From contig CAMCMT010000027.1 in NCBI GenBank assembly GCA_945875915.1, positions 1 through 35,201 of the forward strand: a stretch of DNA of 35,201 nucleotides, given 5' to 3'. This stretch comes from Synechococcus sp. UW140 (lineage in GTDB: Bacteria > Cyanobacteriota > Cyanobacteriia > PCC-6307 > Cyanobiaceae). A model generated the notes under the pieces. It was not told the DNA's origin. It saw only the letters and a program-made list of their open reading frames with translations, and ran no database searches. The translations under genes were made by a program, and so were the position numbers. Numbering within the stretch: the first letter of the stretch is position 1; each line of letters starts with the position of its first letter. Shown piece by piece: positions 1 to 35,201 of this stretch.

Positions 1-147
1 TCTGGTCTCGGGAAGGTGGTAGTGCTCCGACCAGAGTCACAGACCAGCCCACCCATTCCCCCGCAAGGGCTCTGAGCAACGGACCGTCAGCACCGGCTAC
101 GCCGGTGCTGAGCCCAGGGATTTACACCACTTGGCGGGACGCCCCCT
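1..147. mobile_element. Right end of a probable IS256-type insertion sequence (partial)
   Basis: Bases about 119-147 read as an outward-facing terminal repeat: a GGATTTACACCACTT core followed by GGCGGGACG and a C-run. This is the type of end I associate with IS256-family (mutator-type) elements; the family is named from memory. A perfect 10-bp stem with a 3-nt loop lies just inside it at 88-110. No convincing transposase end is readable in the first 100 bases, so only the element's non-coding edge is visible and the rest would lie upstream of the window. An open frame of a DUF4114 protein begins immediately after the repeat without a start codon, which fits an insertion into that gene. The exact junction could be a few bases either side of 147. 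Confidence 0.5.
88..110. repeat. Perfect hairpin inside the IS end
   Basis: CAGCACCGGC (88-97) pairs with GCCGGTGCTG (101-110) around the loop TAC. There is no T-run after it, so it is not a canonical intrinsic terminator. Hairpins just inside insertion-sequence ends are common and may shield the transposase from outside transcription; that role is inference here. Confidence 0.7.
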
Positions 148-1320
148 GACGTTGTTAATAAGCGATTTAAAGATACAATCCAACAGGTTGATCTTTACTA
201 CGGCGATTCAACCGCAGCCTGGAACGCCCTGTTCAAGCCCGATGGCAACGGCGGCTACTACTTCTTTGGCTACAACCCCACAACTGGACTCGGCGGCATC
301 CTCCTCGATCGCGATAACAACGGCAGCATTGATGGTGCTCGCCTCTTCCTCAAAGACAATGCATTAGGTGATCTCAATCCAGATGACTATGTGATTGATG
401 ACCCCGTAGGCATGGCAGCCCTCGCCCAGGCACCAACCCTGCGCTTGAGTGATGACAACCTGGGCCTTGTCGTGGATGGCGTTGCAGGCACAGGCCTCTG
501 GTTGAACATCGCTGCCCTATCAGCAGCAGCGTCTTGGCAAAATGGCCTGGAGCTTCGTACTACTGCTGGCGAGCTCTTGGGGGCCGTGGGTGCCACAGCC
601 AATTCCGGCAACCTGGGCAGCAAGCAGATCTACCTGGAGGCCGGCAAAGAGCTTCGCTTTGCCCAAAATAGCGGCAATCATGGCCCCAATAGCAACCCCC
701 TGTTGATGCTGAGCGCCGATGCTGGTGGCTTCCGGCTTCGGCTAGACGATGCTGGCGGCCCCGATCGTGATTACAACGATTTGGAACTACGCATTACCAG
801 CTCCCTTGTCGCCACAAAGATCGATGAGATTGCGATGGCGAGGCGGCAAATGAGCAGCGCCGATGCCATCATTGATTGCACCACCATCCCAACAGTTGGT
901 GCCAAGCTAACACTCTCAATCCTCACCGATTGTGGTTACATCAATCGCTTGGGCCTGGTCAAGGTGGCGGACACCATCACCGGCTACCAGGTTGCTGGCG
1001 TCGCAGCCGCAAACACGGATGCGTTCCGCCAGGCCGTTCGCGACAACCTCATCAATCCAGGCGGAAGTGCCATCTCCGCCGGAGGCCAAAGTAGCCGCAC
1101 AATCACCTGGGACATGACGACGGCTGATGCAGGACTCTATGCCGCCGTGCTGATCAATCCCAATGGCCAGGTCTTCACCTTTGGCAGCAGCACCGGCTCC
1201 GATGGCCGCCAACATGTGAAAGTGCTAGGAGACAACACCTTTGGCTTTGAAGATCTGCTGGCCTCCCAAGGCTCCGATTGGGATTTCAACGATCTCAAGG
1301 TTAAGGTCTCCTTCGTTTAA
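148..1320 (+). CDS. DUF4114-domain protein, 5'-truncated
   Basis: The frame is open from base 112 through the stop at 1320, but the first ATG is at 391. The translation before it (for example GGYYFFGYNPTTGLGG and a DRDNNGSIDG calcium-loop-like stretch) is clearly protein-like, so the gene very probably began further upstream. It contains two DUF4114-like modules. The first, roughly 620-810, ends in DRDYNDLEL; the second, roughly 1120-1320, ends in FEDLLASQGSDWDFNDLKV. These Asp-rich modules occur at the C-terminus of large secreted or surface calcium-binding cyanobacterial proteins. No signal peptide is visible because the N-terminus is missing. The probable IS end directly upstream explains the truncation. 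A shorter product from the ATG at 391 (309 residues) is possible but would lack part of the conserved region, so I treat this as a gene remnant. Confidence 0.75.
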   Translation, partial: DVVNKRFKDTIQQVDLYYGDSTAAWNALFKPDGNGGYYFFGYNPTTGLGGILLDRDNNGSIDGARLFLKDNALGDLNPDDYVIDDPVGMAALAQAPTLRLSDDNLGLVVDGVAGTGLWLNIAALSAAASWQNGLELRTTAGELLGAVGATANSGNLGSKQIYLEAGKELRFAQNSGNHGPNSNPLLMLSADAGGFRLRLDDAGGPDRDYNDLELRITSSLVATKIDEIAMARRQMSSADAIIDCTTIPTVGAKLTLSILTDCGYINRLGLVKVADTITGYQVAGVAAANTDAFRQAVRDNLINPGGSAISAGGQSSRTITWDMTTADAGLYAAVLINPNGQVFTFGSSTGSDGRQHVKVLGDNTFGFEDLLASQGSDWDFNDLKVKVSFV

Positions 1321-1344
1321 CTAGGAATGGCATATAGGGAACTG

Positions 1345-1361
1345 GGGCGATCTAGTCGCCC
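1345..1361 (+). terminator. Possible terminator hairpin after the DUF4114 gene
   Basis: GGGCGA (1345-1350) and TCGCCC (1356-1361) pair around TCTAG, 25 bases after the stop codon. No T-tract follows, so the assignment rests on position and symmetry only. Confidence 0.35.
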
Positions 1362-1514
1362 TCAGCAACCCCTAGCTCTGGCAATCCTCCAGCTAGCACA
1401 ATAGCCAAACAGGCAAAGAATTAGCAGAACTTTTATTGATACTTCAATGGCACCATGCCCAGGGTGAGCGTGAGTGCTTAAAGGCCACAGCTATCCGCCA
1501 TAGACCAGCCCTAA

Positions 1515-1532
1515 AGCCGAACGACATCGGCT
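1515..1532 (-). terminator. Possible terminator hairpin after the DUF4143 ATPase gene
   Basis: AGCCGA (1515-1520) pairs with TCGGCT (1527-1532). It lies about 50 bases beyond the 3' end of the minus-strand ATPase gene. No T-run is present. The rest of the 264-base gap between 1320 and 1585 shows nothing else I can name. Confidence 0.25.
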
Positions 1533-1584
1533 CCTCGGGGTTCGCGGCCTTGGCCCTGCATGCTGCTGAACACCTTGTCCTGGC

Positions 1585-2736
1585 TTAAGCCTCCAACCGG
1601 GCTAACCAATCCGCCGCTGGTACGACCGCAATCGGTCCCCGCACCTCCTCCTGCCGGGCATCACGCACGATCTGGGTGGCCACTGCCTCAGGGAATTGCG
1701 CCGCAAAGCGTAAAAGGGCCCGGTGGGGTGAGGAGTCCACCAGCTTGCACTCCACCAGCTGGGTCAGGGCACCATCGACGCTCAGGCAGAAGTCCACCTC
1801 AACGCCATCCTTGGTGCGGATGTAGTGCAGGCCAGCCTCACGGCCGCGGGTGTCCCTGATGAAATGGGCCTGCTTGGCCAACATCACCGCAACGGCGTTC
1901 TCGAATCGCACGCCATCGTCGCCCTTCACCAGGCCGTTATCCGTGAAGTACACCTTCGGGGCATGCAGCAGGGCCCGGGCGATATTGCGATGCCAGGGTT
2001 GCACCACGATCACCACGTAGAGCGCTTGAAGAATGTCGAGATAGCGCCGCAGGGTGGTAGGCGACACCGCCAGATCCCGGGCCAGCGAGGCCAGGGAGAG
2101 GGGTGACCCCACCCGTTCGCGCAACAGCTCAAAAAACACGCGCATCGTGTTGATCTCCTGCAGCCTTGAGAACTCGAGCACGTCTTCGCGGATCAGGTCG
2201 GTGGCGTACTGCCGGCGCCAGCGCTGGGCGTCGTCTGCGAGTTCAGCCAGGCACGGTTCCGGAAAGCCGCCGCGCTCAATCAGGTGGAGGAGCGCCTCTT
2301 GGGGTGAGGCATCCGTGTGGTCACACCACTCACGCACGGAGATCGGGGCGAGATGCAGGTGGCGATAGCGCCCCGCCAGCGACTCCCCCGCTTGGCGGAA
2401 GGTGTCCATGCGGGCACTGCCGGTGACGAGCAAGGCCTGGGCCGGGGCCTTGGCGTCGATCACGCCCTTGAGCCAGGATTTCCACTTGGGCATCTTGTGG
2501 ATCTCATCGAGCACCAGCAAGGTCGCCCCCGGATTCCACGACTGGCGCAGCAACACGGCCCGGTCCGCCGGCACATCCCAGTTGAGGTACTGGGCCCGCC
2601 CAAACCGCTCCATCAGCTGCCGGGCCAGGGTCGTTTTGCCAACTTGGCGGGCGCCAGTCAGCACCACGGTCTTACGGGCCAGATCGCGCAGCAGCTGGGG
2701 CTCCAGGTAACGGCCGATCCGACCAAACAGGGTCAT
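1585..2736 (-). CDS. AAA-family ATPase with DUF4143 domain
   Basis: A 383-residue protein. The N-terminus has an AAA_14-type P-loop domain: Walker A GARQVGKTT near residue 30, a LLVLDEIHK Walker B near residue 75, and VTGSARMDTFRQAGESLAGR as the sensor/arginine region. A winged-helix-like segment follows around residues 215-240, then a DUF4143 C-terminal domain with a PD-(D/E)xK-like core (VEVDFCL...LVECKLVDS). This is the full family architecture and length. The family is widespread and mobile in bacteria, with no settled physiological role; links to toxin-antitoxin or defence-like functions have been proposed but nothing here proves one. It is a single gene with no partner. The ATG at 2736 is preceded within 25 bases by a perfect 16-bp palindrome that probably controls it. 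Confidence 0.9.
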   Translation of the reverse strand: MTLFGRIGRYLEPQLLRDLARKTVVLTGARQVGKTTLARQLMERFGRAQYLNWDVPADRAVLLRQSWNPGATLLVLDEIHKMPKWKSWLKGVIDAKAPAQALLVTGSARMDTFRQAGESLAGRYRHLHLAPISVREWCDHTDASPQEALLHLIERGGFPEPCLAELADDAQRWRRQYATDLIREDVLEFSRLQEINTMRVFFELLRERVGSPLSLASLARDLAVSPTTLRRYLDILQALYVVIVVQPWHRNIARALLHAPKVYFTDNGLVKGDDGVRFENAVAVMLAKQAHFIRDTRGREAGLHYIRTKDGVEVDFCLSVDGALTQLVECKLVDSSPHRALLRFAAQFPEAVATQIVRDARQEEVRGPIAVVPAADWLARLEA

Positions 2737-2743
2737 ATTGGCA

Positions 2744-2793
2744 AAAAGTCGCGACTTTTCATCATAGGGCTAACAGAAAGTCGCCAAGTTTTC
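2744..2793 (-). promoter_or_regulatory. Palindromic operator-like sites upstream of the DUF4143 ATPase
   Basis: AAAAGTCGCGACTTTT (2744-2759) is a perfect 16-bp palindrome starting 8 bases upstream of the ATPase start codon. A degenerate second copy, GAAAGTCGCCAAGTTTTC (2776-2793), lies next to it. The shared AAAGTCGC cores begin at 2745 and 2777, that is 32 bases apart or about three helical turns, so two dimers could sit on the same face of the DNA. The arrangement suggests a repressor or autoregulatory binding region; the binding protein is unknown. Confidence 0.5.
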
Positions 2794-2947
2794 GGCTACT
2801 GGGAGGAGGGGCCCCTTTGGGGTGACCCCTGTGATGGCATCGGAGGGGCCATCCATGGAGCCCTGAACAGGGTTCCCTCCAAACGCGGCTACCGAGGCCT
2901 AGCTGGGCCTTGTGCTCCAGCCCAGCCCTAACCCCCGGCCCTAACCC

Positions 2948-5641
2948 CTACCCCAAACACTGCCCCACCACTTCGCGGGTATTGGGGGACAGCTCGCTAG
3001 CGGCCAGCTGCTCTAGGGCTTCGGCCATGCGGGCGCTGCGCTGGCTGCCGTAGCTCTGCCAGCGGCTGAACACCTTGGCCAGGCGCGAGGCGGTGATCGG
3101 GTTGCGGCGATCGAGCTCGGCAATTTGACCGGCCAAGAAGCGGTAGCCAGACCCATCGATGGCATGGAACACCGGCGTATTGCCGGCCAGGCCGCCCAGC
3201 ACTGCCCGCAGGGAATTGGGGGCGGCCGGATCAAAGCGGGCATGGGTCAGCAGGCGCCCGACCCGCTCCAGCCCGTCGGCGAAGGGAGCGGAGGCTTCGA
3301 GAGCAAACCAGGCATCGAGGATCACCGGGCGCTCCTGCCAGCGCTGATAGAAGGCGTCGATGGCTTGCTGACGCTCAGGAGTGGGCCGGTTCTGCAGGGC
3401 CCGCAGACCAGCGCGGGCCAGGGTCATCGATGGCCCTGCCACGGCCGCTGCCGCCTGCTGGCGGATGGCGCCATCGCCGGCGGCCGCCCGCCAGCTCCAG
3501 GCGGTGGCCGTGAGCTGGCGATCGCCATTACCGGCTGGCCAGGCCAGCTCCCATTGGGGGCGGCAGCGCTCGAGGCTGTGCTGCAGGGGCTCGGCCAGGG
3601 CGGCGCCGAAGCGGGCCTGCAATGCCAGCAGGGCGCCATGGAGGGCCGGCGGATCCGGTTCCGCAACGGCATCCTCGAGTTCGGCCAGGCCGGGCAGGGC
3701 CAGGAGCATGGCCCGGTTGGCATCGCACAGGGTGCCATCGGCCAGGATCTGCTCGAAGGCGGCCACCAGACCCTCCTCCAGCTCCTCGTTCACAGCTCCC
3801 GCCGCCCGCTCCAGCACCGCCTGGCGCAGCAGGCTCTGGCCGGCATCCCAGCGGGCAAAGGGATCGCTATCGCAGGCGAGCAGGTGCAGCAGTTCGGCCA
3901 GGGGGCGCTCGAGGCTGAGCCGCACCGGCGCCGAAAAGCCCCGCAACACCGACAGGGCCGGCGGGTGGCTGTGGGGCTCCAGCCCCTCCAGCTGGAACGT
4001 CTGTTCGGCCTGGTCAATCACCAGCAGGCGCGAGGCCTGGCCCCAGGCCGGATCCAGCTGGCTAGCGGCGGCCTGGGGGGCGGTTTCGCCGGCGAAGTGG
4101 ACCGGCAGGGGCTGGCCCGCCTGGCCCACCAGGCCCAGCACCAAGGGGATTACTAGCGGTTGCTTATCGGCCTGGCCCGGGGTGGGGGAGTTGTGCTGGC
4201 GCACGATTAGCCGCAGGCTGCCGGCCTCCCCATCCCAATGGCGTTCAATCTCAAGGTGCGGCGTACCGGCCTGGTGATACCAGCGGCGGAACTGGGCGAA
4301 TGCGAAGGGGGCCTGCTGACCTGGCCCCGCCTCGTCTGCGCTGGCGGCATCCTCCATGGCCTGGAGGAAGTCATCGCAGGTGGCCGCCGTGCCGTCATGG
4401 CGCTGCACATAGAGGGTCATGCCGGCCATGAATCGATCGGGCCCGAGCAGGGTTTGCAGGGCCCGGATTACTTCCGCCCCCTTTTCATAGATGGTGGTGG
4501 TATAAAAGTTATCGATTGCCTCATACTGATTCGGCTGGATCGGGTGGGCCGTTGGGCCCGCATCTTCGCGGAACTGACTATTGCGCAAAAAAGACACATC
4601 CTCAATACGCTTGACGGCCGCCGAATGCAGATCGGCGGTGAAACAGGCGTCGCGAAATACCGTTAGTCCTTCTTTCAGCGAGAGCTGGAACCAGTCGCGG
4701 CAGGTGATGCGATTGCCGGTCCAGTTATGGAAATACTCGTGGGCGATCACACTTTCGATCCGCTCTAGTTCGCCATCGGTGGCGGTGGCGGCATCGGCGA
4801 GCACCAACTTTGAATTAAAAATATTGAGACTCTTGTTTTCCATGGCGCCCATGTTGAAGTGGCGCACGGCAACGATGTTGAATTCATCGAGGTCATATTC
4901 CAGCCCATACACCTGCTCATCCCAGGCCATCGAGCGTTTCAACGACGCCATCGCATGGGCGGTGTAGGCGCCATCGCCAGGCTCCACGTGGATGCGCAGG
5001 GCCACCTCGCGGCCACTGGCGGTGGTGAAGGAATCGCACACCTCCTCGAGCTGCCCCGCCACCAGGGCGAAGAGATAGGAGGGCTTGGGGAAGGGGTCGT
5101 CCCAGATGACGTAGTGGCGGCTCGGATCCTCCAGGGGGCCGGCGCCGATGCCATTGCCATTCGAGAGCAGCACGGGACAGCGCTCCCGGTCGGCCTCGAT
5201 CCGCACCCGAAAGCGACTGAGCAGGTCGGGGCGATCGGGGTGGTAGGTGATGCGGCGGAAACCTTCGGCCTCACACTGGCTGGTCACCATGCCGTCGCTC
5301 ACATAGAGACCTTCGAGGCTGCTGTTGGTCTCCGGCTGGATCCGTACCAGCGAATCGAGCTGGAAGGGTCGGAGCGGCGGCTCCAACAACACCAATCCGC
5401 CGGGCTCCAGCCGGTAGGCGCTAGGGGGAAGGGCGAGGCCATCGAGCCGCAGCTCCAGCAGTTCCAGCCCTTCTCCGCAGAGGCGCAGGGGCCCGGGGGG
5501 ATCCAGCTCGGACGCCGGGTTGGGCTTGCACTGGAGGCTGGCCGCCACCAGGGAGTAGCCGTCAAAGATCTGCAGCGTCAGATCGGTGCGATCGAGCAGA
5601 TAGGGAGCCGGGCTGTAATCGGCTAAACGAACCAGGGTCAC
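2948..5641 (-). CDS. pepN: Aminopeptidase N (M1 family zinc metallopeptidase)
   Basis: An 897-residue cytosolic M1 aminopeptidase that removes N-terminal residues from peptides during protein turnover. The exopeptidase motif GAMEN is at residues 265-269. The zinc motif HEYFH is at 301-305 and the third ligand, Glu in LKEGLTVFRD, is at 324, giving the expected HExxH-18-E spacing. The N-terminal beta domain begins at YSPAPYLLDRTDL and the C-terminal half is the helical PepN domain. The length matches the roughly 870-residue E. coli-type PepN. The ATG at 5641 starts a conserved PepN N-terminus. It is a stand-alone minus-strand gene, with 134 bases to the next gene upstream. No catalytic residue appears to be missing. 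Confidence 0.96.
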   Translation of the reverse strand: MTLVRLADYSPAPYLLDRTDLTLQIFDGYSLVAASLQCKPNPASELDPPGPLRLCGEGLELLELRLDGLALPPSAYRLEPGGLVLLEPPLRPFQLDSLVRIQPETNSSLEGLYVSDGMVTSQCEAEGFRRITYHPDRPDLLSRFRVRIEADRERCPVLLSNGNGIGAGPLEDPSRHYVIWDDPFPKPSYLFALVAGQLEEVCDSFTTASGREVALRIHVEPGDGAYTAHAMASLKRSMAWDEQVYGLEYDLDEFNIVAVRHFNMGAMENKSLNIFNSKLVLADAATATDGELERIESVIAHEYFHNWTGNRITCRDWFQLSLKEGLTVFRDACFTADLHSAAVKRIEDVSFLRNSQFREDAGPTAHPIQPNQYEAIDNFYTTTIYEKGAEVIRALQTLLGPDRFMAGMTLYVQRHDGTAATCDDFLQAMEDAASADEAGPGQQAPFAFAQFRRWYHQAGTPHLEIERHWDGEAGSLRLIVRQHNSPTPGQADKQPLVIPLVLGLVGQAGQPLPVHFAGETAPQAAASQLDPAWGQASRLLVIDQAEQTFQLEGLEPHSHPPALSVLRGFSAPVRLSLERPLAELLHLLACDSDPFARWDAGQSLLRQAVLERAAGAVNEELEEGLVAAFEQILADGTLCDANRAMLLALPGLAELEDAVAEPDPPALHGALLALQARFGAALAEPLQHSLERCRPQWELAWPAGNGDRQLTATAWSWRAAAGDGAIRQQAAAAVAGPSMTLARAGLRALQNRPTPERQQAIDAFYQRWQERPVILDAWFALEASAPFADGLERVGRLLTHARFDPAAPNSLRAVLGGLAGNTPVFHAIDGSGYRFLAGQIAELDRRNPITASRLAKVFSRWQSYGSQRSARMAEALEQLAASELSPNTREVVGQCLG

Positions 5642-5753
5642 GGCGCCAAAAAGTGATCACCCCAGTGTGTCGCGCCACCACCGCCCTCGAGGCAGGTTGC
5701 CCTGGAAACAAGTCCCAGGGCCCAAGGCCCTCCCAGCCGCCCAGCCCCCGTTA

Positions 5754-5769
5754 GGCCCCCAAGGGGGCC
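5754..5769 (-). terminator. Possible terminator hairpin after the 5776-6216 gene
   Basis: GGCCCCC (5754-5760) pairs with GGGGGCC (5763-5769) around AA, a few bases beyond the stop codon of the minus-strand gene that ends at 5776. It is GC-rich but not followed by a T-run in either direction. Confidence 0.35.
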
Positions 5770-5775
5770 CGGCGC

Positions 5776-6216
5776 TCAGGGCTCCTTGGTGGCGGCGGGC
5801 TTGGTCCCAGCAGCGCCAGCGGCACCCTTGACCTTCATCAGATCGTTGACCTTCTTGGTGACCTCAGCAGGCACCTCTTTGGGGCAAATCTGAACCGCAC
5901 CGAGCACGGCCGAATTAATCGAGCCCTTGCGCAGTTCTTCAATCGTGAGAGCCTTGGTGCCCACCTGCTGGATCACGCCACCATGCTGGCCCTGGATCAC
6001 CTGGGCGATGGTTTCGCCGGCAATGGCCACGGCCTTGTCGAACTCAATCCCGGCACTGCGGGCAATGCAGACGTTGATGGCACCAATACGGGTGTAGAGG
6101 CCCATATCAGCCTCGGTGGCGGGAGCGGCCTGGGCCACGGCGGGCTGAACCAGAAGGGGCAGCAGCACCAGGGGGGCCACCAACAGGGCCCGAAGTCGGC
6201 CGTTGAAGAAGGGCAC
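5776..6216 (-). CDS. Small exported cyanobacterial protein of unknown function
   Basis: I do not recognise a named family. With the GTG at 6216 as start the product is 146 residues and begins with a textbook signal peptide: a basic start (PFFNGRLR), a long hydrophobic run (ALLVAPLVLLPLLV) and an AQA-type cleavage site near residue 28. The mature part has two cysteines (INVCIAR and VQICPKE) that could form a disulfide. It ends in an Ala/Lys/Thr-rich low-complexity tail. The frame stays open to an ATG at 6315, but that would run over the end of the next gene and bury the signal peptide about 33 residues in, so I prefer 6216. No strong ribosome binding site is visible. Probable location: periplasm or thylakoid lumen. 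Confidence 0.75.
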   Translation of the reverse strand: MPFFNGRLRALLVAPLVLLPLLVQPAVAQAAPATEADMGLYTRIGAINVCIARSAGIEFDKAVAIAGETIAQVIQGQHGGVIQQVGTKALTIEELRKGSINSAVLGAVQICPKEVPAEVTKKVNDLMKVKGAAGAAGTKPAATKEP

Positions 6217-6265
6217 GCAAAAGGGAAAAAGCAGCCCTAATCCTGATGCACGGAGGCGAGTCCTG

Positions 6266-6847
6266 TCAGTCGGGGGAGGGCAGAAGGGAACCCGCACCCT
6301 CCAGGCGAATTTCATGGTGGTTTTCCACCAGATCCAATCGCCCGTCGTGCCAGGAGTAGATGGAGCGGCTCCGATGCCGGTCCTGGTCGATCAAACGCAT
6401 GTGCTCAAGCACATCCCACTGCTTGTATCGGGATTCGAACACCAGCTCGTGCTCGTCCACCTGGCGAATCTGGGAGCGATGGGGCTCGCTGTCATGGAAG
6501 CCAGCGCTGCGCAGCAGCTGGTGGCCAGTTAGGACGCAATCCATGCTGCCCTCGCGGGTGTACTCGGGCTTGCTCTCATAGAAGCCATGGTCGGCCTCGG
6601 TCCACCAGCTGAAGTGATAGCGGGCGTCCTGGCCCGGCACTGGCCCATAGGCCTCCACCCGCAGCAACATGTCGAGCCGCAGCACCTCGTCATCGGGGAA
6701 GTAGTACTGCCGGCGCGAACGCCATAGGCCGAGATTGCGGTTGAACCAGCGTCGATGGGTGTTGTCCAGTTGGATGCGGCTGTCCGCTGGGCCATGGCGG
6801 GCATTAGACGGAGGGACCCGGCTGGCAGGGTCGCGGGTCTGGGTCAA
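6266..6847 (-). CDS. CpeS/CpeT-like calycin-fold protein (possible phycobiliprotein lyase relative)
   Basis: A 193-residue protein. After a polar N-terminal stretch of about 30 residues comes FNRNLGLWRSRRQYYF, resembling the GxWxSxRxY start of the CpeS/CpcS and CpeT lipocalin-like lyases. Alternating strands follow, and the last third (DEHELVFESRYKQWDVLEHMRLIDQDRHRSRSI) is rich in Arg, Glu and Trp as in that fold. Family members attach or carry bilins on phycobiliproteins, and an organism with a CpcD-tailed FNR has phycobilisomes. The match is by pattern only and I cannot assign a specific lyase, so a general ligand-binding calycin role is an alternative. The gene lies 49 bases upstream of the exported-protein gene on the same strand and is divergent from sasA. 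Confidence 0.65.
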   Translation of the reverse strand: MTQTRDPASRVPPSNARHGPADSRIQLDNTHRRWFNRNLGLWRSRRQYYFPDDEVLRLDMLLRVEAYGPVPGQDARYHFSWWTEADHGFYESKPEYTREGSMDCVLTGHQLLRSAGFHDSEPHRSQIRQVDEHELVFESRYKQWDVLEHMRLIDQDRHRSRSIYSWHDGRLDLVENHHEIRLEGAGSLLPSPD

Positions 6848-6949
6848 AACGGTGGTTCCGGGCTACGGCTGATCACAGTCGTCATAGCCACTTCAGCGAA
6901 AGCTGCCCCAAAGCCATAGGGTGGCTACAGACTTGCCCCCTGCGCTCCG

Positions 6950-8197
6950 GTGCCAGCTGCAGGGGAACCGCACCCCCAATCCTTTCTCAGATCGAGTAAG
7001 CCCGACCGCAGGTCCGGTATCGATAGGCGGGCCTCCCTGGGGCCTGAGGAGACTCCGCGCGCCCTCGGCTTAAGGGACCAGGTCCAACGGGATGCCCCCC
7101 CGAGCCCACGGCGCCAGCTGCAACTGCTGCTGGTGGCAGCCCCCCGCCACCGGGCCACGCCAGACATCCGGGGGCTGGTGGACTTTCTCGAAAGCGAGGA
7201 CTTCGGTTTTGACGTGAGCCTGGAGGTGGCCGATCCAGCCCAGCGGCCAGAACTCCTGGAACTGCATCGCCTCGTGGCCACGCCAGCCCTGGTCAAACTC
7301 TCGCCAGGGCCCAAGCAGGTGTTTGCCGGCAACACGGTGGCCCAGCAGCTGCGCAGCTGGCTGCCCCGTTGGCAGCAGATGGAGGTGGTGAGCGCCCTGG
7401 GCATGAGCCTGCGTCCGCCGGAAAGCGATGGCAGCCGCACCCAGCGGGACTTGCAACTGGAAGACCAGCTGCTGGTGCTGCGCCAGGAGAACGAAACCCT
7501 GATCGAGCGGCTGCAGGTGCAGGAGCGGCTGCTGCGCATGGTGGCCCATGAACTGCGCACGCCCTTAACGGCCGCCAAGCTCGCCCTGCAAAGTTTCAAC
7601 CTCGGCCAGATCGACCAGAGCAAGGCCCGGGACGTACTCGGCCGGCGCCTGGAGGACATCCAGCAGCTCTCCGAGGACCTGCTCGAGGTCGGCACGACCC
7701 GCTGGGAGGCCCTCTTCAACCCCCAGCGCCTCAACCTGGGCGCCGTGGCCGCCGAAGCGATCCTGGAACTGGAAAAACTCTGGATCGGTCGGGGCCTGGA
7801 GTTGGTCACCGACATCCCCACCGACCTGCCCGACGTGTACGCCGACCAACGGCGCATGCGCCAAGTGGTGCTCAACCTGCTGGAGAACGCCCTCAAATTC
7901 ACCCCCGACGGCGGCAGGGTGAATCTGACGATTCTGCATCGCACCAGCCAGTGGCTGCAGGTCAGCGTCTGCGATTCGGGCCCCGGCATCCCCCGGGACG
8001 AGCAAGATAGGATCTTCCAGGAACGGGTGCGCCTGCCCCAGACCTCAAAAACCACCTCGGGCTTCGGGGTGGGCCTGTCGGTCTGCCGCCGCATCTGCGA
8101 TGTCCATGGCGGCCGCATCTGGGTGGTGTCAGAACCGGACGAGGGGGCCTGCTTTCACTTCACCGTCCCAGTCTGGGATGGCCAGAGCGTTTCTTGA
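6950..8197 (+). CDS. sasA: Circadian clock output histidine kinase SasA
   Basis: A 415-residue kinase. Residues about 45-130 form the KaiB-like thioredoxin-type sensor domain ([25 protein letters not shown] through [16 protein letters not shown]), which binds KaiC. A coiled linker leads to the HisKA dimerisation domain with phospho-accepting His200 in [10 protein letters not shown]. The HATPase domain has N box [16 protein letters not shown]1 VCDSGPGIP and G2 GFGVGLSV. In cyanobacteria SasA passes the clock signal to the response regulator RpaA. No rpaA or kai genes are in this window, and none is expected next to it. The only plausible start is GTG at 6950, which leaves about 45 unconserved, basic residues before the sensor domain, so the true N-terminus is uncertain. 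It is followed 78 bases later by a tRNA gene. Confidence 0.92.
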
Positions 8198-8275
8198 CGA
8201 AGGGCGGGTTCGCCCCGTAGTTTCAATAGATCGACCCCCGGGCAAGCCTTTGGCAACCTCCGGAGTTGTGGCCTC

Positions 8276-8348
8276 GCCCCCATCGTCTAGAGGCCTAGGA
8301 CACCTCCCTTTCACGGAGGCGACAGGGGTTCGAATCCCCTTGGGGGTA
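8276..8348 (+). tRNA. tRNA-Glu (UUC)
   Basis: A complete 73-base cloverleaf. The acceptor stem GCCCCCA (8276-8282) pairs with TGGGGGT (8341-8347), followed by discriminator A. The anticodon stem and loop CCTCCCTTTCACGGAGG place TTC as anticodon, and the T-arm is AGGGG-TTCGAAT-CCCCT. CCA is not encoded. In cyanobacteria tRNA-Glu also feeds tetrapyrrole (chlorophyll, bilin) synthesis through glutamyl-tRNA reductase. Confidence 0.97.
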
Positions 8349-8461
8349 TGACAAATCCTTAAGTCTATTGACCAAAGGATTGAGTATTTTAAGCAGGCAT
8401 TTTAACGCCTAATCGGCTATTTCTCAATCAGGGCCCTAGGCAGAAATCTTGGCGGGGTGGC

Positions 8462-10353
<1,892 letters not shown>

Positions 10354-10375
10354 AGTCAGGTTCCCAAGACCCCAG

Positions 10376-10399
10376 GCCCGCCCAACGGCGGGCTTTTTT
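10376..10399 (+). terminator. Rho-independent terminator after petH
   Basis: GCCCGCC (10376-10382) pairs perfectly with GGCGGGC (10387-10393) around the tetraloop CAAC, followed by TTTTTT (10394-10399). It lies 23 bases after the petH stop. This is the clearest intrinsic terminator in the window and separates petH from zwf. Confidence 0.9.
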
Positions 10400-10515
10400 G
10401 TTGGCAGGCGGGTCCATAGGCCGATCCGAGAACCCTCACAGAGGGCCAAGAGCGGGCCCTCGGAGCAGCCAGAGCCCGTTCCAGCCGTTAAACCAGGGAG
10501 GACAGCCACCCTCCC

Positions 10516-12039
10516 ATGAACGCCATCCTCACCAATCCCCTGCGGGTGGGGCTTCGCCAGGAGCGGGTGATCTCGCCCCAGTGCATCGTCATCTTTGGCG
10601 CCAGCGGCGACCTCACCCACCGCAAGCTGATCCCGGCCCTGTTTGAACTGTTCCGCCAGCGGCGCCTGCCCAGTGAGTTCGCGGTGCTCGGTTGCGCCCG
10701 CCGGCCCTGGAGCGATGGGGAATTCCGCAGCCGCATGGCCGAGGCCATGGCCGAGGAGGTGCGCAACCACCAGATCGCCTGGGATCAATTTGCGAGCTGC
10801 CTCTTCTATGAGCCCGTGGATCTGGAGCAACCCGAGCACGTGGTGCGCCTCGGCCAGCGGCTCGAGGGGATCGACCGGCTCAAGGCCACCCGGGGCAACC
10901 GCACCTTCTACATGTCGGTGTCACCGGCCTTCTACGGCAGCGGCTGCCGCTCCCTGGCCGCCGCCGGCCTGCTGGCCGACCCCAGCCGCAGCCGGGTGGT
11001 GATCGAAAAGCCCTTCGGCCGCGACTACGGCAGCGCCCAGCAGCTCAACAAGGTGGTGGGCGCCTGCGCCCAGGAAAGCCAGATCTTCCGCATTGACCAC
11101 TACCTGGGCAAGGAAACGGTTCAGAACATCCTGGTGTTGCGCTTTGCCAATGCCATCTTCGAGCCGATCTGGAACCGCAACTACATCGCCAGCGTTCAGA
11201 TCACCGCAGCCGAAACCGTTGGGGTGGAGGAGCGGGCTGGCTACTACGAAACCTCCGGGGCCCTGCGGGACATGGTGCAGAACCACCTCACCCAGATGCT
11301 GGCCCTCACCACCATGGAGGCGCCGGGCCGTTTCGATCCCGAGGCGATCCGCAACGAGAAGGCCAAGGTGCTCCAAGCCGCCCGCCTGGCCGATGAACAG
11401 GAGCCCTGGAATTGCTGCGTGCGCGGCCAGTACAGCAGCGGTGGCAGCCAGGCCAGGCCCCTGAGCGGCTACCGGCAGGAACCGGGGGTGAACACCAACA
11501 GCACCACCGAGACCTACGTGGCGATGAAGCTCTTTATTAATAATTGGCGCTGGCAGGGGGTGCCCTTCTACCTGCGCACCGGTAAGCGCCTGCCCAAGCG
11601 CATGAGCGAGGTGGTGCTCACCTTCCGGGAGGCGCCCGTGCACCTCTTTGATGCGGCCGGCGGCAGCCCCACCGCCAACCAGCTGATCCTGCGCATCCAA
11701 CCCGACGAAGGCGCCGGCTTCATGTTTGAGGTGAAGGCGCCTGGCTCCGGCATGCGCAGCCGTCCGGTGGACATGCACTTCTCCTACGACGAATCCTTCG
11801 GCGAACCCAGCGATGAGGGCTATGTGCGCCTGCTGGCGGACGCCATGCTCGGCGATCCCACCCTGTTCACCCGCAGCGATGAGGTGGAAGCGGCCTGGCG
11901 CCTCTACACGCCCTTGCTGGAACTGATTGAGGACAGTCCCTGGCAGCTGCCGATCCATCCCTACGAATCGGGCACCTGGGGCCCCGGCGCCTCCGACAGC
12001 CTGCTGGCCAATGACGGCCTGATGTGGCGCCGACCCTGA
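10516..12039 (+). CDS. zwf: Glucose-6-phosphate 1-dehydrogenase
   Basis: A 507-residue enzyme that oxidises glucose-6-phosphate to 6-phosphogluconolactone with NADP+, the first step of the oxidative pentose phosphate pathway and the main night-time NADPH source in cyanobacteria. The dinucleotide-binding motif GASGDLTHRK is at residues 28-37. The substrate-binding active-site signature IDHYLGKE has Asp194-His195. The C-terminal domain carries EKPFGRD, RTGKRLPKR and the conserved DMHFSYD region. Length is typical. The protein holds several cysteines compatible with thioredoxin control, which is known for the cyanobacterial enzyme. opcA follows after 71 bases on the same strand, the usual cyanobacterial pair. 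Confidence 0.97.
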   Translation: MNAILTNPLRVGLRQERVISPQCIVIFGASGDLTHRKLIPALFELFRQRRLPSEFAVLGCARRPWSDGEFRSRMAEAMAEEVRNHQIAWDQFASCLFYEPVDLEQPEHVVRLGQRLEGIDRLKATRGNRTFYMSVSPAFYGSGCRSLAAAGLLADPSRSRVVIEKPFGRDYGSAQQLNKVVGACAQESQIFRIDHYLGKETVQNILVLRFANAIFEPIWNRNYIASVQITAAETVGVEERAGYYETSGALRDMVQNHLTQMLALTTMEAPGRFDPEAIRNEKAKVLQAARLADEQEPWNCCVRGQYSSGGSQARPLSGYRQEPGVNTNSTTETYVAMKLFINNWRWQGVPFYLRTGKRLPKRMSEVVLTFREAPVHLFDAAGGSPTANQLILRIQPDEGAGFMFEVKAPGSGMRSRPVDMHFSYDESFGEPSDEGYVRLLADAMLGDPTLFTRSDEVEAAWRLYTPLLELIEDSPWQLPIHPYESGTWGPGASDSLLANDGLMWRRP

Positions 12040-12110
12040 GCGGCCTGCCCTGATCCGGCCCGATCTCGAATCCGTTCCACCTCCGACTCCGTTCACCCCC
12101 TAGCCCTGCC

Positions 12111-13412
12111 ATGGCCCCCCAGCTCACCCTTCAGGCTCCCCTGGGACTGCCCCCCAGCGAGGTGGCCCCCTACCTGAGCCAGCTCTGGAGCCAGGGCCTA
12201 CAGGGCGCCAGCGGCGCGGCCACCTTCACCCTGGTGGTGTGGGAGCCGGCCTGGCTGGAGCAGCACCTGATCCGCACCGGCCGGGGCGATGGCCCGATCA
12301 CCGGCCTGGTGAGTGAGGAGCGACTGGAGGCCGCCCGGCTGGCGGTGAGCGAGTGCGGCCTGCCCTTCTCCACGGCACCGATGGCCCCCGATTTGGCCTG
12401 GACCCTGGGCCAGCTGGGCGGCGATCACCAGGCCCAGGACCTGCGCGGCCAATTCGTCAGTGGCGCCATCAGCGCCCTAATGCCGCGGCGCCTGATCACC
12501 CTGGCCGCCACCCTCGCCGCTGACCACCCCCTCGAAACCATGGTGGCGGCCTATTGCCCCCTGCCCGAGGAGGGCGGCACCGGCGGGGCCTGCGGCGATG
12601 TGGTGGTGCTCCGGGGCGGCATGGGGGCCCTGCGCCAGGGCCTGGGCCTGATATCTCCCCTCGTGGGTGATGAGATGCCCTGCTGGGTCTGGTGGAACGG
12701 CTCCCTCGATGAGGCCCCCGAAATGCTGGACGCCCTGGCACCGATCCCCCGGCGCCTGATGGTGGACAGCTCGTTGGGCACCCCAAGGCGCTGCCTCGAC
12801 CTGTTGGTGGAGCGGATCGGCGCTGGCCAGGCCGTGAACGACCTCAACTGGCTGCGGCTGCGCAGCTGGCGCGAATCCCTGGCCATGGTCTTCGACCCCC
12901 CCAGCCGCCGCGATGCCCTCAACCACGTGGTGCAGCTTGACATCGATGTGGAGGGCAACCACCCGGTGAAGGGGCTGCTGCTGGCTGCCTGGATTGCCGA
13001 CAGGCTTGGCTGGCACCTGGAGAACAGCTTCGTGGTACCCACGGGCGAAGCCAGCGGCGATGGTTTTGGGGCCGAATTCACGCGCAGCGATGGCGAGACC
13101 GTGCACTTCCGGCTGATGCCGGTGCCGGTGGGCGTCCCCAAGGCCCACCCCGGCGCCCTGGTGGGCCTGCGCCTGATCTGCTCCTCCGGGGAGCAGCCAC
13201 CCCTCTGTGTGATCCTCTGCTCCGAATCGGGCGGCTGCATGCGGCTCGAATCCGGCGGTATGGCCAGCATGGAACTGGTCGAGGAGGTGGTGGCCCTGCC
13301 AAACGAAAGCGAAGAGATGGAGGTGGCCCGCCTTCTCGGTGGCGGCCATGACACCACCAACCCCCTGCTGGCCGCCGCCGTGCCCCTGGCTGCCAAGCTG
13401 CTTGCCCCGTAA
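12111..13412 (+). CDS. opcA: Glucose-6-phosphate dehydrogenase assembly protein OpcA
   Basis: A 433-residue protein recognised as OpcA by its place directly after zwf and by stretches such as TFTLVVWEPAWLEQHLIRTGR near the N-terminus, the central PRRLMVDSS and LNWLRLRSWRESLAMVFDPPSRRDAL, and VVQLDIDVEGNHPVKGLLLAAWIADRLGW. In cyanobacteria OpcA binds and activates G6PDH, promoting its tetrameric active form and mediating redox control. It is cytoplasmic, with no signal peptide or membrane span. The start is ATG 12111. Coupled expression with zwf is likely because the gap holds no terminator. Confidence 0.94.
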   Translation: MAPQLTLQAPLGLPPSEVAPYLSQLWSQGLQGASGAATFTLVVWEPAWLEQHLIRTGRGDGPITGLVSEERLEAARLAVSECGLPFSTAPMAPDLAWTLGQLGGDHQAQDLRGQFVSGAISALMPRRLITLAATLAADHPLETMVAAYCPLPEEGGTGGACGDVVVLRGGMGALRQGLGLISPLVGDEMPCWVWWNGSLDEAPEMLDALAPIPRRLMVDSSLGTPRRCLDLLVERIGAGQAVNDLNWLRLRSWRESLAMVFDPPSRRDALNHVVQLDIDVEGNHPVKGLLLAAWIADRLGWHLENSFVVPTGEASGDGFGAEFTRSDGETVHFRLMPVPVGVPKAHPGALVGLRLICSSGEQPPLCVILCSESGGCMRLESGGMASMELVEEVVALPNESEEMEVARLLGGGHDTTNPLLAAAVPLAAKLLAP

Positions 13413-13420
13413 CCCCCCAA

Positions 13421-13436
13421 GCCCGCCAATGCGGGC
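13421..13436 (+). terminator. Possible weak terminator hairpin after opcA
   Basis: GCCCGC (13421-13426) pairs with GCGGGC (13431-13436) around CAAT, 9 bases after the opcA stop. It resembles the petH terminator but lacks the T-tract (CCCTTG follows), so readthrough into cobB is likely. Confidence 0.4.
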
Positions 13437-13463
13437 CCTTGAGCCGATGGCCTGGCGGAACCG

Positions 13464-15026
13464 ATGGCCTGCCTGATCGCTGCCCCCTGCAGCGGCAGCG
13501 GCAAAACCTTGGTCAGCCTGGCACTCAGCGCCCTGGTGCGCCGGAGGGGCCAGACCATTCAGACCTTCAAGGTAGGGCCTGATTACCTCGACCCCCAGCT
13601 GCTGGCCCGGGTCAGCGGCAGGCCCTGCCGCAACCTCGATCCCCTGCTTTGCGGCGAGGCCTGGGTACGGCGCAGCTTCTTGGGCTTCGGCAGCCAGGCC
13701 GACCGCTGCCTGGTGGAGGGGGTGATGGGGCTGTTCGATGGCCGCGGCTCCAGCGCCGAAGGCAGTTCGGCGGCCGTGGCCCAGCAGCTGGACTTGCCGA
13801 TCGTGCTGGTGGTGGAGGCCAGTCGCCAGGCGGGTTCCCTCGCCGCCCTGGTGCGGGGCTTCCGCGACCATGACCCCGGCCTGACCATCGCCGGGGTGGT
13901 GCTCAATGGTGTCGGCAGCGAGCGACACCGGGCCCTCCTCCGCGAAGCCCTGGCGGCGATTGCCATGCCCCTGCTGGGGGTGCTGCCCCGCCACGACAGC
14001 CTGGAGTTGCCCTCCCGCCACCTGGGGCTGGTGCCCCCGGGCGAACTTGCCGATCTGGAGCAACGCCAGGGCGAGTGGGCTGCCCTTGGCGAACGGCACC
14101 TGGACCTGGAGCAGCTTTGGCCCCTGCTGGGCCCACCCCAAGCCCCCGCCGATGGCCTGGCCCCGATCACCTGGCTGCGCCAGCAGGGCGCAGGTGCGGC
14201 CCCAGTCGAGGCCGGGGCCGGGACCGGGACCGGGACCGGGGACGCTAGCCCTGCTAAATCGGCCCCGGCCGGCGCTCCCCTGCCCATCGCGATTGCCAGC
14301 GACCAGGCCTTCCACTTTCGCTATCCCGAGGCAGCCGAACTACTAGATGCCGAGGGGCTGGCGGTGCAACCCTGGTCCCCCCTAGCCGATGAGCCCCTGC
14401 CTGCGGGCTGCCGGGCCCTGGTGCTGCCAGGTGGCTACCCGGAACTGCATGGGGCCCAACTGGCCCACAGCCAGCGCAGCCTGGGGGAGCTGCGCCGGGC
14501 TGCCGCCGGGGGCCTGCCGATCTACGCGGAATGCGGTGGCCTGCTTCTCCTCGGCCAGGAGCTGGTCGATCCGGCCGGCCAGGCCCATACTTTGGCCGGG
14601 ATCCTGCCCTTCCGGGCCCGGCGCGGCAGCCTCAGCCTGGGCTACCGCCAGACGATCGCCCAAGGGGACGGGCTGGTGGTGCGCCGGGGTGAGACCTGGC
14701 AAGGGCATGAGTTCCATCGCTGGCAGCTGGAGCCCCTAGGCAGCGGCGCCGAGGCGAACTGGCCCCAGGAGCCCTTGTCACAACCTGCAACAGCCTTGTG
14801 CGGGTCCCAGCCCCTGTGGCAGCTTGACGGCTGGGGGCATCCCGCGAGGATCGAAGGATGGAGCACAGCGACTCTGCACGCCAGCTGGCTACACCTTCAT
14901 TGGGCTGGATGTTCGATGATCCCTCGCCGGCTGCGCAACGCAGCCGCGCAAGCCTCAGCCGCGACTGGCACCACGTGGAGCGGGGCGAACCCCGCGCGCC
15001 CACCGTCATCGAGCGCTGGAGCCTGA
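13464..15026 (+). CDS. cobB: Cobyrinic acid a,c-diamide synthase
   Basis: A 520-residue CobB/CbiA enzyme that uses ATP and glutamine to amidate the a and c side chains of (hydrogeno)cobyrinic acid in B12 synthesis. The N-terminal dethiobiotin-synthetase-like domain has P-loop GSGKT (residues 11-15), VGPDYLDP and VEGVMGLFDG. The C-terminal class I glutaminase-like domain starts near residue 275, with LVLPGGYPELH, nucleophile Cys357 in YAECGGLLLLG, and the GHEFH signature. Between the domains is an Ala/Gly/Thr linker encoded by a hexanucleotide repeat (14211-14240). The frame runs about 35 residues past the usual HLHW ending into a basic Ala-rich tail that overlaps the acylphosphatase start. 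This tail may be a recent extension or a sequencing or reading-frame effect. In other organisms the enzyme is called CbiA. Confidence 0.93.
   Translation: MACLIAAPCSGSGKTLVSLALSALVRRRGQTIQTFKVGPDYLDPQLLARVSGRPCRNLDPLLCGEAWVRRSFLGFGSQADRCLVEGVMGLFDGRGSSAEGSSAAVAQQLDLPIVLVVEASRQAGSLAALVRGFRDHDPGLTIAGVVLNGVGSERHRALLREALAAIAMPLLGVLPRHDSLELPSRHLGLVPPGELADLEQRQGEWAALGERHLDLEQLWPLLGPPQAPADGLAPITWLRQQGAGAAPVEAGAGTGTGTGDASPAKSAPAGAPLPIAIASDQAFHFRYPEAAELLDAEGLAVQPWSPLADEPLPAGCRALVLPGGYPELHGAQLAHSQRSLGELRRAAAGGLPIYAECGGLLLLGQELVDPAGQAHTLAGILPFRARRGSLSLGYRQTIAQGDGLVVRRGETWQGHEFHRWQLEPLGSGAEANWPQEPLSQPATALCGSQPLWQLDGWGHPARIEGWSTATLHASWLHLHWAGCSMIPRRLRNAAAQASAATGTTWSGANPARPPSSSAGA
14211..14240 (+). repeat. 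Hexanucleotide repeat in cobB linker
   Basis: Five 6-base units, two GCCGGG followed by three ACCGGG, in frame with cobB, encoding alternating Ala-Gly and Thr-Gly. The unit length keeps the frame whatever the copy number, so the linker between the two enzyme domains can vary in length without breaking the gene. Confidence 0.85.
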
Positions 15027-15277
15027 CGGTGCGGGGCCAGGTGCAGGGGGTGGGCTACCGGGCCGCCTGTAACCGCCGGGCCCGGGAATTGGGCTTGAGC
15101 GGCTGGGTGCGCAACTGCCCCGACGGCTCGGTGGCCATCGAGGCGGAAGGGCCGATCAACCCACTCAACGAACTGCGCCTCTGGTGCGAGAGGGGTCCCT
15201 GTGGGGCCCAGGTGCTTGGGGTGACCTCCAGCCTGCTCTCCCCCTGCCGGGATGATTGGTTCGAAGTGCGCCACTGA
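14975..15277 (+). CDS. acyP: Acylphosphatase
   Basis: A 100-residue protein from GTG 14975. The acylphosphatase fold is seen in WSLTVRGQVQGVGYRAACNR, which contains the phosphate-binding loop and catalytic arginine (GQVQGVGYR), followed by GLSGWVRNCPDGSVAIEAEGP with the catalytic asparagine. It hydrolyses carboxyl-phosphate bonds of small acyl phosphates. Typical length is 90-100 residues, which argues against the earlier ATGs at 14858 or 14909 in the same frame. It overlaps the last 52 bases of cobB in another frame, so translation is probably coupled. Confidence 0.9.
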   Translation: MERGEPRAPTVIERWSLTVRGQVQGVGYRAACNRRARELGLSGWVRNCPDGSVAIEAEGPINPLNELRLWCERGPCGAQVLGVTSSLLSPCRDDWFEVRH

Positions 15278-15298
15278 GCCCCCGCCCCCCCGGCTCAG
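15274..15298 (+). terminator. Possible terminator hairpin after acylphosphatase gene
   Basis: CTGAGCC (15274-15280) pairs with GGCTCAG (15292-15298) around a C-rich 11-base loop. The left arm overlaps the stop codon. No T-tract follows. Confidence 0.4.
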
Positions 15299-15330
15299 GG
15301 GCCTAATCAACCACCGCTAGCCAACCTCCT

Positions 15331-15933
15331 ATGGACACCCCTGAACTCTGGCTGCTGCGCCATGGGGCGACCGCATGGTCCCGCAATGGCCGCCATACCG
15401 GCAGCACCGACCTTCCCCTCTTGCCGGAGGGGGACGAGCAGGCCCGCCTCCTGGCCCCGGCCCTGGTCGGTCGGCCCTTTGCCGCCGTGCTGACCAGCCC
15501 GTTGCAGCGGGCCCGCCGTACCTGCGACCTGGCCGGGCTCGGAGCCCAGGCCAGTCCCTGCGCGGACCTACGCGAGTGGGATTACGGCGCTTACGAAGGC
15601 CTCACCACCGCCGAAATCCGCCAAACGGTGCCGGCCTGGACGGTCTGGAGCCACGGCTGCCCCCAGGGGGACACGGCCGAAACCGTGCAAGCCCGTTGCG
15701 ACGCAATGATTGGCCAGGCCCTGGCAGCGGCCGGCGACCGGGGGGCCGTGGCCCTGTTTGCCCATGGCCACATCCTGCGGGCCCTGGCCGCCACCTGGCT
15801 GGGCCTGGGCGCCAGCGGCGGGCGCCTGCTGGCCCTAGGCACCGCCACGATCAGCGTGCTCGGCTATGAGCGTGAGACCCGGGTGATCCAGCACTGGAAT
15901 AGCCCCGCCAGCGGCTGGCGGACCGGCGATTAG
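15331..15933 (+). CDS. Histidine phosphatase family protein (phosphoglycerate mutase-like)
   Basis: A 200-residue branch-1 histidine phosphatase. The phospho-accepting motif LLRHGATAWS is at residues 7-16, followed by GSTDLPLLPEGDEQA. SPLQRARRTCD carries the second phosphate-pocket arginine, YGAYEGLT the acidic residue, and ALFAHGHILRAL the second catalytic histidine. Substrates of this broad family range from sugar phosphates to nucleotides and B12 intermediates (CobC is a relative). Lying downstream of cobB, it might serve cobalamin synthesis, but that is a guess from context and a SixA/GpmB-like general phosphatase is equally possible. Complete, with ATG start. Confidence 0.92.
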   Translation: MDTPELWLLRHGATAWSRNGRHTGSTDLPLLPEGDEQARLLAPALVGRPFAAVLTSPLQRARRTCDLAGLGAQASPCADLREWDYGAYEGLTTAEIRQTVPAWTVWSHGCPQGDTAETVQARCDAMIGQALAAAGDRGAVALFAHGHILRALAATWLGLGASGGRLLALGTATISVLGYERETRVIQHWNSPASGWRTGD

Positions 15934-16007
15934 CGGGCCGGCAGTGGGGCCGAACCAGCCGCTTGCTTAGAACCCTTGACAACCCCTGATCGAACCAAGT
16001 CCGGACC

Positions 16008-16697
16008 ATGACCTCCGTTGCAACCCTCGGGGCCGAACTGGTCGCCTACGCCGCTGCCGTCAGCCTTAGTCCGATCCACATCGGCCTGCTGCTGTTGATG
16101 TTGCTGGGCCCCAGCCCGATCCAGCGGGGCAGCTGGTTCGTGCTCAGTTGGATGGTCACCATTGGCGGGGTGGTGGTTGTGTTGCTCACCGTGGGCCACA
16201 GCCTGCTGCTGACCATGGACCAGGGCAGCGCCCACCGCACCGGGCTTGACCTGCTGGCCGCCGGGGCGCTCCTCGCCCTGGGGATTAAGGAACTGCTCGA
16301 ACGGCGACAGGAGGGGGACGAACCGCCCGGTTGGACACGCCAGTTGAATCGCTTCAGCGCCTTGCCCCTACCCCTGCTGATTGCCGCGGGAGTCGGCATC
16401 GAACTGGCCAGCCCCGATGACCTGTTCCTGTTCGCCAAAAGCGCTGGAGCGATCCTGGCCGCCGGCCTGGGCACCCGTGGGGAATTGGCCTGGGCGGCGG
16501 GCTTCACCCTGGTGGCCAGCCTGGCCCTGCTCCTGCCCCTCGGGGCCGTGGTGATCCGCCGCGACCGGGTGCTACCCCTGCTCGAAGGCGGCAAGCAACT
16601 GCTGTTTGCCCGGGGCGACCTCCTGGTGGGCCTGCTCAGCCTGGCCCTGGCCACCTACCTGGGCTGGGAGGGAATTGCCGGCCTGCGGGCCGCCTAA
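16008..16697 (+). CDS. GAP-family integral membrane protein
   Basis: A 229-residue polytopic protein. Hydrophobic segments are visible at about residues 10-30 (a SPIHIGLLLLMLLGP turn), 42-65, 80-95, 120-140 (PLPLLIAAGVGIELASPDDLFLFAKSAG), 150-180 and 205-225, making five or six spans. The SPIHI near the N-terminus and the glycine-rich fourth segment fit the GAP (Sap-like, sulfolipid-addressing) family of LysE-type fold transporters. Mycobacterial members help move glycolipids; the role of cyanobacterial members is not established. It is the last gene of the plus-strand run and converges on corA. Confidence 0.7.
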   Translation: MTSVATLGAELVAYAAAVSLSPIHIGLLLLMLLGPSPIQRGSWFVLSWMVTIGGVVVVLLTVGHSLLLTMDQGSAHRTGLDLLAAGALLALGIKELLERRQEGDEPPGWTRQLNRFSALPLPLLIAAGVGIELASPDDLFLFAKSAGAILAAGLGTRGELAWAAGFTLVASLALLLPLGAVVIRRDRVLPLLEGGKQLLFARGDLLVGLLSLALATYLGWEGIAGLRAA

Positions 16698-16751
16698 CAG
16701 ACAGCCGCAAGGGCCCATCCCAAGCCTTGGCAGGCAGGCGCCACCAGCGCG

Positions 16752-17900
16752 CTAGCCGCGGGAGGTGGTCCAATCTTGAAACCAGCCCCGCCGGGACAAC
16801 CAGGCGACCATCGCCGCCGAAATGATGGCCATGAACAGGATGCAGAGGGGATAGCCGTAGGACCACTTCAACTCCGGCATATCAACAAAATTCATGCCGT
16901 AAATACCCGCCAAAAAGGTGAGGGGAGCAAAGACCACCGAAATAATCGTCAGCGTCTTCATCACCTGGTTCATGCGGTTGCCAACGCTTGCCATGTAGGC
17001 CTGGGTGACGGCATCACACTGTTGGCGCAGCCACTCACTTACTTCGAAAAGCTGGTTGAGATGCTGCTCGATATCCTGATAACGCTCCGCCGACTCAGGC
17101 GATAAATCCGCCTGGTTTTGACGTATAAACAAGCGGATCTGGCTCAGCAAAGGCCAAAGCTGACGGCGCACATGGCGCAAGTTGGAATGGATCTGAAAGG
17201 CTTTGGTTAACAGCTTGGGCTTGGGCGAACGCAACACCGATTCCTCCAAATCATCCAGCCGGTCCGACATCACCTCAAGCAGGGGGAAGTACTGGTGGAG
17301 AATCTCTTCAAAAAGGACATGAAGCATATCATCCAAATCATCAGCATTGGCAGCCGGCATCTTATTTTGCAGCCACACAGCTAACTTGCCATAGGCCTCC
17401 TGCCGATCAAACTCCTCTACGGAAAGCAACAGGTTGGCGCGCATATAAAAACCGGCCTGCTCGCTAATCAAATGGGAGGGATCGCGACTGCACCCCAAGC
17501 GGTGCAAGCACACGATCAAGCCATCCAAATACTCCTGAAGTTGGGGAGCCTGGGGGGTCTCCAGCAAGGCGGGATGGACAACATCTGGCACCTCCAAAAT
17601 AGTCAATAGCCGCTTCAATTCACCCAGATCAGAGAGCCCCGTCATGCGAACCCATAGGGGATTGCCCGTGGCCTGAATCAGGGCCAAACCACTTGCCTTC
17701 ACCCGCTCGTGAACAACCACGCCCTCCGGGCTAATCTCCACAACCGAACAACGGGTTGGCGCCAGGCCACCCTGGACATAGAGGGCAACTGGCAAGTTAC
17801 CCGGTCGACTTTCCAGTCGACGTGACGTAAAGGTGCCTGGAAAGGCCTGGAGCTCCTTTTTCGTGATCACTGGTTCAAGGGAGAACGGTGGCATTGGCAA
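16752..17900 (-). CDS. corA: CorA-family magnesium/cobalt transporter
   Basis: A 382-residue CorA channel subunit. A long cytoplasmic N-terminal domain (residues 1-310) includes coiled-coil-forming helices rich in Arg/Gln/Leu (LNQLFEVSEWLRQQCDAVTQAYMASVGNR). Two C-terminal membrane spans follow (LTIISVVFAPLTFLAGIYGMNF and YGYPLCILFMAIISAAMVAWL), with the signature pore-loop motif GMN at 335-337 between them. The short basic tail is also typical. It carries Mg2+ inward as a pentamer. The DNA of this gene is noticeably richer in A/T than the neighbouring operons. The ATG at 17900 fits family length. Confidence 0.94.
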   Translation of the reverse strand: MPMPPFSLEPVITKKELQAFPGTFTSRRLESRPGNLPVALYVQGGLAPTRCSVVEISPEGVVVHERVKASGLALIQATGNPLWVRMTGLSDLGELKRLLTILEVPDVVHPALLETPQAPQLQEYLDGLIVCLHRLGCSRDPSHLISEQAGFYMRANLLLSVEEFDRQEAYGKLAVWLQNKMPAANADDLDDMLHVLFEEILHQYFPLLEVMSDRLDDLEESVLRSPKPKLLTKAFQIHSNLRHVRRQLWPLLSQIRLFIRQNQADLSPESAERYQDIEQHLNQLFEVSEWLRQQCDAVTQAYMASVGNRMNQVMKTLTIISVVFAPLTFLAGIYGMNFVDMPELKWSYGYPLCILFMAIISAAMVAWLSRRGWFQDWTTSRG

Positions 17901-17997
17901 CAGCAGGTGATGCTTTACCTAGCCGCCTTGGCGGATAGCCCATGCTGGCCATGCTGGGGACCCTTTGCAATGGGGACAATCTCGATTGTTTAGCCAT

Positions 17998-18024
17998 GGC
18001 AAGCCATCGCCCCGATGGCTTGCC
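17998..18024 (-). terminator. Strong hairpin between the DUF6880 gene and corA
   Basis: A perfect 12-bp stem: GGCAAGCCATCG (17998-18009) pairs with CGATGGCTTGCC (18013-18024) around CCC. It lies 14 bases beyond the 3' end of the minus-strand DUF6880 gene and about 100 bases before the corA start. It lacks a T-tract but is the most stable-looking stem in the region, and probably ends glgX/DUF6880 transcription. Confidence 0.55.
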
Positions 18025-18037
18025 CCCCTGGGCTGGC

Positions 18038-19384
18038 TTAGTCGCCTAGCAGGGCGCGGACGCTCCAGTTCATGGCAAAGGACTCCTTCAACCCGGCCAC
18101 AAACGCCCCGTGATCCTCGAGGCCTTGCCAGTCGGCAATCGAGCCAGCCAGCTCCCTACAGGTGCCCAGGTGGCTGACGGCCTGGCGATAGCGTTTGGCG
18201 CCCCCCAGCCAGAGGGCTTCCACCAGGAGCTGCCGGTAGAGCCGGGTGGCCGCCAAGGGGTAGGGAGCACTGAGGCGCTCAGCGGCGGCAGCCAAGGCAG
18301 CCTGGTCTTCCCCATGCCAGCTGTCCTGGTCCCAGTGGTGGAGCACATAGGTGGAGGCCCGGGGCAGGGCCGGCCAGGCCACCAGGAACGTAAGGGCCTC
18401 GATCGGATTGGGGTGACGCTCCACCAGGGCAAAGGCCTGCTCCTCAGCGTCCCCGTCCTCAAAAGCGGGCAGGCCCTGCAAATAGGCGCGCAGATAGGGG
18501 ATCGAGAGGGTGCGCTCGAAGGCTTGCCAACGCAGCTTCTGGGCCTCGTCACTGCGGCCAAGGGCGTCCAGCGTGGCGATGCGGCACTCGGTCCAACGGG
18601 GGGCCGTCCATGCCTGGGCGGCCTGGACGGCCTGGTCGAGGATCGCCAGGGCCTCCGCCGCCCGGCCTGCGGCCAGGAAGCGGTCGGCCACGGCGGCGGC
18701 CCCATCGGGCCATTGCAGCTGCTGGGCCGGCACCCGGGCCAGGTAGGCATCGAGGTCGCCGCGGGCTTCGGCGATCTGGAGCATCACCCGCTGGCCATCG
18801 ACCAAGCCCTGCTGCAGGACCATCACTTCCAGCCGGGCCAGCCCCGGCTCCCCCAGGGCCGCGGCCACGGCGGGGAGGAGCCCATCGAACTGGCCGTAGT
18901 CGTTGGCAGCCAACAGCTCAAACAGCTGGTCGGCGAGGCTGAGCGGGTTGGCCCGGGCGGCGGCCGCCAGGGGCCCCAGGTCGGCACCGGCGGCCCGGAA
19001 TAGGTCGGCCAGGGTGCCGCTGCCATCGGAGCTGCGGGCCAGCACCCCATCGGCCAAATCGAGGAAGCGCCAAAGCAGCTCAAGGGCGATCGCCGCATCC
19101 GCCGCCGCAATCGGCCCGATGATCGCCCGGTGCTGGGCCTGGAGGTCGCTGGCCAGGGTTTTGCGTTTGCGCCAATCGATAGGGGTGCCCGAGCGGGCGA
19201 TGCTGGCCAGCCGTTTGCGCACCTCCTGGGCGGCCTCCTCCACACTGCTGCCGGCGGCCAGGGCCAGGCGCAGCTGGCGCTTGGCCGCCCCATTGCCGTT
19301 GCTGAGCTCCAGCAGCAACTCCGCCAAGCGGGCGGCACCGAGGGCCTCCAGGTTCTTGGCGTTGAGGGTGAGCTTGCTGGCCAT
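18038..19384 (-). CDS. DUF6880-type helical repeat protein
   Basis: A 448-residue soluble protein made almost entirely of helices with TPR-like periodicity (for example VADRFLAAGRAAEALAILDQAVQ and CRIATLDALGRSDEAQKLRWQAFERTL). The N-terminus (LGAARLAELLLELSNGNGAAKRQLRLALA...RKRLASIARSGTPIDWRKRKTLASDL) matches my memory of the DUF6880 family, whose function is unknown. No enzymatic motif, signal peptide or membrane segment is visible. It follows glgX on the same strand with a 13-base gap, so co-transcription is likely, which hints at but does not prove a role in carbohydrate metabolism. Confidence 0.75.
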   Translation of the reverse strand: MASKLTLNAKNLEALGAARLAELLLELSNGNGAAKRQLRLALAAGSSVEEAAQEVRKRLASIARSGTPIDWRKRKTLASDLQAQHRAIIGPIAAADAAIALELLWRFLDLADGVLARSSDGSGTLADLFRAAGADLGPLAAAARANPLSLADQLFELLAANDYGQFDGLLPAVAAALGEPGLARLEVMVLQQGLVDGQRVMLQIAEARGDLDAYLARVPAQQLQWPDGAAAVADRFLAAGRAAEALAILDQAVQAAQAWTAPRWTECRIATLDALGRSDEAQKLRWQAFERTLSIPYLRAYLQGLPAFEDGDAEEQAFALVERHPNPIEALTFLVAWPALPRASTYVLHHWDQDSWHGEDQAALAAAAERLSAPYPLAATRLYRQLLVEALWLGGAKRYRQAVSHLGTCRELAGSIADWQGLEDHGAFVAGLKESFAMNWSVRALLGD

Positions 19385-19397
19385 GGGCTAGCAGGGT

Positions 19398-21500
19398 TTA
19401 AAGGCTGACGCCCTCGAGCAGGGGAGCGGCGGCCAGCAGCACCAGGCTGCGGCTGTCCACCACGCTGGCCGGCTCGGACCAGGGCTGGGGCTGGCTGGGT
19501 AAATCGTCCCCGGCAGGCAGGGCCGTGTTGATCACCGCCAGCCAGCCTGGGGTGCGGTTGGGCAACTCAAAGTGCATGGCCTGGTGATAGGCGTTCATGC
19601 CACACCAGAGCAGGGGCCCGCTGCGGTCATTGCTGAGGCACCAGGCCAGGCTGTGGGACCAACTGGCCCAATCGGGCCGGTTGAGCTGGACCCCATGCCA
19701 TTCCAGCCGCAGCTGGCCCGGTTCCAGGCGCCATAGGGGACTGGCGATGCTGTGGGGCAGGGGGGGATTGATCAGGGCAGCCAGGTGTTGGCGGAGCTGC
19801 AGCAGCCGTTGCAAAAACAGCCGCAGGGCCAAATCGCCGCCATCCGGTTGCCAATGCATCCAGCCGATCGGGCTGTTTTGGCACCAGGCATTGTTATTGC
19901 CCCCCTGGCTGCGGCGCACCTCATCGCCCATTAGCAGCATCGGCACCCCGGGGGCCAACAGCAGGGTGGCGAGCAAGTTGCGCAGCTGGCGGTCGCGCAT
20001 CCCATTGATCAAGGGATCACTCGTGGGGCCTTCCACCCCATGGTTCCAACTGTTGTTGTGGTTATCGCCATCGCGGTTGTCCTCGCCGTTGGCCAGGTTG
20101 TGCTTTCTGTTGAAGCTGACCAGATCGGCCAGGGTGAAGCCGTCGTGGGCGGTGAGGAAGTTAATCGTGCGGCCCACCGGCGCCGGCTGGTTGCCAAATA
20201 GGTCGGGGCTGCCAGCCAGCCGCTGGGCCAGGGTCCAGCTGCTGCCCTCATCGCCCTTCCAGAAGCGGCGCAGGTCATCGCGGAAGCGGCCGTTCCAGCT
20301 GGCAACCCGCCGGGCGGGGAAGTCGTCGAGGCGGTACAGGCCGCCGCAATCCCAGGGTTCACTCACCAGTTTGAGGTCGCTCAGCTCCGGATCGGCCTCG
20401 ATCTCCTCGAACAGGGGCGGCTGATCGAGGGGCTCGAGTTGCTCGCCGCGGCTGAGGGCGATGCCGAGGTCGAAGCGGAAGCCATCCACCCCCAGTTCCA
20501 GGGCCCAGCACCGCATCGATTCGAGAATTAATCGCCGCACCAGGGGCCGGTTGGCGGCAATCGAATTGCCGCAGCCGCTGACATCGAGGTAGTCGCCGCG
20601 AACGTTTTGGTGGTAGTAGAGGTGATCGCCGAAGCCGCGCCAGCTCAGGGTGGGGCCGGCCTTGCTGCCCTCGGTGGTGTGGTTGTAGACCACATCCACT
20701 AACACCTCGAGGCCCTGCTGGTGGCAGGCCTGCACCAGGGCCCGCACCTGGTGGCGAATCTCGAGGGGATCGCTGCCCTGCTGGTAGCCGTGGTGGGGCG
20801 CCATCCAGCTGAGCGGGCTGTAGCCCCAGTAGTTCTGGCGGCCGTGGGGGGCGTCGTGGGGGTCGAAGGCCATCACCGGCAGCAGCTCCACCGTGGTGAC
20901 CCCCAGGTCGCGCAGGTAGGGCAGGGCCTCGATCAGGCCCAGGTAGGTGCCTTGACGCTCCGGGCTAATCGGCGAGCCGGCGCCGCGGCTGAAGCCGCCG
21001 AGATGCAATTCATAAATGACGCTGCGCTGCCAGCTGTGACGGGGCCGGGGAAAGTCGTGAAAATTGAAGCGGTCCCGTTCGGTCACCACCCCCTTGAGGC
21101 AGGAGGCCGTATTCGGGGCCGCCCCCACCCCATCCTCGCGCCGGTAGACCTCCCAGCCCGTGATCGCCCGGGCGCAGGGGTCGAGTAGCACCTTGGAAGG
21201 ATTGAAGCCGTGGCGCCCGGGCTGCAGCGGGCCAAACACCCGGTAGGCATAGCAACAGCCAAGGCCGACGCCCTCCACTTCCCCATGCCAGTGGTCGCCA
21301 GAGCGATGCAGCTGGGGATCGAGGGCGATCACCTGGAACGGTTCCGCTGCCTGGCCATCGGCGAAGAGCAGCAGCTCCACCCGGGTCGCCAACGGCGCTA
21401 CCACCGAAAAGTTGACGCCAGTGGCGGTGGTGGCGGCCCCTAGGGGCCAGGGCTGTCCGCTACGGATCCTTGCCAAGGCAGCGGACTGAACTGGGCCCAA
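19398..21500 (-). CDS. glgX: Glycogen debranching enzyme (isoamylase type)
   Basis: A GH13 enzyme that cleaves alpha-1,6 branches of glycogen during its breakdown. The N-terminal CBM48 domain starts at IRSGQPWPLGAATTATGVNFSVVAP. The catalytic barrel shows VDVVYNHTTEG (region I), GVDGFRFDLG with the nucleophile Asp (region II), LVSEPWD with the acid/base Glu (region III) and NFLTAHDGFTLADLVSFNRKHN (region IV). The GMRDRQLRNLLATLLLAPGVPML and WCQNSPIGWMHW segments are GlgX hallmarks. The frame is open to an ATG at 21650, but that would overlap the divergent gene and precede the conserved domain by about 60 residues. TTG codons at 21500 and 21476 are better placed; I use 21500 (about 700 residues, family-typical), with low certainty on the start. 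Confidence 0.93.
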   Translation of the reverse strand: MGPVQSAALARIRSGQPWPLGAATTATGVNFSVVAPLATRVELLLFADGQAAEPFQVIALDPQLHRSGDHWHGEVEGVGLGCCYAYRVFGPLQPGRHGFNPSKVLLDPCARAITGWEVYRREDGVGAAPNTASCLKGVVTERDRFNFHDFPRPRHSWQRSVIYELHLGGFSRGAGSPISPERQGTYLGLIEALPYLRDLGVTTVELLPVMAFDPHDAPHGRQNYWGYSPLSWMAPHHGYQQGSDPLEIRHQVRALVQACHQQGLEVLVDVVYNHTTEGSKAGPTLSWRGFGDHLYYHQNVRGDYLDVSGCGNSIAANRPLVRRLILESMRCWALELGVDGFRFDLGIALSRGEQLEPLDQPPLFEEIEADPELSDLKLVSEPWDCGGLYRLDDFPARRVASWNGRFRDDLRRFWKGDEGSSWTLAQRLAGSPDLFGNQPAPVGRTINFLTAHDGFTLADLVSFNRKHNLANGEDNRDGDNHNNSWNHGVEGPTSDPLINGMRDRQLRNLLATLLLAPGVPMLLMGDEVRRSQGGNNNAWCQNSPIGWMHWQPDGGDLALRLFLQRLLQLRQHLAALINPPLPHSIASPLWRLEPGQLRLEWHGVQLNRPDWASWSHSLAWCLSNDRSGPLLWCGMNAYHQAMHFELPNRTPGWLAVINTALPAGDDLPSQPQPWSEPASVVDSRSLVLLAAAPLLEGVSL

Positions 21501-21509
21501 GCTAGGCCG

Positions 21510-22334
21510 ATGCCTGGGCCTGATCCAGGCTTGAACGGGATCATGCCCATGCCAAAACAGAGCGACGCAGCACGGGCTGAAGGGGGAGCCGAAGGGGGGT
21601 CGGCAGCTGAGCTTGATCGGGAGATCCCTGGAATCGACCCTGGATCCCAATCAGGGGCCCCCTCAAGCTCGCAAGTGCGACCCTTCGGGACAAGCAGCGA
21701 GCCTGCGGAGGCGGGCCGGCCGCCCCAGCCGGTGCAGACCGGCCTCTGGGCCTTCGCCCCCAACCGGGACTGCCTGGGCGGCACGGCCTGGTGGCTGGAG
21801 CATGGAGACAGCGCCTTGCTCGTCGATTGCCCGGCCTTCACCGCCGCCAACCTGGCCTTCCTGCGCGGGCGCCCGCCCGGACGGCTGCTGTTAACCAGCC
21901 GCGAAGGCCACGGCCGCACCCGCCGATTCCAGGAGGCCCTGGGCTGGCCCGTGCTGGTGCAGGAGCAGGAGGCCTACCTGCTGCCGGGGGTGAAACAGCT
22001 GCAGACCTTTGGCGATGAATTGGCCCTTTCGCCCGACTTGCGCCTGCTCTGGACCCCCGGTCCCACCCCCGGATCCTGCGTATTTCATGCCGGCGGTGCG
22101 GTGGATGTGCTCTTTTGCGGCCGGCTACTGAGCCCCACCGGCCCGGGGGCAGCCGCGCCCCTGCCGACGGCCCGCAGTTTCCACTGGGGCCGTTGGCAGC
22201 GCAGCCTCAAAAAGCTAAAAGCCTGGCTGCCACAGGGATCTCCCCGCTGGATTGCCAGTGGCGCCGGCCTGGGTGCCCTCGCCGGCGAGAAGTTGCTCGG
22301 CCCGGGCCGGCCCCTGCTGGACGGGCACGAATGA
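21510..22334 (+). CDS. Metallo-beta-lactamase-fold-like protein, degenerate metal site
   Basis: Up to 274 residues from ATG 21510; ATG 21543 is an alternative and the conserved part starts only near residue 70 (VQTGLWAFAPNRDCLGGTAWWLEHGDSALLVDCPAF). The strand order (LLVDCPAF, LLLTSREGHGR, LLWTPGPTPGSCVFH, VLFCGRLL) follows the MBL hydrolase fold. The usual HxHxDH motif is replaced by TSREGHGR, keeping at most one ligand, while the later TPGxTPGS turn is retained. It may therefore be a non-catalytic or differently liganded member. It faces glgX head to head with overlapping possible N-termini, so at least one of the two real starts must be further inside. Confidence 0.75.
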   Translation: MPGPDPGLNGIMPMPKQSDAARAEGGAEGGSAAELDREIPGIDPGSQSGAPSSSQVRPFGTSSEPAEAGRPPQPVQTGLWAFAPNRDCLGGTAWWLEHGDSALLVDCPAFTAANLAFLRGRPPGRLLLTSREGHGRTRRFQEALGWPVLVQEQEAYLLPGVKQLQTFGDELALSPDLRLLWTPGPTPGSCVFHAGGAVDVLFCGRLLSPTGPGAAAPLPTARSFHWGRWQRSLKKLKAWLPQGSPRWIASGAGLGALAGEKLLGPGRPLLDGHE

Positions 22335-22491
22335 GTCGAATTGACGATGGTTCAGGCTAAAAGCAAGCTGGCGCTTGCCTTCTCGGGTTGCCGCATCTGG
22401 CGACTCCCCATACGATTGTCCCGCTGACTCCAGTGCCTGTCGGGCTTTCCGATTCGCCTGACTCCCGCTGAACCCAGAAAACTCCTTTCCG

Positions 22492-22767
22492 ATGAACAAA
22501 GCTGACCTCGTCAACCTCGTGGCTGCCCGCACCGAGCTGACCAAGACCGAAGTGGCCCAAGTGGTCGACACCCTGATCGACACGATCATTGATTCCGTGG
22601 TCGACGGAAAAAAAGTCTCGATCCTGGGCTTCGGCTCCTTCGAACCCCGCGACCGCTCAGCCCGCCAGGGTCTGAACCCCAAGACCGGCGAAAAGATCAA
22701 GATCGAAGCCAAGCGCGTGCCCGCCTTCACCGCCGGCAAGCTGTTCAAGGACAAGGTCCAAGGCTGA
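22492..22767 (+). CDS. hup: Histone-like DNA-binding protein HU
   Basis: A 91-residue HU protein. It has the helical dimerisation part (MNKADLVNLVAARTELTKTEVAQVVDTLIDTIIDSV), the signature GKKVSILGFGSFEPRDRSARQGLNPKTGEKI that forms the beta-arms, and the C-terminal helix AFTAGKLFKDKV. It binds and bends DNA as a dimer and compacts the nucleoid. Length is exactly typical. It stands alone between the MBL-like gene and gluQ, with a 157-base upstream spacer that must hold its promoter, though I see no clear -10/-35 pair. Confidence 0.97.
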   Translation: MNKADLVNLVAARTELTKTEVAQVVDTLIDTIIDSVVDGKKVSILGFGSFEPRDRSARQGLNPKTGEKIKIEAKRVPAFTAGKLFKDKVQG

Positions 22768-22772
22768 TCGGT

Positions 22773-22792
22773 CCAGGGCAAATCAACCCTGG
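22773..22792 (+). terminator. Possible terminator hairpin after the HU gene
   Basis: CCAGGG (22773-22778) pairs with CCCTGG (22787-22792) around an 8-base loop, 5 bases after the HU stop codon. No T-run follows; assignment is by position. Confidence 0.4.
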
Positions 22793-22813
22793 CCAGGGCT
22801 TGGTCAGCTCGCC

Positions 22814-23842
22814 TTGAACAATCCCACCCGGCCCCTGCCGGACCATCTGGTCAGAGTTTTTGAAGCGGGCCTACGGCGGCGAGACCAGGGGCCCGTTGGT
22901 CGGTATGCCCCCTCTCCGACAGGGCCCCTCCATCGCGGCAACCTCAGCACCGCCCTGCTGTCCTGGCTTGTCACCCGCCTGCAGGGGGGTGAGTGGCTGC
23001 TCCGCATCGACGACCTCGATCGTCCCCGAAACCGGCCAGGGGCGGCCGAGGCCATTTTGACTGACTTGGACTGGCTGGGGCTCCGCTGGGACGGAGCACC
23101 GCTGCTCCAAAGCCAGCGCCGCGGCCTATATGCCAGCACCCTCTCCTGGTTACGGCGCAGCGGCGCCCTCTACCCCTGCCGTTGCAGCCGCCGACTTTTG
23201 GCCGACATCTCGGCCCCCCACGGCGCCTTTGCGGTGTATCCCGGCACCTGTATTGGACTGGATGCGGCCTGGGGGCCCATCGGCGGGCGCCTACCCAGCT
23301 GGCGCCTGCGCCTGCCGCCAGGCCACCTGCGCTGGCAGGACCAGCTAGCGGCAGCCGGGGACCTGGATGGCCCCAGCCAGGTGGGCGATGTGGTGGTACG
23401 CCGGGCCGATGGCCTGGTGGCTTATCACCTGGCCACCGCCGTCGATGAGCTCAGCCTGGGCATCAGTGATGTAGTTCGGGGCCATGACCTCTGGCCGGCT
23501 ACGGCGGCCCAAGTGGCCGTGATGGCGGTCCTTGGTGCCGCCCCCCCGGCCTACTGGCATGGGCCCCTCCTGCTCGATGGCAGCGGCCAGCGCCTGGCCA
23601 AGCGCAGCAGTGCCGAAGGCTTATTGGCCCTTAGGGCGCAGGGACTCGATGGGCCGGCCGTGGTGGGGTTGCTGGCGGCGGAATTGGATCTCGTACCCCG
23701 GGGCAGCCGAATTAGTGCGGCCGAATTGCTGGCAGAGCTCCAGAGTCCGCCCTTGGGAAATAAGTCATTAACAATTCAAGCGCCCCTGCAGCGGCTTGTG
23801 GCGGCCCAGCTGGCGGCCCCACTAGGGCCACCGCAGACTTAA
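22814..23842 (+). CDS. gluQ: Glutamyl-Q tRNA(Asp) synthetase
   Basis: A truncated paralogue of glutamyl-tRNA synthetase (about 342 residues) that attaches glutamate to the queuosine base of tRNA-Asp. The HIGH-type motif appears in GRYAPSPTGPLHRGNL (near residue 30), then LLRIDDLDRPR. Zinc-ligand cysteines PCRCSRR and YPGTC are present, as is the KMSKS equivalent RLAKRSSAEG. The anticodon-binding half of GluRS is absent, as expected for GluQ. The start is TTG 22814 (GTG and ATG options are lacking upstream of the conserved region). It presupposes queuosine-modified tRNA in this organism. Confidence 0.92.
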   Translation: MNNPTRPLPDHLVRVFEAGLRRRDQGPVGRYAPSPTGPLHRGNLSTALLSWLVTRLQGGEWLLRIDDLDRPRNRPGAAEAILTDLDWLGLRWDGAPLLQSQRRGLYASTLSWLRRSGALYPCRCSRRLLADISAPHGAFAVYPGTCIGLDAAWGPIGGRLPSWRLRLPPGHLRWQDQLAAAGDLDGPSQVGDVVVRRADGLVAYHLATAVDELSLGISDVVRGHDLWPATAAQVAVMAVLGAAPPAYWHGPLLLDGSGQRLAKRSSAEGLLALRAQGLDGPAVVGLLAAELDLVPRGSRISAAELLAELQSPPLGNKSLTIQAPLQRLVAAQLAAPLGPPQT

Positions 23843-23908
23843 GGAAAACTGCAGATTCACGAAACCGAAAATCAGCCACAGTGATGTGACAGCGAATCAA
23901 CACAAACC

Positions 23909-24265
23909 ATGCCCTTACTTCCTACTCCCTGCCAACCAGGTGGACAGACGGCCCTAGCCCTGCTGCCCAAGCCCGTGGTGGCCCCCCCAGAAGGCAGCCC
24001 CAACCAGCCCTTGCCAGCTGCCGCCGCTACCGGTTCGCGCAAATGCCAAAGCTGCGGCGGCAGTGGGGTGCTGAGGCTGAATGCCCTGCGCTTTCGCACC
24101 TGCCTCGATTGCGCCGGCCAGGGCATGCTGCCGGTGGTGCCCGCCGCTAGCTCCTTTGAGCCCCAACCCCAATTGGGCCCGGCCCTTGACGAGCTGATGG
24201 CCAGCACCCGGACGGGTCAGCCCAGGCTTCCAGTAGAGGGGCTATTCCAGGATCTGCCCAACTGA
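23909..24265 (+). CDS. Small protein with DnaJ-type CxxCxG zinc motifs
   Basis: A 118-residue protein. Two CxxCxG motifs (CQSCGGSG near residue 48 and CLDCAGQG near 72) flank a short strand, giving one zinc-binding module like half of a DnaJ zinc finger. This arrangement is common in plant and cyanobacterial DnaJ-like/BSD2-type small proteins involved in assembly or protection of thylakoid complexes, although the present one has no J-domain. The N-terminal 40 residues are Pro/Ala-rich and the C-terminus is short and acidic. The precise role is unknown. ATG 23909 is the first start, 66 bases after gluQ. Confidence 0.8.
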   Translation: MPLLPTPCQPGGQTALALLPKPVVAPPEGSPNQPLPAAAATGSRKCQSCGGSGVLRLNALRFRTCLDCAGQGMLPVVPAASSFEPQPQLGPALDELMASTRTGQPRLPVEGLFQDLPN

Positions 24266-24272
24266 CGAAGCC

Positions 24273-24319
24273 ATCAGCCTGGCTTCAAAATCAACTGGAT
24301 TTGAAAAATCAGCCTGGCT
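24273..24319. repeat. Short direct repeat between the zinc-motif gene and the small membrane-protein gene
   Basis: ATCAGCCTGGCT occurs at 24273-24284 and again at 24308-24319, 35 bases apart, with a related ATCAGCCTTTCTGGC at 24358. The repeats occupy the spacer between convergent genes. No function is evident. Confidence 0.6.
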
Positions 24320-24357
24320 AGGAAACAACCAATCTCTGGCGCTGAAACGCTTGCGGA

Positions 24358-24501
24358 TCAGCCTTTCTGGCGCTTTTGGCGCCAGATGAAGAATCCGGCT
24401 GTGGCCACCACCACCGCCAAGGGCGCCGCCGTGAGCAGCAGCAGGATTACGGCAGTCCAATCGGTGTACATCACGGCGGTCGCGTAGGCACCGACCATCA
24501 T
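24358..24501 (-). CDS. Small single-span membrane protein
   Basis: Forty-seven residues from ATG 24501 (60 if ATG 24540 is used, but that overlaps the divergent gene). The layout is a short polar N-terminus, one long hydrophobic span (WTAVILLLLTAAPLAVVVAT followed by AGFFIW) and a basic tail RQKRQKG, predicting an N-out, C-in orientation. I do not recognise it as a known small photosystem or cytochrome b6f subunit. Its last codons encode a perfect stem-loop in the DNA (24367-24385), which could act as its transcription terminator. It is divergent from the 24526 gene. Confidence 0.6.
   Translation of the reverse strand: MMVGAYATAVMYTDWTAVILLLLTAAPLAVVVATAGFFIWRQKRQKG
24367..24385 (-). terminator. 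Hairpin overlapping the 3' end of the small membrane-protein gene
   Basis: CTGGCGC (24367-24373) pairs with GCGCCAG (24379-24385) around TTTTG. It sits inside the last seven codons of the minus-strand gene. Possible overlapping terminator; no downstream T-run on the minus strand. Confidence 0.35.
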
Positions 24502-24525
24502 TTCAGGATCCCCGTCCTTTCCGCC

Positions 24526-24885
24526 ATGGCCGCCGTTCAAATGGGCAGCAATCTTCAGAAGCGGGCCAGCGAGCCAGGCCCATGGGCGGCTGCCTACACG
24601 CTTCGCTCGAGCGGGCTTGGCAGGCGCCTGGCCCTCAGCATCGCTCTTGTGAACTTGGCTCTGGGCCTGGCGCCAGCCCCGACCCCGGTGCGGTCCGATG
24701 TGGTGTTCCAGAACTGCGTTCCGGTGGCCGGTGGCGGTGTCACCTGTGACACCCGCCCCGAGGGCAACACCTTGATGAACGACGAAGCCGCCCGCTACGG
24801 CCTCTTCGACCAGGCCAGTCCCGGCTGGGATGAATTCGAGCCCTACCAGGGCTACGACGACATGTTTGGCGGCAACGAAACCTGA
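24526..24885 (+). CDS. Conserved-looking exported or anchored small protein of unknown function
   Basis: A 119-residue protein from ATG 24526; the frame is open further upstream but that part overlaps the divergent small gene. A hydrophobic stretch (LALSIALVNLALGLAPAPTPV, residues 36-56) preceded by arginines looks like a signal peptide or anchor. The mature part is acidic and contains two cysteines (FQNCVPVAGGGVTCDTRPEG) that could form a disulfide, then an aromatic/acidic tail ending EPYQGYDDMFGGNET. I know no family name. The composition is regular, so it is very probably a real gene. Confidence 0.7.
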   Translation: MAAVQMGSNLQKRASEPGPWAAAYTLRSSGLGRRLALSIALVNLALGLAPAPTPVRSDVVFQNCVPVAGGGVTCDTRPEGNTLMNDEAARYGLFDQASPGWDEFEPYQGYDDMFGGNET

Positions 24886-24967
24886 GGCCAGGCCCCATGG
24901 CGGGCTGCTTCAGCGCGGTGACGCCCGATGATCCGGCCGCGGGCAGAGCTCCTCAAGGGCGCTGGGC

Positions 24968-25382
24968 CTATCCGCCGCTGGGATCGGGCAAGGGCAGGGT
25001 GGGGACCACGTCCAACATCGCCAGCTGATCGCCAGAGAAGATCTGGGTGGGCCCCAAACGATGGCCGGCCTTGGCGTTAGGCCAGGCAGGAAACAACTGG
25101 TCGGGAATGGGGCCGGCAAAGGAACGGAAAAGCCCAGCCCCAGGGACTGACGACCGGGAAGAAACCCAGGATGGGATAATCAGTGTCCACCACCTGAATG
25201 GTGGCAAAGGGAACTGGGGCCGCCACACCCGTGGCGGGATCGGCCTTGGTGAGCCCCTTGAGCTGCTCCGTGGCCAGGCCGCTAAGGGCCCCCAAATGGC
25301 CAGCTATACTCTCAAAAAAATTGAGATGTTCTGGTCTCACCAATGCCCTTTTGCCACCAAGTCCCGCGCTGTTTGAGTGCAT
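24968..25382 (-). pseudogene. Frameshifted gene of unknown family
   Basis: Two minus-strand frames read as one protein broken by a one-base shift. From ATG 25382 the first frame gives MHSNSAGLGGKRALVRPEHLNFFES... up to ILGFFPVVSP. Dropping one base near 25142 continues as GAGLFRSFAGPIPDQLFPAWPNAKAGHRLGPTQIFSGDQLAMLDVVPTLPLPDPSGG to the stop at 24968. Both halves are natural-looking and neither makes sense alone, so a +1 insertion is the simplest reading. I do not recognise the family; the repaired product would be about 138 residues without an obvious signal peptide and may itself lack an N-terminus. A sequencing error cannot be excluded. Confidence 0.6.
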
Positions 25383-26024
25383 GGCGAACGGCTCCCGGCA
25401 GGACTACCAGCCAGCCCGATCCCCCAAAAGGAGACTGGATTGGAGCTGGATTAAAGTCAGGCCAGGTTGAAAGATCCCTACCAATACGTTGATAGATTAC
25501 TGACATGAGGGCACGAACGGGACCCTATCGAAACAATGATCTAGCGAGACTAATCAAGCAGCTCTAAGCAAGAGTTCTGGATGGTCGCCATGCTGGATTA
25601 GTTCTCCAGCCTCGTAAATGCGAGCATCCATCGCCAGACACACAAAAGTTCTTAGCTTGCTACCAAGCTCAACCATGGGATTGGCCCTCCGATTACGGCG
25701 ACTTCCCAGCATCGTTAGGGCAGTTCGCTACCAGGGCAAGCGACGGTGCCCGGTCGGCGAAGCAGCGCCCTTCCGCCGTCCAGTCCTGGTGGGCCCGCCC
25801 AACCCTGGGTTGGCCTGCAATTCAAAGCCAGCCGGCAGACCTCATTGCAAATTTCGCAATTCCATGGCGCTCAACGCTATCGTTTCAAAAAGGAGCGGAT
25901 GCTTGCTTGCTCTGCCATATCCATCCAAGGGTCCCGATGGTGTTGATCCAAGCCGGGGCTGGCAGGGTTGCAATCCAGGCCTGGAGCCAACGGGGGGCAA
26001 ACTCTTGATGAGCAGCATGCCCCC
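25383..26024. other. About 640 bases without a convincing gene
   Basis: Open frames exist here (for example 25618-26034 +) but their translations are of shadow-like composition (rich in Arg, Pro and Ser without hydrophobic periodicity) and match nothing I know. A few small hairpins occur, such as CTGGA...TCCAG near 25593. The stretch should hold the promoter of the LuxR-type gene and perhaps decayed sequence, in keeping with the pseudogene on its left. Confidence 0.5.
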
Positions 26025-26732
26025 ATGGACCTAACACCCCAGCTGGAATCCTTAGGCCCAAGCCGGATCAATCTGGTACTTGAAGCACTGCTATCCAGTG
26101 ATCTGCGGTTAAAAGTCATGCTGGTCTCAGCCAATCGGCTCGGCCTGATGGTTTCGGCCTTGCGCCTCAAGGCGCGCAGGCTATTGGTCGGTGCGATGAC
26201 GACGGAAGGGGAAGCCTTGCCCTATCTCATGGCTGGTCTGCCAGGGCTTTTGCTGTGTAGCGATCGGTTAGAAGCTGGTGATAGCTATTCCATGGTTCGC
26301 CAGGCCCGCCTGCTAGTGCCCGACATCCGCATCATGATGGTTCTTGAAGAATCGAATCCGGATGTGGCTGAGGCAGTGCGATCAAACGTAGATGCAATCA
26401 TTTTTGCGGGTGATATTGGCAATACCAGCCAGCCAATCTCGCGGGGCTTGTTGGCCATTGCCAATCGTCAGACCTATCTCTCACCCACGGCCAAGCACCT
26501 ACTCAAGCACCATTCTCCAGGCAATCCGATCAACAGCATCAAACTCACCGATCGCCAGGACGAGATCCTTTCGATGCTACTTAACGGCGACACTGAACTC
26601 CAAATTGCCGACAAATTAGGAATTTCACTGACCACTGTCAAAGACCATACCAAAGCACTCCGCAGTAAATTTGGCGTCAAAAGTAAGATTGAGTTAGTAG
26701 TGCGGGCCATGCGACTTGCCGTCTTCAGATGA
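26025..26732 (+). CDS. LuxR/NarL-type DNA-binding regulator with degenerate receiver domain
   Basis: A 235-residue protein from ATG 26025; an in-frame TTG at 25968 would add 19 unconserved residues. The C-terminus is a clear GerE/LuxR helix-turn-helix: LTDRQDEILSMLLNGDTELQIADKLGISLTTVKDHTKALRSKFGVKSKIELV. The N-terminal 140 residues have receiver-like alternation, but the acidic pair that should follow strand 1 is replaced (LKVMLVSANRLG) and the conserved lysine region is not evident; an Asp in LLLCSDRLEAGD could be the remains of the phosphorylation site. It may therefore act as a phosphorylation-independent regulator. No kinase lies nearby. The convergent budA gene is a possible but unproven target. 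Confidence 0.85.
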   Translation: MDLTPQLESLGPSRINLVLEALLSSDLRLKVMLVSANRLGLMVSALRLKARRLLVGAMTTEGEALPYLMAGLPGLLLCSDRLEAGDSYSMVRQARLLVPDIRIMMVLEESNPDVAEAVRSNVDAIIFAGDIGNTSQPISRGLLAIANRQTYLSPTAKHLLKHHSPGNPINSIKLTDRQDEILSMLLNGDTELQIADKLGISLTTVKDHTKALRSKFGVKSKIELVVRAMRLAVFR

Positions 26733-26827
26733 TCAAGCAGTGAGCAAACATCAAGGGGGCCGATCCAGAAATAGTATCGCCATGATCTTTCATTAAATCC
26801 ATTTGCCACAGAAAGTCAGCCGGACGA

Positions 26828-27682
26828 TTAACTGCGATTGCCTTCGGCAGTAGCCAAGGCCAAGCTGGGATCACCAGTGAGATCGGCAGCTAAGAAGGCG
26901 GCGGTTTCCGGCAGGGCCAGGTGCAGATTTGATTCCGTATGCAACCCCAGCTGGAGAGATTCTGCCACCAACTCGAGCAGATGGCCGCCATGGCGGTGGT
27001 CATCACTAAGAAAATGCAGGTGGTAGCCGGGCACATTAATCGTGCGGGCGTAGTCCGGGCTCCAGAAGCCCACCAAGCTGCCGCTAATGTTTTGTAGTTC
27101 GAATTCCGCTTGGTGGCTGGTGGCGGTAACTAAGTCCGTGCCAGGTGCGCTTTTACAGGCGGTGCGTACCTTAATCCGCTCAAAAAGGCCATGCAAGCGA
27201 ATCGCCACAAACAGGTTGGCGCTTGGACGCAGGCCATCGAGACGCTGACGCAGGTCCGCAAAGCTGCTGACCCCCGCAAAGCTGGCCTCCGTATCGGCGG
27301 CAAAATGGGTCGCCACGAAAAAAGGAGCCAGGGCCGCATCGGGCGCCACTTGGACCGAACCATCGCCGCGGGCTTGCCAGCACACCCCATCCAGCAAAAT
27401 CGCTTCGCCATCAAGGCCATCAAAGGTGCCCAAGCCGAAATCGCCATGGCGGCGAATATCAGCGACGGAAACACATCCCTGGTAGAGCCCCTTCACTAGG
27501 GCGCCAGAGGTAGACACCTGGTAGAGGGTGTGGTGCTCGATATCAAGGGCTTCTGCCAGGGCCGAGCTAATGGCATGGTTGAGACTTTCGCCGCTGCTTG
27601 CGCAATGGGCTTGCAGGGCGGCCCAAAGGCTAGCCGGCAAACGCAAATGGAGGTTGTGAACGGAATCGGGGTGGCTAATCAT
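26828..27682 (-). CDS. budA: Alpha-acetolactate decarboxylase with N-terminal RHH-like extension
   Basis: A 284-residue protein. Residues about 50-275 are an acetolactate decarboxylase, which converts 2-acetolactate to acetoin. It opens with LYQVSTSGALVKGLYQGCVSV and GDFGLGTFDGLDGEAILLDG, and the zinc ligands are His221, His223 and His234 in GYHLHFLSDDHRHGGH, with the same spacing (2 and 11) as characterised enzymes. PDYARTINVPG carries the conserved arginine. Bacterial BudA normally starts directly or with a signal peptide, but here residues 8-45 (HNLHLRLPASLWAALQAHCASSGESLNHAISSALAEAL) look like a ribbon-helix-helix DNA-binding unit of the CopG/HicB type. The gene is 19 bases downstream of the broken acetolactate synthase gene, so its former substrate source in the operon is dead. 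No lesion is seen in budA itself. Confidence 0.9.
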   Translation of the reverse strand: MISHPDSVHNLHLRLPASLWAALQAHCASSGESLNHAISSALAEALDIEHHTLYQVSTSGALVKGLYQGCVSVADIRRHGDFGLGTFDGLDGEAILLDGVCWQARGDGSVQVAPDAALAPFFVATHFAADTEASFAGVSSFADLRQRLDGLRPSANLFVAIRLHGLFERIKVRTACKSAPGTDLVTATSHQAEFELQNISGSLVGFWSPDYARTINVPGYHLHFLSDDHRHGGHLLELVAESLQLGLHTESNLHLALPETAAFLAADLTGDPSLALATAEGNRS

Positions 27683-27701
27683 GGCGGCAGCGGAGCAAAA
27701 C

Positions 27702-29029
27702 TCAGTGGAGGAAATCTTGATGGACGTTCTGCATCAACTTGAGATTGTCTAAATAATCACTGGGGATGTCGATCAGGACTGGGCAATCGGCCTGCAGGGC
27801 CTCGCGCAGCACCGGGACCAATTGGTCGGCATCGCTAATGCAATAGTCCTTACAACCAAAGATTGCCGCAAAAGCACACTTATCATAGTGGCCCAGCTTG
27901 ACGCCAACAATGCGGCCGTAGTGGGCCTGCTCCTGGAACTCCACCATGGTGTAAGGCGCACTGTTCCAGATCAGGTGCACGAAGCGGCTGCCCAGCCGTT
28001 TGGCCGTTTCCAGTTCGGTGACCGTGAACAGGAAGCCGCCATCGTCCGACACGAAAATCACCGGCTAAGCCGGCCGCAGCAGGTTGGCTGCCATGGCCCA
28101 GGGCAGGGCCACCCCCAGGGTCTGCTGGCCATTGATTACCAACACTTGGCGGGCATGGTCGGCGGAAAATAGCGGCCCATCCAGATGTAGAAGAAGCCCA
28201 CATCAAGGGCAATGGTGGTGTCTGCGGTGACGACCTGCTGCAGCTCATGGATCACCCGCAGGGGGTGCACCAGCATGCCGCCAAGCTGGGCCGCCTCGGC
28301 ATCGGCGCTGCGGCGGAAGGCCTCCTCCACCTGCACCTGGAGTGTGGGCGCCAAGGCCTCGAGGCTGGTATCGAGGCTGGTATCGAGATCGCCGATCAGT
28401 TCCGCCTGGGACAGGAAGGCCTGGTCCTGGTCGATCTCCTGCCCATCGATTGACACCAGGGGGCTGGTCTTGCCTCTGTTCCAGAGGCTGGGATCAAATT
28501 CGATCGGCACGAAGCCCAGGGTGATCACGCAGTCGGCGTCATCGAGCAAGCGATCGGCCGGCTGGTTAAGGAGCAGGCCCAGCTTGCCGGCGTATGGGCT
28601 GGCGGCGGCCCAGCCGCCCGGCCCCTGGACGGTGGAGGCATAGGGCAGGCCAGTGGTGGCCACTGTCGGCAGCACGCACCGCATTGCCGAACATCTAAGG
28701 CAGGAAATGGATCGTCAGGGCCGACTGGGCGTATTTCGTCACCGGTTCATCCCATCCACGCCGTCGAGGGCTTAGTGGGTGTGCTTGATCCGGTCGTCTA
28801 GGGGCACTTCACCGCCGATCGCCAGGACCGGATCCCCCTCCGAGGTGGCCGTGACCGGGCCCGTTACCAGGTTGGTGACACCCGGGCCTGAGGTGACCAC
28901 ACACCCCCCCCAACTTGCCATCGGGCAGGGCGATGGACAGGCTGTCGAGCTTGGCTCCAGGGATGCCAAACACATGGCCCACCCATGCTGTTCCAGCATC
29001 TTGACAAGGGCTTGAGCCCCATTGATCAC
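27702..29029 (-). pseudogene. alsS: Acetolactate synthase (AlsS/BudB type), multiply disrupted
   Basis: A thiamine-diphosphate enzyme gene that would make 2-acetolactate from two pyruvates. Recognisable parts on the minus strand are [16 protein letters not shown], then [90 protein letters not shown] and SDDGGFLFTVTELETAKRLGS. Lesions: a frameshift near 28978-28984, another at the C8 run 28904-28911, a stop at 28772-28774, a stop at 28695-28697, loss of roughly 50 residues after AKLDS and of about 100 before the middle domain, a frameshift near 28145 and a stop at 28065-28067. The large number of lesions excludes sequencing error. It sits between the SDR gene and budA on the same strand, as an acetoin operon would be ordered. 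Confidence 0.92.
28359..28388. repeat. 12-bp tandem duplication in the alsS pseudogene
   Basis: TCGAGGCTGGTA occurs twice in tandem (28359-28370 and 28371-28382), followed by a partial third copy TCGAG. It is in frame and encodes a repeated Asp-Thr-Ser-Leu. Slipped-strand duplication in a gene no longer under selection would explain it. Confidence 0.8.
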
Positions 29030-29085
29030 TTTATCTCCCGAAAATCATGACCGGCCCAATCCGAATTTTAATAAATGACATCAGA

Positions 29086-29910
29086 TCAATGGGCCCGAAC
29101 AGCGGGGCCAGCGGCAGACGTTGCCGTCATCAGGGTCTTTGAAAATCGGGCCACCACCGCCCGGGGCACCAGGCGCAGGGAACGGGCCTTCAAGGCGTTG
29201 ATCCGGCCATCAATGCTGGAGAGCTTGCCCGCAAAGAGCCGCTCCAGCCCCACCTCAGCCACGGCCCGTGCCGACCGGCGTCCCCCCTTGGCAAGGGCCT
29301 CGACCTGGAGGCCGCGCTGGTCCATATCGCTAAAAAAGGCCGTGTCGCTAGGGCCAGGCGACAGGCAACTGACAACCACCCCCTGGTCCTCCAGCTCCAT
29401 GGCCAGGGCTTCGGAGAAATTCAACACATAGGCCTTGGACGCCCCATAGGCGGCGAAATAGGGGGTGGGCTGGTAGGCGGCGGTGGAGGCAATATTGAGA
29501 ATCCAGCCCTTGCCGCGCTGTCCCATCCCAGCGCCATAACGCTGGCAGAGTTCACTAAGGCTCAAGATATTGAGTTGCAACATGCTGGCAACCTGGGCCG
29601 GACCCAGGACGCTGTGCTCGCCGTAAAGTCCAATGCCGGCATTGTTAATCAGGATCTCGATCTCGAGACCCTGATTTTCTGTCAACTCCCAGAGCACTTG
29701 AGCGCTCCCTGGCAGCCCCAAGTCCATTGGGGCTGCCTTCACGGCGACGCCATGGGCCGTCCCCAGCTCCTTGGCCAGGTCGTCGAGCCTGCACTTGCTT
29801 CGAGCCACCAGGACTAAATCGTGGCCACGGGCCGCCAATAGGCGGGCAAACTCGAGGCCAATGCCCGAGCTGGCGCCAGTTACTAAGGCCACTCCTGGGG
29901 GGCGATTCAT
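29086..29910 (-). CDS. Short-chain dehydrogenase/reductase (classical SDR)
   Basis: A 274-residue NAD(P)-dependent oxidoreductase. The cofactor motif TGASSGIG is at residues 11-18, ARSKCR suggests NADP preference, INNAGIG is the conserved NNAG, and the catalytic serine and YxxxK are in NIASTAAYQPTPYFAAYGASKAYVLNF (Tyr and Lys of YGASK). The C-terminus is the longer type seen in DltE/YqjQ-like SDRs. The frame is open to 30354, but the conserved fold begins at ATG 29910, which has a weak GGTAA before it. It lies 56 bases upstream of the alsS pseudogene on the same strand; it could once have served as an acetoin/diacetyl reductase in that module, though the sequence does not look specifically like BudC and the substrate is unknown. 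Confidence 0.9.
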   Translation of the reverse strand: MNRPPGVALVTGASSGIGLEFARLLAARGHDLVLVARSKCRLDDLAKELGTAHGVAVKAAPMDLGLPGSAQVLWELTENQGLEIEILINNAGIGLYGEHSVLGPAQVASMLQLNILSLSELCQRYGAGMGQRGKGWILNIASTAAYQPTPYFAAYGASKAYVLNFSEALAMELEDQGVVVSCLSPGPSDTAFFSDMDQRGLQVEALAKGGRRSARAVAEVGLERLFAGKLSSIDGRINALKARSLRLVPRAVVARFSKTLMTATSAAGPAVRAH

Positions 29911-30449
29911 CTTGTTACCGCTGAAGTAGTAAATCCTAGTCTTGATAGTACAAATTAAACATGGATTAAAGCGACGGGGCTGGCCCAAGCCTCCGCCTGA
30001 GACTCCCCAAACAGACGCATCCCTAGGGGGCCAGGGTGTTGGAGGCTCCCGCCAGATCAGCCACCAGTGGAAACTGCACAGGATTTTATTTGAGGCGGTG
30101 GTTGCTTGCTGGCAGCTGGGCTGCAGCGGTTGCAAAGGCAGGTCAAGCTCCTCAACCACAGACCGGTGGCTCGCTTTGGCCAGGTGACTTCGAGGGGCTG
30201 CCGCCTGGGCAGGACCTCTATTAATCCCAACGCTCCTCGGGGACCAGCTTGTTGATGAGCCAATCAACGACTCAGCACTCACCCCCCAGGCGAGGAGTAG
30301 CCCAGGGCTAGCGAGCCTGTTTCGGGCTAAGGGAAGCGTGGTTGCAGAAGGCATCCATGGCCCAAAGGAGCCGCAACCCTTGCCGCCAATCCACCCGCCG
30401 CAGACCAGCCGAGCGCCATAGTCTCAACATCCCAACTCGATCGAGCGCC
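29911..30449. other. Spacer between divergent SDR and Hlip genes
   Basis: About 540 bases (440 if the Hlip gene starts at the ATG 30357). Minus-strand and plus-strand frames are open here but their translations look like shadows (Pro/Trp/Ser-rich, no known domain). It must contain the promoters of both flanking genes. The A/T-rich part at about 29930-29965 is the likeliest promoter area for the SDR gene; I cannot define boxes. Confidence 0.4.
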
Positions 30450-30674
30450 TTGGCCAACGACGCTTACCAGTACGAACCCGTCGAGAAGTTCGGCGAAAGC
30501 CTCACCACCGCCCGGCCCTGGAACGTCGGCGCCCTGGCCGGGGTGGAGCAGCTCAATGGCCGCGCCGCCATGGTTGGTTTCGCTGCAGCCATCCTGGGCG
30601 AATGGCTCACGGGCAAGGGCATTGTCGGCCAACTGGGCCTGGGGCTCGCCTGGCTGCTCAGCCCCTCCTGGTGA
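30450..30674 (+). CDS. High-light-inducible protein (Hlip/Scp)
   Basis: A one-helix chlorophyll-binding protein of the CAB/ELIP/HLIP superfamily. The core is VEQLNGRAAMVGFAAAILGEWLTGKG, matching the ExxNGRxAMxGF chlorophyll-binding signature, preceded by YQYEPVEKFGESLTTARPWNVGALAG as in longer picocyanobacterial Hlips. Hlips protect photosystem assembly intermediates in the thylakoid membrane and are induced by light stress. I start it at TTG 30450 (74 residues), where the family similarity begins; ATG 30357 would add 31 basic, unconserved residues. Four bases separate it from the next gene, a PAP/fibrillin, so they are probably one transcript. Confidence 0.9.
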   Translation: MANDAYQYEPVEKFGESLTTARPWNVGALAGVEQLNGRAAMVGFAAAILGEWLTGKGIVGQLGLGLAWLLSPSW

Positions 30675-30678
30675 CGGG

Positions 30679-31242
30679 GTGAGCAGCACACGCCAAAGCC
30701 TGCTCGACACCCTGCAGGCCCCAAGCCAACGCCCACTTGGGCGCCCAGCCCCCCTGGGGGACGCCGCCACCCAGCAACTGGTGGAGCAGCTCGAGCAGGA
30801 GCAGCCCGCCGATCTGGTGCGGGACCAGCAGCTACTGACGGGGGTGTGGGAGCTGCGCTGGAGCTCCAGCCGCCAGCCCTGGCTGAGGGAAGCCCCGTGG
30901 CTCGAAAATCTGCAGGTGCTTGATCCGAACCGGGGTCTGGGCCTGAACCTGCTGCGGCTGAAGGGGCCCCTCGGCTCGATCGCGGCGATCAGCGTGGTGG
31001 CGGCCCTGGAGGTCTGCCCGCCCCAACGGGTGTCGGTCCAGTTCCAACGGGGTGGCTGGATCGGCCCGCGCCTCGGCGGAAACCGATGGGAATTGCTCGC
31101 CGCCGTGCGCCAAAGTTTTCCCGCCTGGCTCGACATCACCGTGCTTGATCAGGAGTTGCGCGTCTGCCGGGGCAATGCCGGCACGCTCTTTGTCCTCCTG
31201 CGCCGGCCGGATCTCTGTGCCGCGGAGCTCCTACCGGCCTAA
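30679..31242 (+). CDS. PAP/fibrillin-family protein (plastid lipid-associated protein homologue)
   Basis: A 187-residue protein from GTG 30679. Family features are the helical N-terminus (STRQSLLDTLQ, LVEQLEQEQPADLV), the strand pair LLTGVWELRWSSSRQPWL, and the later strands RVSVQFQRGGWIGP and LDITVLDQELRVCRGNAGTLFVLLRR, which resemble the C-terminal DxxxRxxRGxxGxxFVL motif of fibrillins. These lipocalin-like proteins associate with thylakoid lipids and plastoglobule-like particles and take part in photoprotection, which fits its pairing with an Hlip gene. An earlier ATG in frame at 30556 lies within the Hlip gene and is unlikely. Confidence 0.85.
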   Translation: MSSTRQSLLDTLQAPSQRPLGRPAPLGDAATQQLVEQLEQEQPADLVRDQQLLTGVWELRWSSSRQPWLREAPWLENLQVLDPNRGLGLNLLRLKGPLGSIAAISVVAALEVCPPQRVSVQFQRGGWIGPRLGGNRWELLAAVRQSFPAWLDITVLDQELRVCRGNAGTLFVLLRRPDLCAAELLPA

Positions 31243-31370
31243 ATCGTTAGCGCTGGGCTGCTATTAATAGATCGGGCCAGGCACAAAATTGTTGGGTTAC
31301 GACTTCTACGTAGCGCCTCCTCGACCAGGATCAAGGGCCCGCCTTGAACCGCACAGGTTGGGATGGGCGC

Positions 31371-33284
31371 CTAGGGGGCCTGGACCGCTCCGGGGTTCTC
31401 TCCACTTTCTAATTCGTAGACTTCAACCGGCTGCTCCCGTCCCTTGACGGGCTGGGGGCCCCAGGGAGTTAATCGCCAGCGGCCCTCCTCCAGCAGATCT
31501 CTGGTATCGGAGGAGAGCAATACGCGACAATCGTTCCCCATCCGCTCCTTGTCGAGGGATTCAAGACGGGCACTAATATTGACGGCATCACCAATCACCG
31601 CATATTCCATCCGCGCGCTACCCCCCATCGAACCGGTGATGACGGGGCCGCTACAGATACCAATCCGCAAACGAATGGGCGGCAGATCCTTCTCCATGAG
31701 CTCGACCATTAAACTGGTGATCGCCAGCTGAATCTCCCTAGCAGCGCAGACAGCAGCCTCCGCATTCTCACGGGCATTGAGGGGAAGGGGAGCGCCAAAA
31801 ACCGCAAGAAACCCGTCACCCGTGAACTTATTAACCATCCCGCCGTGACGATTAATGATGTCAACAAATTTTTCCATGCCGATATTAAGCCAATCAAGCA
31901 ACTCGGTTGGAGCCATCCACTCACCCACGGAGCTAAAGTGGACGGTGTCTGCCAACATCACCGTAAGTGGCAATTCCCGACCGGGAAAACGACCATTGCT
32001 CAGCAAGCTTTCGCGCTGATTCCAGAGCTCCGAGGCCACCGCGGGCGAGGTGGTCTGGCCCAGTAAACGTTCAAACTGGCGTCGATGTTCCTGGCTTACC
32101 GCCGCCCTGCGAATCCAGCTTGACACTGACATTAAGGCCATTGCCGCCATCGGCAGGCTGATGCCAATCCACTGGCCAGTCAACAACAGAGCCACGCTGC
32201 CGCCCAGTAGCAGGATTTCCAAAAGCAACAGTAATAGGGCGCTTCGAACAAACGATTTTGTACGTTCGCCCACCAGAATGCCCAGGGCTAGGGCGATCAA
32301 TAACAGGCCCAAGTTCAACCAGGCTGGCAAGGCATCCATCTGGAAACGGCCGCCCGCCTGAAGATCAAATAGGGCCCCAAGCCGGTGGGCATGGAGCTCA
32401 ACGCCATCGATAACCGCCAGGTTGGCCTGTTGGCCAAAACGCGTAAATGGGGTATGAAAATTATCGCGGAGGGAGGCAGCACGGCTGCCAATCAACACAA
32501 TTGTGCCTCGCAATTCATTGGCTGGAATAGCGCCATCAAGCAAGCTGCCAAAACTCCAGCTAGGGAAACTATTGGGCTTATAATAGGCAAGCATCCGCTG
32601 CAAACCAGCCGCATCCTGTTGGCGGTAACCACCGGAATCACTGCTTAACCAGGAGAGATCCTTGGCGCCATCCTTGAAGTGATCGCGCAAGGCTTGATTA
32701 CCCTGACTACGTTCAAAAAGCCGAAGTGGCAGAGACACATACTCGGGGGGCTGACCCTCCACGTGGACTAGATCGCGCCGCACTACCCCATCGGCATCGA
32801 CGATCAGATCGTTAAAAGACTTCTGCAGGATCGGGGTACCTGGTGGGCTGGGAATCGACTCCGCGGCATTGAAAATCGTGACAATTTCAGGGTGGCTTCG
32901 AATCCGCTCCCTTAGCAGGGCCGCACCAGGTTCAACCCCCTTATCGCGATAGAAATCAATTCCGATCGCCTTAACACCATCGGCTCGCAAGCGATCGATG
33001 GCCTGAACCATCAAGCCATCCGGTAGGGGCCAACCAAAGCGCCTGATGTCCTGCTCGGTAAGTCCGACCAGGCGAATGGGCCAGCGCGATCCCGCAGGAG
33101 CCGGGCGCAGCACCACTGATGTGTCGTAGATCAGCAGGTTGAGCGATTCACCGATGCCGGAAACCTGGAAGGCCCCAATACAGCCAAGGCTGGCCCCAAA
33201 AGGGGCTAACAAACTAAGAAAACTTTTTGCCTGCCGGCGCTTCCCCTTGAGGCGAAACCATGGCATCACGCGGAAAAGCTTCAC
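31371..33284 (-). CDS. CHASE2-domain adenylate/guanylate cyclase
   Basis: A 637-residue membrane-bound signalling enzyme. An N-terminal membrane span (about residues 23-45) is followed by an extracytoplasmic CHASE2 sensor domain (LNLLIYDTSVVLRPAP through ELRGTIVLIGSRAASLRDNFHTPF, about residues 45-310). Three closely spaced spans (about 325-390) follow, as usual for CHASE2 proteins. The class III cyclase domain has its two metal-binding aspartates at 446 (LADTVHFSS) and 490 (FTGDGFLAVFG), the expected 44 residues apart, and RMEYAVIGDAVNISARLES at the transition-state end. Both metal sites are intact, so it should be active; the ATP/GTP preference cannot be decided by eye. Its start overlaps the end of the DUF928 gene by four bases, so the two are translationally coupled. 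Confidence 0.93.
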   Translation of the reverse strand: MKLFRVMPWFRLKGKRRQAKSFLSLLAPFGASLGCIGAFQVSGIGESLNLLIYDTSVVLRPAPAGSRWPIRLVGLTEQDIRRFGWPLPDGLMVQAIDRLRADGVKAIGIDFYRDKGVEPGAALLRERIRSHPEIVTIFNAAESIPSPPGTPILQKSFNDLIVDADGVVRRDLVHVEGQPPEYVSLPLRLFERSQGNQALRDHFKDGAKDLSWLSSDSGGYRQQDAAGLQRMLAYYKPNSFPSWSFGSLLDGAIPANELRGTIVLIGSRAASLRDNFHTPFTRFGQQANLAVIDGVELHAHRLGALFDLQAGGRFQMDALPAWLNLGLLLIALALGILVGERTKSFVRSALLLLLLEILLLGGSVALLLTGQWIGISLPMAAMALMSVSSWIRRAAVSQEHRRQFERLLGQTTSPAVASELWNQRESLLSNGRFPGRELPLTVMLADTVHFSSVGEWMAPTELLDWLNIGMEKFVDIINRHGGMVNKFTGDGFLAVFGAPLPLNARENAEAAVCAAREIQLAITSLMVELMEKDLPPIRLRIGICSGPVITGSMGGSARMEYAVIGDAVNISARLESLDKERMGNDCRVLLSSDTRDLLEEGRWRLTPWGPQPVKGREQPVEVYELESGENPGAVQAP

Positions 33285-33973
33285 AGGCAGCGAACGGGTA
33301 ATTGGGTAGGCCAGTCAGTGCCAAGGACCTCATCAAGCGCAAAACTCTTGGCAACCTGATCCCGGGGAATCGTGCCGCCGCAATGGGTCTTCCATTCGGC
33401 TAGCTCAGCTTGCATCAGCCGATCAACCGGCTCTGCCGCCTTGACCAACAGGCTCACTGCCGGCGGCGCCCCGGCTGAAACAAAATTGAGGAGATCAGGA
33501 TCAGCAATCCCTCCGCCACATCGATAACTACTTTCCCATTGAATCACGCCTCCGAAGGAAGGGGCCTTCAGCAGCACGAGTCCCACAGGTGCCGGCGCAA
33601 TCTCCCGACTCTGCAACATCGCAGCCCCTGGCTCAACGATTCCAGCAGCATTCGCCGGCTTAAAAGCAACAATCAGGGGGTTGAGATTGGCACTAGGACC
33701 CTGCAGAATTGCGATTAGGCCGCTGGGTCCGGGAGCAAAGACGTTTGACTTAGGCACCAAATGGGCCACAAGCCTGGCGGTGCACTCCCCGCGGGTTCCC
33801 CCTCCCACTCGGCGCCCCGGGAAGGAACTGCGTAAATTCGTTTCGGCCATGGCCTGAGATGCGATCGCCAAGCAACCGAAAACTCCCAACAGTGAGGGGA
33901 ACCATCGGGCTGGCGCCTGCCGGCGCATAGGGATCGGGGAGAGGCGAGCAATTAGTGTCAAAGGATTGATCAT
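33281..33973 (-). CDS. DUF928-family exported protein
   Basis: A 230-residue protein with an N-terminal signal peptide (hydrophobic run SLLGVFGCLAIASQAMA, cleavage near residue 43 after AMA; an internal Met at 16 may be the true start). The mature part opens with FPGRRVGGGTRGEC, the signature of the cyanobacterial DUF928 family, and has three to four cysteines (GECTAR, SYRCGGG, THCGGT, VRCL) likely to form disulfides. Function is unknown, but DUF928 genes often sit beside genes for CHASE2-type sensors, as here. Its stop overlaps the cyclase start. A plausible reading is a periplasmic partner of the CHASE2 sensor domain. Confidence 0.88.
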   Translation of the reverse strand: MINPLTLIARLSPIPMRRQAPARWFPSLLGVFGCLAIASQAMAETNLRSSFPGRRVGGGTRGECTARLVAHLVPKSNVFAPGPSGLIAILQGPSANLNPLIVAFKPANAAGIVEPGAAMLQSREIAPAPVGLVLLKAPSFGGVIQWESSYRCGGGIADPDLLNFVSAGAPPAVSLLVKAAEPVDRLMQAELAEWKTHCGGTIPRDQVAKSFALDEVLGTDWPTQLPVRCL

Positions 33974-34306
33974 GGCTCACAATCAAAACAATGGAAGTAC
34001 TTGGGCCATAGCCATTAGCGCTCAGGGCCCAAAGAAAACGTAATCCCAGGCTTAATAAGTCCAGAAAGTAGAGCTAGCGATTGAGGAATCGAATCACGTC
34101 AGCGAGTGACGCCCAAGGGGCCATCATCCCTCCAGCCAGTGGAACCGCTAGTATTGTAAGTCATTAAGACTTCGTCAAATAAAAATTCACGGTTTGGCCC
34201 CGCTGCCATTGCCTATGAAAGTTTAGGCAGATCGCCGAATGGAGTAAGCCCGGAGCCCATGGCCAAGGAGGGTTGCGGTCGATGGCTCCACATTGGGTAC
34301 TAACTA
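33974..34306. other. Spacer with three short palindromes
   Basis: A gene-free stretch of 333 bases between the DUF928 gene (minus) and the 34307 gene (plus). It contains CGATT-GAGG-AATCG (about 34079-34092), CGTCA-GCGAG-TGACG (about 34097-34111) and AAGTC-ATTAA-GACTT (34158-34172). Promoters of both divergent genes must lie here. No RNA gene is recognisable. Confidence 0.5.
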
Positions 34307-35101
34307 TTGGCATGCCGACCCAGGGATAGGGCTTGGCAAGCCCACTCACGACCAGTCATTGCTGGGGCCAATCTACTAATTAAACAACGGCTCAGCAGTG
34401 GCTGCAGGGGTTTTGTAGTCCGATCACAGAACCCTGGCGCGGCTGGCGGAGTTGAATCGCTCCAGTTGCAGCTCTCGGCCTTGGCCTTCCTCCATCTTCA
34501 GACAGAAGCCGGCTGCGCCCTTGCGATTGGGGCCTTCCCCCACTTCCACTACGACGCCCGCGGTGGCAGCGGATTGGCCACCCTGGGCCGCAGTGAAGGC
34601 TCGGGCTGGCAGGCCGTACGCTTCGATCCGTCGCTCCTGAGAATTCCAGCCCTGAGCTGGCGCAACACTCGCATTCTCGGCCTACCCCTACCGCCAGGAC
34701 TATCGATCGCCATTGAACCTGAACAGCTCGAAGGTCAATGGCACCCCAACAGCGGCGAAGTGCAGCTGGAGTTTCAATCCCGCTTTTGTTTTTCCCTGGC
34801 GGGTTGCTACCAAGCACCTGACCTCATCGTGCGCACGCGCTTGCACAGCGAATCAGCCCAAGGGCAGCGGCACCATGCCCAGGGGGAACGGATTAGGAGC
34901 GATGGAGAGGCGCTATTAGTCGGAATCGCCACGGTACCCCCGACCGGTGATAGCTGGTTAGATCGCTTTTTAGGCTTGCCAGACGAGGCTCTAGCCTTGT
35001 TGCGCTGCCGCCTCATTCGCACCAGAACTGAAGACGGGCAAGCGGAATCCTTGGGCCGCGTCCCTTTACGTGGTGTAAATACCGAGACCCGAATGCCCTG
35101 A
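34307..35101 (+). CDS. Protein of unknown function
   Basis: An open frame of 264 codons that I do not recognise. From about residue 48 (VESLQLQLSALAFLHLQT) it shows alternating hydrophobic strands: GCALAIGAFPHFHYDARGG, LSIAIEPEQLEGQWHPNSGEVQLEFQSRFCFSL, YQAPDLIVRTRLHSES and GEALLVGIATVPPTG, followed by LDRFLGLPDEALALLRCRLI. This reads like a beta-rich soluble domain with a C-terminal helix, and the composition is that of a real gene. The first 45 residues from TTG 34307 are basic and Cys-rich and may not be translated; no ATG exists near the conserved start, so the start is uncertain. No signal peptide. Isolated gene, bounded by clusters of short palindromes. Confidence 0.65.
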   Translation: MACRPRDRAWQAHSRPVIAGANLLIKQRLSSGCRGFVVRSQNPGAAGGVESLQLQLSALAFLHLQTEAGCALAIGAFPHFHYDARGGSGLATLGRSEGSGWQAVRFDPSLLRIPALSWRNTRILGLPLPPGLSIAIEPEQLEGQWHPNSGEVQLEFQSRFCFSLAGCYQAPDLIVRTRLHSESAQGQRHHAQGERIRSDGEALLVGIATVPPTGDSWLDRFLGLPDEALALLRCRLIRTRTEDGQAESLGRVPLRGVNTETRMP

Positions 35102-35120
35102 TCAGAGGGTGAACAGGGTG

Positions 35121-35199
35121 GAATGACGGTCTGTCATTCTGGAGGCGCAACTACGCCTCGTTGATCCACGATGAATCGTGACGATTGACTTGTCAAGTC
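35121..35199. repeat. Cluster of short palindromes at the right edge
   Basis: Four to five short inverted repeats in 79 bases: GAATGAC-GGTCT-GTCATTC (35121-35139), GAGGCG-CAACTA-CGCCTC (35142-35159), CACGAT-GA-ATCGTG (35167-35180), AATCGT-G-ACGATT (35174-35186, overlapping the previous one) and GACTTG-T-CAAGTC (35187-35199). They follow the stop codon of the unknown gene at 35101. The first two could be terminator-type stems; the tighter ones look more like protein-binding palindromes. The window ends inside or just after the cluster. Confidence 0.6.
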
Positions 35200-35201
35200 T
35201 T

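Follow-up and report, generated by a model that had tools for sequence, protein, structure and literature searches.

A predicted ribbon-helix-helix domain at the N-terminus of an acetolactate decarboxylase in Synechococcus and other bacteria

The gene at positions 26828-27682 (minus strand) of the window, the whole 35,201-nucleotide stretch of Synechococcus sp. UW140 DNA that was analysed, encodes what is predicted from sequence and structure modelling to be a cytoplasmic acetolactate decarboxylase (ALDC) with an N-terminal ribbon-helix-helix (RHH) domain of the CopG/Arc type. Besides making acetoin, such an RHH-ALDC protein may also regulate genes.

The fusion gene and its two domains

The gene is an intact open reading frame (ORF) with an ATG start, encoding 284 amino acids followed by a stop codon. 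An internal ATG start that would yield a bare ALDC was rejected, as there is no Met between residues 2 and 60. The following features were placed in the window.

26828-27682, minus strand: RHH-acetolactate decarboxylase fusion gene (intact ORF; Pfam AAL_decarboxy; TIGR01252; purifying selection against same-genus homologues)
27539-27658, minus strand: predicted RHH domain, residues 9-48 (RHH_1 matches in homologues; model matches; strand and turn pattern)
26876-27526, minus strand: ALDC catalytic domain, residues 53-269 (PF03306; PDB ALDCs by sequence and fold)
27014-27022, minus strand: zinc ligand codons of His221 and His223, in GYHLHF (position; invariant columns)
26981-26983, minus strand: zinc ligand codon of His234 (position; invariant column)
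27702-29030 (end approximate), minus strand: pseudogene of alsS, for a catabolic acetolactate synthase, adjoining the fusion gene on its upstream side (lesions against the intact L081 alsS)
29086-29910 (start approximate), minus strand: short-chain dehydrogenase/reductase (SDR) upstream of alsS (ORF; 82% identical neighbour in L002)
26028-26732, plus strand: LuxR/NarL-like regulator, convergent with the fusion gene (ORF; named from sequence)

Residues 53-269 match Pfam AAL_decarboxy (PF03306) with an E-value of 9e-73 and 244.6 bits against a cut-off of 25, and the protein matches the NCBI equivalog TIGR01252 with 222.6 bits against a cut-off of 180.65. The best solved relatives by sequence are the ALDCs 6j3d, 4bt2, 5xne, 6inb, 6j92, and 5yho, with alignments that start at residue 50-53. 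Three of these (4bt2, 6j3d, and 5xne) also match the catalytic domain by fold. Residues 1-51 are not part of the ALDC domain. The histidines of the zinc-binding HxH...H pattern (H221, H223, and H234), which the preliminary description had read in the enzyme part, are present and are invariant across 22 homologues. By these matches, the window protein can be assigned to the acetolactate decarboxylase family. After the ALDCs, the next-best folds for the catalytic domain are PPC/DUF296-type proteins (2dt4, 3hwu, 2h6l, and 3htn), some of which were deposited as putative DNA-binding proteins. The plant PPC/DUF296-type fold comes paired with AT-hooks, which is a loose parallel to RHH-ALDC.

The N-terminal segment is laid out as a strand at 9-16 (HNLHLRLP), a helix at 17-30, a turn at Gly31-Glu-Ser, and a helix at 34-46. 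The short strand and two helices that had been described earlier were thus found again; they read from the letters at 9-16, 18-31, and 33-47, and AlphaFold2 (AF2) places helices at 17-30 and 34-46 both in the full-length model and in a model of isolated residues 1-55. On its own, the window's segment gives weak, sub-threshold matches to the RHH models NF041551 (YlcI/YnfO; E 0.0013) and HicB (0.089), and an equally weak match to the PHROG 'Arc-like repressor' (0.0023). Though weak in the window, the RHH identity of the segment is clear because its homologues match RHH_1. This Pfam family is matched by 12 of 20 homologous N-segments (best E 9.4e-8), and one full-length homologue (L014) exceeds the gathering scores for both RHH_1 (28.1 against 20.5 bits) and AAL_decarboxy. 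Among the weak NCBIfam matches, RelB-like antitoxin models are the most frequent. In a PDB sequence search with a profile of the N-segment, the meaningful lines are CopG, AvtR, and VapB. TALE repeats and designed helical repeats dominated that search and were set aside, as their single stretches mostly have very low scores.

A PDB search with the model of residues 1-55 returned almost only RHH proteins, with Z of 5-6 and a maximum of 6.1; individual Foldseek E-values are poor, as expected at 55 residues, and the weight lies on the uniform list together with the RHH_1 sequence matches. The list includes Arc, CopG, AmrZ, NikR (2wve), MatP, HicB, many antitoxins, and the RHH domain of PutA (2gpe and 2rbf). 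The support from the model is for the helices, the RHH strand being one that pairs only in a dimer and the model being of a single chain. AF2 confidence is low at residues 1-9 and 46-68, and the linker in the full-length model has a pLDDT below 50, so that the RHH cannot be positioned relative to the ALDC.

Conservation was counted over 43 distinct RHH sequences of RHH-ALDC proteins. On the inward side of the strand, positions 11, 13, and 15 mostly hold aliphatic residues. On the outward side, position 12 is basic in 58% and acidic in 7% of sequences, and position 14 is basic in 70% and acidic in 2%. Gly31, Leu42, and Leu46 do not vary, and all but one of the sequences (42/43) have Ser or Thr at position 33. 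Read across the alignment, these residues follow the pattern of a working RHH domain. Its overall net charge is mostly negative (-5 to +1), which is unfavourable to DNA binding, and its outward strand residues differ among clades. Within the genus, omega is 0.06-0.22 for the RHH codons and 0.05-0.11 for the ALDC codons; thus, the RHH segment is under purifying selection. Family profiles, the structure model, and conservation together indicate that residues 9-48 form an RHH domain, as the preliminary description had proposed.

Distribution and gene neighbourhood

A search for other BudA proteins with the same N-terminus, which had been suggested earlier, was productive. In the window's family, 350 genomes gave 38 ALDC matches that are full-length and unbroken, and every one of them reaches residue 9 or below, including a divergent one (L108) in which the N-segment was confirmed separately. 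RHH-ALDC is also present in distant cyanobacterial families (L017, L018, L032, and L033), in Burkholderiales, including Zwartia vadi, in a further genome from a search of Zwartia's phylum (L112), and on plasmid pB (RefSeq) of Ancylobacter polymorphus, an alphaproteobacterium. Most of the ALDCs that have no RHH are either exported, with a hydrophobic leader, or bare, or are BudA of enterobacteria and Vibrio. Three genomes (G042, G323, and G591) each carry one RHH-bearing and one RHH-less ALDC. The ALDC matches from Vibrio, Pantoea, and Selenomonas plasmids that start near residue 3-25 owe this to unrelated extensions or signal peptides and were not accepted as RHH proteins. In one cyanobacterium (L019 in G048), two divergent ALDC paralogues that have hydrophobic leaders and no RHH lie side by side in tandem.

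On a tree of the ALDC domain, three changes of the RHH label are required. One of the three is L005, which was rejected as an RHH-less case, as its contig begins at residue 41 and the segment is cut by the contig end. L053, a Burkholderiales ALDC of the same clade, is fully without the RHH and looks like a real loss. The history of the fusion could possibly be one origin followed by losses, or two origins. The gene itself seems to have been lost repeatedly within the window's family, since broken or fragmentary copies are found in several picocyanobacteria (L034/L044 in G234, L039/L043 in G412, L041/L045 in G313, and in G876, G940, G949, and G969).

The commonest conserved context of RHH-ALDC is the alsS operon, often of two genes. 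The fusion gene lies downstream of an intact alsS in freshwater Synechococcus/Cyanobium-like genomes and in Burkholderiales, and the order is reversed, with RHH-ALDC before alsS, in G604 and Ancylobacter; the two genes are 11-55 bp apart over both orders. Marine Synechococcus and distant cyanobacteria have RHH-ALDC with no adjacent alsS. The intact SDR-alsS-budA module that the preliminary description had assumed for the window did not hold up. Compared with the intact alsS of L081, that of the window is broken by several frameshifts and three in-frame stops and has lost two pieces of about 225 and 75 bp; the module is not functional as such, while RHH-ALDC stays intact beside it. Other ALS-like proteins of the window genome are only about 27-30% identical to AlsS. 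In L093, only the last 116 residues of alsS are left beside an intact RHH-ALDC; in L094, L096, L100, and L101, too, the alsS near RHH-ALDC is truncated or absent. The LuxR/NarL-like regulator keeps its place beside the ALDC in the same-genus L002, L003, L004, and L005.

In Bacillus and Enterobacter, alsSD/budABC are controlled by the LysR proteins AlsR and BudR, respectively (PMC8187413, PMC10466699). A divergent LysR gene adjoins 9 of the 12 RHH-less alsS-linked loci (L114-L120, L124, and L126, the exceptions being L053, L058, and L059) and none of the 24 RHH-bearing alsS-linked genomes, where the nearest is 2.2 kb off (L080); adjacency was scored with a single Vibrio LysR query, and the contrast is confounded by phylogeny, as all of the LysR-bearing loci look enterobacterial or Vibrio-like. 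This exclusion is suggestive only, and it fits an RHH domain that substitutes for a separate regulator. Footprinting within several groups found no operator-like palindrome or repeat common to the alsS upstream regions compared. An upstream block conserved between L002 and L004 is only partly kept in L081 and was not seen beyond.

Proposed role of the RHH domain

By analogy with PutA, RHH-ALDC could dimerise through its RHH domain, bind an operator, and autoregulate its pathway, and this reading is given a probability of about 0.5. Judging from the fold, two chains would pair via the RHH strand, and the paired strands would bind an operator near the alsS-ALDC promoter. Where alsS has been lost, the operator would lie at the RHH-ALDC gene's own promoter or at another site. 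The enzyme would in this way regulate its own pathway, a role that the divergently encoded LysR (AlsR/BudR) has in enterobacteria. DNA binding is favoured circumstantially by the polar/basic outward strand residues, the operon with alsS, and the exclusion of an adjacent LysR. It is a guess that acetolactate or acetoin modulates the DNA binding, as proline does for PutA. A more elaborate form, in which acetolactate sensed by the catalytic domain would control whether the RHH binds its operator, so that a one-protein switch replaces AlsR/BudR in picocyanobacteria and some proteobacteria, is tentative and rather doubtful.

Several observations count against autoregulation, namely that a common operator was not found upstream of alsS in the groups compared, that the domain is mostly net acidic, that its outward face varies, and that the RHH is retained where the alsS operon is absent. 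The same observations favour the main rival, a serious possibility, in which the RHH is real but serves purely as a clamp for oligomerisation, holding ALDC subunits together or stabilising them, and binds no DNA. The RHH domain of PutA also mediates dimerisation, and adding an RHH turns a monomeric PutA dimeric (PMC5293562). However, the central outward positions 12 and 14 are rarely acidic and often basic, which is not required of a pure clamp, and an adjacent LysR and the RHH did not co-occur at the alsS-linked loci compared.

It is improbable that the RHH binds DNA or a partner to localise the enzyme (to the nucleoid, a plasmid, or another protein, in an antitoxin-like manner) and leaves the acetoin operon unregulated. 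The persistence of the RHH after the decay of alsS in the window and in alsS-less loci would suit localisation, as would the RelB-like models among the weak NCBIfam matches. Against it, no toxin gene was recognised among the conserved neighbours of RHH-ALDC, which were compared by clustering rather than by full annotation, and the alsS operon is the usual setting of the gene.

That residues 1-50 are an extension of the ALDC dimer interface, and not an RHH, is very unlikely. The sub-threshold scores of the window's own segment would agree with such an extension, but homologues match RHH_1, the structural neighbours are dominated by RHH proteins, alignments to solved and RHH-less ALDCs, which do not have the segment, begin only at about residue 50, and L053 is entirely without it although it belongs to the same clade. 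The degraded alsS next door could raise doubt on local sequence quality, but an artefact of a mis-called start codon or a chimeric assembly is hardly credible given that dozens of independent assemblies, single-contig genomes and a RefSeq plasmid among them, contain the fusion and that divergence across the segment is synonymous-biased.

The acetoin pathway has been noted in Black Sea Synechococcus (PMC6776005). If autoregulation by RHH-ALDC is true, the protein would be a second trigger enzyme, unrelated to PutA, whose substrate is simple and whose gene is small; it would also explain the control of acetoin operons that have no AlsR/BudR. RHH-ALDC would matter for fermentation and redox balance in picocyanobacteria, and for metabolic engineers who move ALDC genes.

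Comparison with known systems

Few enzymes have their own DNA-binding domain, and PutA is the standard case. In the trifunctional PutA (proline utilization A), an N-terminal RHH of about 50 residues gives dimerisation and autogenous repression of its own regulon (PMC5293562). RHH-ALDC is alike in joining a metabolic enzyme and an N-terminal RHH on one chain. It differs in its unrelated catalytic domain and pathway, its much smaller size, and its very short linker; for PutA, DNA binding and ligand switching are demonstrated, whereas for RHH-ALDC they are proposed. The window protein is not itself a PutA, as the PRODH and P5CDH domains are absent and only AAL_decarboxy was found in the Pfam scan. 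The statement in the preliminary description that no characterised enzyme of this kind is known can be kept for ALDCs in the literature searched, but it does not apply to RHH enzymes in general, of which PutA is a characterised example. No literature on an ALDC-ribbon-helix-helix fusion was found in a search that left most subscription journals outside its scope, and co-mentions of CopG appear to be passing only. Both halves are known, and the fusion of an enzyme with an RHH is known from PutA; as far as searched, the RHH-ALDC pairing appears to be new. Automatic domain-architecture listings may already contain it.

RHH-ALDC resembles BudA/AlsD (PF03306, TIGR01252; 4bt2, 5xne, 6j3d, and 6inb) in its complete catalytic domain, its zinc histidines, and, in relatives, its alsS operon partner. 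Unlike RHH-ALDC, the enterobacterial and Vibrio BudA operons have no RHH and possess a divergent LysR gene instead. With repressors of the CopG/Arc/MetJ type, RHH-ALDC shares the strand-helix-helix order, the turn with an invariant Gly and a Ser/Thr, the alternating strand, and a small N-terminal domain; unlike in those repressors, the domain is fused to an enzyme and is net acidic. NikR, which has an RHH and an ACT domain and is represented among the structural matches by 2wve, also joins an RHH to a ligand-binding domain on one chain. Its second domain, unlike that of RHH-ALDC, senses nickel and is not an enzyme.
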